DNA of 64,000 bases. It comes from Aureobasidium sp. EXF-3400. Taxonomy: Eukaryota; Ascomycota; Dothideomycetes; Dothideales; Saccotheciaceae. Both the position numbers and the translations under genes were made by a program. Shown here one piece after another: positions 1 to 64,000 of this stretch (the stretch's first letter is position 1; each line of letters starts with the position of its first letter). The notes under the pieces were generated by a model. That model was not told the DNA's origin. It saw only the letters and a list, made by a program, of their open reading frames with translations, and made no database searches. Where the stretch lies: contig SWBL01000089.1 in the NCBI GenBank assembly GCA_024195585.1, forward strand, positions 62,001 through 126,000. Reading direction: 5' to 3'.

Positions 1-602
1 TCTTCACAGCTCTATTTTGAGATCTTGATTGAGTACACGTGGTTTCAAGATAGTCCAGAGTACACGAGCTTGCCGGGATTTTGTCTCAGTCTCAGGGCCG
101 CTACAACGGTTGTGGTTTCCCACCAGGGCTTCTACGCTGCCGCTGAACCTTACCCGGCACTCCGGAGGGTCCACATCGCGAATGAACACCACTCTCTGCC
201 AATTCTTCTCTCCTCCCCTAAAAGATCTAACGCGTGTAGCTATAGAAATGCACAATACTATGAGGAAACGGGAAGATGTCCACTGAGAAGCGACAAACTA
301 TCGGCTCTCAATGGACATGCCTTCACTTCAAGAACGTCTGTGCCTTTTTACAGTATGCACTTTGCTTGTTGCTGCAGGCGGAGTAGGACGAAAGTTACGG
401 ACCCTTGTACACGGGGAGGTTCGGTCTACCAAGTTCGACCGGGTTCCTGTATGGCCGCGACCGATGGCTAATTTCAGTGTGTTCAAATCCTTTGACCCAC
501 TAGAATGTCGACGAGTGAGTATAGCGCATTATGGAACCAAAGTATGCCATTGAAGACCACTACCCTATGACTCGATGGTGAATATTATCTTGGACTCTGA
601 TT
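1..602. other. Intergenic stretch with one repeat copy
   Basis: No gene with a convincing start, codon pattern or recognised family is visible. The stretch holds copy 1 of a dispersed repeat (about 231-421). A minus-strand open frame of 83 codons (4-255) has Cys residues but no ATG start and no recognisable domain, so it is not called. Confidence 0.6.
231..421 (+). repeat. Dispersed repeat, copy 1
   Basis: This segment aligns by eye with 3091-3285 over about 190 nt. It also shares its core with copies near 1.9, 11.75 and 54.7 kb. The core at about 237-258 reads in one frame as VAIEMHNT, which recurs in the other copies. The frame is closed by a stop soon after the core, so it looks like a remnant and not an active gene. 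I see no terminal inverted repeats or target-site duplications. Confidence 0.6.
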
Positions 603-603
603 G

Positions 604-610
604 TATATAA
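604..610 (+). promoter_or_regulatory. TATA box of the secreted protein gene
   Basis: The motif TATATAA lies about 120 bp upstream of the ATG at 727. It is followed by a C/T-rich stretch (about 640-720) typical of strongly expressed ascomycete leaders. Function is inferred from position only. Confidence 0.5.
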
Positions 611-726
611 ACCATGGCCCTGTCGAGTTAAGTTGGTTCCCTCATCATCTCATCTCTCTCATTCTCCAAACACCTCTCTTTCACCTCCTCAACCTCATCC
701 ACTTCTCAATACCAACAGTCAACAAC

Positions 727-1641
727 ATGCGTTCCGCACTTGTCGTCTCCGCCCTTGCTGGCGCTGCTCTTGCCGAGCACAGATCCTTGATCGGCCGTGA
801 TGGCACCTGCAGACCTCAGCCTGTTGGTTCTGGTCCTGTCGCATCTCCCGATACCATCGAGGGTTTCTTCGCCATTCCCGAGCTTCAGACTCTCTCAGCC
901 AACGCTCCTACCCCTGATGGCTACACTGCTGCCTTCACTGGCCTGAATGCCTCGCTCAATGCCAACAAGTACATGGGTCTCTGGACTCTTACCTCATACG
1001 ACACTATCGGTTGTGCCTCTCTTTGCGACAAGACCACTGGTTGTGAGGCCTTCAACATGTACAGCGAGCGTGACCCTACCCTCGATCCCAACAACACCAA
1101 CTGCCCGAACCCTCAATCTTTGACCAACTACAAGTGCACACTGTGGGGTGCTGGCGTTTCTTCTACCCAAGCAAAGAACTTCGGCCAATGGCGTGATCAG
1201 TTCCAAGTAGTCATCACTGGCTCAAACGCTTACAACAAGGTGCCTGCTCCTTCCAGCATTGACGGCTATGACGGTCCTACACAATTGGGTGGTGCCATCA
1301 ACGCACCTCTTGACAGCAACCGCCACGATACCTACATGGGCGTTCGCGTCCAACCGTTCAGCGAGGACCAGGAGTACGACCCTAGTGTTTGCGCCACTGC
1401 CTGTACTTCCCAGACTGCCTACAACAAGGCTCACCCTGCCAGCGATAGCTCGTACCAGACTTGCCGCTTCTTCAACTCTTGGGTCCAGAGCAAGGATGGT
1501 GTTGCCTATGAGCAGCACTGTGGTCTTTACAACCAGACCTGGTCTCCCCAGTATGCTACCAACTATGGCCAGTACCAGGGCAACAGCCGCATCACTGTCT
1601 CTAGATCTTACAGCTACACTCTTACTGAGGTTGCTGCTTAA
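727..1641 (+). CDS. Secreted Cys-rich protein with two PAN/apple-like modules
   Basis: A single-exon gene for 304 residues. The N-terminus MRSALVVSALAGAALA is a clear signal peptide, so the product should enter the secretory pathway and be extracellular or wall-bound. The mature part holds two similar modules (about residues 85-190 and 210-295). Each has a Tyr-Met-Gly start, a Cys-x3-Cys pair (ASLCDKTTGC in the first, VCATAC in the second), later Cys residues and a QY/FG-rich end, as in fungal PAN/apple-like secreted proteins. There are several N-glycosylation sequons. The ATG at 727 is chosen because the open frame upstream lies before the signal peptide and downstream of the TATA box. Molecular function is unknown; a carbohydrate- or protein-binding role is only a guess from the fold type. 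Confidence 0.8.
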   Translation: MRSALVVSALAGAALAEHRSLIGRDGTCRPQPVGSGPVASPDTIEGFFAIPELQTLSANAPTPDGYTAAFTGLNASLNANKYMGLWTLTSYDTIGCASLCDKTTGCEAFNMYSERDPTLDPNNTNCPNPQSLTNYKCTLWGAGVSSTQAKNFGQWRDQFQVVITGSNAYNKVPAPSSIDGYDGPTQLGGAINAPLDSNRHDTYMGVRVQPFSEDQEYDPSVCATACTSQTAYNKAHPASDSSYQTCRFFNSWVQSKDGVAYEQHCGLYNQTWSPQYATNYGQYQGNSRITVSRSYSYTLTEVAA

Positions 1642-2071
1642 GTGGCTTGATGCTTTCTTGGACCATAGTGTCTGTTCTACTTCCTTCTTTTCTACTTTAT
1701 ACCATTTGCGCAGCTTCTGTCATATCTTTGTAGTCGATGTTATCGGTCATTGACACTACCCTTGTATATACTTCTATATAACTTAATTATTTACTCTTTC
1801 AACATCACAAAATTCTGCTTTCAGCTAACTCCACCTTGTGCTTGAGACTGTCATAGTCTCGTGATTAGCCTCTCCTAAGAATGAGATACAAACGCATTAC
1901 GAGCTATCGAAATGCAGTCACAATTAGAATGTAAGCCTGGCCATTGAAATATCCTCTAATGGGGTTCTCTCTGTGGAAACCACATTCTTTTTGAAGTTAT
2001 TATGCATTTCTATAGCCACACTGTAACTGTCTTTCGCACACGGGAAAGACAGATCTTCTAAAAGTAACTGA
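1642..2071. other. 3' region and intergenic spacer with a repeat copy
   Basis: This spacer lies between the secreted protein gene and the convergent SIMPL gene. It contains the 3' end of the first gene and a minus-strand copy of the dispersed repeat (about 1890-2050). I see no further gene. Confidence 0.6.
1890..2050 (-). repeat. Dispersed repeat, copy 2
   Basis: On the minus strand the core reads FPCAKDSYSVAIEMHN, without a usable start codon. The same strand aligns with copy 5 (54610-54770), whose core reads FLCAGDRHSASAEMQN, and with copy 4 on the plus strand near 11.75 kb. Similarity continues past the core through a segment around AGAGAACCCC. Roughly two thirds of positions match by eye. 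Confidence 0.6.
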
Positions 2072-2794
2072 CTACTCTGCCTCGAACCTGCAATCAATCC
2101 TAGTACTCATCGTAACCTCCTCAGGCTCGAAAAACAAATCCGCAAACGCTGGATCTGAGTCTACGACCGGTCTTCTCATATCCATCGCCTTTTCTTGCAC
2201 GTTCATCACAGCATTAGCATCATGATTCCCCCACTGTGCTTCCTTGACTTCCACAGGCCATACAGCAGTCAACCCTAAAGCCTTTGCATAGTCTTTTGCT
2301 CGCTCCAGCGCATCCTTGGCAGCCATGGTACGTAACTTGCTCTCATGCGCTTGTCTTGTTGTACTCGTTAACGTCCATCTCACACTGTGGATCGATGTAT
2401 ATGGCAGCTTGGACACTTGACTCGCAAATGTGCCCAATTTACTAAATTCTCTAACGCGGATGTCGAAATTGACGGACGTCGAGTAGATTCTTTGTGCGTT
2501 TTTGAGTGCTGTGCCGTATTCGTCTGTAGGCAAATGTGATGTCGTTTTGATAGAAGTCATTGACCAGTGTGCCACTATTGCTGTTTCAGTGCCAGCATTT
2601 GAATTACGATCGTTTTGTGTGGTTGAGGATTTGCGAAGCAGGTCTTCGAGGCGCCGACAAGAAAGTTGTACTTCTTCAGATACGAAAGCGCGAGAGAATC
2701 CAGTCGAGCAGATCTCAACGTCGAGGAGGGCGCGTTCTGCCTTCTTGGGGATGATGGCGATGCCGGTTACAGATATCGAGATTGGTGTGGTCAT
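2072..2794 (-). CDS. SIMPL (DUF541) domain protein
   Basis: A single exon of 240 residues. The N-terminus MTTPISISVTGIAIIPKKAE and the body match the SIMPL/DUF541 fold: a first strand with a G-x-A-x-x-x-P-type motif, a central part with WTLTSTTRQAHESKLRTMAA, and a helix ending AKDYAKALGL that precedes the final strands (typically xDxRFE, here TRIDCRFEAE). Bacterial relatives form periplasmic oligomers and are linked to oxidative stress. The fungal copies have no signal peptide and no assigned role. No signal or membrane segment is seen here, so the protein is probably cytosolic. It is convergent with the secreted protein gene. Confidence 0.8.
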   Translation of the reverse strand: MTTPISISVTGIAIIPKKAERALLDVEICSTGFSRAFVSEEVQLSCRRLEDLLRKSSTTQNDRNSNAGTETAIVAHWSMTSIKTTSHLPTDEYGTALKNAQRIYSTSVNFDIRVREFSKLGTFASQVSKLPYTSIHSVRWTLTSTTRQAHESKLRTMAAKDALERAKDYAKALGLTAVWPVEVKEAQWGNHDANAVMNVQEKAMDMRRPVVDSDPAFADLFFEPEEVTMSTRIDCRFEAE

Positions 2795-3708
2795 AGTGAG
2801 AGAGGTGTTGAGGTGTTATGGAGAGGGAAATGTTGTAGAGATGAGAAGGTGGGAACGACCATATAGGCTCAAATCGAAACTTCCTTGTAAGGACTCGAGC
2901 GACCATGACTCGGATGCACCTACCTATTTTTCCATCTTCGATTTATGTATGGATGGTATCTGTGCGTCGAGAGGTTGGGCTGCCTATATTGACCAAGTCC
3001 TTGAGCGGAACGAGGTACTGCCGTATAAATCGTCTTTAGGGCCTGGCCTATCTACCATCATAACTTCCTTCACGTATGCTAGAGCATGTGACTGGTAGCT
3101 AGAGCAATGCACAACACTGTCAGAAAACAGGACAGTGCCCACTGCGAAGCGGCAACTTGATCGACTCTCTATGGACAAACCTCTACCTCCGAAAACAGTT
3201 GTGCCTTTGTATAGTGACTCTTTGATCTTTGCTATAGCTGGGGTGCGATGGGCATACAGGCTTTAGCACACCTGGAGGTTGCAAAGTACAAAATCGTGGA
3301 CTCAGGGATTGTGATGCGATATCAGGCCATGTGCAGGGAAAATCAGGCGTGCTACGTTGGGAGAAAAGCATGGTTGTTGCTCCGAGGATCGGTGCAAAAG
3401 AGAAAGCCGGCAGCGGCTTCAGACGTCACTCAGTCGACAGAGAAATAATGACATGGAGAATTGTGGAAATGATAGTATTATAGCTCTTTGCGTGCTAAAT
3501 TTCCATCGTATGGAGTAGGGTTACCGGCAGCCCAAATGCTGGCGTACCTTTTTGTTACAGAGTCCTTTCCTTGCCGTATATTCTTCCCACAGTATTGTTA
3601 CATCTAGTAGAACAAAAAGACATGCTCTCCTGAGCTCCCCAGAGTTTACGCCAGATCTCCAATGCTTTTTAAACAACCCCTAGACAGCTACATTTTTGAC
3701 AAAATATT
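2795..3708. other. Intergenic spacer with a repeat copy
   Basis: About 0.9 kb between the SIMPL gene and the 3' end of rim2. It contains copy 3 of the dispersed repeat (3091-3285). The remaining open frames are short, lack family resemblance and start in no convincing context. The upstream part must hold the promoter of the SIMPL gene. Confidence 0.55.
3091..3285 (+). repeat. Dispersed repeat, copy 3
   Basis: This copy pairs with copy 1. Shared blocks include the GTAGCTA...ATGCACAA core, the CCACTG.GAAGCG block, a CT.TATGGACA block and a late GTTGTGCCTTT-like block, all in the same order and spacing. One frame of the core reads ARAMHNTVRKQ, compared with VAIEMHNTMRKR in copy 1. No intact gene is present. 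Confidence 0.6.
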
Positions 3709-4925
3709 CTACACGCCCGAGTCGGTTCCGAGGAAACGCAGGACCGCCTCGTACATGCCGAACATGATGGCGGCACTGGGTACAACTCTGAGCATATGCG
3801 GCACTAAGCCGCCGTATAGAGCAACCATACCCTCCTCCTTCCAGACCAGCTTGAAGCACTGGACCAAGCCAGTGTATTTGAGTTGGGGCACGCCATCGAT
3901 CGAGGTGGTGACAGGGGCTTGTCGCAAGCGTGTGCGGACGACCTCGTGAGGGTATGTAATGAGCGCGGCGACAAATTTGGCGCTACCTGCTGCACCGAGT
4001 CTGAGGGACCATGAGATGGCCTCATCCCAGGATGTACGAGGGCGGCCGGCGAGGGTAATGCGTTCTTCTCGTAGTGCGATGTAGCTCTTCATGCGTTCGT
4101 AGAGAACCCATTGTAGTGTGCTTTCTGTCACGCCCAAATAACTCGCGCTCAATCCTCTGTACAGTCCTCGGATACCTTCTGAGCGCACAGTCTGCATGGT
4201 ACAGTCCAGAGCGTTCTTGTATTTTCTTCCATCCAGACCACTGCCAGTCTTCTCAGCTCTTGATTTGTCCAGTTGCAGTCGCGTCTTCACGAGCCAGATG
4301 GGGTTCGTGGCAGTTCCAGTAAGCATACCAGCTCCAGCAGCAGCCAGCAAATGCACCCATGAAGCTTCCTTGCCATCATTGAAGTTTTGCGACAAGATTC
4401 TCTTTCCGTTTCCGTAGGCGAAGAAGTTGATGGCTCGTGCTGGCACGACACCAATGAGATTGGGACCAAGTCCTTTGAACAGAGCGCGGTAACCCTCAGT
4501 ACGAGGGATGGCGGTCAGAATCTGGAAGGTTTCTCGGATGTGGAGGATAGCAGTTCGGGAGTAGGAGAGTTGCGACAAGGGAGGAACACCTCGTGCGGCG
4601 CGAGCGGCGGAGAGTTGTGATTGGTAAAAGTCGGACTGTAGGCGAGTTTTTAGGACATCAAGAGGACAGGTCAGAGTAGCGGCCGTCATTCCACCTAGGC
4701 TGTGGCAATGTGATCAGCAAGATGAATTGAGCAAAGGTAGCGGACGTGAGCTCACCCTCCAGCGACGAAATGTGCCCATGACTTTGCGACAGGTGGCGGC
4801 GACCTTAGATTAGCTCCATCTTGTGTCTTTTGAGGGAATGCGTCTCCTGTTTCTCTGGATTGAGGTATGGGACTTGGGTCGATTACAGCGGCTCGCGCAG
4901 CGGCGATGGACGGGTTGGCTGTCAT
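3709..4925 (-). CDS. rim2: Mitochondrial pyrimidine nucleotide carrier Rim2-like
   Basis: Two exons (4925-4756 and 4699-3709) give 386 residues. The intron has a GTGAGC donor and CACAG acceptor, and joining restores the AGGLGGMTAATLTCPLDVLK signature. This is an SLC25 carrier with three repeats, whose signatures are PLDVLK, PIWLVK and PHEVVR. The tryptophan-containing second motif and the third motif followed by TRLRQ are features of the Rim2/SLC25A33-36 pyrimidine nucleotide branch. The family exchanges pyrimidine (deoxy)nucleotides across the inner membrane for mtDNA and RNA synthesis. The ATG at 4925 is preferred because MTANPSIAAARAAV fits family N-termini; an upstream in-frame ATG at 5072 would add 49 residues. 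The gene is divergent from cia30, another mitochondrial gene, with a 333-bp shared promoter region. Confidence 0.88.
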
Positions 4926-5258
4926 GAACGAGGGTAGAGTGGGATGGTCGGAATGGCACGAAGGAGTGTGGCAGATTGAGTGTCGTCCTTGTTCGAGAGG
5001 GTTGAACTGGTCTTTGTGGTGGTAAGTGGATAGCGATGGATGGTGGTGGGTGGACCAAAAAAATGCTCGCATCCAAAATCTGGCCGGGCGGCGTCGATTG
5101 AACTCTCCGCATCATCCAAGGCCGAGTCGGCGAGTCATGCATCATCCATCACCACCAGGGTCTTTCCAAGCTTATCAGATCATCTACCAGCTACACCATC
5201 ATCCCATCATCTCCCACTTACCTTTGCCTCTCCTCACACGACCATCACACATCACAAC
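4926..5258. other. Divergent promoter between rim2 and cia30
   Basis: A 333-bp spacer separating two nuclear genes for mitochondrial proteins transcribed away from each other. It is rich in CATC/CACC-type repeats on one strand. Shared control is plausible but not shown by any motif I can identify. Confidence 0.4.
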
Positions 5259-6085
5259 ATGCAGTGTACTCGACGGTTACTAGCCCCGCCAGGCTTCTGG
5301 AAGCGTAGTCTGCAGGAATTCTCGCGACTGTCAGGCATCGGTTCGTATCCTTGCTCTCAATTTCTGCTCTACCATCATCGTTGCTTTAGCTAACATGGTC
5401 GCATCAAACAGCTCTCAAGGCCGAAGCAATCAATCGTCCCGACAAGCCTTTCCCTCTCATCACTTTCAATCAACCCGACGCACCAGAACTATGCAAAGTC
5501 ATGTCAGACGAAGACATGGGAGGCTTCTCAAAAGTTCATTTCGATTTCGTTCCCGCAGACGCACAACAACCTCCACACATCCGCTTCCATGGTACCATTT
5601 CGAATGAGCTTCCCGCAAACCGACCAGAGATCCAGAGGTCTGGATACGCTGCCTGGCGCACAAGAGACATGGGTCGCAATCTGTTTGGCAAGGGCTTATG
5701 GGACCTCGACTCGTACAGCTACATTGCTCTGAAAGTCAAGAGCGACGCCCGCAAATACTTCGTCAATGTCCAGACCGAGTCTATCGTGCCGACCGATCTT
5801 CATCAGCACCGCTTGTATGCTCAAACGCCTGGCGAATGGGAGACAGTCATTGTGCCCATTAGCGAATTCGTGCGTACAAACCACGGCATGGTTGTCGAGC
5901 CTCAGAGCGATATGATGCGCCAAAAAGTCAGAAGTATTGGCATAGGCTTGATTGACCGTGTTCCTGGACCTTTCGACCTTTGCATTGCTGAAATCTATGC
6001 AACCAACAACTCTGGTGGCAAAGACTTCAACAAAAAGGCAGACGAACAGGATTTGGCCAGCGACGGTTTGTTGCTCAAGAAGTAG
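5259..6085 (+). CDS. cia30: Complex I intermediate-associated protein 30 (Cia30/NDUFAF1-like)
   Basis: Two exons (5259-5340 and 5412-6085) give 251 residues. The acceptor AACAG is clear; the donor GTTCGT is unusual, but the join restores RLSGIALKAEAI in frame. The first about 25 residues are basic and hydrophobic (MQCTRRLLAPPGFWKRS), fitting a mitochondrial presequence. The rest is a CIA30 domain with a jelly-roll-like fold. It includes VMSDEDMGG (the family's D-D-x-x-G region), YAAWRTRDMGRNLFGKGLWD and LDSYSYIALKVKSDARKYFVNVQTE. The protein is an assembly chaperone of NADH:ubiquinone oxidoreductase membrane-arm intermediates in the matrix. It does not belong to mature complex I. The length is typical for fungi. 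Confidence 0.88.
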
Positions 6086-6503
6086 TATATATCCCCACTT
6101 TGGCATGCATGGTGTTCATCGGAGTTTTCTCAGTCAAGGACATGACTTTTTTGTATATAATACATGAACGGAAGCTGCAGCTCACTTGAGTATTTGGCTG
6201 CAGACCTGAATCTCATATACTGCCTCAATCACATATACTCATACAACATTTCCATTGAGAAATAAAGCAGCCGAAGCATTTCATGTGAAAGCAAGCCAGA
6301 AAAAGGTCCAGCCCCAGAAAAGGCAACAGCAAGCAAGCATCTCCCTAGCGCACAGACCTCACCACCAAGGACAACTCTCTCCGCAAAGCGATAGCCAGCT
6401 GTACTCTTAGCAGCACCCAACTCCTGTCGCATTTACCCAAACGAACTTCTCCCATCCCTCTCTCGACACAATAACCACCACAACACACAATCAAACCGCA
6501 ATC
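6086..6503. other. Spacer between cia30 and sss1
   Basis: It holds the cia30 3' region and the sss1 promoter. I see no gene, repeat or convincing RNA structure. Confidence 0.5.
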
Positions 6504-6856
6504 ATGTCGTCAAGCCAAATGCAAGAGATCATGGAGATGCCCCGCGAGTTTGTCAAGGACGGCACTCAATTCATCAACCGCTGCACGTACGTGACCCTAC
6601 CCTTCTTCCTCTCTCTGTCCTTCCAAATCACGAAACTAACATGCAAACCACAGTAAGCCCGACAAGCGCGAATTCCTCAAGATCAGCCAGGCCGTCGGTG
6701 TCGGTTTCCTCGTCATGGGCGTTATCGGTTACGTCGTCAAGTTGAGTATGTGCCTTTCGACTCTTGTATACGTCTCTGGATCATGGGCAAGAGTGGCTAA
6801 TGTGTAATGCCACAGTTCACATCCCCGTCAACAACATCCTCGTCGGTGGCGCATAA
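6504..6856 (+). CDS. sss1: Sec61 gamma subunit (Sss1)
   Basis: Three small exons (6504-6586, 6654-6745, 6816-6856) encode 71 residues. The joins create RCTKPDKREF and YVVKLIHIPVNN, the hallmarks of SecE/Sec61 gamma. The amphipathic N-terminal helix (MQEIMEMPREFVKDGTQFIN) is followed by one tail-anchored membrane helix (ISQAVGVGFLVMGVIGYVVK). The protein clamps the two halves of the Sec61 channel in the ER membrane. Gene length and intron-rich structure are normal for filamentous ascomycetes. Confidence 0.95.
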
Positions 6857-7428
6857 GCTCGTTATACCCTTCCGTTTCGATCATACCCCTTTCCACACCA
6901 GCAAAGGCGACGTGCAGCAGGTCCTCTATGAGAGAGAGGAGACCTCGCTTGAAAGAAATCCCGCTTGATACCTCTTCTGCGACATTTGCTCGCTTTCCGC
7001 ATTTCCAGCTTGTACAGTCTTCTACTATTTACACCCAATTCAAAAAGAGCGAAAGGGGGGAATCTTCTGGCGTTCAAAAAGAGAAGATCATGGCTTTCTC
7101 TTTGTTAAACAGTTATCTTGATACCACAATCCGCAATACAAAAAAACACGTCAAAAACAATGTACACGCTTGAGCAGAACCGCAAATTGTTGGTGTTGAA
7201 AGAGTGTGTTATTATTCTGGAAGCTGTACCAAGAGAAGTAATGCCCATATATACAGCTAGCTCCTTGTGACAGAAGCAAGAGAAATAGAAAAGGAGTGTT
7301 CCCGAGATTTTGCTAAGCTACACAGTCCACCAAGTACCGAGCAAGAGACTCCACTACTTCTCGGTATATGACAAAGAGAGTCTCTCAAGAGGCTTCAAGC
7401 CGAGAGAGTCAAGGTCTTCGGAAGAGGC
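6857..7428. other. Spacer between sss1 and the WD40 gene
   Basis: It contains the two converging 3' regions. Purine-rich tracts are visible near 7000-7090. No gene is recognised. Confidence 0.5.
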
Positions 7429-9694
7429 CTACTCTTCCTCTTCGTCATTCCGAGCCATCTGTGCTCGTGTCATGAATCTCGTGCGTCGCGAGGACGTGGT
7501 ACGGCCAGTGCTTGCAGTAGTGCCCTCGTAGTATCGGCTGTCTTGCTCGAGCTGGGGGTTCAATCGCGCTCCCATTCTGGGTTCACCTTCATCCGAATCA
7601 TTGCCGTCGTTCCAAGTATGTACCGTACATGTTCCGAGACCGTGGTCCCATCCGTTCCATGAGGTTGCTGCGTTTCGATGTCAGTCTAATGATATAAAGT
7701 TGTCAAGATGCTCCACTTACCAGCCAACACTGGAGCGTTAGGATGCCAACTAGCGTCTCGAACAATGGTGCTCCATTGGCTGCGTCCACCCCCGTGCTCC
7801 CAACGGTCAACATATCTTTCATCTCGCTCTGGTCGTGAGTTTCTGGTTGCTTCTAGCACGTCAATCTTGCCTGCTATCGTAGCATCCATGTTCCAGATGT
7901 AAACCGAGCCGTCGTGGCTTCCGCTGTACACGTATCGACCATCCGTGCTGCCTGGTGGCGAGAAGTGACATCTGATGAGCGTCTTGAGCACCTTGTGTCC
8001 TCGGAAGGTGACCAGACTGCAGTCATGAGGATGAGCTTCGTACTCTTCCTCATCGTAAGGTGCGAACCGGTAGTCGAAACCTGTCGTGTGCTCCTCTGGA
8101 TCGATCTTATCGAACCGCTCGGTCGACATCATCATACGCAGGTCCCACAACTTCATCGTCTGGTCCTTAGCGTTACTGAGTACATATCTGCCGTCACCCT
8201 TACTGTCGATATAAGTAATTCCTTCGGTGTGACCAACGAATGCACCAGCTTCACGCCCATCACCCATTGATCGTCGATCCCAGACCTTCAACGTCGTATC
8301 GTCTGATCCTGAGTACAGAATATGTGGTGAGGTTTTGTCTCCGTAGCACACAGCATTGACGTCGTCCCTGTGACCATGGATCCGGAGTATTGATTGTCGC
8401 GTTTCGATGTCGTATACATACACACTCGAGTCTGAAGTACCAGCGACAATCTCGCGTCCGTCGCCAGAGTAGCGGAGTGACCAGATACCAAAATGACCCC
8501 AGCCACGTCCAGTCCTTCGACTCGTAGCTTGTCCCATATCAGCAAAGTCGAGTATCGTGGGATCCATGGTGTTGTCAGGATCTGTAGGAGAAAGACAGAC
8601 AGCGCTTCTGATGGAACTGTAAGCGAGGAATCTATTGTCCGGACTCAAGGTTGCGTCGGTAATAGTCCATTGACCGCCATAATAGTGTGCCGTCTTATAG
8701 TATTTCCACCTGTATGGGTTCGAGGTATCGTACATGCGAACCTTGAAGTCCTGCGCACAGGAGAAGAAGAAGTTGCCATCGTCTGAAAACTGACCAGAGT
8801 AACATCGATGGTTATAGTTGATGATGCTGTCGGCCTGTGTTGAGGGTATCATGGTCTGGGATATGAGCTTGTTGGCACTCTTCTGAGCACCGTAGCCACC
8901 CACCCCAAGCTCACGCATCATGTTTCGGTATGCAAGCTTCCTCTTACGACCATATGTTCCTCGTAGGCGCTCGGTGGTGCCAAAAGTACCAGACTCCATT
9001 AGCTTCTTTCCAGCCTCGCTAGGAACCTTGGGGTATCCAGAGCCTTCTCTCTTAGGCCTTCTAGCCCTTCTGCCCATAGCGTGCCAGCCAAGGTATGAGT
9101 CGTCCTCGTAATCGTCGTCATCGTCGGCGACAAGTCCACCTCGTTGCTGGCCAACTACGTTTGCGAAGAGTCCTCTAAGTCCTGCGTTTCCAAGAAGTTG
9201 TAGAATCTGCTGTTGTGTGACTGCGAGCTATCAGCCGACTTGTACTTGGAGTAGCATTGGATTGCCACTAACGAGCGATGGTTTGTCTTGCGGGTTGTGG
9301 CCGAGCCGTCTCTGCTTGTGATGATTCCTCCTCATTCTCATTTGACGTTGATTCAGCACCTGCCGTCGTTGCTCTGCCTTCGTCGTCATCGGTCGTGTCG
9401 AAGTCTATCATGACTGGTCCGAGTCCCTCGTCGGCGTCTAATCAATGTATGTTAGCTTTTGCCACAACCTTTGATCTCCCAAATGTGAGAGTGAGTACTA
9501 CCATAGAACTCGGTCTCCTCGATGTCGTCTGAGCCAGCAAAGTAGATTTCATCTCCAGTTGCATACTCAGTGCCATCTTCATCCTCAAACTCCATGTCGT
9601 CATCGTCTTCCCAAGAATCGTCTGTTGCTGGTACATAGATTGGAGTTCCTTGAGATGCAGAAGATTCTGACTGGCCACGCAGAGGAGAGCTCAT
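7429..9694 (-). CDS. WDR23/DCAF11-like WD40 protein (CRL4 substrate receptor)
   Basis: Four exons (9694-9502, 9437-9273, 9220-7721, 7667-7429) encode 698 residues. All junctions are GT-AG and keep frame. Residues 1-120 are acidic and disordered (ATDDSWEDDDDMEFEDEDG). A basic patch (MGRRARRPKREGSGYPKVPS) follows, then about seven WD repeats from SQTMIPSTQADSIINYNHRC onward. Visible strands include IHGHRDDVNAVCY, LYSGSDDTTLKVWDRRS and YVYSGSHDGSVYIWNMD. The C-terminal ATSWNG...GTCTVHTWND motif is conserved in WDR23/LEC14B relatives. The animal protein recruits substrates to CUL4-DDB1 ubiquitin ligase; WDxR-type contacts (KVWDRRS, KLWDLRM) are present. The fungal substrate is unknown. Confidence 0.85.
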
Positions 9695-10465
9695 CTTGTC
9701 TGTGTGAGAAGTCCGTTGGTGAACAAGCGAAGGTAGTATCGAATGCTCAAGACTCGAGGCGGATCATCAAGCCTCGAGAGCCTCGGAGTGGAGCACGGGA
9801 GCTTATCTGACACGCGGAGATGGAGTTAATGGATAATCTCCGTTATCCTCGTTTGCAATGCGAGTAGGAATAGTGCGATGAATTTGGAGAATGAATGGAA
9901 TTGAGATGGTTGGTAACTCGAGAATCAAGAAGACCAACTGAGTTCTGCAAGAAACGAAGGAGAAAGGTAACTCTCGCTGGGGGACAACTGTATAAGCAGG
10001 AGCGATTCTCCACCTCCGGCTGGCCGACATCCGGGAATAATTCATCATCAACTTCTATAGACGTCGAGACATGCAATAGCAAGAAACCAACCCCGCCACC
10101 AGGCGTATCGCATGGTGGCAGGTTGTAAGTCTGAAGATGTCTTTCAAACAGATCGTGATTCAGCACACCTGTTTACTCAACTCTATCTTGAGAGCTCGTG
10201 GAATATTGACGGCCGATATATCGATCAAAAATACTGTCATGGGTACTCGATTTCGCTTTCTCAAACATTTTCATGTGTATTGAAGCACATGTTTGACGAG
10301 ACTCTCGATGTATGTGTTTATCTGGTGAGTCATGAGTTGGTTTTCGAATTTATTTTCACCAGGTGCTCATAAACATTTCAACCACACCCTATCTACTTCT
10401 TTCAGGGTCAAGAGTTTCCACCGATACGCCTGATCCTGTCCTTGTCAAAAATACAATCAGTCAAG
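9695..10465. other. Spacer upstream of the WD40 and GGCT-like genes
   Basis: A bidirectional promoter region of about 0.77 kb. Short open frames here have no family resemblance or introns that extend them. Confidence 0.5.
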
Positions 10466-11437
10466 ATGGATTTCTTGATGGAAGAGCTCGAGAGAATGGG
10501 AGCCAACGCCATCGACAGCTTCGAAGATGATCCAAGCGAGATTGATATCAAGCGCTGGCAAGCTCTCTTCTCCATGACACACGAGGATGCTCAGCACAAT
10601 CTCAAGGCCTACAGAGATGACCTCAACCGCCACCGAGTCTCTGATGAATTTTGGCTCGACATGAAAGCATCGAAAGAAGCACAAGGTTTCGACCGCGAAG
10701 CCTATGAATATGACATGTTCTGTCGCTCAAAGGCGAATTTGGCTACTCCGAATAGCCACTCAGCACTTGTATCGCCACCAAGCAACAGTCCGCGTGGTCT
10801 ACTTCTTGATGGCCCTCTGGGCACTCCAGAAGATATTCGCGATATCGCAGGCTTTGCAGCAGTACCTACCGTAGTCAAAGCCGAGTCAGAAGACAAGTCA
10901 ACAAGCTTCTGCTATGTCACTGCTGAAGAAGAACATCGCATCAGACAAGGTCTCAAGGATCGCGGCATCAGTTTTGAGCCTTGCTTTATAACCATCAACA
11001 TTGCAGCAAAAGACATCTCAGCACTACCTAAACTGGGCTTCAACGACCCAACTCTGCCACAACATCGCTTGGATAGTGTTGCAGATCTACATCACGGATA
11101 TCCAGTCCTTTACTTTTTCTACGGCACTCTTGCGCAACCCAAGATCTTGAAGCGGGTGCTCGAACTCGAAACCGAGCTTGCTCCATCGAACTTGCAACCC
11201 GCTCATGTACTGGGTGGCACGATCACAACTCTAGGACAATATCTAGCACTGATAAACAGCAATGACCCAAGTTCGCGTGTGGATGGTTGTGCTTTCGCTG
11301 TTCTGTCCGAGGACCAAGAAAGATCTTTGCGGCTGTATGAGACCAATATGTACGAAGTCGTCTGTTGCGATATCATGCTGGCTGGAGAAGGTGTGCCTGT
11401 GAGAGGTTTGACTTTTCGTCTAGCAGCATCAGGGTAG
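10466..11437 (+). CDS. Gamma-glutamylcyclotransferase-like (AIG2/GGACT fold) protein
   Basis: A single exon of 323 residues starting at the first in-frame ATG. The N-terminal about 200 residues are helical and polar, with no recognised domain, and include EIDIKRWQALFSMTHEDA. The C-terminal about 115 residues form a GGCT-like domain. YPVLYFFYGTLAQPKILKRV holds the family YGTL motif that binds the gamma-glutamyl moiety, and the domain ends with CAFAVLSEDQERSLRLYETN. Family members release 5-oxoproline from gamma-glutamyl compounds, but fungal proteins with this architecture have not been assigned a substrate to my knowledge. A catalytic Glu cannot be assigned with certainty; the Glu in YETNMYEVV is the best candidate. 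Confidence 0.72.
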   Translation: MDFLMEELERMGANAIDSFEDDPSEIDIKRWQALFSMTHEDAQHNLKAYRDDLNRHRVSDEFWLDMKASKEAQGFDREAYEYDMFCRSKANLATPNSHSALVSPPSNSPRGLLLDGPLGTPEDIRDIAGFAAVPTVVKAESEDKSTSFCYVTAEEEHRIRQGLKDRGISFEPCFITINIAAKDISALPKLGFNDPTLPQHRLDSVADLHHGYPVLYFFYGTLAQPKILKRVLELETELAPSNLQPAHVLGGTITTLGQYLALINSNDPSSRVDGCAFAVLSEDQERSLRLYETNMYEVVCCDIMLAGEGVPVRGLTFRLAASG

Positions 11438-12122
11438 ATGGGTCCTGAAATGGTCATCGAGAACAGTGATGTTTTCTGGACAAGAAACATAATCCGCAAC
11501 GCAACATGCTATTTTCGATGCCAGCGCCTTTGCATCTTCACATAACTGTAATATCGAATCAGCACCACGGAACGTCTAGAATTCTGTAGATCTTCAGTTA
11601 TGCTGATTTCGATGATACAAGCATTATTGATCATCATTGATACAGAACAGGGTCACCCACCAAGCACGATGGACGTCCTAGGAGTAGCAAGAAATCACGA
11701 CCTTATGGAACCGGTTTGTCAGTCTACAACGATGAATGCAAAATAACTCTCCATGTGCATAAGATTGTCGCAGTATAGCTGCAAAAATACACAATACCTT
11801 TCCAAAGAATCGTGGTCTCCACAGAGAAGAACCCCATCAGAGGCCAGCTCCATGACCAGACTCATATTCGAATCACAACCCGAGATGGGGAAGGGACTAG
11901 TTGCAAGATTGTAATCGTTTCTGGCACACGGGAAGGTATGATCCAGAGTATGCAGTTGTCCCTCTTCGTTACCCAAGCTATTTTTTAAGTGTACAAAAGG
12001 AAACAGCAATCGCTGTGGAACACAAAGAAGCATTTACGCTCGCTTGATAAATGGAAGAGACTCAACGACCATGTCATAGAAGGACGAAAGGAAAATGATA
12101 ACATAGGATAAACTGCAGGCGT
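11438..12122. other. Spacer with a repeat copy
   Basis: It lies between the GGCT-like gene and the 3' end of the GRAM-VASt gene. It holds copy 4 of the dispersed repeat. A 104-codon minus-strand frame (11719-12033) overlaps the repeat; it has several Cys but no family match. Confidence 0.5.
11740..11895 (+). repeat. Dispersed repeat, copy 4
   Basis: The plus strand reads SPCA, a stop, then DCRSIAAKIHNTFPKN, matching the FPCAKDSYSVAIEMHN core of copy 2. The nucleotide match is clearest in the block with GAAGAACCCCATCAGAGG (copy 2 has AGAACCCCATTAGAGG on its minus strand). Confidence 0.6.
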
Positions 12123-15100
12123 TTACTTCTTCTTTTCCTTTTGCGCAGCAGCGGCGTCCTTCTTCTTCTTCTGGACTGCAGCTTTCAGCGTCGACAACCT
12201 TTCTTCAGTAACTCTGATCGCATCTTCTACTTGCTTCTCTTCCAAGTCGTGGTTGCGAAGTCTGCGACCCATTTGCTTAGTGCCCAGCACTTTTTGTCTG
12301 TCGCTTCTTTCTTGTGAAGCACCGCCAATGGGGATACCGTTGCTCAGGCCAACACGATCCTCGAGCCAGTCCCACAATTCACTTTCTTCTCTGCGCCATA
12401 ACTCCTCGTACGCAGCCAGTCTACCAGGCGAGTCGATGGCGAAACCAACCCCTGTAGAACGTGATCGAGATGGGAAAAGCCACGTCCAAGCCAATAGTAG
12501 TGCCAGTATCGTAACGATGATCTGTGCCGAGAAAAGGGGCTGGAAAATGCTGACAACAGGTTCTAGTGGCCCACGGATAGGTTCGAACAGTCCCCAGTTT
12601 GCTTCTTCTGGTACTTTCTTGGAGGCGACTGTAACACGTTCGCTTTCTGCTGGTACGCCGGTATCTGCTCTTCGTCTCCCTTTGCCCTTGCCGCGTGGAG
12701 CACCTCTTGTTGTAGCTTTCGTGGCCACGCCCGCGGTAAGCGCAGCAACAAGGTCTTTGACGTACTGTGTTTGACCATCGTTCGCACCTTTCTCGATGGG
12801 CCCTGTGATGTGTTAGAAGAGTCTCGCAGACGAGGTGATACTACATACCTTTCAACCAACTCTTGCCAGTCCACTCAACTGTGCAATTGGCAATCAGTCT
12901 GGTCGTGTTGTTCGGCCCCCACATCATGCAGTATCTGGTTTTTGTAGTGAAGATACCTCCGCTAGGTACATCGGGAGTTGCAGTGCTGCAATTGATGCTG
13001 ACACATTTCTCCAGATCGAAGTTTTCCACCGTCGCGGTAACGATACATTTTGTTTGTTTGGGGCCAACAGGTGCATTGAGAGGCTTGATGTACGAGTACG
13101 TGAAGCTGCGATGGGTATCGTCCAGTCCACCTTTTTCGTTCTCGAACGAAAGCTCGCGAGATTTTTGGTCGTCGACTAGCCATTTCTTCATGAATGTACC
13201 TGATGCTGGGCCCCACATCAGAGAATAAACCTTGCCTAGAGGAGCAGGTATCGTGGTGTCGGCCAATGGTCTGTCGTAATGGCTGGCCTCATCTCCACAT
13301 TCAGTGGGAGCATGCGTGGTTGGTCCAGGGAAGTCGGCGGCAGCAGAGGCGCCCGGAACAGCCGCTTCGATAACCTCAGCGCCCTTGGTAGGTCCGTTGG
13401 CTGACGAAACTCCAGCCGTGACAGGGGCAGCAGAAGTTTTCCGACTAACGGCCGGATCACCGAATTCACTATCTGCGACGCTACCACCGGGTTCAAAGAA
13501 GCTGCCATCGTCATGATCTTCATCTTCGTCATATACATCGTCTTCAGTCACCGAGCTGTCCCCGTCGGACGCTACGGATTCAGCACGCTCCGTCTTATCG
13601 CCAGTGCTGGCATCATCTATTGCGACACCGTGAAGAGAGCTCTTCAAGTTGGGATGGCTGATTTTCCAGATGCCGATGAGTAGATCATAGGTAGAGTCTC
13701 TGGCCACCAAACTGGCAAAAACATTTCGAGCATGTAGAGTCTGAATGACAATTGCGTTGGGAAAGATCACGGCGGTGCTCTTCTTTTCCACCGAGACAAC
13801 TTCGTCAAAGCTGATGACCAGGTTAGTCACCCAGCCAAGAATGTTGCTGGAGAAACAGATGTGGCCTTCTGATATGTAAAGCCTGCCATGAAGAAGAATG
13901 TCACGCTGTAAAGCTGCACTATAATCCTCGATCAAGTAGTCATCCTCTGGCACGCTCCGAAATAGCTGATGGAAGTCTTTGTTGCGCTTGCTGCTGGCCA
14001 CAGCGAAACCAGTCGTGCGATGACCTTGACCAAGCGCACCAGGAACAAGGGTAGCGCTGCTAGCAGTGACGGCAGCAGCGAGAGTACCTCCAGTAGCGGC
14101 AGAGCTACCACGGTGTCTTCTGCGGCCACTGAGCCTACTCCTGACCGAACTGGCGCGTTTGACGCTATCGAAAGTGCCCGAGGTCCTGGGAGGTGTTTGG
14201 AAGCCTGCATCCGAGCCATCACCCGAGACCACAGATAGAGGTCTTCCGCCAGTAGCCTGACTCACTGTCTTCTCTACAGGTCTTTCGTAAGCAGTAGAAA
14301 CAGCACGTTGTGCGGCCATCTCTTCTTGCTTCTGGCCATTGCTAGCCGGTTGCGAAGGACTGGGCGATGGACCCGGTAGATCCGCGTTTGAATTCATTGG
14401 GCTGACGTCTGAGCTTTCAGCACTGATGCCGAGTTGGTCTAAACTAAGATCGCCTCTACCAAGAGTTTCAACAGCAAGTTGGCGTTTGGCGCCTGGCTCA
14501 AGTTCCGGTGAATTGACAGTGTCGATACCTGGAATCACTTCTTCGCCGCCGACAGCGTCTGCTTGATCCAACTGCGCAGGCTTGCTCTTTTGGTTCGAAG
14601 CAATGGACGTGTTCAGACTGGTACTGAGCTGAGTTGCCGCGTTTTGAGCAGCGTTGAAAACAGAGGAGAAGAAACCCGATGAAGTGACTGGAGCGGTAAT
14701 TGTGCCACCAGGTGTTTTTGCTTCTTCAATATGCGGAGTCAAGGGAGCAGCCGAGAGCTTACTCGAGGTGAAAGTTCCAGCTCTTTTACGTCGTTGGGCA
14801 GCAGCGCTTACGTATGAGGGAGGAGAGTTGATGGAGGAGCTGAGCGACTGGGCAGAAGCATTTGAGAAGTGGGTTTGAGGTTCGGTGGGCGTCGGAGGCG
14901 TCACGAAAGTGGTGGGAGGCTCAAAAATATTGGGAGGTGTAGAAGGCACGGTTGTGATAATTGTGGGTTTCTGCGGCAGCGATTGAGGTGTGGAGGGGCG
15001 TGGGGAGGACACGGCGGGGTGTTCGGATTCGGAATCGAGCTCTGGGAAAGCCTCATGTGTTTCTGTAGAAGCTTCAACGGCAGGCTTGTTCTTGGGCAAA

Positions 15101-16041
15101 GTGATAGCGCCTTTGAATCTATCGACAGGCGACTTCTGTCGATCGAGCGACGAAGCGGTAGCTAATTGGTCGGAAGATGTGGAGGCAGCCAGATTCTCAG
15201 CAAAATTGGGAATGTCGTCAGGCAAGGGGTTACTGGTAGCAGCAGCGTTGATCAGAGGCGAAGAGAGAGTCAAGTAGCCGGCGTGGGACTGGTGAGGAGA
15301 CAGGGTTGGTCTGACAGGACTGGTTTGGGCAGTCAGCAAACGAGGAAACGAGAGGTCTTATGTAGGCTAATAATGAGCAGAAGTCGTGGCCGTATCGCGT
15401 ATCCAGCACGTGTACGGAGGAATACGCAGCGGGCCCGGGCCAGCAGGGTCCTGGTCGATTGTGATTGCACACGCCAAAGTGGAGGATTAATGGACCGGGC
15501 ATGGGCATGTTGTTGCGATCGGCGTTACGACGACACACGCTCGGACCCTTGGCACATAGCCCTCACCTTGAATAGCAGCACGATGGGACAGGATTGAATG
15601 ACAGGGATGAACTCACGCTTGGTCTTCCTCGTCCTCGGTCAGTAGACTGCTATGCCCACTGCCTTGGTTGCCCAGAGACAGCTCGCTAGGGTTGGGAGAG
15701 ACTCCCCGTTGATGTTCTGCCATCAAGTCGCCGGATGCCGAGAGGCGGTCGCTGTCTTGGTCTTGGGTGCTGCTCTTCCGCCGCGACTTCTTGGACGAGG
15801 GCAAGAGGCCACGCAAACCTTTTGACGAGTCGTCGCTGTTCCGGCGGAGGTCTTGCGATTTGCGAGCTCTTCGTTCTTTGACTTTTGCGAAAACGTTGTC
15901 AATGGATGGCTTCAGACCCGAGACATGGTCGTCGGTGGGACCGCTCCCTATCGAACTGCTTGAATTGTTGCGGTCGGCGTCTTTGCGACCTCGGCGGAGG
16001 CTCATCGACAGGTTGCGACGAGGTACATCGGTAGATGCCAT
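12123..16041 (-). CDS. GRAM-VASt (StARkin) membrane-contact sterol transfer protein, Ysp2/Lam-like
   Basis: Three exons (16041-15617, 15319-12849, 12802-12123) encode 1191 residues. Both introns are GT-AG and keep frame (EEDQAPVRPT and WLKGPIEKG at the joins). Residues 1-580 are Ser/Pro-rich and disordered. A GRAM domain follows (about 585-690, including DYSAALQRDILLHGRLYISE). A VASt/StARkin domain comes next (about 825-1010, starting near HYDRPLADTTIPAPLGKVYS and including TKTRYCMMWGPNNTTRL). One membrane helix near 1065-1085 (IIVTILALLLAWTWLF) precedes a basic coiled C-terminus. This is the architecture of Lam/Ltc proteins, which sit in the ER and move ergosterol at ER-plasma membrane contacts. 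There is a single VASt domain, whereas yeast Ysp2 has two. Confidence 0.88.
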
Positions 16042-16406
16042 GGTTTGGGTTTGGTCAAAGTCTATCGTGTTGGGATCCGCATTCCGGCGGAAAGGGTCGA
16101 AGGAAGAGCGCGCGACGAGTTTCGTGGAGATTGAGCTGCGACGATGAAGGTCCAGTGTAGGATGGTGAGGCGTAGGTCAACAAGCAGCAGTGTCTTTATG
16201 TGGAGTAGGTGAAACAGGTGGAGATGGCCAAGTGGGATATAGATGGCTGGGCTAGAGAATATAGTGCCCTACCCTGATTGCATCCAGTGCCCATCATCAA
16301 CACATTTGCGGGGAAATGTTTCATGACGTATCTGGCTGTCACATGCCTGCCGTTCCAGTGTTTCTGTTTTGCCTATCTGGATTTATCGCAAAGCCATCTA
16401 CCATCT
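16042..16406. other. Divergent promoter region
   Basis: A spacer of 365 bp between the GRAM-VASt and MIT-domain genes, which are transcribed away from each other. I see nothing else in it. Confidence 0.45.
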
Positions 16407-17735
16407 ATGCTGCAGATCAGCCACCACCATGGAGGAGGCCCCTTTGACCTTGGTCAGAACACACGTCTGCCATCCAATACCCCTACTGACCTCAACCAGG
16501 CGCATTCGCATGCGCGCAAGGCGGCCGTCGAAACCTCAAAGTCACACCTCGCCGTCGCTGCTACCGAGCACCTTGCTGCCGCTGAACAATACGCCAAAGC
16601 ACAGCCCTCGACCTCTGACCCCGAAGCATTACGCATGCTCAACCTTTTGGAACAACACCACCGCCAACTAGCCCACATCATCCACTCCAAACACACCATC
16701 GCGAAAGCTGTACAAGACGCCCACCATGTCGACTCTTCTGAACCAGATACCTCTGTACCCGTCGCTTCACCACCCGTCGCGCCTTCATCCGGTCCACTTC
16801 CGCCTGTCGCCAGGATACACCCGTCACGCCGCGAGTCTTCACCCGCCCTTGCAAAAGATATAGCCACACGCAGAGGCATCCCGCAACAGCCTTCTCTGCT
16901 TAATCCTCGCAAACTTGCCCCATCCACTACCGGCCCCACTGCACTTTCCGTCGACCGTCGCCTCCCTTCAACGTCTGTCAGCTCTGCCACCTCGGCTCAG
17001 TCAAAAGATCAAGACGATGGCTTCTCCCGCTTCTACTCCAATTGGACCACAGGGCCTCTATCTCGCTTATCCTCTATGCTTGCTTTCACTGCTCTTCCCC
17101 TCACAGACACCCCCGAGCCAGACTCGCCAACATCTTCACGGCACCAGAAGACGACCGCGAGGGCCTCGAACGATCCCGATGTCAAACATCTGATATCGCC
17201 TGCTGCCTTCAACGCCCTGCAGCAGCACGGTCATATTGGACCTGGCGAAAGCTTTTATGTCATACCCACAAGCGGTGGCACTGCGTCTTATGCGAATATT
17301 GTCACACGTGAGCAGCGGTATGCTCGTCGCCAACACCTCTCCAACATCAGCGAAGATGACCCTGCCGAATTTGTCGATGCCCAAGAGACTCAACCTGTAA
17401 GACAACCAAATCGCGGCCTGATCTCCGAACGAGAAGAAGAGTTACAACTTCAGAACGATACACTCAAGCAAGCACTGGACCACGTAAGCCATCGATTGCA
17501 GGCATTCGAGTCACACGCTCAGGATGCCTCCATGGCTGCATTAACACACAGTGTCGCCAGCGTACGAACAACTCACTCGGCTGTTCCTTCCAACACTTCC
17601 AGACAATCAGATGATGAGCTGCAAGCTGCCTTGAAAGAGATCAAGAGACTCGAACATGACAATGCCAAATTCCGAGCCTACTACTCCAAGTTGAAAGATA
17701 GTGCAAAAGCAAGGAGGGCCGAGTCTAAGGGTTGA
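16407..17735 (+). CDS. MIT-like domain and coiled-coil protein
   Basis: A single exon of 442 residues. The ATG at 16407 is chosen because upstream codons encode an unlikely hydrophobic run. Residues about 28-110 are a helical, Ala-rich segment (ARKAAVETSKSHLAVAATEH) that resembles an MIT three-helix bundle. The middle is Ser/Pro-rich. A conserved-looking block, HLISPAAFNALQQHGHIGPG followed by ESFYVIPTSGG, sits near residues 257-287, and the last about 110 residues are coiled coil. MIT domains bind ESCRT-III tails, so a role in endosomal or membrane traffic is possible. The match is by pattern only and I know no named orthologue. Confidence 0.6.
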   Translation: MLQISHHHGGGPFDLGQNTRLPSNTPTDLNQAHSHARKAAVETSKSHLAVAATEHLAAAEQYAKAQPSTSDPEALRMLNLLEQHHRQLAHIIHSKHTIAKAVQDAHHVDSSEPDTSVPVASPPVAPSSGPLPPVARIHPSRRESSPALAKDIATRRGIPQQPSLLNPRKLAPSTTGPTALSVDRRLPSTSVSSATSAQSKDQDDGFSRFYSNWTTGPLSRLSSMLAFTALPLTDTPEPDSPTSSRHQKTTARASNDPDVKHLISPAAFNALQQHGHIGPGESFYVIPTSGGTASYANIVTREQRYARRQHLSNISEDDPAEFVDAQETQPVRQPNRGLISEREEELQLQNDTLKQALDHVSHRLQAFESHAQDASMAALTHSVASVRTTHSAVPSNTSRQSDDELQAALKEIKRLEHDNAKFRAYYSKLKDSAKARRAESKG

Positions 17736-17931
17736 GGTCAACTACATTTCCTTTCTCATTTTTTAAGATACCCACCTTTCACGATACCCTTCATACGATC
17801 ATAATGATATCAATTTCAAAGTCTTCGCGAAGAACACCTTGTAGCAAGAGAATTATAGGGGTATTGACACTGACCAAGATCTACTCCGTCCTTCAAACAA
17901 ACCATCGACGACTAGGAAACTTTTCTCAATC

Positions 17932-20300
17932 TCAAGAGTTGTCATCTCCTTGCTGCTTGTTCCTGCCCCTTCTAATCATGTCAGCCATACTTACCGGAGG
18001 TTTCCTCCTCTCCTCTCTCGTTCTATACGGCAACAACCTTGACTCTCTCAATTCTCTCTCCAAGCACGCTCCCAGTCTTTCCAGTATCCACTCTGTCTCA
18101 GACTTGTGGCCCATCAAAGGACTTGCTCTGCTCAACCACGACCACCTATGATCGACGTGTTTCTTCTTCCACTCCTCCCTGGTCTCTGGCAACCTCAATT
18201 CCTCAGGCACCAATATATCGCCATTCAGATCAGTGGCATCCGCATCGTTCGCCATGAGTTTGAGGAAGTATTCCCATTCTCCCCATTCGTAGCGTTTTGG
18301 GGGAGAGGCGTTGAGGTCTTTTAGCAATCTTTGGGTTTCGCGCGCTAAAAGGAAGTTGTAGAAGTGGATATCTCGCTCTTCAAAGTCACTAGCTTGTTCG
18401 GCGGAGAGAGCATCATCGAGTTCTTCAGCTTCGAGGTGTTTGGCCATGCGGTCAGCTATGCGGTCTGTCATGGTGAGGTGTTTGACTTCCTCGTCGCCCT
18501 CCGCGCCTTCTGTCTGCGTTACACCACCCGGATGTAAGTCATGGTGGTTATGGCGGATTGGATGTGTTTTCGTGAGAGTGCGCCAGGCTTTATTCAGTGC
18601 AGATCTAATGCCTTCCTCGGAGGGAAGAACGGTCAGAGAACCAATATACTCGGTTGCGTTGGAGAAAAGTTGGACTACTGTGTCGCCCATGTCTGAGATG
18701 AGAATTGTGAGGGTGGGAACGGCTAGGAGTGACCACAAGACGAAGAAGGCTTTGCTCGAGTTCGACGTTGGTGTAAAATCTCCGTAGCCAACCTGAAGCG
18801 TGGGAGAGATGTTAGTAAAGCTCTGATCTCGTGTTTCCGTGGTGTCGACGTAGAGTCCACATGACGCCGACGTACCGTGAGCAGACAGACGTAAGTAAAG
18901 TACATTGTCTGGAAGTAAGTCCACCCCTGGTCCCTCTCGGCCACATGAAAAATCGCAGCACCAACAAGCCACAATGTAAACGCAGCTGTCGTAGATACAG
19001 CCAAAGCAATCCATCTGCGGTCCCTCTCAGCACAATCCTGAACTCTTCTCATCGCCTTGAATTCTTGCTCTCTCTTCTGAGCAGCATTGGTGTAGCTCTC
19101 AACAAACCTCATGGTTTGGAAACGGCTGACCCGTATTCGTTGTCTGCCATCGCCAACGCTATTGACGGCTCGAAGGCGCTTCTTCTCCATCATTCTGGCG
19201 GAGATCTTCTTTTGGCCGCGTTCGAGGACTAAGGTGCGGATGGAGCCGACCACGAGACCGAGGATGACGATGCCTCCGATGGCGTACGGGATGAACAGAG
19301 ATCGGCCGGTGTGTGTTGTTGGTCTGGGAGGTCATGTATCAGTGGTAGCTTTACCAGAATCTTTGCAGAAAAACGAGAAACATACGCGTAGTCTCCAAGG
19401 CCGACAGTAAGCAGCGTCACATCTGCCCAGTACACGGCATCCAGATATTCCCATTTCTCGATATGGCTAAACACCAGAGCACCAAGCAGGAGGTAGGTGA
19501 AAAAGCTCATTGTCTGCAGCATCAAGGTCCGCTGCGCTGCTGTCAGATTGAACTGCCTTGCATAGTGCCCTTTCCAAGCACCATAGACGGTCAAACACAT
19601 GAGAATGGCAATAATGAGGTAGATGGCAGCAGCCATAATCGCATAGTAGAAAGCCGACGTCAAAGCATGCCGAGCAGCAGGTGCTGCAAGAGAGCTTACA
19701 GGAAGCTGATAGGTATGAGATGCGGTCACAGCAACTAGATCCGCAATCAAAAGTCCAGAAGAGACAATGAAGCCAACGATAGTGATCGGTTGGGCTACCG
19801 AGAAGTTCAATCGATGGGTCATGTTGAGTAGCAAAGCCCCGTTCGCGAGGAGAGCGAGGACTAACGAGACGGCATTGATTGCAAGTAACCTAAAAGTTTT
19901 CTGTCAGAAGATAGTCTTGTGTTGACATTCAGTTTTGTTGCAAAGCACCATTTGGGGTCGTCGATGGTAGTTGAATTATTCACAGTACCTCCGGACGGTA
20001 TGTACACTCTCCAACTGGAGGACAAGGCACATATGGAAAAGGCGGATGCCATAGGCCCGAAAGTACCCGCGATGAGAGGACATGCTGTTGATTCGAACCA
20101 ATACCGACTGCAGTGTATTGTGTCAGCAATGTGCAGTTTGGAATCCTAGAAGGAGAACATTACTTTGGATTTGTATAGTCACGTTCTTCTCCAAGGTCTC
20201 CAGAGTCTCTTCGCTTCGAGTTTTGGCCTCGCCTTTCAGGAGATCCTAAATCGAGTTCATCCGCTGCCTGCTTGATAGGCTCGTCAAGGGGGTCGCTCAT
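17932..20300 (-). CDS. tok1: Two-pore outward-rectifying K+ channel Tok1
   Basis: Five exons (20300-20164, 20107-19949, 19889-19386, 19323-18876, 18792-17932) encode 702 residues, all GT-AG with frame kept (DDPKWLLAINAV, GDYAPTTHTG and CLLTVGYGDF at joins). There are six membrane segments before the first pore helix, as in the 8-TM Tok family. The first selectivity filter reads TVGLGDY and the second TVGYGDF. The hydrophilic C-tail (about 260 residues) is acidic and long. The protein sits in the plasma membrane and carries outward K+ current that sets membrane potential. The join at exon 1/2 (NPNRYWFESTACPL) is the least certain because both flanks are variable in the family. Confidence 0.9.
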
Positions 20301-22331
20301 CCTCTCGTAAGGGCTAAAGTATGTTGATGATTTATTTCTGGAGACATGCCCTGGAAGAATGACTCTGCTGCATTCATAATACAGCGAAAGCTATGAATAC
20401 GCAGGTTGTAGGAGGTCATGTAGGGAAATGTTACACAAGGGCGGCCCGGCATATAAGCGATTAAGAGTCAAGCCACATTCGTAGTGACACACCCAAGCTT
20501 CCGCCAAGGTACGTATGCACATGGTCACAGCGTGTGATGTCCTCCAACTGTGGCGGTGCAAAAAGCTGGAGAAGTTGGAAGAACATTCAGGTTTTGGACG
20601 ACTTGCCAGGGTTCTGAATAGTTTGAAGTCATCTACAGAGTACATTACGGCCTGGTGAGTCCCAGAGAATTTGCATCAACCTTTGTACGAGAATGTTGAG
20701 GCACAGCAGGCAAGAAGCACCATGAAGGCTACAATATGCAGACTGATGCCATCAATGCGGCTCTCTCGTTGAGCGAAGGCCGTGCACCATACTAGTAAAT
20801 GCAAACTGTCGGTTGACATCAAACACTCCATGTTTAACTCCATACTTCAACATCCGCTCCTTCCGTCATGAGCGACAGGCAAGCACATGTCTCATGAAAC
20901 ATCCAGAGTAATTTGCTCTGCGTAGCCTCCACATCCGGCAGAGGTCAACGAAGAAAAATCTTCAGAATGCATGCGAAGCTGATGTCTGTTACCTGCCTGC
21001 AAGCGTGACGGGTCTGACGATAGCACGAATTGACCTTCTTTGGTCTGCTTCCCTCGCAGATACCTATCTGAACCTCTAGACGAGGTGCTGCTAGATTCTG
21101 AATCCCTCTCGACCCAATATTCAAGTGTTCAGCCAAGATGCATGAATAGTGCAAGTAGATGTCCATTCATTCCTACTTTGTCCGTTCTACATGTTGCTGG
21201 AGATTATGTAGACGTACTGGTGCGTTGACTCCTCGCCCTTGCTCCCGTCTTGAACGGTCAGGAGTAGTCCTCCTCCCATGCCGAGGAAGATTCATGAGCC
21301 AAGTACGGTACCATGAGGATATGGGCAAGCACATGCTTGATGCTTGCTCTTTCTCTGTCGCTTGAGCACTTTCCCTTTCCTGTTCCGACGAATAGAAGCA
21401 AATGGCAAGTTGGCCTTGACTGAACGAGACGCATCCGGGTACTTCAATGCGGCAGTCAGCTATTGAGATTGAATAAAACAAATCAACTTCTCTGCTCACT
21501 TCTTGGCCAACAGTGGTTATCAGTATCTCGACGAGGCAGGTACCTACTGTTTGCTTCACGAATCGCACAGGCAACTTTGCGCTTGATTGGGAAGCTGCTG
21601 CTCGCCCAAGCGTCACTTCTTTCTTCGAAGCAAGCTCTCGCACCCTTTCAAGCGCGGCTTCTCTTGTTTGTCCAACCTTCTTCCACCTTTCCACCTCACC
21701 ACAAACATCAAGCTTGATCCATCAAAGGCAGTGTAAGTCTTCTTCCTTTCCATCCTCTTGCTTCCATCTTCTCTCAACTCAAGTCACCTTCCGTCTCCTC
21801 GCGCACGCATCAACCAACATTACTGACACGCCTACCAGCCAGCCTGCGCACTTCTTCTCACTTAGCACCTCGCGCACTCTGGTCTGCGCTTTCTACTCCA
21901 CGCATCTGTAAGTCACTCTTCAACACTCCATCTCTTGTTCATCTTCTTCCATCCACGCCAATTCATCTCACCTTTCCATCATCACCAACGTGCGTTTACT
22001 ACTCAGCCTACTCCGGTGCCTCAGTCGCTAGACTATCAGGCACTGCCAATTCACTGTGCGCACTCCAACGATCTTTGATTGCTTTCATTCACTATCTTCT
22101 TCCAGTACTTCCCACCTCCATCAACCACCTTCTTCCATCACCTTCGCCAATCAGCACCTTACTTCATCAGCTTCGTCCTCCATCACTACCTTCTTCCATC
22201 AACTCCCTCCTTTACCACTTCTTGGTTTGTGTCTCTCAAAGACAACAAGCCTAGTCACTCTACATCCATCTGGGTCACCGAGCGTCTTTGCTGACCACTG
22301 CACCCACACCAGATCTTTACATCCTCCCAAG
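20301..22331. other. Long upstream region of the helicase gene
   Basis: About 2 kb without a recognisable protein gene. From about 21,640 the plus strand is a long C/T-rich tract, as expected for a transcribed leader. It contains two canonical donors (21733, 21908). The 20.3-21.6 kb part holds the tok1 promoter and shows only short open frames without family resemblance. Confidence 0.5.
21733..21838 (+). other. Putative 5' UTR intron of the helicase gene
   Basis: A GTAAGT donor at 21733, a TACTGACAC branch-like motif near 21821 and the acceptor CTACCAG ending at 21838 make a typical 106-nt fungal intron inside the C/T-rich leader. A second donor, GTAAGT at 21908, could pair with ACTCAG ending at 22006. 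Neither affects coding. Confidence 0.4.
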
Positions 22332-24196
22332 ATGTCTGACGCCGGTAACCAAGACGCTGTCGAGGCCTTCGGCCAAGGTCCTGCACAATCAGCTGTTGGC
22401 CCTAGCCCTGAGAGTCTCGCTGCCATTCGTGCTCATGGCTGGATGGAGAATGAAAAGCTTGACTACGACGCTTTCAACGCTCCTACCTCGGAGACTACCC
22501 CTACTTGGGCTGGCGCTGCTGCTGTCTACGAGTGGACTGGCGAAGAGGGCGACATCGGACCTCCTGATGCTGAGCTTGAAGAGCAGCTGTTTGGTGGAGA
22601 GGACAACAGAGCCGGCACTTCGCTGGACCACATCATGAACTTCAAGGCCATCGTCGACGGACCCAAGCAGTACAAGCCTATTGAAAGCGTTGGTTCCTTC
22701 CTCTTCTAATACAAGACACATCGTGTTGACTTATTTGCAGTTCGACTCCGCCGGTCTTCACCCCCAAGTCCTGGCCAACGTCAAGCTTTGTGGCTATGAC
22801 CAAATCACAGTCATCCAGGCATACTGTGTTCCTATCATTCTGGCAGGTCACGATCTTGTTGGCGTTGCTCAGACTGGCTCGGGCAAGACCGCCGCGTATC
22901 TCGTGCCCATCATCTCCAAGTTGATGGGAAAGGTCCGCAAGCTCCAGGGACCTCGTCCTGCCAAAGGCTGTCGCACACGCGCTGAACCTCTCGTTGTCAT
23001 TGTTGTCCCTACTCGCGAACTGGCCCAACAGATTTACAATGAGGCACGCCGCCTCTGCTACCGCTCCATGTTGCGCCCTGTCTGCGCATACGGTGGTATC
23101 CCTATGGGTATCAACCTCCAGGAGCTCGGAAAGGCTTGCGATCTTCTCATTGGTACTCCTGGTCGTCTTCAGGACTTGATGAACAAGCCCGACGTCCTCT
23201 CAATGAGACGTGTCAAGTTCACCGTGATCGATGAAGCCGATGAGATGCTTACCAGCGATTGGGATGTCGAGATGGCCAAGATCATGGCTGGCGGTGGTAA
23301 GTCATCCAGCAACCACACAACTCAAGCGTATGCTGACAATACCAGACACCAACGAAGACCCCGACCACGCATACCTCTTGTTCTCTGCCACATTCCCTAA
23401 GGAATCACGCAAGGTGGCCAAGACTTATATGAACCCGGACGCCATTCGCGTTCGTATCGGTCGTGCTGGTTCCACTCACAAGAATGTCAGCCAAGACATT
23501 ATCTTTGTCGAGCGGAACATGAAGAAGCAGGCTCTGCGCGACCTGCTTATGTCCAGAGATGCCTGCCGCACCCTTATCTTCTGCAACAGCAAGGGTGGTG
23601 TCGAAGAGCTTGATGACTATCTCTACAACGAGGGCTTCCCAACCCTCTTTATGCATGGCGATCGTTCTCAGCTCGAGAGAGAGGACGCTATGAGAAACTT
23701 CAAGACAAAGAAGAACGGCATCTTGATTGCTACAAACGTCTTCGGCCGCGGAATCGACGTTCCTCAGGTCAACCATGTCATCTGCTACGACCTCCCTGGC
23801 GTCGAGTACGGCGGAATCTCCGAATACATCCACCGTATCGGACGTACCGGTCGTATCGGACACAAGGGTCATGCTACATCCTTCTACAATGAACGCAACG
23901 AGGACCTTGCTCCTGCCCTAGTCAACATCCTTCTTGAGACTGAACAGCCTGTTCCTGACTTCCTCGAGCAGTTCAAGCCCGAGAATGGTCAACCTGATTT
24001 CACAGAAGATGTGACTGACGATGAGGAGGAGGCCGAGCCAGGCTATGTCACTGCCGCTGGTGCTGGTGCCGGTGCCGGTGCCGGTGCTTTCTCCGAGGCT
24101 CCCGCTGATGCCTGGGGTACTGGAGCCGCTGCCTCCACTACTGTTGCTGCCGAAGCTGACGCCTGGGGTGCTTCTACTGGTGACGCTGCTTGGTAG
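22332..24196 (+). CDS. DEAD-box RNA helicase, divergent Ded1/Vasa-type
   Basis: Three exons (22332-22688, 22741-23296, 23346-24196) encode 587 residues. The first donor is GTTGGT and the second GTAAGT; joins give KPIESFDSAGLHPQV and MAGGDTNEDPDHAY. Motifs in order: motif I AQTGSGKT (about 163-169), Ia PTRELAQQ, GG and TPGRL, II DEAD (VIDEADEM), III SAT, IV-V with ATNVFGRGIDVP, VI HRIGRTGRIG. The core resembles Ded1, which unwinds mRNA leaders in translation initiation. It departs in the Q motif (GYDQITVIQ, no Pro) and in motif V. The N-terminus is acidic with spaced Trp, and the tail has a Gly-Ala repeat and two DAWG motifs. It is probably a paralogue and not Ded1 itself. Confidence 0.88.
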
Positions 24197-24973
24197 CATC
24201 GTCAAGGATCACTATAACACTGTAACATCTGGGCCGGTCTGCATCGAAAGGATGCTCGTTCAAGGAGGATGCTGGTAGCGGCTCGAGAATCTTCCGAACT
24301 CTAGTCAAATAGAAAGAGTGAAAATGAATTGACTTTTTCTTGCTATTTTGAATCTTTCTCTTCATCTTGTGTTCTCATTACTCCCTCATAGTCCTAAAGT
24401 CATGTCGAGGCCTTCCAAGTATCCTTGATCAGTATTCAATGTGAAGTTGTTTTAGACGTATGTTCGCCTAGCCAAGCGAGAAGGTAGAAGGGAAGACACA
24501 ATTCAGTTGCCTTGCTGGTTTCAAATAGGACACATAAAGTTGAGACCTTGCCCAGAGGAAGAGTGTTGCAATGACTAGATGCAAGTGACAAGAGAACACA
24601 CCAAGAGTGGTAAGCGTTATACAAAATTTCTTTGAGAAGATCGTGGCTGTGGGCAAAAGAAAGTAGACGCGGAGGTCAAGAAGACAAAATATTGCAACAA
24701 CTTGCTGGCTCCAGTCGTGACTTCTGCAATGCGAGTCTCATTTGCAAAGATGTAAGCGAGGGAACGCAAAAAGTGTCTGATTCTCTCCACATCGCTTCAC
24801 TTAAGGTCAAAGATTCGAGGTCCAGATTCATCGAAATGGTTGTTCGCGCTGAATAATCCCAAGACTTTAGGCTCTGAAAAGACGTGACCTTGTCACGCTT
24901 TTGCATGCAAATCGAATAGAGATAAAAGCCAAACTGATCGTGTCTCAAAGTCTCGTATCCACGTTGTGGTCTT
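24197..24973. other. Spacer after the helicase gene
   Basis: About 0.78 kb between two converging genes. The open frames on both strands are short and show no family resemblance. I see no repeat. Confidence 0.5.
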
Positions 24974-25672
24974 TCAAGAGCTTGCGAATGGGTCATGTAG
25001 TCCTTCGGTCCTGTCCTCGCATCTGTCGTGCAAGAGCTTGGTAGCCACTTTCTTCCTTTCTGCATCCTGACCAGCCCACTTTGATAGTTGATACATGTTA
25101 CAGTCCTTGTTCTTCTGTACGCGACCAACACAAGGCTGGGGGAACTTGAAGCCACGAACGGTCCTTGAGTTCCTGATCCTTTCCTTTCTGTCGATATGTT
25201 TGGCGCTCAGATGATATGGCTTGCGTGTGTCTGCGTCGAGGTCGAGGGCATCAAGGTGATGGGGGAGCTCTCCTTCTTTTTCTTGATCCTCGAGCGTGCG
25301 GGCGGTTTTCTTGAAGGTTGGTGACGAGGTGACGGGGTAGCCATTTTCGTGACGACGTTCTCTGAAATCTTCTCTGGCGTCCTCGAATGTGGAGTCCTCA
25401 TCGTCATTTGTGCCGTCTAGGTTCATGGCTCCAACTTCACCATCTTCATTGCCTGGTTGTTTGGGCGAGGGTACGTAAGGAAAAGGCACTGGGTCAAAGT
25501 ATGTACGACCAGTGCGAGGGGAACGAGGGTAGTGACGACGGTCCGTGAGTTCCCAGAATACGATGCCCCTCAGATGTCTGGCGCGACGACCTCTCTTGAA
25601 GCCGGTGCTGAGAGGGCGCTTGCGATCTTGTCCCGGCCATGAGAGCCCGGCAGGTGTCCTGGGTGTTGCCAT
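24974..25672 (-). CDS. Unknown basic/acidic hydrophilic protein
   Basis: A single coding exon of 232 residues starting at MATPRTPAGLSWPGQDRKRP. A frame extension to an ATG at 25762 exists. It crosses a canonical intron (donor GTAAGT at 25750, acceptor CTGACAG ending at 25695) that would lie in the 5' UTR, so the inner ATG is preferred. Visible features are a basic N-terminus (FKRGRRARHLRG), a Tyr/Pro-rich block (GRTYFDPVPFPYVPSPKQPG), an acidic central stretch and a Lys/Arg-rich C-terminus. No domain is recognised. Predicted disorder and charge suggest a nuclear or RNA-linked role, but this is only inference. Confidence 0.6.
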   Translation of the reverse strand: MATPRTPAGLSWPGQDRKRPLSTGFKRGRRARHLRGIVFWELTDRRHYPRSPRTGRTYFDPVPFPYVPSPKQPGNEDGEVGAMNLDGTNDDEDSTFEDAREDFRERRHENGYPVTSSPTFKKTARTLEDQEKEGELPHHLDALDLDADTRKPYHLSAKHIDRKERIRNSRTVRGFKFPQPCVGRVQKNKDCNMYQLSKWAGQDAERKKVATKLLHDRCEDRTEGLHDPFASS

Positions 25673-25694
25673 GACGACTCCAGTCTGTTCAAAT

Positions 25695-25750
25695 CTGTCA
25701 GAGCCTGGCGAGTATGGCTTCATGGACGCAATATGCAAAGAAAGACTTAC
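25695..25750 (-). other. Putative 5' UTR intron of the unknown gene at 25 kb
   Basis: A 56-nt segment on the minus strand with GTAAGT donor, CTCTGAC branch-like motif and CAG acceptor. Splicing it would put the upstream ATG out of frame (a stop follows at once), which favours translation from 25672. Confidence 0.45.
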
Positions 25751-25903
25751 AGCAGAAGGCATTCTTTATGGCAATAGAAAAAAGGAATATTAAGGTTGAA
25801 GCTGCGTGGTCGCGAAGTGAAATGGTGTTTTCACGTACGCGCGCTAAGAGGGCGCAACACAAACCCAATGTCTTGGATTATTCACACTCTCCAACTCAGA
25901 CAA

Positions 25904-26350
25904 TCATGCACGGCTGGAATGGTTGTTTGCCATCCTCTCTCTGACGGTGGACCAATAAACCGCACCGGCAAGTCCAGCAACACCCACGGCCAAGAAGGCA
26001 GCTCCATGAAAAGCAGGTTTGAAGAGCCCTTGTTCCAACAATCGCATATTCGAAAAATACCTAGTGGTCCCGTATGCAATGCTTCCAGCTCCGCTGCCGA
26101 GTAGAGCACCTACAAGAGCGTCTGACTTGTCGTTGTGCGTTTGGTGGTCATGAAAACGCTTCTTGTGCTTGGTTGGCAGGATTTCGGCCAGGTCAAGTTG
26201 GTTGAATCTCTCTACACCAATTCCAAGAGCCAGAAAACCAAGGCCAGTACGCATCCATGCCAGATAGGTTCGTTCCGAGGCCAGATGATCGCGAGCAGTC
26301 GATCCGGTATTCTTGAAGACGGGCGTGCTGAACCTTGAGAAGAAGGACAT
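25904..26350 (-). CDS. DUF202 (YidH-like) small membrane protein
   Basis: A single exon of 148 residues. The signature is ARDHLASERTYLAWMRTGLG followed by FLALGIGVERF, which is the DUF202 motif. Three hydrophobic segments are seen (about 32-46, 82-98 and 112-132). Fungal DUF202 proteins are small integral membrane proteins without a settled function; similar domains occur at the C-terminus of VTC polyphosphate polymerase subunits. The gene is divergent from the membrane protein gene at 26598. Confidence 0.82.
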   Translation of the reverse strand: MSFFSRFSTPVFKNTGSTARDHLASERTYLAWMRTGLGFLALGIGVERFNQLDLAEILPTKHKKRFHDHQTHNDKSDALVGALLGSGAGSIAYGTTRYFSNMRLLEQGLFKPAFHGAAFLAVGVAGLAGAVYWSTVRERMANNHSSRA

Positions 26351-26597
26351 GATGCTGATGAGTATACTGCTGCACTCTCTGATTTATTCAAGACGGTGTG
26401 TAAAAACAATAGACATCTAGTGATGCTGATGTTCGAGTGTGAAAGACGGTTGAGGAGACGACGACAAGGACTGATGTCGATAAGCGCTGGAGGAAGTTTC
26501 AGCCGGGACGGCAGCAGCTCAAGCCGAGAGTGATGGTATCCTTGGCACGAGCTTCGATTTATTTCCATACAGTCAGCGTGTCTTCGACGGTACATCG

Positions 26598-27080
26598 ATG
26601 AACCGTCGCACGTTCTTAACGTGGGTGCTGCCCTGCTTTGTTGTCATCTTCCTTGCGATGCAGCTCTTCAGATACTTCCCACGCGCCCGACTAACCAGCC
26701 TAGCTGAATTGCCCCGACCCGCCTTCAAACCTTCCTTCTCGCAGTCATACACATCTTCTGCTCCGAACGACAAGATGGCAGACCCCAATGCCCAATCAAA
26801 CGACCAACAGGACAAGAGAGACCTGCCTCTGGGTTTGCCCGAACCTCCTGCTGGCGGTATCCAACTTGATGTCAACTCTGGCGAAGGCGTAGCTCTTGAT
26901 CACCTTGGCCCTATGGTTGTCAACAAGGACGGCACAATCTCTAGAATTACCAACTGGGACAAGATGGCTGAAATTGAGAAAAAGAACACTTTGAGGATAT
27001 TGCAAAAGAGGAACAAGCAGCGCCTGGATGCTCTCAAGCAAGCCAACCAGGACACTTCGGAAGATGCGTCCAAGTCATGA
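26598..27080 (+). CDS. Conserved membrane-anchored protein of unknown function
   Basis: A single exon of 160 residues. An N-terminal hydrophobic helix (FLTWVLPCFVVIFLAMQLF) preceded by NRR fits a signal anchor or mitochondrial membrane anchor. A variable linker follows. The C-terminal block, with LGPMVVNKDGTISRITNWDK and then TLRILQKRNKQRLDALK, strongly resembles a short conserved domain seen in fungal, plant and bacterial hypothetical proteins, for which I know no function. An ATG at MADPNAQSN (inside the frame) could give a soluble form. Confidence 0.7.
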   Translation: MNRRTFLTWVLPCFVVIFLAMQLFRYFPRARLTSLAELPRPAFKPSFSQSYTSSAPNDKMADPNAQSNDQQDKRDLPLGLPEPPAGGIQLDVNSGEGVALDHLGPMVVNKDGTISRITNWDKMAEIEKKNTLRILQKRNKQRLDALKQANQDTSEDASKS

Positions 27081-27875
27081 TCAACCCACATACACAACCT
27101 CATACCTTCTGGAACACCAGTCTTGACTCGTCCTACCAAAAAATGAGCTCCTGCAACACCTCCCTGTCTATGGAGCTGCAGACGAAACTTCGGTTCTTGA
27201 TCTAGTCCGTTGGCCAATGAAGGGTTACTGGAGCTAAGATGCCATTCGCATCTTCCTCAGCCTGCAGTCCAGTGTCTGGGAACATCCACCACATTATTCA
27301 TTCCATGGTACCATGTCTATACTGCGCATGAAGTTCTCAATCCATAGGACGTCGAACAATACGGCCGTCCTTTTTTTGACAAGCTAGATGTTATAGGACC
27401 TTAAATTGATCTAAAAGACTATACAGTCGACCTCATGAATTTCCTCCCACATTTCGAGTGAACTTGCATAGATTGAACGTCGATCTAGTTTATGCTATGC
27501 TCAGGCATGGTGTCAGACATGTTTGGCCGAAACACACCAACAGGAGTCTGCATGAAATCTCCCGGTCGAATCGCAGTGCGGTAAGAACGCCAAAAAAGCA
27601 CGAACGACGGGCTTGCTCCAATGCAAGCCGTATGCAGTCAGCTTCAGCTTCAAAGCGTCCGTATAGCGAGATCTGCCACGCCAAGTCTTGTCCTGCACTT
27701 CGATGCTGCAGTGTGTTTATCACGCATCCAATTTGTGCTGCCTATCGTAATCCAATCATATCCATTCCCACAGCTCTGTGCCTCAAACCACTTATCTCGA
27801 CTTTTCCATATCTGCTGCGGATGGCCGCTCTTTCACCTTTATCTCCAAACATCTTTGAACCCTCTTGCAATCACA
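27081..27875. other. Promoter region of the amino acid permease
   Basis: About 0.8 kb with no recognised gene. Open frames on both strands lack ATG starts in good context or family resemblance. Confidence 0.5.
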
Positions 27876-29332
27876 ATGGCTCCATCCAAGGTATCAGAAA
27901 TAGCTGCAGACTTCACTGCCACAGACCTCGGCAACGACGATCGAGAAGTCTTCACCGATGACAAAAATCATTCAATCAAATACCGTACTCTGTCTTGGCC
28001 AGCGGCTGCTGTGATCATGATTACCGAAATCGTTACTGGCGGTACTTTAACTTTACCTCAAGCAATTGCCGTCGTTGGTCTTGTTCCTGGCACTATCATC
28101 ATCGTATTTTGTGGCATCTGGGCCTTGTTCACGTCGTTTCTGCTCATCGACTTCAAACTCAATCATCCAGAAGTGCACAACATGGGTGACGCTGGCTTTA
28201 TCTTGTTCTCACCTTTCGGACTGGGAGCCGTGGGGAGGGAAGTGTTGAGTGCAGGTACTATCCTTTTTGCTATCACTGGAGTGGGCTCTATGTGTTTGCT
28301 TGGGCAGCTGGCCTTGCAGACCTTGAGTCAAGGTGGAATGTGTGCAATGTCTTACCTGGGCATCTGGACATGCATCACCTTTCTTGTTTCCGTGCCGAGA
28401 ACTTTTGGAGGTGGCTTGCAAGGACTCTCCGTGGCTGCTTGCATCTCAGTCCTGGTCGCAACGTTGGTGGCTATGATAGGTAGTGGTGTGGAACCGACAC
28501 TCAACCGCGTGGTTGTTGCTACAGCCCCGAACTCGTTCTACACAGCATTCTTGGCCATCACTAACCCAGGTAAGAAGTTTTGAATGGAAAGCATGATGGC
28601 AATTGCTGACTTTCGACTGTAGTTCTCGCATATGCCGGACATTTCCTGTTCTTCACCATCATATCCGAAATGAAAGTCCCTAGAGACTCCAAAAAGGCAG
28701 CCTGGGCACTTCAAGTTTTCAGCACGACATGGTATGTCATCTTCGGTGTTGTAAGTTACGTTTATCTCGGGGCCGCAGTCCAGAGCCCGTCATTCCTAAG
28801 TCTGTCGGAGATTTGGGCGAAAGCGGCTTGGGGATTGTTCTTACCCAACATATTGGTCGCTGGAGCCCTGTACAACCATTTTGCTGCTAAGATTGTGTTT
28901 GTAAGAATGTTTCGAGAAAGCAGGCATTTGACAGAAAACACACTAATGGGGTGGGGAGTCTGGATAGTACTGCTTGCGATCGTGAGCGCTTGTGGGTTCG
29001 TGTTGGCAACTGGTGTACCGGTAGGTGGCCTTTCATAATTCCGCCACACAATGCTGATGGAGGAACAGTTCTTCTCATACCTGGGCGGTATCGTCGCATC
29101 TGCTTTTGCGTCGTGGTATACTTACGGGCTTGCTGGAGCATTCTGGTGGCACGACACGCATCATCTTGGAGATGGCTGGAGGTCTGTGAGGAAGAAGTGG
29201 CCGATGCTCTTGCTCTGCTTCGGTACACTGGTGTTCGGTGGCTTCATTTGCGTTGCAGGGCTATACGCGATCATCAAGTCGTTGATTGAAGCTTATGCTT
29301 CTGGTGCTGTGGGACATCCCTTTACCTGCTGA
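27876..29332 (+). CDS. AAAP-family neutral amino acid permease (Mtr-like)
   Basis: Three exons (27876-28569, 28623-29020, 29069-29332) encode 451 residues; joins give AITNPVLAYAGHF and ATGVPFFSYLGG. About eleven hydrophobic segments follow a polar N-terminus. The first is WPAAAVIMITEIVTGGTLTL with the family's helix-1 G-x-L-x-L-P pattern. The second exon contains GHFLFFTIISEMKVPRDSKK, typical of the fungal Mtr/N-system branch. The protein is expected at the plasma membrane importing neutral amino acids. Close relatives include Neurospora Mtr. Substrate choice cannot be read from sequence. Confidence 0.85.
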
Positions 29333-30768
29333 TCATCTTGATACACGATATCCGGCTGGCAGATTTCAAATGGTACAGGTCAGAGAGCGACTCTCTGTTC
29401 CCACACATTTTCTTAGCATCGCACACTATCTTTCAATGTCGTATTTGAGCTTTTACGAGAAGATCATTTTGAGATACACTTCTGTGCACCTTTGATCCAA
29501 CACTCGTAGACCACGCTGTTGTTCATAAACGTAACGATGATAACGGACCCTACCCATGATTCCTGGCAAGTTTTGGCGAGCGGAAAACCTCGGGTATACT
29601 TGCCATATCTCAACGATTGGCCAGCAAGTGAAACCAGAGTCGGAGCTGCTCATGTCGGTGTCCGTTGAAGCAGAACATCTCCCTCTCCTCCATCTCTTTA
29701 GCTTGTTTCTCCTTGAGGACATCATCGGTCCTGTTTGTTTGTAAGTCATCTCTTTGGACCATGTCGTCCAAGTCGCCATTCCGGACATGCCGGAAGCAAG
29801 CTTGGAATAGAGCTCGGGCGAGCCCTGGCGAAAATCGAAACTTGCCTGGCGGGCCAAGCCGAAGAAGCATAGCGAGATGCGCTGGCAATGACCAGGTTCT
29901 TGCTGCTCTTTGAAGCCCAAGGCAGACCCTCTATCAACTTGCCTTTACCAATCAATTGGGTTCAGGTATATCGACATCTGTGTCGACGCAGACTTGCGAG
30001 TACTCGTACTTGGTGAGCGGATTGAACAAGCCTCCGCACTGTACTCCCCAGTCTCGGCCATCCACAGTGCTACACGCCTGCTGCGGTGCCACAAATCCAC
30101 ATGTTCTTCTGAAATCTGGTCGTTAGAGTCTGTGAATAGTTAAGGGACCATGAGCCAGAGTTTGACGAGTCAGGTTTCCTTGTTCCGATCCAGATCTGTT
30201 CCAGCCCGGCATCATCACCTTTGTCAAAGCTGGTCTTCGGATCCGCACTTGAAACACAACCAGGTCGCACCTTCTTGGGCTTCAATCGACATCGGACAAC
30301 AGCAGATCAGCTTGCCTTATTCGTCGCAATTCTTGCAATTGGACTGTGTGGTTGACAGAAGGAACTACCGGCATACGCTCGAATTTGTCTAAATATATCG
30401 AGGCTTCAAGGTGCGTTTGTCTTTCCTGCGGTTACGACCGTGCTCTGCTTCCCAGCCATGCATGTTTCCTGCCACTTCGATTTACCAAGTCTGCTGCTCA
30501 TACCCAGCCCCTCGAGCAATAATTATTGTCCCTGTTTGACAAAGCGCTGTCCGGGCCACAGATCATGCTCCCGTCCAGTTCCTATGTTCTGCAATTGCTG
30601 GCCCGCTTTTTCCCACCCGAACCTTCTTTCATGTCTTTGCACCAAGTCGTCATACACACTAAGCATTGCAGTAGAGGCAATCTAACGTCGATACAGCATC
30701 CGTACAAGTACTTGTACGGGTTGGTGGCTTGCGACACAAGAAGTTTAGGCTTCAGCCAAAGGAATTGA
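29333..30768. other. Gene-poor stretch with minus-strand Cys-rich fragments
   Basis: No intact gene is seen in 1.4 kb. The minus strand carries short Cys-rich peptide segments in different frames (29952-30374), annotated separately. The plus strand may contain the unresolved 5' exon of the next gene, and a possible 5' UTR intron (GTGCGT near 30411, acceptor near 30451). Confidence 0.45.
29952..30374 (-). pseudogene. Broken Cys-rich (zinc-ribbon-like) small protein
   Basis: Reading minus-strand frames in order gives STTQSNCKNCDE, a stop, GKLICCCPMSIEAQEGATWL then CFKCGSEDQL and a stop (ends 30224). A second frame follows, from 30122 to 29952: TCGFVAPQQACSTVDGRDWG, VQCGGLFNPLTKYEYSQVC and an acidic tail. 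Paired Cys-x2-Cys and W-x-C-x2-C patterns resemble small zinc-binding fungal proteins. An ATG at 30374 begins a different frame that ends after 30 codons. No intron set I tried joins the pieces, so I treat it as decayed or wrongly assembled by eye. Confidence 0.3.
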
Positions 30769-33246
30769 GCGGCAACGGTCAAAGTAGCGGCTCTGGATCC
30801 ACTACCAGCCTTCAAACTGTCGCATCAACGGCGCAGTTCTCTTGACGATCCTTACGACTCTCACGACCCATCGATATTGTCGCAAAGGCAGCAGCGACGA
30901 GCGCAAGACCAAAGTAGCTTCAGCACATCGTCCCGGACGTCTACATCCTCGGATCGTACTGGTCCAAGGCCACGCCGAGACCCACGAGCAAACGATTCAA
31001 ACGATCCTCAATCCCGTGCGAATAGGCGCAGCTCCCCTCCATTCAGAAGCGCGAACGCAAATCCTCACGAACCACGAAGCGCGCAACAACACTCGACTTC
31101 GACAGATCTTCAAGATCTCGAACCTCATCCAGCCCTTCGCATCTCCCGTCGTCAACACTTTGCGATTCTCTACGCAGTCGAAGAGGCTATCCGAACACCA
31201 TACCCCTTCACACCCGTTCTGGAAGAAGAGCAAGAGCAGATGTCAGATCTTATGGGCGACAGCACCCAGGGTGGCGGCCGGTCCGCGCCCTCAATACGCA
31301 CACCTCGCAACATAATGGCGGATCGTCTTGCTAGAGAGGCTAGAAGACACGCAGAAGCCACTCGTCAGAGAGAAGGCGAGCAGAGATCGTCAGACCCTGA
31401 TCGCAGAAGAGCCGCCGCCGCTGCTATGGAGTCCATGGCCGGACCCGATCCTGCGCAGTCATCGGCTCGCGCTTCCGAGGCTCCTCGAGGTGACGCTCCT
31501 TCCAGGCAACGATCTCAATCGCAGTCAGCACAACAAGGTCCCAAGGGCCAACCCACTTCTGAACACAGAAGAACTCAAACCACCTCACAGCCTGGACTAC
31601 GTGTGTCTTCAGCTCCTGACCCTCCTCAACCCACTCAGTCCCAAGATTTTGGATCAGAAGACGTACCTCAGTCAGGCACTCACTCATCATTTCCGCATGC
31701 ATTCGAAAGATGGGAAAACCTGTCGTCGCATTGGGAGGGACTCACATCGTATTGGCTTCGCAAGATCGAGGGCAACTTTGAGGAGATTCGCCATACCATC
31801 CCGTCTGCTGCTTCTATGCAACGACAAATTCAAGATCTCTCAGCTGCTGGCGCCAACCTTTTTCATGGATTGGTCGAGTTACAACGCCTTCGTGCCAGCT
31901 CTGAGCGCAAGTTTAAGAGATGGTTCTTCGAAATGAGGGCTGAGCAGGAGAAATGGCAAGAAGATCGTGCCGATTTGGTTGGCCAAATCAACGCCGAGCG
32001 CGATCTCAAAGAGCAAGCAGAACGCACGATCGAGAAGATGCGCAAAGAGGTTCTTTTCGAGAAGAACCGCGCCAATGAAGACCGCAGAGAATTGCTCATC
32101 GCCAAAGCCGAAGCCAGACGTGCTTGGGAGAGTCTTGGTGACATGGAAGCCAAGAACTCGGAGATCATGACCAACCTTCGTCAGGGCATCCCCACCAACA
32201 TTGGAGGTATTCAAGTCGTCCCTATGCACGCTACCAGTGCCCAGGAGACTGAGCGTCGTCCTACCACTGCCGCCACCACTGGCCAGAGCCCCCAGTACCA
32301 CCAGGTTAGATCGCAGCAGCCTCAACAGACACACCACGTTCAACAGCAGTACCAGCCTATTGTCCCGGATATTCAGTATCGGGATGATGAACCCTCTCCT
32401 ACCAACACTGATCCCTTCACCGAGTCTGCCAGAGCTGGTCAGCAACTCCACCACGAGCCTGATATGCAGCAGCTCGAGTCCGATGTGCGCCAGCCTTACC
32501 CTTCCGGTAGCACCTCCGCTTCAACTTCCACTGCTCGTACTGCCATCTCGCCTCATCAACAACGCCGTGACCTCTCTCCTCAAGAAATTTCACCTCTTTC
32601 TCCCAATGTCACTACCACCCGTCCTGTCATTCAGCCTAGCCAGGCCGCCACCTCAGGTCCCCTCAGTGACCAGCCTGAACTCTTTTACCAGCAGCCTCCT
32701 GGTAAGGTGTACCTCCACTCTTCCCCTGGAAGCGGTACTGCACGTTCCAAGACCCCGGTCGCTGAGGCAGTCCAAGGCACTCGCGATCTAGGCTCGCGTC
32801 CTTCGTACGAGTCTGACACCACCGAGGGCACCGAGTATGAGATTGACGAGCATGGTGCTGTCCGCCGTGACGCCCAGGGCCGCCCTGTAGTCTACCGCAA
32901 CCCCAACCGTGGCGCTGGTCAAACCACCAGCCACGTTTCTTCCGAAGAATACGACACTGCTGCTGACGTTGCCCGTGAGCGTGAGCTTGCCGCTCGCTAT
33001 GGTGTGGGCATGCCTCCTTCTCAGATTCCTCGCGCTCCCACTAGCAGTGCCGAGGCCATGGCATCTTTTGCCACTTCAACCGCCGACGACGTCGAATCTG
33101 CCGGCTACCGTGAAGCCGAGCCTGCCGACTACGAGGGTGCAGGTTTTGGCAGTGATTGGGAAGCTCTGCAGAGCAGACACCATCACCCTACCCGTCTTTC
33201 GGACGTTCTTGAAGAGGATGAACGCAGTCGCACCACTGCTGAATAG
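30769..33246 (+). CDS. Large coiled-coil protein of unknown function, 5' end unresolved
   Basis: The frame is open from 30769 to the TAG at 33244, but it has no suitable ATG near its start. A 5' exon or a broken start is therefore likely. The N-terminal part (RRSSLDDPYDSHDPSILSQR) is polar. A conserved-looking helical domain spans about 31695-32170, with WENLSSHWEGLTSYWLRKIE and LHGL/QRLRASSERKFKRWFFEM-type helices, then coiled coil. The C-terminal third is Gln/Ser/Pro-rich. After the TAG the same frame continues for 51 codons of acidic, coding-like sequence to a TGA at 33400 (see findings). The family resembles uncharacterised Pezizomycotina proteins; I recognise no enzyme domain. Confidence 0.6.
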   Translation, partial: AATVKVAALDPLPAFKLSHQRRSSLDDPYDSHDPSILSQRQQRRAQDQSSFSTSSRTSTSSDRTGPRPRRDPRANDSNDPQSRANRRSSPPFRSANANPHEPRSAQQHSTSTDLQDLEPHPALRISRRQHFAILYAVEEAIRTPYPFTPVLEEEQEQMSDLMGDSTQGGGRSAPSIRTPRNIMADRLAREARRHAEATRQREGEQRSSDPDRRRAAAAAMESMAGPDPAQSSARASEAPRGDAPSRQRSQSQSAQQGPKGQPTSEHRRTQTTSQPGLRVSSAPDPPQPTQSQDFGSEDVPQSGTHSSFPHAFERWENLSSHWEGLTSYWLRKIEGNFEEIRHTIPSAASMQRQIQDLSAAGANLFHGLVELQRLRASSERKFKRWFFEMRAEQEKWQEDRADLVGQINAERDLKEQAERTIEKMRKEVLFEKNRANEDRRELLIAKAEARRAWESLGDMEAKNSEIMTNLRQGIPTNIGGIQVVPMHATSAQETERRPTTAATTGQSPQYHQVRSQQPQQTHHVQQQYQPIVPDIQYRDDEPSPTNTDPFTESARAGQQLHHEPDMQQLESDVRQPYPSGSTSASTSTARTAISPHQQRRDLSPQEISPLSPNVTTTRPVIQPSQAATSGPLSDQPELFYQQPPGKVYLHSSPGSGTARSKTPVAEAVQGTRDLGSRPSYESDTTEGTEYEIDEHGAVRRDAQGRPVVYRNPNRGAGQTTSHVSSEEYDTAADVARERELAARYGVGMPPSQIPRAPTSSAEAMASFATSTADDVESAGYREAEPADYEGAGFGSDWEALQSRHHHPTRLSDVLEEDERSRTTAE

Positions 33247-33402
33247 GACAAGCATGCGGACGATACTGACAGCGTCAATCTGGACGGTGTTACCCTCAAC
33301 AACCCCATCGCCTCGAAGAACAATGATGCTGACGACGACGACGAAAGTAGCGATGAAGAAGAGATCATCTTCCGTCCTCGCTCGAGCGACAAGCTTAGTT
33401 GA
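33247..33402 (+). other. In-frame coding-like extension after a TAG stop
   Basis: Directly after the TAG at 33244 the frame continues for 51 codons without stop. It includes an acidic run (DADDDDESSDEEE) followed by IIFRPRSSDKLS and TGA. Composition matches the upstream protein's tail. It is either a readthrough extension or the true C-terminus cut off by a nonsense change. Confidence 0.5.
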
Positions 33403-34445
33403 GTAACGCCGATAACCGCACTCAATCACGACACGATGATTTCCTTGTCTCTTTCTCGTGTGATGGAACCGAGATAGGAACGTGACCTCCGTTACTCTTT
33501 CATCCTTCTTCGCCATCACACTTTTCACTTGTTCACTGGTTTCTCTTTTCCTTTCTTTCCTTGCATCTTCTCAACACGCATGCCGTTCTTCAGCAAAGCG
33601 CGGCGCCAATGGAGAGCTCTAGGTGGTGGTAATGACACTTTGCATACTCGGGATGGTAGTTTCTTCACGACTTCGGATGGGGTGTGGGAAAAGGAGGAGC
33701 GCAACAACGACATCACGCAACGCAAAAAAACGCACACACATATGGGCTCTGGTTTTCCTCCTCTGCACGTTTTCCTTAATTTTTCCCTTCTTCGTGTTTC
33801 TCTTTTCTTTTTATTCTCTTCTGGCTGAGGTGGTCTCTCCTAAAGGGTGCTACTGATGACTTGCCCTTTTATTTATCATTCTGGCTGAGGTGTTTTACTC
33901 ATCAAGAGTGATACTGACGACTTGCCCTTTTTTCTTTCTTCTTTTCTTGCTTTTCAATTCCCCACTCTTCTTTTCGCTCCGGATACTTCTTGCAGACTCG
34001 ATTCTATCCTTTTTAATGGGCTCTTCTTCTTTCTGTAGCGAATACTTGCTCTTCTTCAGCTTCTATACCCAAATGCTTTACTTCTTTGCTTCGCTATTCG
34101 AAGACTTTGTATTCTAATTGTTCTCTGAAAAGTTGTTTGTGACTGTCTTTGGTGCCTCTTCCTGATTCTCGCTAGCCTTACTCTGTGTCCTCCTGGTTGG
34201 CTGTTGTGGTTTTCGGTTGTGTATGTGCTAGTACGGTCGAAAAGACTGAGAAACGCTGTCTGTTTGTAATTCTGGTCGGGAGGATCTCAAATCAAAGTCG
34301 AAGCGTCTCGTGCATATTGTGCTGTACATCTAACGTATCTAATCAAGAATCATACAAAACAAGCTTTCCAAAGCTGTCTCAAAAAGCGTATCTCATTATA
34401 TCATAACTCAAAAGAACCAAAAACATGTCTTTCTATCCAAAACTC
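33403..34445. other. T/C-rich spacer with a 60-bp tandem repeat
   Basis: About 1 kb between converging genes. The plus strand is strongly pyrimidine-rich. Apart from the tandem repeat at 33821-33940 I see no feature; the open frames are short and dominated by Phe/Leu/Ser from the base composition. Confidence 0.5.
33821..33940 (+). repeat. Imperfect 60-bp tandem duplication
   Basis: Two units of exactly 60 bp (33821-33880 and 33881-33940). Both begin with CTGGCTGAGGTG and share ACTGA(T/C)GACTTGCCCTTTT. The first unit has matching AAAGGG and CCCTTT arms that could pair; the second has lost the pairing. It lies in the likely 3' UTR of the coiled-coil gene. Confidence 0.75.
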
Positions 34446-36352
34446 TTACACAGTGTAGACGAACTCTGGGTTCTCGCGATCGGTAAGATCTAGCCATTCT
34501 TGGTTTTCCAACTTGACGTATGAGGGAGAAGCGCGAATGGCTGCTCTTTTCTTGTTTTGTTGCTTGCAGTACCAGTAGATGAAGAGGACATCGAGGATGC
34601 TGAGGGCCCAGCATACAATCTGTGCACACCAGAGTCAGTGGATCTGCAATACAGAAGATACGAAATGTGAGAGGGTTTCTTACGATGACGATCTCGGCAG
34701 GAACGTATCTGGGAGCATCTTTTGGACGGAAGGTTTGAGGGCCGATGATGTTGCCTGCGCAGTAGCCGATCAAATACAAGGCAGCTACGGTTGTCTTCTT
34801 TGTCCATCCAGCTACGTTGGTCGAGATCAGACTGAGGAGAGCGACGAAGCATGTTGGTGAGGCTTGGGTGAGGTAGTAGCCAAACAGACGTCCGATGTTG
34901 TTGTGAAGCGGCAGGCAGACGATCAAGAGCATGCCCAGGATGGAGATCCAGAGGCCGGAAGTCGCGATCAAGAGGCGGTTGCCGAATTTGTCGCCTAGGT
35001 ATCCACAAACGAGGAGAGCGATCACCTCGACTGCGCCACCTGGAGTACCGTAGAGGAGAGATTCCTCTGCAGTGTAGCCAAAGGATGTGATCAGTTGAGA
35101 GAAGAAGTTGGAAATGCCGCCTGAATTCTTGGTTAGTAATCATGTATTTCCCGAGTCTTTATCACAATGCATACCGTTGGGAATATCAGCAACCAAAGCA
35201 TAGAAGAAGAATGCCCATGTAAGAGGATCCAACAGTGCCTCTTTAAGCTGGTACATCTTGAAATGCTTGTTTCCGATACCTTGCTGGTTGCATCTGACAC
35301 GCTCGACGGCAAGAAGGCGATCTTCTTTGCTAAGGAAACGTGCGTTAAGTTGACTGTCAGGAATGATCCAGAGGAAGACAAAGCCGACGCAGATGGTCAA
35401 GCATCCGGTGACCAGAAAGATGATCTTCCAGGGTTCAATGGCGGACCCGTGCAAACGTGTTCCTTTTGCGATTCCATATGCTACCAGACCGCCGAAGATT
35501 TGTGCAAAGCCGTTGAAAGAGAACCAGATACTTGTGCGGGAACCTTGCTCTTTCTTGGTATACCACTAGTGATAGTCAGTATCTTGTGTAGGGTGGTTGA
35601 AATGAGATTGTGGCATACCTGAGATGTTAACAAGGCAAAGCCAGGTGTGACAGCAGCTTCAGTGACTGGAGAGACGATCAGCTTTGTTGGCATGGTCATT
35701 TCGAGACTCCGGTCGCATACCTCCAAGCATAAAACGCACAGCGACTCCGCCTGAAAAGTTTTTGACGGCGGCAAATGTACTCAAAGTCATGCCCCAGAGA
35801 ATGATGTTGCAAGCCGAGTATTTTCCCAATGGTAGTCGTTGCAGTAATCTGTTTGTCGGGTACTCCCAGGCAAGGTATCCAAAGTAAAACCTGATGCATA
35901 TTAGTCTTTGTGCCCGTTACCGACAATGTGGCTCATCTCTTACATCGAACTCAGCCATTGGTAGTCAAGTCCTTCGAGGTGCGTGTCTTTCTTTATTCCC
36001 ATGACGGAGGCGTAGGACAGCGTTGTCTTGTCCAGATAGTTCAATCCATAGACGATGCACATAACCTGCAAGAGAGCGTAAAATCAGTACGTGTTGCTCA
36101 TGTCTCCAGAATATTCATGCGTACTGGCATCAGGTTCCAGTCAATCTTCCGTAATAGGCGCTTGTTGGTGGCTTCGTCCAGTTAAATGACCTCTCCCGGA
36201 TGTGACATGAAGGCCTTCAAGGCCTCATCTGCATCTCCAGCATGTTGTAGGATAGTTTTGTCCACACTGCCATTACGTATAGCATCTGCGAGAGGTGCAG
36301 GAAGTTCCTTCTCAGCATCGAAGGGGATTGCTGACTTCTCAGTATCAGACAT
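34446..36352 (-). pseudogene. Dal5-like MFS anion:cation symporter with an in-frame stop
   Basis: Seven exons (36352-36125, 36065-35944, 35890-35721, 35665-35619, 35565-35175, 35120-34684, 34619-34446) join in frame to 523 codons. The product has 12 membrane segments of the allantoate/nicotinate/biotin permease branch: GLNYLDKTTLSYASVMGIKK in helix 1, WYTKKEQGSRTSIWFSFNG, and a hydrophilic tail. Codon 57 (36184-36182) is TAA between GEVI and LDEATNKRLLRKIDWNLMP, a motif normally continuous in this family. There is no Met before helix 1 apart from the one in NLMP, and no plausible intron removes the stop. Everything downstream is intact, so the lesion is recent, or the stop is read through. 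Confidence 0.82.
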
Positions 36353-36972
36353 ATTGACGGAACGAAAGTCGACACAAGAACAATGGACAAGAATAGGAAA
36401 GGCCTCGAAGAGGCGGATACATGGCGAAAGTTATAAAGAATTGGAGAAGGTTCCACTGATAAAGTACATAGATACCGGCGAGCAGGGCGGAATATCATAA
36501 CCCCTTGGAGTTACCTTATGCTACCTTGCCGTTAGATAGGCACGGCGGAGGAGCCAATCGAGCCTGACAGATCTGCATGGTGCGCGTGGAGAAGGACACG
36601 CGATGGAACGTCTCGCGGCCAAGCTTATACCATGTTGGGAAGGAGCCACGCCGACCTCTTGCCCGTTGCTTGGCAGGCCGCGGGGCTCTCCTGCCTTTGT
36701 TCGAAACGACCCCAACTTTGTTGACAACACAATCACTCCATCTCCATAACCATCATCATCCATCATCCAAGAAGATTATCGTTAGTGAGTGGACAGAAGC
36801 TACGTTGTTCGAAAGGTACGACGATCGCTGACTTTTGATCAGAAGCACCATTTCTTGCAGAGCATCGCTCGAACGTCTCAGAGTCATCCATCCATCAACC
36901 CATCGATACCATCCATTCGACCATCGACATTATTGCTTTCCACCTCCTTCGATTCTCGACGCAAAGCTAGAC
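36353..36972. other. Spacer between the MFS and single-pass membrane genes
   Basis: A bidirectional promoter region. The plus strand near 36,740-36,930 is rich in CATC repeats (CCATCATCATCC-type). No gene is recognised. Confidence 0.5.
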
Positions 36973-37866
36973 ATGTTTCTGACACTCTACTTTGCCGTCC
37001 TTCTGGGCACTCTTCTGCAAATCGTAGCCAGCAGTCCGGCTCAACTCTCATCCAACCACAGCCTTCGACGTGACGATATCGACCCTGACTGGCCATACTC
37101 TCTTGTCAAGTCTGGCAAAGACTTCGGCGTCTCACAGGCACTCTCATGGCCCGATTAGCACACGGTCAGCTTGATGCTCGCTCCCTACGCCAACGTCGAA
37201 GCATTCATGAAAGAATGGAGATCCCGTGCTCCTCCCACTCATCGCGGTTTCGGCAATCAGTCTTCGGCCGCTATCACTTCCAACAATCAATCTTCAGCCC
37301 TACTCGCCATCAACAGGAATCCCCAAGAGTCCTATACTATGACTCTTCTTGATGATAGTGACTACGGTGGCGCAACCAATGCAGGCAAGGTTTTTGGAAT
37401 CGTTTTCGGAACTTTCGGTGGTATTGTCCTGATCTGGGGAATCCTTGGAACATGGCTCCTGATCCGCTACCGCCGGAAGATGCGACGCCAAGCTAGCGAA
37501 GAGACAGCTAGCGAAGAGACAGCAAGAGATGTGACAGCAAGAGATGTGATAGCAAGAGATGTGACAGCAAGAGATGTGACAGGAGAGCATGTGGATGAGG
37601 CGCACATTTCGCCAGATTCTACCTATGGATCTCTATCAGCTTCATCTTCTCCACCAGCTTCATCGTCTCCGGATGCGCCTGTGCAGCAACCAGAAACCCA
37701 GGTCAGACGCGCAAACTCGCCTGGCGCAATCGATGGCCCTACTTCTACACCTTCGTCTCCACCGCCCTCTGGTGCAGTAGTAGAGAACTGGGTCGAGAGT
37801 GTGCTTCTACCACGTCAACCTGGTGGCATTTTGGCTGTACGTTCACCTCCCACGAATATGAGGTGA
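36973..37866 (+). pseudogene. Single-pass membrane protein gene interrupted by TAG
   Basis: One frame runs from ATG 36973 to 37866 except for a TAG at 37156 (codon 62). The first part has a signal peptide (MFLTLYFAVLLGTLLQIVAS) and a short polar region. After the stop the frame continues through LMLAPYANVEAFMKEWRSRA and a membrane helix (VFGIVFGTFGGIVLIWGILG followed by TWLLIRYRRK). It then enters a cytosolic tail with five-residue repeats (ARDVT) and a Ser/Pro-rich end. Signal peptide and helix are both needed for a type I membrane protein, so the two halves belong together. The fold and length recall fungal wall-sensor-like or skeletal membrane proteins, with no specific family identified. 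Translation may also begin at the ATG at 37174 to give a shorter form without signal peptide. Confidence 0.65.
37497..37588 (+). repeat. In-frame 15-bp minisatellite
   Basis: Four to five copies of a 15-bp unit close to GCAAGAGATGTGACA encode ARDVT, ARDVI, ARDVT, ARDVT. A 15-bp GCTAGCGAAGAGACA pair (ASEET) comes just before. The length being a multiple of three keeps frame and makes copy-number change harmless to the frame. Confidence 0.85.
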
Positions 37867-38266
37867 GGACTAGGATGTGACGGCACAGCGAGATAATCAC
37901 ACTGGTGGTCTTGCAGGTTTGCATCAAGGAAACAACCCTACTTACCCCGGATGAGAATGACCACAGAGGCCCTACCTACTACTGCTTGTAACTTAGAAAG
38001 AGGCAGATGTCTGTACACAACAATTCTCGAAGATGGGTTTGTCAACATGTGATACTGTAGAGGGGAGAGCAACCCTGACTTGACGTGTACCCCGCCATGG
38101 CCACGTCACAAACGTCTTGCTTACAAACACCCGAGTGACCTCAATCTTTCGGTGTTTCGGTTCAGACAAGCAATTCGATTCTCTTCTCATGTTCCAGCTA
38201 TTCAAAACAAGAACGCTATCACTTGCTCCAAACTTCAATTCTAATCACCTCCGGACAATCGCCAGA
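37867..38266. other. Spacer before the CinA-domain gene
   Basis: It holds the promoter of the CinA-domain gene. An in-frame extension with a basic, presequence-like stretch begins at about 38117 but has a TTG codon there. An in-frame ATG at 38189 (MFQLFKTRTLSLA) could give a mitochondrial form. Confidence 0.45.
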
Positions 38267-38809
38267 ATGAGTTCCTCTTCTTCAGACGCTTCAGCCCACT
38301 TTCCCCCACCTGCACTGCGCAACACCTTGAATGAAGTGACCTCACTCCTCCATTCTCGCAACCAGACCATCGCTATTGCCGAGACTGCAGCTGGAGGTCT
38401 CCTTTCCTCATCCATCCTTTCCACTCCAGGTGCATCCAAGATCTACAAGGGTGGCTTGACACTCTACACCCTACCATCCAGAATCGCCTATGCAGGATGG
38501 AATGACGAAAACATCAAAGGCTACAAAGGACCTACTCCGGAAATCGTTGCTGGACTGGCCAAGCATGTGAGAGGAGAGCTGAAGGCTGATTATGTGATTG
38601 CCGAGTCGGGCACTGCTGGGCCTACTGGTGGTGACACTAGAAACAGGACGCCTGGATATGTTGCGCTTGCTGTGGATTGTGAGAAGGGCACATTCACTAG
38701 AGAAGTGGAGACGGGATTGGGAGGTGATAGAGTGGCGAACATGGTGCAGTTTGCTGAGGAAGGATTGAAATTGGTCAAGGATGTCATTAATGGGGATGCT
38801 AAGCTCTGA
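38267..38809 (+). CDS. CinA C-terminal domain protein (NMN amidohydrolase-like)
   Basis: A single exon of 180 residues from ATG 38267. The body is a CinA_C domain. IAIAETAAGGLLSSSILSTP is the family's A-E-S/T-x-T/A-x-G-G active-site loop (here AETAAGG), followed by KIYKGGLTLYTLPSR. The YVIAESGTAGPTGGDTRNRTPG loop is also typical. Bacterial relatives (PncC) deamidate nicotinamide mononucleotide. In fungi the domain stands alone and the function has been little studied. The usual catalytic Ser of the S-x-T/A loop is Thr here (AETAAGG), as in several eukaryotic copies. Confidence 0.82.
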   Translation: MSSSSSDASAHFPPPALRNTLNEVTSLLHSRNQTIAIAETAAGGLLSSSILSTPGASKIYKGGLTLYTLPSRIAYAGWNDENIKGYKGPTPEIVAGLAKHVRGELKADYVIAESGTAGPTGGDTRNRTPGYVALAVDCEKGTFTREVETGLGGDRVANMVQFAEEGLKLVKDVINGDAKL

Positions 38810-38862
38810 AAACCTAGCAGTGTGCCTTTGAAGCTGGCATGTTGCTTGTAGGTGGCGGTATG

Positions 38863-39927
38863 TTACTCGTCGTCATCATCCTCCTGCTTCTTCTGGCCTG
38901 AGAGCTCGAGGTACTGCTCCATCAAATCCTCAACCATGTCTTCCACAGGCTTGAGCTCAATATCAAAGATCCTTTCTGTCTTCTCCTTGCTGCAAACCAC
39001 GCTCTTTGTAGGAATGTCTGATGTGCAAGGCAACAAGCCTTGGGCAACTTGCTCAGGGAACAGATCCTTTGTGATTTCGTTCACATCATTCCACTGCACT
39101 TCCTGTCCAAACAGATACTCTCCAGCAGGGATTCTGTCCTTGTTGAGTGCAGCAATGTGGATAGCAGCCACATCCTCAATATGCACCACTGAAGCGATTT
39201 CAGCAGGAGAGTCCTTTGGCGCAACTCCCAATGCCATTCTCAAGAATAGGACATTAGATGTGCTCATCAGATCGGCAGGTGAAGTAGCCAACTCGTTGCG
39301 TCCTTGCACATATGTAGGGCACACATTGACGATATCGAAGTTTGGCTTGTGTTGCGCCATCCACTGCTTCGCCTTCAAAAACGAAGAAGTCTTTGACGCA
39401 ACATACGAGACCAAGACATTCGCATACGGAGGCGCAATCTCGGCATTGATGTTCTCCTCAGTAAGAACCACAGGTCTGTCCACAGGTCCCACCAACAATT
39501 CTGGAGTAATGAAAATGGCGCAGGAAGAAGTCATCACTACTCTCTTTACAGAGTTTGACTTGTGCGCTGACTGCAAGGCGGAAATGGTGTTGATGACTGC
39601 TGGCTCGACCATTTGTTTGTACTGCTCTGAAGGGCTGAGAGAGAGGTTTGTGAAGGGCAGAGGCGAGGCGGAATGGATCATGTAGTCGGCTCCTGCTGTT
39701 GCTTCATCCAGAGCACCTTCGACGCTGAGGTCCGGCACAATGTAAAAGCTGCATCGTGGTGGTCCTCTGGTGAGAGACTTGAAGCATGGATTGTTGCGCA
39801 GGATATCGGCTTTGGCGGCGCTGCGCACGACAATGCGGATATTGTAATCATATTGCAAGGCCTCTTGGAGAATAGCAAAACCACAGAAGCCAGTGGCGCC
39901 CGTAAGTACAAGAGTTTCCGAAGACAT
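38863..39927 (-). CDS. Extended SDR (dihydroflavonol reductase/Gre2-like) oxidoreductase
   Basis: A single exon of 354 residues. The N-terminus LVLTGATGFCGFAILQEALQ holds the TGxxGxxG NAD(P)-binding motif. The active-site Tyr-x3-Lys is in LVSYVASKTSSFLK and the catalytic Ser in VVMTSSCAIF. The C-terminal third forms the substrate-binding part and ends in an acidic tail (QEDDDDE). Relatives reduce ketones and aldehydes with NADPH (Gre2, cinnamoyl-CoA and dihydroflavonol reductases). The substrate cannot be told. It is convergent with the CinA-domain gene at only 53 bp. Confidence 0.85.
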   Translation of the reverse strand: MSSETLVLTGATGFCGFAILQEALQYDYNIRIVVRSAAKADILRNNPCFKSLTRGPPRCSFYIVPDLSVEGALDEATAGADYMIHSASPLPFTNLSLSPSEQYKQMVEPAVINTISALQSAHKSNSVKRVVMTSSCAIFITPELLVGPVDRPVVLTEENINAEIAPPYANVLVSYVASKTSSFLKAKQWMAQHKPNFDIVNVCPTYVQGRNELATSPADLMSTSNVLFLRMALGVAPKDSPAEIASVVHIEDVAAIHIAALNKDRIPAGEYLFGQEVQWNDVNEITKDLFPEQVAQGLLPCTSDIPTKSVVCSKEKTERIFDIELKPVEDMVEDLMEQYLELSGQKKQEDDDDE

Positions 39928-40384
39928 GGTTGAGAAAGAACGTGGATGCAGAAAAGTACGAGGTCGAAGACAGAAAAAAAAGGTTGGAGGAAACGAGACT
40001 TGACTTTATGGTTCGTGCGAACTTTTGCAAACTGTGGGTTTCCTTCCTCTACGAACAATCTATTAGGCCTCACACCGTCCTTTTTGGTATTGCGAGTATA
40101 TGAGGAGGTGAAACTTGTGGGATCTTCAAGCCCGGCAGGCAATCTGGAACGAATCGGTGCAATCCTTCGTATTGGTTGAGTCGCATGGGATAAACCAGAG
40201 ATCGTCAAGGGTTCAAGGCGGACCGCTCCAGAAAGTCGGGCGCCAAGCCAACCCAGCCGTGTGCTTCTGACTCGAAATTCGGTCTTAGAGAACAAACATA
40301 ACAACTGAGTACCGATTGTGGTGAGGATAGAAGACGATGTTTGTCAATGGAAGGAATTTTGAACTTGTTGAGTGGTCTATACTT
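39928..40384. other. Spacer upstream of the extended SDR gene
   Basis: It holds the SDR promoter and the 3' region of the carnitine carrier gene. No gene or repeat is seen. Confidence 0.5.
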
Positions 40385-41517
40385 CTAGTCAAACATCTTG
40401 GTCATGGCCTTTTGGGCCAACTCGACTCCGAGGAAAGTGGCAGCGTTGGCGGGGACAGCACGAGCCATTGCGGGACCAATACCAGGGAAGAATGCCTTGT
40501 AACCTCCTCTTCTGTAAAGCTCCTTGATTGTGCCTCCGATGGTAGGGTTGCCTTCTGCTGATTGCAGGCGACTCTTGACGGTGTCGACGGGGAAAACGGG
40601 GATCCACATGGCAATACCGGCGGCACCACCAGCAGCCATGACGGCAAGAAGACTGAGCTCGCCGGGTGTGCCGTCTGCGTTCTTGGGTGTGAGTTGGCGC
40701 TTGACGGTTTCGTAGGCTGCAAAGTATGCTGCTGATCCAGGTGCGTCTCTAGCGAGGGTCATGGCGCTGCCTCTGAAGACGGATCTGACACCACCTTCCT
40801 TGTAGAGTTGACGCACGACATCGATACCTCCTGAGTACTTGGGCTTCTCGCCAGGAGCCAATGTCTTCTGACCCTGGATCTGCAGCAAGACCTTGACACG
40901 CTCAAAGGGAGCAGCAACGGCGGTAGTGGGAACGGCAGAGAAAGCGCCAGCAGCACATATCTGGCCGGTAGTGAATTGATCGTTGTGTACTGTGCTGAAA
41001 GACTTGACGAGTTTCTTGCCCAAGTCGTAGCCCTGTCTTGCGTCAGTCGCTGTGAGGCCTCGTTCTTATGAATGATTGAATCATACCCAGAAGCTGACGG
41101 CGACTGCGAGATAGAGTCAGTAACTGCATCTTTCGGAATTGATAAAGCTAGACTTACACATTGGTGTTACACCAACCAGAGGTGCAGAAACACCGGCATA
41201 CAGACCCTAGAGCATTGTGAGCAATTGGCGCGGGCGTGACGCGGCAAAGAGATGCATACCCTCACGAGACCTTCCTTCGCAACTGTCTTTCTCACGACAT
41301 CCATTGCACCGCTGTAGACACCGGCTTGAGCGGTCTGCAAGCGCACCTTGACCAAGTCAAAGGGGTGTCCAACAACGACAGCGCATACACCACCAGCACC
41401 TCCTGACACTAGCGACCGCAAACTGGCGAAGGTCTCTTTTGTTGCGACAACAGCATCCTGCTTCAGCTCTTCCGCCGACGGCAGGTCGTGGACACTGGGT
41501 ACACTTGATTTGGACAT
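40385..41517 (-). CDS. crc1: Mitochondrial carnitine/acylcarnitine carrier
   Basis: Four exons (41517-41260, 41206-41158, 41103-41087, 41032-40385) encode 323 residues. The third exon is only 17 nt. The joins create LVRGLYAGVSAPLVGVTPMF and AVSFWGYDLGKKLV, both diagnostic of the carnitine carrier branch. The three signature motifs are PFDLVK, PFERVK (followed by VLLQIQ) and PVDTVK. The protein exchanges acylcarnitine for carnitine across the inner membrane and feeds mitochondrial beta-oxidation and acetyl unit import from peroxisomes. Start at MSKSSVPSVHDLPSAEEL; no presequence is needed. Confidence 0.92.
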
Positions 41518-41999
41518 GGTATGATGCACGAACGGATGTGGAGAAGCTGTGGAGGTAACAGCTAAGGATGGGACTCGGTTTTGAGGGTCTGGTCTGCGAC
41601 AGAGGAAGGAACAAAGGGAAGAGAAGATCAAACAAGAAAGAAGAAACTTGAAGGCTAGTAGCCAAAGGACTGCGCCGATAATGTTGGGCGGCTTCTCTAC
41701 ATGTGATGCAACATTTCTCAAGGTTTCCCGAGGGGACCGACAATAAATCCGGGGGGCCGAGGCTGATCACAGAAAGCCGGCCGAATGGACGCCGAGCCGG
41801 AGCAAACACCAGGCAGCTCCTTCCTTACACGCAGCAACGGAATTTGATGCTGATAATCCGAGAGCCGTTGGTCACAATATGTTCTGTTCGTCTTCTGGAA
41901 GCAAGTCACGAGCCATGGGTGAATACATGTCAAGGACGTTCAAAATTCTAATTTTGGTTCGTTATGTCTATCTTGGGTTTTTTCTAATCGGCCAACCAT
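41518..41999. other. Spacer between crc1 and prx1
   Basis: Contains the crc1 promoter and the 3' end of prx1. I see nothing else. Confidence 0.5.
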
Positions 42000-42875
42000 C
42001 TACTTGATCTCAGCATAGCGGAGGTAAGGCTTGAGTTCGCGGACATTGTTGAACTTCTTCTTTGCGTCCTCGGTCGACACCGAAGGAGGCACAATGACAT
42101 CCTCACCAACCTGCCAGTTAATTGGTGTAGCAATGCCCTTCTTGTCGGCAGTCTGGAGCGAGTCGATAACTCTGAGAACCTCGGCGCTGTTTCTGCCAGT
42201 GCTGGCAGGGTACATCATTGTTAGACGGACCTTCTTCTGGGGGTCGATGACAAAGACGGAGCGGATTGTGAAGGCAATGCTCTTCTTGGCTGCGTCGTCC
42301 AGATCCTCCTGGTTGATCATGTCGTACAAGAAGGCGACTTTGCGGTCGTGGTCGGCGATGATGGGGAACTGAAGGTTGGTGTTTGCAATCTCGTTGATGT
42401 CCTTGATCCAACCCTCGTGCGATCCGAGGTCGTTGGCGCTCTGTGATACCCTGTCAGCTCTGATTCATGCAATTCAAGAACTTCAGTTGCATACCAGGCC
42501 AATCATCTTAACACCACGAGCATCGAACTCGTTCTTCAACTTGGCAAAAGCACCAAGCTCAGTAGTGCAGACGGGCGTGTAGTCAGCGGGATGAGAGAAC
42601 AGGATTGCCCAGCTGTCGCCGATCCACTCGTGGAAGGACTTGATCTCGCCCTGAGATAGTCAGCATCTTCCTGGGCCATAAGCATCCGACGAACATACCT
42701 CAGTAGTCTTTGCGCTGAAGTCAGGGGCAACAGAACCAAGACGAATGCGAGGCTGCTCCTGAGTTGTGGCAAGACCGCGGTACATGAAAGGTGCAGCTCT
42801 GGCACGAGCAGCCAAAGGCTGGCATGCTGATGCACGAGACAGAGCTCTGGGGGCTGATCTGAAGAATGAAGCCAT
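42000..42875 (-). CDS. prx1: Mitochondrial 1-Cys peroxiredoxin (Prx1/Prx6 type)
   Basis: Three exons (42875-42699, 42650-42495, 42440-42000) encode 257 residues, with all junctions in phase 0. The first about 35 residues are Arg/Ala/Ser-rich without acids ([20 protein letters not shown]), a mitochondrial presequence. The peroxidatic Cys is about residue 87 in [15 protein letters not shown]; there is no resolving Cys in a VCP motif, as expected for the 1-Cys group. [20 protein letters not shown] and the C-terminal dimerisation domain ([20 protein letters not shown]) are typical of Prx6. The enzyme reduces hydrogen and lipid peroxides in mitochondria, probably recycled by glutathione/thioredoxin. 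Confidence 0.93.
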
Positions 42876-43373
42876 TGTGTATATTTTTTATGAGTTGGTT
42901 ATACTGGAGCCGCCTGGAGCTCGAGTTCGATATTACAAAACTTCATCGACGTTTACGTCATGCGCTTCCCCGATCTCGGCTTGAGCTCTCCAGCTCGAGG
43001 CTTCTCCAGAGATCTTTCTTCTTGTACAACAAGAACAACCACTTTCTTTCTCAAGACCTATGCAGTCGAAGTCGTATACGGCTTTCTGACGCAGCCATGA
43101 ACCTCTGTGTGCGGCGGACTTGCGCAATAAGACCTGACTATACAGGTGAAGCGGAAAGCAATGCACCCGCTATCGCGGAAAGTCTCCGCATTATCAAGGT
43201 GGGACGGTGGAGAGGTTGTAAACAGAAGTAGCTACCCCGCGGCAGTTCTTAATAGAGTCCTCGGCCAAGTATACTTTCTAGGCCTATCTCATTCTTCCTT
43301 TCTTAGTTTCAATTTGCATGTCTTTGTTCTCTAGTCCAGGTCAATCCGCTAAGAATCTGTTTCTCTCGTCATA
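42876..43373. other. Divergent promoter between prx1 and an SDR gene
   Basis: A 498-bp spacer. No further gene is visible. Confidence 0.45.
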
Positions 43374-44243
43374 ATGGCTGCACAGAAAGTTGCTCTGATC
43401 ACAGCTGGAACAGCGGGCTTAGGTGCTGCCATTGCCCGTGTCCTAGCACCAGACTTTCGAGTGGTACGTTGGATCAGAACTCGTAACAGTCCACCCGTCC
43501 CTGATTTTCTCACAGGTAATCAACTATGCAAACAACAGCTCTCGTGCCGAGGACGTCCTCAAAGAACTCAACGGCATCCCTAGCACCGTGTCTTCCCAAG
43601 TATCTCCTCGTTTCCACGCCATAAAAGCAGACATTGGCAGCCGCGACGCCATAAACTCCCTCGTCCAAGAAACAATCACCACAATGGGCCGCTTAGATGT
43701 CGTAGTCTCCAACGCTGGCTACACACGTCTGACAAACTTCATGAACTTTGACGAACAGCATTTCGACGAGGACTGGGACAAATGCTTCCTCTACAATGTG
43801 AAAGCACACATGTGGCTTGCCTACGCAACACGTGAACACCTCGAGAAGACTGAAGGTGCCTTCATCACTACATCGAGTATTGCTGGTGTGAAGCCTTCAG
43901 GCAGTTCGTTGCCGTATGCTGTTACCAAGGCAGCGAGTATACACTTGTCAAAGTGTTTGGCGAACATCTGTGCTCCGAAGATCAGATTCAACAGTGTCAG
44001 TCCTGGGTTGATGCTGACGGAGTGGGGCATGAAGTTCTCGGAGCAGAAGAGAGAGGCACACAAGAACAACACCAAGTTGAAGAGACTGCCGGAAGTTGAT
44101 GTAAGTTGAACTGAGATATCGAGCCGAAAAGTGCTGGTTGCTGACAATCATTCTAGGATGTCGCGGATCAAGTACGAGTACTCGCTTTGTCGAGAAGCAT
44201 GACAGGACAGAACGTTATCATCGACTGTGGTTTGACATGTTAA
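43374..44243 (+). CDS. Classical short-chain dehydrogenase/reductase
   Basis: Three exons (43374-43463, 43516-44100, 44157-44243) encode 253 residues, all introns in phase 0. The cofactor motif is TAGTAGLGAAIA (TGxxxGxG with Ala variants), followed after the first intron by VINYANNSSRAED, whose Asn/Ser/Arg suggest NADP preference. The NAG motif is VVSNAGYT, the catalytic Ser is in TTSSIAGVK and Tyr-x3-Lys is YAVTK. The C-terminal NVIIDCGLTC replaces the common xxVDGG end. The substrate is unknown. It is convergent with the NCS1 permease, about 100 bp apart. Confidence 0.87.
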
Positions 44244-44344
44244 GTGCGGTCCTCAAGCTTTGGATGGAATCGTATGGTCAACCCGCGTCAAGGTCTCTAT
44301 TCCTGTAAACCCTCTATCTATATGGCGTCTAGTCGATCTTAAAA

Positions 44345-46237
44345 TTACAAGACTTTGCCGAGATCTGCAGCATTGACATTTACACCTTTCATCTCAAAGG
44401 CGTCTTTGCTTTCGCCCTCGACATCTCTGTCCGAACTCATATCCTCGCCCTCCAAGATCTCTAGAGAGTAGATCGATCTCGGTATCAATGACTCCTTCGC
44501 GGGGAACAACTTACTCAACACTGTATAGACAAAGATACTCGATACGAAGCCATACAGCCAATCGAAGGAGTACAAATGTTTGGCTCCCGCAGAGATAGAG
44601 CTGGTGTTGATCGAATTTGCAAGACCCGGAAGATTGGGACAGACGGCGATGAGGAATGCGACCAGACCTTGCCAATTGACGCCGTAGATATATCTGTATC
44701 GTCCGTGTGGGTCGTAGAGAGCAGGCACGTCGATGTGACGACGCTTGACTAGCCAGTAGTCGGCTGCTAGGATGCCTGAAAAGGTGTCAGTAGAGGTTCC
44801 TCAATGCTCAATGAATTGCAGCACTTACCAGCCATAGGAGCAAGAAAGACCGAATACCCAGACATGAATGCGAGAAATGTTTGCGCATTCTTCAGAATCT
44901 TCCACGGCACCATGACCCAACAAGATACAACAGCAGCGATGAAACACCCACGTCTGATGTTGATGTACTTGGGTGCCATGACACACAGGTCGTTAGCGGC
45001 AGAGATGGAATTGCCAGTGATGTTCGTTCCCACTTGGGCGATGAACCAACTCAATGAAGCAAAGAATGCTGCAGCCCTTCCAGCATGTCCGTTCTTAAGC
45101 CATTGCTCTACGATGTTCAAAGGGTTCCAGTAAAACTCGCCGTAGACCACTTTGGATGCTGAGGTTGTGACGACACCAAGAACACCACACAAAGTAAATA
45201 GAATAGGTAAGGCGGGCAACTGGACATATTGTGCATAGTTTGGTTTGCCATCCGGACGGGCTTTGGCGTAACGTGAGAAGTCGGCTACGTTTACAGCGAG
45301 AGTCGCCCAGACTCCTGTCACAGAAGACATGCAGCTCAGCCAGAGGTAAGCCTTAGCTTCTCCTGTCACTGTTCCTGGTTGTGAGAAGATGGCACCACCG
45401 CCACCGGCTTTGTGTACCATGTATCCAAGAGTTGCGATGGCTGTGACGGGAGCTGCGATCATTTTGACCATGAACAGGTAGCGTAATTGGGTAGGTGGGA
45501 TCATGAGCATAGGAAGTTGGATGATCCAGAAGAGGAAGTAAGCTATCATGCCGGCTGTGCTGATGCCGCCACTCTCAGGAAGCTACTCGAAAGTCAGTAA
45601 AGGGGAGTTTTAAGAAACCAGAGATAGAGCATCGGCCTACTGTATTGTTCCGCCCATTCCAGTCGTATGAAGCGAATGATGGCCAGATTGCCATAATCAT
45701 GATCTGCATGGCGAGCGCACCATTCGCGCTCTGTATCCCCAGCCAAAACATGGCCAAGATACATCTTGATGCGATGCAGAAGTAGGCAAAGTAGTAACCG
45801 AACCCTGAACGAACGATGACACTGAATGGAACATGAAGTTGGGCACCCATGGCTCCGTTGAGGACGACTGGTACGGCAACACAAAAGCATCCGACAACCA
45901 TGATAGGGATAGCATCACGCCAAGTTAGGCCGACTTGGATGATTGAACTGGCTGTCTCCCAAGTACCCAAGTTAATAACATCGGTTGCCCAACTTTTTCC
46001 AGCATTAGCCATTGCACTTGCCAGACCTTGTCACTTCGCTTACTATGCTATCCAGGTCCACATGCCCCAAGTCTGCTCTGAGACGGGCACGGGGTCCATA
46101 TCTTTGTTTGTCCAGACATGTTCGGGTGCAATTGTCGATTCTTGTTTCGGTAGAGCCCAGGCTTCGAGGGTTGTGAATCTTCTTCGAATTGTCTCCTTAG
46201 AGGGAAGAACAGCTTCTGGTGAGAAGTTCATGACCAT
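44345..46237 (-). CDS. NCS1-family nucleobase/allantoin permease (Fur-like)
   Basis: Four exons (46237-46044, 45992-45641, 45582-44829, 44775-44345) encode 576 residues. The first intron (GTAAGC...AAAAAG) restores TWGMWTWIAYWATDVINLGT, the diagnostic NCS1 helix 1. Further signatures are AMFWLGIQSANGALAMQIMI, NVADFSRYAKARPDGKPNYA and FIAQVGTNITGNSISAANDL, the last matching the Fur-type helix 8. About twelve membrane segments precede an acidic cytosolic tail with EILEGEDMSSD, resembling the endocytosis signals of fungal Fur transporters. It imports uracil, allantoin, uridine or a related compound with protons; which one is not visible. Confidence 0.9.
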
Positions 46238-48216
46238 TGCTGCGACTTACCAAATGGAAATTGGATACGGAAGGAGAAGCTAACAATACTTAAGCAAGAA
46301 GCACATATGCAAGTAGACGTGATATCTCCGTCAACATCCGCATATGATCCAGTGCGGCGAACTCGGGGCCAGACGGTAGATGCAGGCCTTATCTAAAGTC
46401 TGTTAGGCTGTCTACAATATACAACGATGTCGACCCCATCGAGTATTACCCCTCATCTCCGTCGACACTTGCACACAAGCCAGTGCCGCGAACTGAAACC
46501 ATGTGATAAGCTCATTGCTTATCTAGACTCTACTCCATCTACTCCAACCACAGCTTGATCTCCCAACGGGTTTGCTCCTCGTTCTCGCGACGGAGAAGGT
46601 GGGGAATGCTTATCTGAAAGGCTTGTATTCTTGTAACGTTACTCTTGCTTTTGCTCAGGATGTCACATGCTAGCAAATCAATGGCCCACGAGTCTGAGGT
46701 TCGTAATACAGCAGTATGTAGCTTTATGTCATGCTCACGTTGACAGAATCGAGGGCAGCTCTGTTGGACTCGGGGAAAGAATTTGCCATCTGTCGGTGGT
46801 TGTTGCCAACACACACGGAAGTGACAGACGTGTTCTTAATCCGTTTCGAATCTATGCACGCATTCGCAAAGGTCTCATTGCGTTTGACGACCACTTCTTC
46901 CAAACTCACTTACGGCAGTCATGCCTACTTGAACAGCACTGGAAACCACGGGGCTGCAAACCCCCTATCAAGGCTTTGGATGATCTCCCGCAGCAGATGC
47001 AGCCTGCTACAATGCTGGCTTGCTTTGCTGGTCAATACGTGGACAAACACCACATGCGCTCTTTGTGTTCTGCACCTCGAGAGCTTTTGAGTCTTTCCAG
47101 GCTCCTGCAGCATACCCTGCGACAAACTCCATAAAAGTACAGACATGTCGTGGCATGATTCGGCTGTCCAACCTCACAAAAGCACTGCCAGCACATGGAT
47201 CAAGTGGCCAATACCGCCCAAAACTTACCGCGTGGAGTAGTCATTTTATCTTTCATACGGCATGACAATTGCTCACTAAAATCTGACAGGAAAGGCCAAA
47301 AATTGTAGACGCAACGGTCATGATCTGTTCTATTTTGAAGACTTTCTACAAGTATTGATGGCTCTTTGAATACATTAACTTGATTAAATTGGCCGAGTGT
47401 GTGGCTTGCATATGCAGGAATGCAGCGACCAATTAGAACTGCCGTCGCATGCTAGGTGGCCTTGAACCAAGTACAGGGTATTCCAGCCTAAGATGCTGCA
47501 GGCTGTTTATTTTCGCCTTGTTAATAGGTGTCATTGGCCGAATATCCTGGTTATGTAAGAGACTGTTCATGCAGCCAACCATCTAATGCTGAAATGCCCT
47601 GTAGGCTGCAAGCCTCAGTGCAAGGCTATGTTCTCGCGACTGAGCGAATATGAACACTGGTCCATTGGCTAATCCCATCCGGTCAGCAAAACGAATTCCA
47701 CCCTGTCTCGAGTGGATGTACAAGAGCTTGGTACTAACGAGTGATCTGAATGCCCCTAAGATGGAAACACCACAATGGCCGTTGACGGATCTCCCGGCGT
47801 ATCATGGAATGGCGGCTTAGGCAGGGGGCCGTAGTGCAGCCAGGTGACGAATTCAGTCTGTGATTTGTCCTCTCCGTATATTAAGTCGGTGTTCCCCAGC
47901 CATCAGAACCTGATGCCCCTCACAAATTATCTTCCAACAAGGGCGCGAAACGTTGGCAGGCACAACGACATATACAGACCTTAACCGACTAGCTTGCCAC
48001 ACATCAAACCAGCAAGAGTCTTCACCAGAGCTAAGGTTTGAAATGGGAGTGAAATCTGCTCACGATGGATATCCAACACGTTCGAGTATGAGTCAAGCGT
48101 GTTTTGGACGTGCACCTTGGAATGGCAAGAACGCATTGGTATTGAGTACGTCCACACACATCGAGCTCGATATATTACATTCTGATCTGATGGTAGTTGC
48201 TGATGAGACCTCTTAG
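46238..48216. other. Two-kilobase gene-poor stretch
   Basis: No intact gene. On the minus strand an ATG at 47132 opens MEFVAGYAAGAWKDSKALEV, which recalls the start of mitochondrial carriers (M-E-F-x-A-G-Y), but the frame ends soon. A separate minus-strand block at 46724-46909 (KRNETFANACIDSKRIKNTS) also looks protein-like. I cannot join them by introns. The rest (47.2-48.0 kb) is without features I can name. Confidence 0.4.
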
Positions 48217-49556
48217 CCTGCTTGCTTGTTTCTTCTGGAGATCCTTATGAAGCAGATCATCAAGCTAGAGAAGCAAGAGGACTCTAAAACAATGACTTCT
48301 CAAACGATGACTTCTCAGATAATGACAAGTAAAGCATCGCCGCACCTGAAGATCTTCACTGGCGACAGCGATGACTTTCGCTTTCACCACTATCTTGACT
48401 TGGTCTGTGGTGGTTCTACCGGAGGGTGTGTATTGGTGGTCATATGCTGAAGTCATAAGTCTGACGTCTCTCTAGGCTCATCGCAGCTATGCTAGGACAT
48501 CTTAGACTCTCGTTAGAAGAGACTGTGACGAGAGTCAAGTACGTGTTAGGCTCTGTTCCCCATGCATTTCCGAAACAGTTGATCTTGCGACAGGAATCCT
48601 CCAGTCAAATTCATGCTAGGCTGCACGACAAGATGGAACCCAAAAAAACTAGGCTTCTGCTTCGCTCGTGCAATTCACCTCAGGAGGTATGCCAGGAGGA
48701 TGCCTCACCATTTCTGTCAGTCCCGGGGATGTGCCAAACGTAAGTTATCTACACGAACCACAGGGCAATTTCTGAGACTCGCAGGCTGGTGCTTGGAGCT
48801 CGCGAACGAACTCCCTCAAAGGTTTATGTCTTTAGGTCTTACCGGTTGCCTGAAGTCGTAGACAGTGACTTCAAATCTATGGACAAGACTGGTGCGCCAG
48901 TCTCTCTCGTCAATGTCTGTCGCATCGCAATGGCCAATCCGAGATATCGTGAGCACGTTAAAGCTTGCCTCGAAGCACACGGACCAGAAGAGCATATGGT
49001 AGGGGCGGCCAACAACGTAGATTATGCGCGTCTGATTGCGGAGGAAGTCCAATCTGCATACCATCGTACAGGCAAATTGCAGCACCTTCTTGAGATAGGC
49101 AGCCGACCGAAGAAGTCTTCATCTTCATGGCGCTCTTGTTGGCCATTCAACAAAGCTCAGTCAGACATAAAACGTCTTCAGGTCAAAAGGACTATGACTC
49201 CCAAGGAGTTTGAGCATTTTCAAATTGGCAACTTAAACGAACTTGCTGGCTACGTTAGGAGCAAATCCACAGAAGAAGCCGAGGAGTGTTGCTCGGCTCA
49301 GGGACTATATGACAAGCTGGAGAGCTGCGCGCGGGTGCTGGTTGAGTCACGTCGCTCTCGTGCTAGCACGATCGAATGGGAGATATTTGCTTTCTCGGAC
49401 AGATATTTATGCTCGGTGTGTCGAAAAGAAGGCCACGAGATTGACATACTCGACAAACCAGCATTTTTGAATCACGTCGACTTTGTTCACGACTTCTACG
49501 ACTTGGAGCCGCCAGAGATGTTCAAAATTCAGAAAGAGAGCCGGGTGGAGTTGTGA
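48217..49556 (+). pseudogene. Patatin-like phospholipase, probably degraded
   Basis: Three segments (48217-48425, 48476-48739, 48785-49556) join at GT-AG introns. FHHYLDLVCGGSTGG followed by LIAAMLGHLRLSLEE is the patatin nucleophile elbow (GxSxG, here GGSTG). MCQTLVLGARERTPSKVYVF followed by RSYRLPE is the next conserved patatin block. The 5' part should carry DGGGxRG, but the matching DNA (about 48190-48220) reads with stops in all frames, and the catalytic D-G-A/G motif downstream is MVGAANN (Asp replaced). The C-terminus has a CSVCRKEGHEIDIL...HVDFVH pattern like a C2H2 finger. Family members cleave phospholipids and also occur as effector domains of fungal NLR-type receptors. It has no usable start, so it is called a pseudogene. 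Confidence 0.65.
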
Positions 49557-49777
49557 CGTATAATTGCAAACTCTCAAATTCTGTGCTGGTCTCTGCATTA
49601 CGCTTCTTGGTTCAAGCGTGTTCGACCACATTGCTAGTCCTGACCCGTTGAAAGCCAATAAACACGAGAAGACTAAGAACTATCAAGAGAAAGGGCTTCC
49701 AGTCTAGGAATATTGTCCTGTTCAGAGCTACGCAATTCGCAACCATCAGTATATTGAAACAACTTTGTTGGAGTTAC

Positions 49778-50911
49778 TTACTCAGATCGAGGACTGGGAC
49801 AATGTTCTGAGAGACAACCAAAGGTCGCCCAAGCATGTTTCAGCGGTAGGTCGTCATTCTGCTCAGCCGACATCATATCCTCAATCGCTTTCAAAAACTT
49901 CCGGACATAATCTGGCTCGGCTCGAGACAAGTGAAAAAACCGGTCAGGAACCATATGTGGGATGGAGGTTGCCGTCTCACGGAGAACTTTGAGCCAATTC
50001 CTGATCTCTGCGCGTGCCTCTGAGTAGATCACTCTTTCAGAGCCCTCGGCAGAGCGTCTCTCCATAGGTTTCCTCATCTCGTCCAGGGTCTTGCCGAACA
50101 ATACGGTTGCTATCTCCAGAAAGACGAATCCCAAACTGACAACGTCCCACTCCAATCCTCGTTTGCTTTCCTCTGAATCGTCTTTCGCCGAATCTTTCCA
50201 GACATCTTTCGAGGAGTACATTACAGTGCCTTCCAAGCTGCCATAAGTTATCACTTCTTTGTTATCATTGTAAGCTTTCGAAATGTCAAAATCAGCCAGT
50301 ATGACATTGTCAACTCTGTCGATAAGGATGTTTGCTGGCTTGATGTCTCGGTGTTTGATGGGTCGGTCCTGCTTATGAAGAAATAGCACTGTTCTGCAGA
50401 GGCAGGCGAAGTACGGCAGAAGTTTGTGTATGGCAGGGTGTGGGGACCAAGTCATATCCGGCTGTTGTTGATGAACTCTGTTGTGTTCCGAGATGCCCTC
50501 AAGAAAATCCTGAAGGTTATGTGCAGCTAGAGGGAACACCAAGATTCCGTATTCAAGTTTGTTCTTTCTTGAAACTTGGGAGAAACTGCCGAGAACAGCT
50601 GCTATATGCTTGTGTCGCAGACTTCTGAGGATGTTCAGTTCGTTCTTTAGCCTCGCAACGTTGGGGGGTGATTTCATTATCTTCGCAGCCACACGGTCTC
50701 GCTCGCCGTCTGCTGTGACAAGCTGGGTCAACAGGATGTATGATTTATCAGACCAATCTAGTAAATCGCCCATCAGCTGTACTGGGACTGGTTCATAGTC
50801 AATTCCAACTTCAGGGCCCTGGGTTCCATCCGAACGTGTCCAATAGAACTTTGGCTCCCTGTTGAGGAACTGCTCGAGCGTGAGGTTTGATGCTGAAACT
50901 GGTGGACTCAT
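49778..50911 (-). CDS. Serine/threonine protein kinase, fungal-specific subfamily
   Basis: A single exon of 377 residues. The ATP-binding Lys is 77 in RVAAKIMK, the helix-C Glu about 91 and the catalytic loop HRDIKPAN at 187-194. The metal-binding motif reads DFD (207-209) instead of DFG, and YGSLEGTVMYSSKDVW marks the activation segment and P+1 loop. A clear glycine-rich loop is missing (LTQLVTADGERDR). The C-terminal lobe contains WDVVSLGFVFLEIATVLFGK. About 55 residues precede the kinase domain without a recognised motif. Such stand-alone kinases are common in ascomycete accessory regions near HET/NLR genes. It is divergent from the HeLo-pseudokinase gene. Confidence 0.82.
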   Translation of the reverse strand: MSPPVSASNLTLEQFLNREPKFYWTRSDGTQGPEVGIDYEPVPVQLMGDLLDWSDKSYILLTQLVTADGERDRVAAKIMKSPPNVARLKNELNILRSLRHKHIAAVLGSFSQVSRKNKLEYGILVFPLAAHNLQDFLEGISEHNRVHQQQPDMTWSPHPAIHKLLPYFACLCRTVLFLHKQDRPIKHRDIKPANILIDRVDNVILADFDISKAYNDNKEVITYGSLEGTVMYSSKDVWKDSAKDDSEESKRGLEWDVVSLGFVFLEIATVLFGKTLDEMRKPMERRSAEGSERVIYSEARAEIRNWLKVLRETATSIPHMVPDRFFHLSRAEPDYVRKFLKAIEDMMSAEQNDDLPLKHAWATFGCLSEHCPSPRSE

Positions 50912-51492
50912 ATCTAGGGGTATTCGTCAAGGATCGATCGTTGCGATGTTTAAAGCGGTTATGCGGTTGGACTCGACTCTGCGCAAGAAGGATGGATTGC
51001 TCGATAGGAATTAACGTTGGATACACAGAAGCTTTAATCTTTGACAAAGTCTGGAGCCAGATACCAGACTCTCCAAGAAATCGGAAATCTAACCAGGCTG
51101 CATACTAGAGTGTATTAACCACCCCTCAGACGTGGAGTGTGAAGCGGTGATTCCCCCCAATTGCAGGTCGTACTAATCTTTCGGCTGCATCTTCGACCAA
51201 TGATTGACGCTATCAATAGCTGCAGTATCGGTTCAGGCCGCCTCGCATGGCATCTACCAACGTACCTGGTGTTCGACCTATCATGGCCAAACACGTCTTT
51301 GAACTAGCGACCCGCGAGAAGAACAAGACGGTCATGTCCGAACTATCACAGATGGCCCCTCAACTGTCGGTCAAAGCCAGAACAGTCTCATAACTGGATT
51401 ACTCGGCAGTCACCTCTGACCTCTTGCCGCACAAAACTGTTTGACGAGCATCTAACAACACTTCAACTTTTTTTCGAACCAGTGTGTTTCCC
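50912..51492. other. Divergent promoter between the kinase and HeLo genes
   Basis: A 581-bp spacer. I see no gene in it; both flanking genes are transcribed away from it. Confidence 0.45.
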
Positions 51493-52701
51493 ATGGATGC
51501 AGGATTGGGAGCAACCTCACTGGTGCTGGAGCTCTTCGAGATAGCTACCAAAGGTCAGTGCAGGTCGCGAGATGGGCGATCTCTGCTGATACTATACAGC
51601 ATACGGCCTGTTCAAATGTGCAGCGAGGGCTGATATCGAGGTCAAGACTTTTGTCCTGCGTCTCAAATTTGAACAAGCAAGGCTGTCCAGGTGGGGAGAA
51701 GTGGTTGGATTGTGCCCGACCAGCAACTCGCCAACCTTCGCTCGCTACCTTAAGACGCATGAGTCTTTGGTAATAGATGTCTTGAAGCATATTAAAAAGG
51801 TGCTGGATCGTCTCAATGAGTTGACAACAACCTACTACGGCCCGTCACAGAAATCTGGATCCAGCTCAGATGCAAATATCACACGTACAACCGACATCTC
51901 TGGACCATTGGAACAGTCTTCTGCCGTTCAAGTACTCTACGAAGAGCTTACAGAAGAGAGCCGCCGTAACGTAGCGCTAGCTTCGCTCAAGCATCCTCGG
52001 GGATTGAATCACCTGTTTCGACTTGCAGAAGATGTGTTTGTCGTAACAAAGGATCCATGTTCAACCAACAGGACGTTGGTATTGGAAGCAAATTCGTGAT
52101 TGCTCGACAGATTGCCGATAGCTTACTATACCTACATGCTGTGAACTGGCTCCACAAAGGTTTGCGAAGTGCAGGCATTGTGTTTGTCGGCTCCGCGTCT
52201 GTCCTCAAGGAGGGGCTAGGAAGACTACTCATGTCAGGCATTGGATTCTCCGGGCCATCGGATAACTCATTCACATCAATTGGACCTCCACACGACAGCA
52301 AATGGTTTCTGTACTGTCATCCAGGATATCTCGATTCAGGCAGAAAGAATGGGTATCGCAAATCCTACGACATCTATAGCCTCGGCATCATCTTGATTGA
52401 GATTGCTCATTGGAAGCCCATTGATCGAATCTTACAATCGCTACGCAGTGGTCGAGATTCTGCACTGGGTGAAGAAAGACAAGATACTCGAGCTCGCATC
52501 CTAGACAATGACAGCGTTCTCAAGCAAGTCCGCCTGAACATGGGTCCTCTATACTTCGAAGCTACTAGAGCTTGCATAGAAGGGCTAACGGCTTTTGGCT
52601 TGGGTAGTGATGTCGATGAGTCGAATCCTTATGTGGCTGCAGTACTCCAGCGGGCTTTCATCGAGGTGGTTGTGGACCCTTTAAGGAATGTCAGAATCTG
52701 A
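51493..52701 (+). pseudogene. HeLo (prion-inhibition) domain and pseudokinase protein, frameshifted
   Basis: Exon 1 (51493-51553) and exon 2 (from 51600) join to MDAGLGATSLVLELFEIATK followed by AYGLFKCAARADIEV and LRLKFEQARLSRWGEVVGL. This is the HeLo pattern of HET-S/LopB-type proteins (prion-inhibition and propagation domain). This frame stops at 52097. The next frame carries a kinase-like C-terminal half: FVIARQIADSLLYLHAVNWL, then HKGLRSAGIVFVG, SYDIYSLGIILIEIAHWKPI and the family's PYVAAVLQRAFIEVVVDPL ending. The catalytic loop has no HRD Asp (NWLHKGLRS), so it is a pseudokinase. A one-nucleotide shift near 52,040-52,095, with loss of most of the N-lobe, separates the halves. HeLo domains can permeabilise membranes in fungal cell death. 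Confidence 0.75.
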
Positions 52702-53172
52702 AATCCATCACGGACAAGTACCAAGGAGAGAGTATGTTGCAGTACACAGAAATTCAGCATCTGTACTTTTTTTCCTTGTTGATTGCATGATCTGTGTTCC
52801 TTGTCCCTCTGCCTGTGTGCTATAGACCGTCACAGTCTCCCAGGCAGCGGCCTGAAGCTTTTGTTGGACCTTTGTAGTGGTCAAGGTGGTGCGTTTCCCT
52901 ACGTTATTCTTTTTTAGCGACCTAGTAAAACCGAGAATCACTCTCGAAGCCCTTCAGTCGCTCTTGGGACACTATGCGTATGTAGCGTGATTTTAGATAT
53001 TTTCCCCTGACGCTACATTTCTTGCTGGTAAGTGTGAATGACAAGAGATGCCACGAGTTCAAGAAGTCGCTACTTGAAGCTATTTATGCCACAGCCTGCT
53101 CGAATAGTATAGACAATCAAGACGTTGGAGATGGATACTAAAAACCAGACTAATTTTCTTGCAGCAGTCGCC
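52702..53172. other. Spacer between the HeLo and mitochondrial-like genes
   Basis: No gene recognised. A 77-codon minus-strand frame (52708-52941) rich in Thr/Gln/Ser has no family resemblance. Confidence 0.5.
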
Positions 53173-54354
53173 TTATTTGAACTTTGGGTAAGGTAGTCTT
53201 CTGGCAGAGTTGCCTGGTGCGAAGATTCCTTCTCTGTCTGTACGGTCTCCGTATTGTTGTGGCCGAGGAAAGATCTCGCTTTGAGCTGCAGTGATCACAG
53301 CGGCGTCGTCATATCTTCCAAGTAGTTTCAATTCCTCAGAAACGTGAGTCGCGAAGTACCAAAATCGTAACCTCGTCCTGTCGGACTTGATTTGGCGTAG
53401 TGGGTGATTGGGGTCATACAACGCACTCTTAAACACGGCCAGAGCGGGCTCCGGATCTGGCGCGCGAACATGATACATGACCGCCTGCGCGCGTTCCAAC
53501 GGATGCCCGTCCATAAGACCAAGTTCTTGAAGCGCCCTGTCCCATAGTTCGACGCTAGTATCAGGCCATTTAGAACTCCAGGTCCTCCCTCCATTTATTA
53601 GTGGGCTCGTCTGGTTCGCCTCGAGGAATCTACATGTGCTCAACTGTCCTCTCAACCAAGACGCCGCACCCATGAGATAACCGAACAGTTTTCTTGAGCG
53701 CAAAAAAGCTTCCAGCGCATGGTCAAGAGACCTGTTCGCCGAATGCTTGGCTTTTGACATGAGAAGACCTTTGAGAGCCGTATCTCGCCATTCATATCGA
53801 ACAGATCTGGGTAGGTTGTTTGGCCGAGGTGACTCGCACTGCGTCCAACGCCAGATCTCTTCTTCTTGACCCTCATGCACGAGTAGATCGACCATAGCGT
53901 ATACAAGGTCATTGTCATCCGGATAAGTAAGGTCGCCTCTTTGATCCCAAAGCCATGCTAAGGCGGCTTGTCCTAGCTTTGCTTCGATATCACCTCGGTG
54001 GTTGGCTTCTGTCAAGCATACACCAGCTGATAGCTTTGACAGAGTTCCGTCGCGTAATCTAGACCTGAAGAGCGCCTCTGGAAGTTCACCCTCATTGATG
54101 GCTCTCCTACAGGCAAATGCATCGGCCTTCTCTTCAGGAGTCAATGGTCGAGCTCCGGGTGTTTGTCGCCTCCAGATTCCCGAAACAGGGTCAGCCACAA
54201 CAGGTCTGTTCCTTTTCGCAGTCCATGAAAGGACGTGCATAGAGCGTGATGTACAGGGCAGATCAGGAGACCATAGGTGTGCTCGAGATTTGATTGATCG
54301 GCAAGATGAGCATAGCAGTTCAATAACGAGCCCAGCACGATGAAGTCTGAGCAT
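53173..54354 (-). CDS. Fungal protein of unknown function, possibly mitochondrial
   Basis: A single exon of 393 residues. The first about 45 residues are Arg/Ser-rich with hydrophobics (MLRLHRAGLVIELLCSSCRS), which may be a mitochondrial presequence. The rest is alpha-helical, with Trp-rich elements such as LAWLWDQRGDLTYPDDNDLV and LLVHEGQEEEIWRWTQCES. Later helices (YEWRDTALKGLLMSKAKHSA) resemble TPR/PPR-type repeats without a clear consensus. The C-terminus is basic and short. I do not recognise the family. The frame is long and has consistent codon use, so I take it as a real gene. Confidence 0.65.
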   Translation of the reverse strand: MLRLHRAGLVIELLCSSCRSIKSRAHLWSPDLPCTSRSMHVLSWTAKRNRPVVADPVSGIWRRQTPGARPLTPEEKADAFACRRAINEGELPEALFRSRLRDGTLSKLSAGVCLTEANHRGDIEAKLGQAALAWLWDQRGDLTYPDDNDLVYAMVDLLVHEGQEEEIWRWTQCESPRPNNLPRSVRYEWRDTALKGLLMSKAKHSANRSLDHALEAFLRSRKLFGYLMGAASWLRGQLSTCRFLEANQTSPLINGGRTWSSKWPDTSVELWDRALQELGLMDGHPLERAQAVMYHVRAPDPEPALAVFKSALYDPNHPLRQIKSDRTRLRFWYFATHVSEELKLLGRYDDAAVITAAQSEIFPRPQQYGDRTDREGIFAPGNSARRLPYPKFK

Positions 54355-55211
54355 ATTTGCTAGCTATACCAGAGCGTCTAGAGGTGGAAGCTGGTAAAAG
54401 TGGATAGCAGCCTGAAGATTGCTGTGGTGGCACAGCCGCCAAGACCTGTGTGACATCGTCTAATCTATGTTTTGATCTCATGTTGCCTTCGTACTCTTGG
54501 ACTTGAAGCCCTGGACTTGCAGGAAGTGAGTTGCTGTTTATGCTTCCCGTGCGCTAAAGAATGTTCGTGTCCCGAGGGACGAGGGATTCAGTCGGAGGCC
54601 AGGGCTATTAGCAGCTGTTGAAATACACAGTTGCGTTCTGAAAACGACTCTGGTCATGGAAATAGACTCCAAAGGGTTCTCTCTGTAATGATCTCATCCT
54701 TTGTGAAGGTATTCTGCATTTCTGCAGATGCACTGTGACGGTCTCCTGCACACAGGAAGGTGTAGTCACTCGAAAGAACTGTCTTCTTGGTGTCGATCTC
54801 GATATCTCGCCGACATCGCAGTTCAGTCTCCAGAGATGTCTCGGGGTGAGAAGGCCGCGTTGTGGGGTCAATTGTGCCTCGGCTTTTATATCTCAGAGCA
54901 ATTGCTCGAACTAACAATCGTGACAACGATAGGATAGCTGAATACCACAAGCTGACTCTAATACTTGCGTAATGCCTTCTCGCTAGCAATGCTTGCTCTG
55001 ACTCTGCAGAACCGCAGGTGGCAGATCGTTCAGCCAAAAGATGGCATAACCGGCTCATCGGCATACCGCATCTGATCGGACCCCGCAATGAGACAGCGAG
55101 CAGCTCCCCGCAATATCCGCTGGCCCCCCAATGATGATGCATGTCAAAACATATCGTGAGGGCCCTTGATTCCTCTTTCTACATCTTCTTTCTCGACCCA
55201 TATCTGTAACA
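54355..55211. other. Spacer with a repeat copy
   Basis: A divergent promoter region that contains copy 5 of the dispersed repeat (54610-54770). A minus-strand frame of 162 codons (54654-55142) overlaps the repeat core but shows no other family resemblance. Confidence 0.5.
54610..54770 (-). repeat. Dispersed repeat, copy 5
   Basis: On the minus strand the core reads FLCAGDRHSASAEMQNTFTK. It is aligned without gaps to FPCAKDSYSVAIEMHNNFKK of copy 2. Nucleotide similarity continues beyond the core through the AGAGAACCC block. This copy lies more than 40 kb from the others. Confidence 0.6.
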
Positions 55212-56741
55212 ATGGCAGCCGTTCGCATAGCACCAACCAGAGCAGCAAGAGCACTCAATCTCTTGCGGGCAGTAGGCACACACGGTCCAGGATGTCCATG
55301 CCACAGCAACCCAGGACACCACCACAATCCTCTTAGCATATCTCAAGGACGTCGTGCACTCGCGACACCTATCGACTACTCGCAACAGAAAGAGTATGCT
55401 TTTGAGATGGCAGCATCGAGCATTCGATTTGGAGCTGGCTGTACCAAGGAGGTTGGCATGGACTTCAAGAACATGGGTGCCAAGAAGGTCATGATCGTGA
55501 CCGATAGCACTGTCTTGCACTTGACTGCCATGAAGCAAGTACAGGAAGGCCTTGATAGAGAAGGAATCAAGTACGAGATTTACAGCAATTGTCGAGTCGA
55601 GCCCAAGGACCATTCGTAAGTCTTGTCGCATGATCTTGAACAGAGAAAGACTTCGATGCTTACTTCGTCTAGGATCAAGGAAGCAATTGCATTCGCCAAA
55701 CCCCACGCTCCGGACGCCTTTCTTGCTGTCGGAGGCGGTTCAGTCATTGACACGGCGAAACTCATGAACCTTTATACATCCTTCCCTGAGGCTGACTTCC
55801 TGGACTTCGTCAACGCCCCTCTTGGTAAAGGACTGCCTATTCAGGGCAAGCTGAAGCCGCTTGTCGCAGTGCCCACAACAGCAGGAACTGGCTCTGAGAC
55901 CACAGGCACGGCCATTTTCGATCTAGTGTCAAGGAAGGCAAAGACTGGTATCGCACATCGTAACCTGAAGCCAACGCTGGGCATATGCGATCCTCTCAAC
56001 ACTCGTACCATGCCTTCTGCTGTGCACGCATCAAGTGGTCTCGACGTTCTTTGTCACTCTCTGGAATCTTGGACGGCCATTCCTTACCACGAACGTGTAC
56101 CAAGACCTCGCAACCCCATCGAACGACCTGCATACCAGGGTGCCAACCCTATCTCAGACATCTTCAGTCTGCAGGCCTTGAGGGATACAGTCAAGTACTT
56201 GCCCAGAGCGGTCAAGGACCCTGATGATCACGAAGCACAGAGCAAGATGCTGTTGGCAGCAACCCTGGCAGGTGTTGGTTTCGGTAATGCAGGTGTTCAT
56301 TTGTGCCACGGCATGAGTTATCCTGTCAGCGGTCAAAATCCAGGCTACAAGCACAACGGTTACGAGGTCGACCACCCAATCATCCCTCACGGTGTCAGTG
56401 TCGCGGTCACCGCACCTGCCGTTTTCAAGTTTACCGGAGCAAGCAACCCAGAAAGACATCTTGCAGCAGCTGAGTGCTTCGGTGTAGACATCAGCCAAGT
56501 GAAGAAGGAAAGTGCAGGAGAAGTCCTGAGTGAAGCACTGGCCAAGTTCCTGGTTGACCTGGGTGATCAGCCCAGAGGACTGAAGGACCTAGGCTTTGGC
56601 AGAAGCGACGTGGATCAGCTGGTCGAGGGAACTATGCCACAAGCAAGAGTACTCATGTTGGCACCTAACTTGGATATGCAGAATGTGGATGAGGAGAGGG
56701 CACAGTTGCGAGACCTCTTTGAAGACGCCATGGAATACTAA
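55212..56741 (+). CDS. Mitochondrial hydroxyacid-oxoacid transhydrogenase (iron-type ADH)
   Basis: Two exons (55212-55615 and 55673-56741) encode 490 residues. The N-terminus MAAVRIAPTRAARALNLLRA is a mitochondrial presequence, followed by a Cys/His-rich linker found in fungal copies. The domain is an iron-containing alcohol dehydrogenase of the HOT/ADHFE1 branch. The nucleotide loop is FLAVGGGSVIDTAKLMN. PTTAGTGSETTGTAIFD and metal-ligand His in GLDVLCHSLESWT and HLCHGMSYPVSG are all present. The family couples 4-hydroxybutyrate oxidation to 2-oxoglutarate reduction in mitochondria. All motifs are intact. Confidence 0.9.
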
Positions 56742-57227
56742 GGATGAGAGAAAGGAAGGCAAGAAGCTGATGGAAAAGGAGGCTGGGCTGCTTGGTTTGG
56801 AGCTTGGACACAGTAAGGCAGCGATGGCTTTGTTGCTTGACCATCTTTTTGGCAGATTGATATAACAAATGCATGTATGAGAATTTGACGCACTGTATTA
56901 TGATCTGTATTCATCGTCCATTCATATCAATAGTTCTTCCCATAATTAAAACCTCTGTGAGGAAGTTGGATGGAACAAGATGTAGCCTTGGCATTCGGGG
57001 GTCGTGCGCCTCACAGATGCAGACAGACGGGCTTTGGCAGCTGCGGTGGCAGGAGTAAACGACGTGGAAGCTCACTTCTCCTTCACATTAACCTCTCCGC
57101 CTTCTTTCACATTGTTCACTTGACTCTGCACCTGTGTGCTCATTGTCTTAATTCTGCTTTGCGATCTCTTTCCTTAATTTGATACCCCTCACAAAGCGCA
57201 TCACACCACACCTCCGAAACATCCCTC
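56742..57227. other. Spacer before the DUF2433 gene
   Basis: It holds the 3' region of the transhydrogenase gene and a C/T-rich leader from about 57,060. No gene is seen. Confidence 0.5.
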
Positions 57228-59460
57228 ATGGCTGTGAGTCCGCATCTTGCGCTTAATGTGTTTGCTGTTTCATCCATGCTGATGTCTGTCCAGCAACCAC
57301 CTACTCAACCGCGCTCATACAGCCAGGCCTACATCCCCAACGGCACTCCCGCTCAAGCATCTGGCCCCGTCCCCGGAGCGACGCCACTTCTCCCTAACCA
57401 AGGTCGCGTGGTGCAAGCTGGTGGCGCCAGAGTTCTCTGTATCGCCGACGTGCGAGGTGAGCAAACAGTGTTATTTGCGGAGGGGAAACGACATTGATGT
57501 GACGGGGCAGGCAATCTTCGATCTCTGAACGAACTCGCACGCAACGCAAGAGCCGACTACATCATTCACACTGGTGACTTTGGCTTCTACGACAACACTT
57601 CGCTCGACCGTATTGCTGAGAAGTGAGCCGCCTTGCTCAATCACAGTCATACATCGACTAATACCACATAGGACCCTCAAGCACGTTGCGCAATATTCTC
57701 CCCTCCTGAACGATGCTGTCAAGAATGACATCGCCCGTGCCCCGGCCCAATCGTCAATCAAGGAGCGCTTCCAGCGCGAGAACCTCCCACTGTCAGAACT
57801 CCCACAATTCCTGAACGGTACCTACACACTTGAGAAGCCAGTCTATACAGTATGGGGCGCATGTGAAGACGTCTCGGTCTTGGAAAAGCTGCGCTCTGGA
57901 GAATACAAGATCAACAACCTGTTCGTCATTGATGAGTCGCATGCCCGCCTGCTCGACATTGGTGGTGTCAAGTTGCGCCTCTTGGGTCTTGGAGGTGCTG
58001 TTGTCATGCACAAGCTGTTCGACAATGGCGAGGGTCGCACCACTATTGCTGGCGGACAGGGAACAATGTGGACCACACTCCTTCAGATCGGCGAGCTCAT
58101 CGACACCGCTAACCGTGTTTACGACCCTACCGAGACCCGTGTTTTCGTCACTCACGCATCGCCTGCTCGTGAAGGTCTGCTGAATCAGCTTGCTGTGGCC
58201 CTCAAGGCTGATTTTTCCATCTCGGCCGGCTTGCACTTCCGTTACGGCAGCTCCTACAACGAATTCAGCGTCAACCCTACTCTGGATCATTACCGCGGCA
58301 AGTTGGCCGCTTCCAAGGCCTCTTTCAACGACGTCTGGGAGACTGTCAAGAGCGAGGTCGAGCCTGCAGTTTCCGAGAACGAGTCGCAACAGCGCCTGCT
58401 TAACAATGCTCTTGACTTGGTTTCGAAGATGCCCTCTGTCGCAAACGGCGGCAACCCCTTCGGCGGTGGCTACACTGGTCCTCAGGGCGGTGTTGTTGAC
58501 GAGAGCGCTTTCAAGAACATGTGGAACTTCAACTTGGCTGATGCCGCCTTCGGCTGGCTGTTGCTCGACATTGACCAGGGCAGAATTGGTACCGAGATGA
58601 AGGCTCAGGGTTTCAACTTCTCGCACCGCGCCGGCAAGCCCGCTCAACGCCCTGCACAACCTGCTCAGGCAGCTCAAGCACCCCAACAACCCAGTGCTCC
58701 AGCCACTGCATCGGCACCTACACCCAGCAGTGTACCTACACCTTCCGGCCCTCCCGCTGCTTCGGCACCTGCTCAAGCTCCCGCGAACGCATCTTCGCGT
58801 GCTGCTGGACCTCATCAAAACGCTAGACCCCCGGTTGCTACCCCTCAACAGGTGCCTTCTCCTGCGCCTGCCAAGCCCGCAGCAAGCCCTCAGCCTGCAG
58901 CCCCTGCCAACGGCACTCCTGCACCTGCAAAGACCGAGGAGAAGACTGCTGCCACTCCCGCCGCTGATGGCGCCCCCAAACCTCAGGAGCCTCCTAAGAG
59001 CCAGTCCATCTTCATCCCTCCCATCAACGGCACCGATGACGAGGCCGAAGTGCGCCAGATCTTCAGCGAGGAGGATCAAAAGAAGGTTACCAAGCTTGAG
59101 AGAACTAGCAAGGGCTTCTGGATTGCACACTTCAACTCACACGAAGAGATGCAAGAAGTCCTGAAGCGTAGCCCTGCATCGGATAGCAAGTACTCGACCT
59201 TGAGAATTAGCGAATTCAAGCAACGCCCAGCCCGTGGTGGATTCCAGGCTGGTACTTGGGGCAGCTCACGCACAGCATCAGGTCAGCAGAGCGGATACCG
59301 TAGCGGACAATCTGACAGCGAAGGCGCTCGTAGCGGACGTGGTGGCCGTGGAGGACGTGGTCGTGGTGGCATGGAGCGCGGTGGCCGTGGTGGTAGAGGT
59401 GGTGCCGGTCGTGGACCCTCTTCAGGTGCAGCTCCTGGTGGCGGCGAGTCTCAGGCATGA
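57228..59460 (+). CDS. DUF2433 phosphoesterase-like protein with RGG tail
   Basis: Four exons (57228-57233, 57294-57456, 57511-57622, 57672-59460) encode 689 residues. The first exon has only two codons (Met-Ala). The N-terminal domain resembles a calcineurin-like phosphoesterase: VLCIADVRGNLRSLNELA (usual D-x-H-G-N, with Arg replacing His), then IIHTGDFGFYDN, YTVWGACEDVSVLEKL and VFVTHASPAREGLLNQLA. It is followed by the DUF2433 region, a Pro/Ala/Gln-rich linker (about 380-510) and a Gly/Arg-rich tail (RSGRGGRGGRGRGG) typical of RNA binding. The His-to-Arg change in the metal site makes phosphatase activity uncertain. Fungal DUF2433 proteins are uncharacterised; RNA-linked function is inferred from the RGG box. 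Confidence 0.85.
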
Positions 59461-60161
59461 TTGAAGACAACGACGACATGAAGTATGTGTGGTGCAACAT
59501 GGCGGCTTCTCACAGTTGGATGCTACTCAAGGAAGCGCATTCAGGAACAGAGGCCGCGCCGCGATGAAGCGGTGCATAGAGGAGAAAGAACGAGATGAGC
59601 GCCGATTACTTGACGAATGACACGGAGGAAAAGCATAAGGGCGATCTTGGACTGAGAGAGGCTAGAAGTTCTACTAGCTACATGAGACGTTATACAGACG
59701 GAAGAACATGTAATACTACCATCCAGAGCTGTTACCTGCTTCAAGTGTTGAAAGTTGATAGCCATAGAAGATGCAATGAATGGGAATGACTCTGGTGCAG
59801 GTGTGGCTGAGCTTGGCACCGTCATCAGACGTCCTGGCGCGGGAAGCAAATGCGGAGGCGGCCAGCGGCGCGAGTCGTTCGATTGTATCAAGGCACCACC
59901 TTGATCTGCTCTGTTTCGACACAGACATCGTCTTGAAGTGATTGATCATTTCCGTGTGGATCCAAGCAGTCTGCCTCGAACGTGCCATATCGCAACGTTC
60001 ATCCATCACCGCTTCGTGGCTGAACACTCTTCCTCCGATCACACGTCCCAGCCACCTCGGTGACTGATTGTTCGCAAGCTCGACACACGACCTCACCACA
60101 ACTTCTCGCTGCGCCAGGCACGACTGAGCACACTTTTAACAAATCGAAAAGAGCTTGGAGA
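59461..60161. other. Promoter region of the NPC1 gene
   Basis: A 0.7-kb spacer. An in-frame extension upstream of 60162 has no ATG. No gene is recognised. Confidence 0.5.
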
Positions 60162-63100
60162 ATGAGATTCATGCGGCCATGGCTCGCAGTGGCGGGTCTG
60201 AGCCTGCTGTCTGCCTCGGCCTCGGCCGAAACACAGCAAACAGCTTTTGGAGTCGAGACAACAGCATCAGATGGCTTTACTCACAAGCATGAGGCTGGAA
60301 GATGCGCTATCCGTGGACATTGTGGCAAGCAAGGCTTCTTCGGCTCAGATCTGCCATGTCCTGACAACGGCTTGGCTGAAGAGCCTACCGCCGACACGCG
60401 CAAGACGCTCATGTCTATTTGTGGAGACAAGTGGGCTGAAGGCCCTGTGTGTTGCACAGACGAACAGCTAGGTGCCCTCAGCTCGAATCTGAAGCGCGCC
60501 GAATCCATCATAGGTGCCTGCCCTGCTTGCAAAGAGAACTTCTTCAACCTCTTCTGCACTTTTTCCTGCTCACCCGACCAATCTCTCTTTGTTAATGTTA
60601 CCAACACTGTCCCCAAGGGCGACAAACTGCTGGTCACCGAACTTGACCAACTTATCTCTGAAGAGTATGGAAGTGCTTTTTACAACAGCTGTAAGGATGT
60701 CAAGTTTGGCGCCACTGGAGGCAAGGCCATGGATCTGATTGGTGGCGGCGCAAAGAACTACACTCAGTTCCTCAAGTTCTTGGGTGACAAGAAACCTTTC
60801 GGCAGTCCCTTCCAGATCAACTTCCCCATCCCTAGCGAGGCAGACTTCCCTGGCATGGAGCCAGGATCCGACAAGGCACATCCTTGCAACAGCACTGACG
60901 AGAGATACAAGTGCGCTTGCGTCGATTGTGCTGCCTCGTGTCCTGAACTTCCTTCAGTCAAGGAAGCACACGAATGCAAGGTCGGCGTATTGCCATGCCT
61001 GTCCTTCGCCGTCATTATCGTCTACTCTGTCTTCTTGTTCCTGCTGATCCTGGCTGTCTCCGGTCATGTCGCTTATGCTAAGCACACCAAGAGCCGCAAT
61101 GAGCGCTTGAGACTGCTGCAGGACGCTTCTCCCAGTGACGATGAAGACGAGGGCGACATTGTACACCAAGCTGGCCTTCTCGAAAAGCCCACCAGAAGCT
61201 ACCCTCTAAACACAGTTTGTGACAGAATATTCTCACGTCTCGGTCGAACTGCTGCCAACTTCCCTGCTATCACTATCAGCTCTTCCGTTATAGTCGTTGC
61301 GTTGTTGAGTCTAGGCTGGATGCGCTTCACTGTCGAGACTGACCCTGTCAAGCTATGGGTTTCTCCTGACTCTGAAGCCGCAAAGGAGAAGGCCTTCTTC
61401 GACAACGCCTTTGGTCCTTTCTTCAGAGCCGAGCAAGCTTTCCTGGTCAATGATACTTTGTCTACTGGCCCTGGTCCTGTCCTGTCCTACGACACACTTA
61501 ACTGGTGGTTCGACGTTGAAAACCGTATTCGCAGAATGAAATCGATCAACGGCGGCTATACTCTCGACGATGTCTGTTACAAACCCACTGGAGATGCTTG
61601 TGTCGTCCAGTCTTTGACCGGCTATTTCGGTGGTGACTTTGATCTCGTCGATCCTGACATGTGGGCCGAGGATCTCGAGGCTTGCGCTGATACTCCTGTC
61701 AACTGTCTGCCTGACTTCCAGCAGCCACTCAACCCTCGCTACCTCTTCGGTGGCTACAACGGCAGCGTCATCAACTCTACTGCTATTGTTGTTACGTGGG
61801 CTGTTAGCAACCATGCTGAGGGTACTTTCGAGCTCGAGAGAGCTATGGATTGGGAAGAGAGCCTCAAGGGACTCCTGCTCACTGTCCAGGAAGAAGCCTC
61901 GGAACATGGCCTTCGTCTGTCATTCAACACCGAGATCAGTCTCGAGGAGGAGCTCAACAAATCGACCAACACTGATGCCAAGATTGTTGCTGTCAGCTAT
62001 CTGATCATGTTCTTGTACGCATCTATTGCTCTCGGTGCCACTACTCTGACTGTTAGAGATGTGCTCAACAACCCTGCAAATGCTTTCGTTCAGTCGAAGT
62101 TCATGCTCGGTGTCGTGGGTATCCTCATCGTTCTTATGTCTGTCTCGGCATCAGTGGGTCTTTTCGCTGCCGCTGGTGTCAAGGCAACTTTAATCATTGC
62201 TGAGGTCATCCCATTCCTGGTGCTTGCAGTTGGTGTTGACAACATCTTCCTCATCGTTCATGAGTTTGAGCGTGTCAACATCAGTCATGCTGATGAGCCA
62301 GTCAGTGAGAGGATTGCAAAAGCTCTTGGTCGTATGGGCCCCAGTATCCTTTTGTCTGCGACTACAGAGACTGTTGCATTCGCTCTTGGTGCTGCAGTTG
62401 GTATGCCCGCTGTTCGTAACTTTGCCGCTTACGCAGCTGGAGCAGTTTTCATCAACGCCATATTGCAAGTGACTATGTTCATTTCGATCCTTGCACTCAA
62501 CCAGAAGCGTGTTGAGGCTGGTCGTGCAGACTGCTTCCCTTTCATCAAAGTCAAGGGTGCTGACTCCAACTCAATGGCGATTGCTGGCATGCCTGGTCTG
62601 GCAGGTATTGAAGAGGAAGGTACGCTTCAACGCTTCATTCGCAAGACATACGCTCCTGCTTTGCTCGGAAAGAAGACCAAGACTGCCGTCATCACCATCT
62701 TCCTTGGTTTCTTCACCATCGGTCTTGCTCTTCTCCCTAATCTCGAGCTTGGACTTGACCAGCGCATCGCTATTCCCTCCGACTCATACCTTATTAAATA
62801 CTTCGATGATCTCTACGACTATTTCGAGGCTGGACCACCCGTCTACTTCGTTACCAAAGACCTGAATGCAACCGCCCGTCAACATCAGCAGCAAATTTGT
62901 GGCCGCTTCTCCACTTGTGAGGAGTTCTCTCTCGCGAACATTCTTGAGCAAGAGCGTAAGCGTCCAGAGATCAGCTATATCTCTGACTCGACTGCCAGCT
63001 GGATCGATGACTTCCTGTTCTGGCTCAATCCTTCGCTCGAGGAATGTTGTGTCGATGGATCTCACACTTGCTTCGAAAACCGCAATCCAGCATGGAACGT

Positions 63101-64000
63101 AACCCTTCACGGTATGCCCGAAGGTCAGGAGTTCGTCTCGTATCTCGAGCGTTGGCTTCAGGCGCCTACTACCAGTGATTGTCCATTGGCTGGCAAAGCT
63201 GCTTACGGCAACGCTCTTGTTGTTGATAACAGCAGTCTCAGCATCCCAGCCTCGCACTTCCGTACATCGCACACACCTATGCATAGTCAGAGCGACTTTA
63301 TCGCAGCTTACAAGTCTGCTCGTCGTATCTCGAACGACATTACCACCCGCACAGGTGTAGAGGTCTTCCCTTACAGCAAGTTCTACATCTTCTTCGATCA
63401 ATACGTCTCGATTGTACGCCTCTCCGGTGCTCTTATCGGAGGCGCTTTGGGCTTCATTCTCGTGTTGAGTAGCGTTCTGCTCGGATCTCTGGCCACCGGT
63501 CTCGTGGTGACTTTGACAGTCGGTATGACTGTTGTGGACATTATCGGCACCATGTCTCTGGTTGGAGTCTCACTCAATGCTGTGTCCCTGGTCAATCTCA
63601 TCATTTGTGTTGGTATCTCGGTCGAATTTTGCGCTCACATTGCCCGTGCGTTCTCGGTGCCCTCGCCATCGCTTCTTGAGCGCTGCCATAGTTTCCGTGG
63701 TAAGGATGCACGTGCTTGGGCTGCTCTTGTCAATGTTGGTGCCTCGGTCTTCTCGGGCATCACAGTCACCAAGCTTCTTGGTGTCTTCGTGCTTGCTTTC
63801 ACTCGTAGCAAGATCTTCGAGATCTACTACTTCAGGGTCTGGCTGGCACTTGTCATCTGGGCTGCTCTGCATGCGTTGGTCTTCTTGCCGGTTGCTTTGA
63901 GCTTCTTCGGTGGAGTTGGTAAGTTTCTTGAAACTAAATAATGCACTCAAAACCATGGCTAACTCATCTTTGCAGGCTATGCAGACCCCGACGCAGATGG
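60162..64000 (+). CDS. ncr1: Niemann-Pick C1-like sterol transporter (Ncr1), 3' end cut
   Basis: Exon 1 (60162-63918) and the start of exon 2 (63976 onward; join GGVGYADPDADG) encode over 1260 residues before the window ends. The signal peptide is MRFMRPWLAVAGLSLLSASA. The Cys-rich N-terminal sterol-binding domain starts HEAGRCAIRGHCGKQGFFGS and includes CPACKENFFNLFCTFSCSP. A Pro-rich linker leads to the first membrane helix. The sterol-sensing domain lies at about residues 605-790 (IVAVSYLIMFLYASIALG to the VGVDNIFLIVHEFERV motif). A second lumenal Cys-rich loop and the RND-type C-terminal helices follow. In fungi it resides in the vacuole membrane and takes sterol from Npc2 into the glycocalyx-lined membrane. 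Confidence 0.95.

Follow-up and report, generated by a model that had tools for sequence, protein, structure and literature searches.

In fungi, A-to-I editing of mRNA favours a U at position -1 and hairpin loops, and its outcomes include both premature-stop correction and stop-loss (PMC11156358). The same source places it in Sordariomycetes and in one Pezizomycete, gives one Eurotiomycete and one Leotiomycete in which it was not found, and describes its presence in the remaining fungal classes as an open question. In Fusarium AMD1, a predicted intron concealed a UAG, and editing affects this codon in 97.6% of perithecial transcripts (PMC5496914). Ribosomal readthrough has been demonstrated in fungi for UGA followed by CU, and is lower with UAG or UAA (PMC4207609). 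Haploid strains of Aureobasidium melanogenum have genomes of approximately 25 Mb, and strains above 46 Mb are classed as diploid (PMC9535773); strain TN3-1, with 51.6 Mb, has a doubled genome similar to the one described here (PMC11449735).

We analysed a stretch of 64,000 nucleotides (the window; C89:62001-126000) from an assembly of 53,448,430 bases in 717 contigs, about twice the haploid size expected for an A. melanogenum-like Aureobasidium. Among the matches listed, the closest relatives were A. melanogenum, with 98% identity for the transporter piece (P0001) and 99% for the coiled-coil piece (P0137). Contig C59 is collinear with positions 1-36562 of the window in 12 blocks of 66-85% identity (72-80% in the six blocks longer than 2 kb), and positions 38112-46225 match the examined part of contig C309 in two blocks of 78-80% identity. 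Because the assembly has 53.4 Mb, against about 25 Mb for haploids and more than 46 Mb for diploids, and because C59 and C309 carry collinear blocks, the genome is most likely that of a hybrid diploid with two divergent copies, a mixed assembly being the less likely alternative. The 64-kb window contained no RNA family at gathering score and no tRNA detected by ARAGORN in its bacterial setting.

The original prediction described three adjacent genes in this window, each interrupted by one in-frame stop. We found the stops where it had placed them, a TAG at 33244-33246 (+), a TAA at 36184-36182 (-) and a TAG at 37156-37158 (+), each in a frame that continues past the stop. On both sides of the stop the frame is coding-like, on the evidence of codon usage at the two TAGs and of homology at the TAA. 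The features are as follows.

30877..33246, + strand: gene 1, coiled-coil protein of uncertain start, with a TAG at its end (open frame; relatives up to 99% identical)
33244..33246, + strand: TAG, ordinary terminator of gene 1, present too on C59 (homeolog) and on contig C155 (broken copy) (relatives' ends, genome copies)
33247..33402, + strand: in-frame tail, open for 51 codons and closed by TGA (codon usage coding-like; dN/dS near 1 in comparison with C59)
34446..36352, - strand: MFS gene of the allantoate-permease kind (seven-exon model, alignment to relatives; terminator TAA 34448-34446)
36124-36066, 35943-35891, 35720-35666, 35618-35566, 35174-35121 and 34683-34620, - strand: introns of the MFS gene model
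36182..36184, - strand: in-frame TAA at MFS codon 57, private nonsense codon or assembly error (relatives, comparison with C59)
36973..37866, + strand: gene 3, single-pass membrane protein found here only in Aureobasidium (homolog models)
37105..37158, + strand: 54-nt stretch, candidate in-frame intron GTCAAG...GATTAG (left out by P0124 and P0128; coding-like codon usage)
37156..37158, + strand: gene-3 TAG, apparently common to the genus (relatives' gene models)

Our preferred reading, to which we give slightly better than even chances, is that three unrelated features happen to be neighbours: a nonsense codon in the MFS gene, the normal terminator of gene 1, and an old TAG in gene 3 that is most simply the end of an intron. 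No common cause would then have acted on all three stops, and only the MFS stop is a lesion. The proposed interruption of all three genes thus stood for the MFS gene, while 33244 ends a complete protein and 37156 is apparently common to relatives.

The MFS gene is otherwise intact, and the domain MFS_1 is present in P0001, its closest relative among the matches listed. Codon 57 falls in a variable column, which held a sense residue in 118 of 120 aligned relatives, a gap in two and Trp in none (best 120 of at least 1802). The C59 copy has exons that are open throughout, with stops confined to its introns. When positions 1-36600 were compared with C59, the TAA was the only stop flanked by 15/15 identical residues on both sides; the runner-up, at 4415, reached 14/15 and 15/15 and has a frame of 335 codons opposite it on the complementary strand. 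An intron spanning the stop was rejected, all five frame-preserving GT-AG pairs within exon 1 ending in AAG. The TAA lies outside any predicted hairpin loop (loop probability 0.04), and a UAA remains a stop after one A-to-I edit (PMC11156358).

On these alignments, the TAA would be a private null allele, hidden by the homeolog, or else an assembly error. The latter, which would leave the gene intact, we hold to be a serious possibility a little short of even odds. The stop is single and isolated, and where a column is at least 95% conserved the window protein shows no change of its own, a weak test given that seven intact relatives likewise show 0 or 1. Nothing speaks directly against it; diploid redundancy makes a real null allele equally easy. 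As a true null allele, the TAA would represent one recent nonsense codon in this copy of the genome, ending the protein after 56 residues, ahead of the part that aligns with the transporter domain. The intact homeolog on C59 would then make up for the lost function, a situation to be expected in a stable hybrid diploid. Of the explanations in the original prediction, recent decay and sequencing error fit the MFS gene and not the flanking stops.

In gene 1, which has no Pfam domain, the TAG at 33244 is the old, normal end of the coiled-coil protein, and the frame ahead of it encodes a complete protein. This conclusion follows from the ends of the relatives, which lie near the same motif, and from the presence of the same TAG in the C59 homeolog and the broken copy on C155. 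The motif TRLSDV was found near the C-terminus in 120/120 relatives; the protein ended within 25 residues of it in 116, 23 of them exactly as ERSRTTx[E/D], and ran on past this point in four, P0139, P0140, P0151 and P0177 (best 120 of at least 1695). The tails of the first three end like that of the window (IFRPRSSD), while the tail of P0177 is different. At the matching places of the window, GT and AG appear to be absent for the introns that these longer models need. One scan each of a genome-contig and a viral-contig collection revealed no relative of gene 1 in DNA.

The frame behind this TAG stays open for 51 codons in the window and 45 in C59. Its codon-usage score was 0.363 and 0.421, respectively, against at most -0.009 in the other frames, and was not matched by any of 2000 simple and 1000 dinucleotide shuffles; all eight control stretches behind other stops scored below 0. 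The two tails differ by gaps of 3, 6 and 6 bases, partly in a GAC repeat. A plain untranslated tail leaves the coding-like codon usage and these gaps unexplained. The extension as a whole gave no sign of protein-level selection: against C59, we counted 6.5 synonymous and 25.5 non-synonymous differences, giving a dN/dS of 1.00 over 45 codons, compared with 0.119 over 639 codons of the gene-1 body, and frame 0 was no better than the other two frames. By part, dN/dS was 1.97 in the first 15 codons and 0.27 in the last 15, the sole part that looks constrained. The frame behind the TAG would be at most a minor, fast-changing extension.

Such a minor extended form could arise if ribosomes read through the TAG of gene 1, and perhaps that of gene 3 as well. 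The tail is open and coding-like in two homeologs, and a similar tail occurs in three public gene models, yet its dN/dS is 1.0, the context is UAG-G in the window and UAG-U in C59 rather than the leaky UGA-CU, and no stable fold lies behind the gene-1 stop (z 0.76 for the window and 1.21 for a second sequence). We regard readthrough as very improbable.

For gene 3, we found 16 homologs, and all 11 of the named ones are Aureobasidium. The models P0124 and P0128 join PYSL straight to HTVSL, which corresponds to omission of exactly 37105-37158; P0134 joins PYS to HTVSL, omitting one residue more; and P0131 and P0136 use another first exon. As read from these gene models, the data suggest that the TAG is common to relatives. 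It would be an old feature of a genus-specific gene, and the simplest view makes it the 3' end of an in-frame intron of 54 nt. The candidate intron has GT-AG ends, keeps the frame and lies at exactly the same place in two relatives' models. Its donor is GTCAAG, while all six MFS introns start with GTA, and it has CTCAC and CTCAT but lacks a CTRAY branch site; the intron set from the homeolog comparison was too noisy for donor scoring. The 51 nt ahead of the TAG have codon usage above that of 79% of 3000 coding samples, while 0.2% of the 1939 non-coding 51-mers with an open frame score at least as high; shuffle p values were 0.005 and 0.016. We conclude that the TAG lies in a probable in-frame intron with weak donor and branch signals and a coding-like sequence. 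Introns drawn over a TAG in gene models are no proof of splicing, because the predicted intron in Fusarium AMD1 hid an edited UAG.

Alternatively, gene 3 may not be one protein, the signal-peptide frame and the frame starting at MLAPY, just 3' of the stop, being separate products, or the protein being stably truncated. Models of 11 of the 16 homologs start at MLAPY and two more use the other first exon. However, P0124 matches the first 44 residues at all but two places, and three models join the first residues to the remainder, and we consider separate products or a stable truncation unlikely.

We surveyed frame ends in all six frames of 172,001 bases (64,000 from the window, 80,000 from C59, 20,000 from C309 and 8,001 from C155), using a codon table derived from long frames of these sequences, gene 1 among them, which is mildly circular. 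Coding-like frames ended 50 times, in 19 TGA, 16 TAG and 15 TAA. Their similar numbers agree with the earlier view that codon reassignment is unlikely. In 4/50 cases, the frame end had an open run of at least 40 coding-like codons behind it; these were gene 1, its C59 homeolog, gene 3 and one TGA, behind which the sequence reads like an intron. The exon of the MFS stop ends too early for this stop to be counted. Two TAGs with coding-like sequence on either side are more than expected by chance.

Decay of a dispensable block, RIP and reassignment can be rejected because two of the stops are common to relatives (demonstrated for 33244, apparent for 37156) and all three stop codons serve as normal terminators. 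As for the RIP signature, two of the stops are not mutations, and the commonest residue at the MFS column cannot be turned into this stop by a C-to-T change. RIP acts by C-to-T change in repeated sequence; in this genome the MFS piece has only the 76% homeolog as a second copy and no near-identical one. The proposed comparison of the same codons in relatives gave sense residues for the MFS gene, an old stop at 33244 and an apparently common one at 37156.

Both UAGs lie in the loops of predicted hairpins.

33227..33264, + strand: predicted hairpin with the gene-1 UAG in its loop (33241-33250), also predicted in C59 and C155
37147..37168, + strand: predicted hairpin with the gene-3 UAG in its loop (37152-37163)

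With 30 nt on either side, the probability that the A of the UAG lies in a hairpin loop was 0.98 for gene 1, 1.0 for C59 and 0.96 for C155, and for the gene-3 UAG it was 0.93 (0.86 in another run). Among 302 control TAGs, these values were matched by 11% for gene 1, 6% for C59 and 17% for gene 3, and by 4-9% with 40 nt on either side. The match of this predicted hairpin anatomy to fungal A-to-I stop-codon editing is suggestive only.

Editing would recode both TAGs from UAG to UGG, as premature-stop correction in gene 3 and, in gene 1, as stop-loss that extends the C-terminus, leaving the MFS TAA as a separate lesion. Aureobasidium would then edit hairpin-loop UAGs to make the full membrane protein from gene 3, with gene 1 gaining a short acidic C-terminal tail; this model strikes us as a long shot. 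Known fungal editing, with its preference for U at -1 and hairpin loops, gives exactly these two classes of event (PMC11156358), AMD1 offers a precedent for a predicted intron over an edited UAG (PMC5496914), and the coding-like sequence flanking both TAGs is rare in 172 kb. However, the loop values fall short of significance at each single site, and the gene-1 tail has a dN/dS of 1.0. A. melanogenum has been reported to be clonal, while most known editing is bound to sexual structures (PMC11156358). A literature search on Dothideomycetes and Aureobasidium retrieved no report of A-to-I editing in either. Programmed recoding of the two TAGs, for which there is some circumstantial support, is in the form of editing quite improbable in our judgement.

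The preferred reading, three separate things side by side, leaves a locus that is ordinary in the main. It tells one real lesion apart from two stops that, to a reader, resemble lesions and, to a gene predictor, introns. Were either UAG edited, fungal stop-codon editing would reach a class for which the question of its presence is open (PMC11156358), and this would be the first case in Dothideomycetes, as far as the literature search on Dothideomycetes and Aureobasidium editing shows.

Compared with fungal peroxisomal readthrough enzymes, as described in PMC4207609, gene 1 is alike in having an in-frame extension that is open behind a conserved stop; it differs in having UAG in place of UGA-CU and in a tail that ends, by inspection, in KLS, with no SKL-type signal. 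The two TAGs share with AMD1 and the stop-loss sites of Fusarium (PMC5496914, PMC11156358) a UAG in a predicted loop, coding-like sequence behind it and an annotated intron over the stop. Unlike the Fusarium editing sites given in the same sources, they belong to a Dothideomycetes host, are known here from DNA alone, and in gene 1 precede a tail that evolves like non-coding DNA. The genome itself has two divergent collinear copies and about twice the haploid size, as in the stable hybrid diploids of A. melanogenum (PMC9535773, PMC8401163), although the 77-80% identity in most large blocks is apparently wide even for those. With two such copies, one of them can keep a null allele, which may be so for the MFS gene described here.

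Synonymous divergence in the last 11 codons of gene 1, the coiled-coil protein gene, was 0.158, compared with 0.833 in the body of the gene. The low values adjoin the gene-1 stop, at window 33210-33290, where a conserved RNA feature would be compatible with the sequence pattern. A third, broken copy of gene 1, comprising its C-terminal part, lies on contig C155 of the same assembly (around 3570-3890 of L010, the stretch C155:4000-12000); it contains stops and the tail is absent.

Collinearity with the homeologous contigs is interrupted at window 36562-38112, the homeolog being C59 to the left and C309 to the right. This stretch, which bears gene 3, the single-pass membrane-protein gene, had no match on C59 or on the part of C309 compared, and no second full gene-3 copy was found in the genome. 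Within gene 3, 15-nt tandem repeats occupy window 37491-37582, and their copy number varies between relatives.

In Aureobasidium pullulans, the public model of the gene-1 relative QM012_000363 (P0139) fuses gene 1 to an amino-acid transporter domain (PF01490), which is probably a mis-joined model. Because its neighbour by number, QM012_000361, is a gene-3 relative, the numbering suggests that gene order around gene 1 and gene 3 in A. pullulans is the same as in the window.
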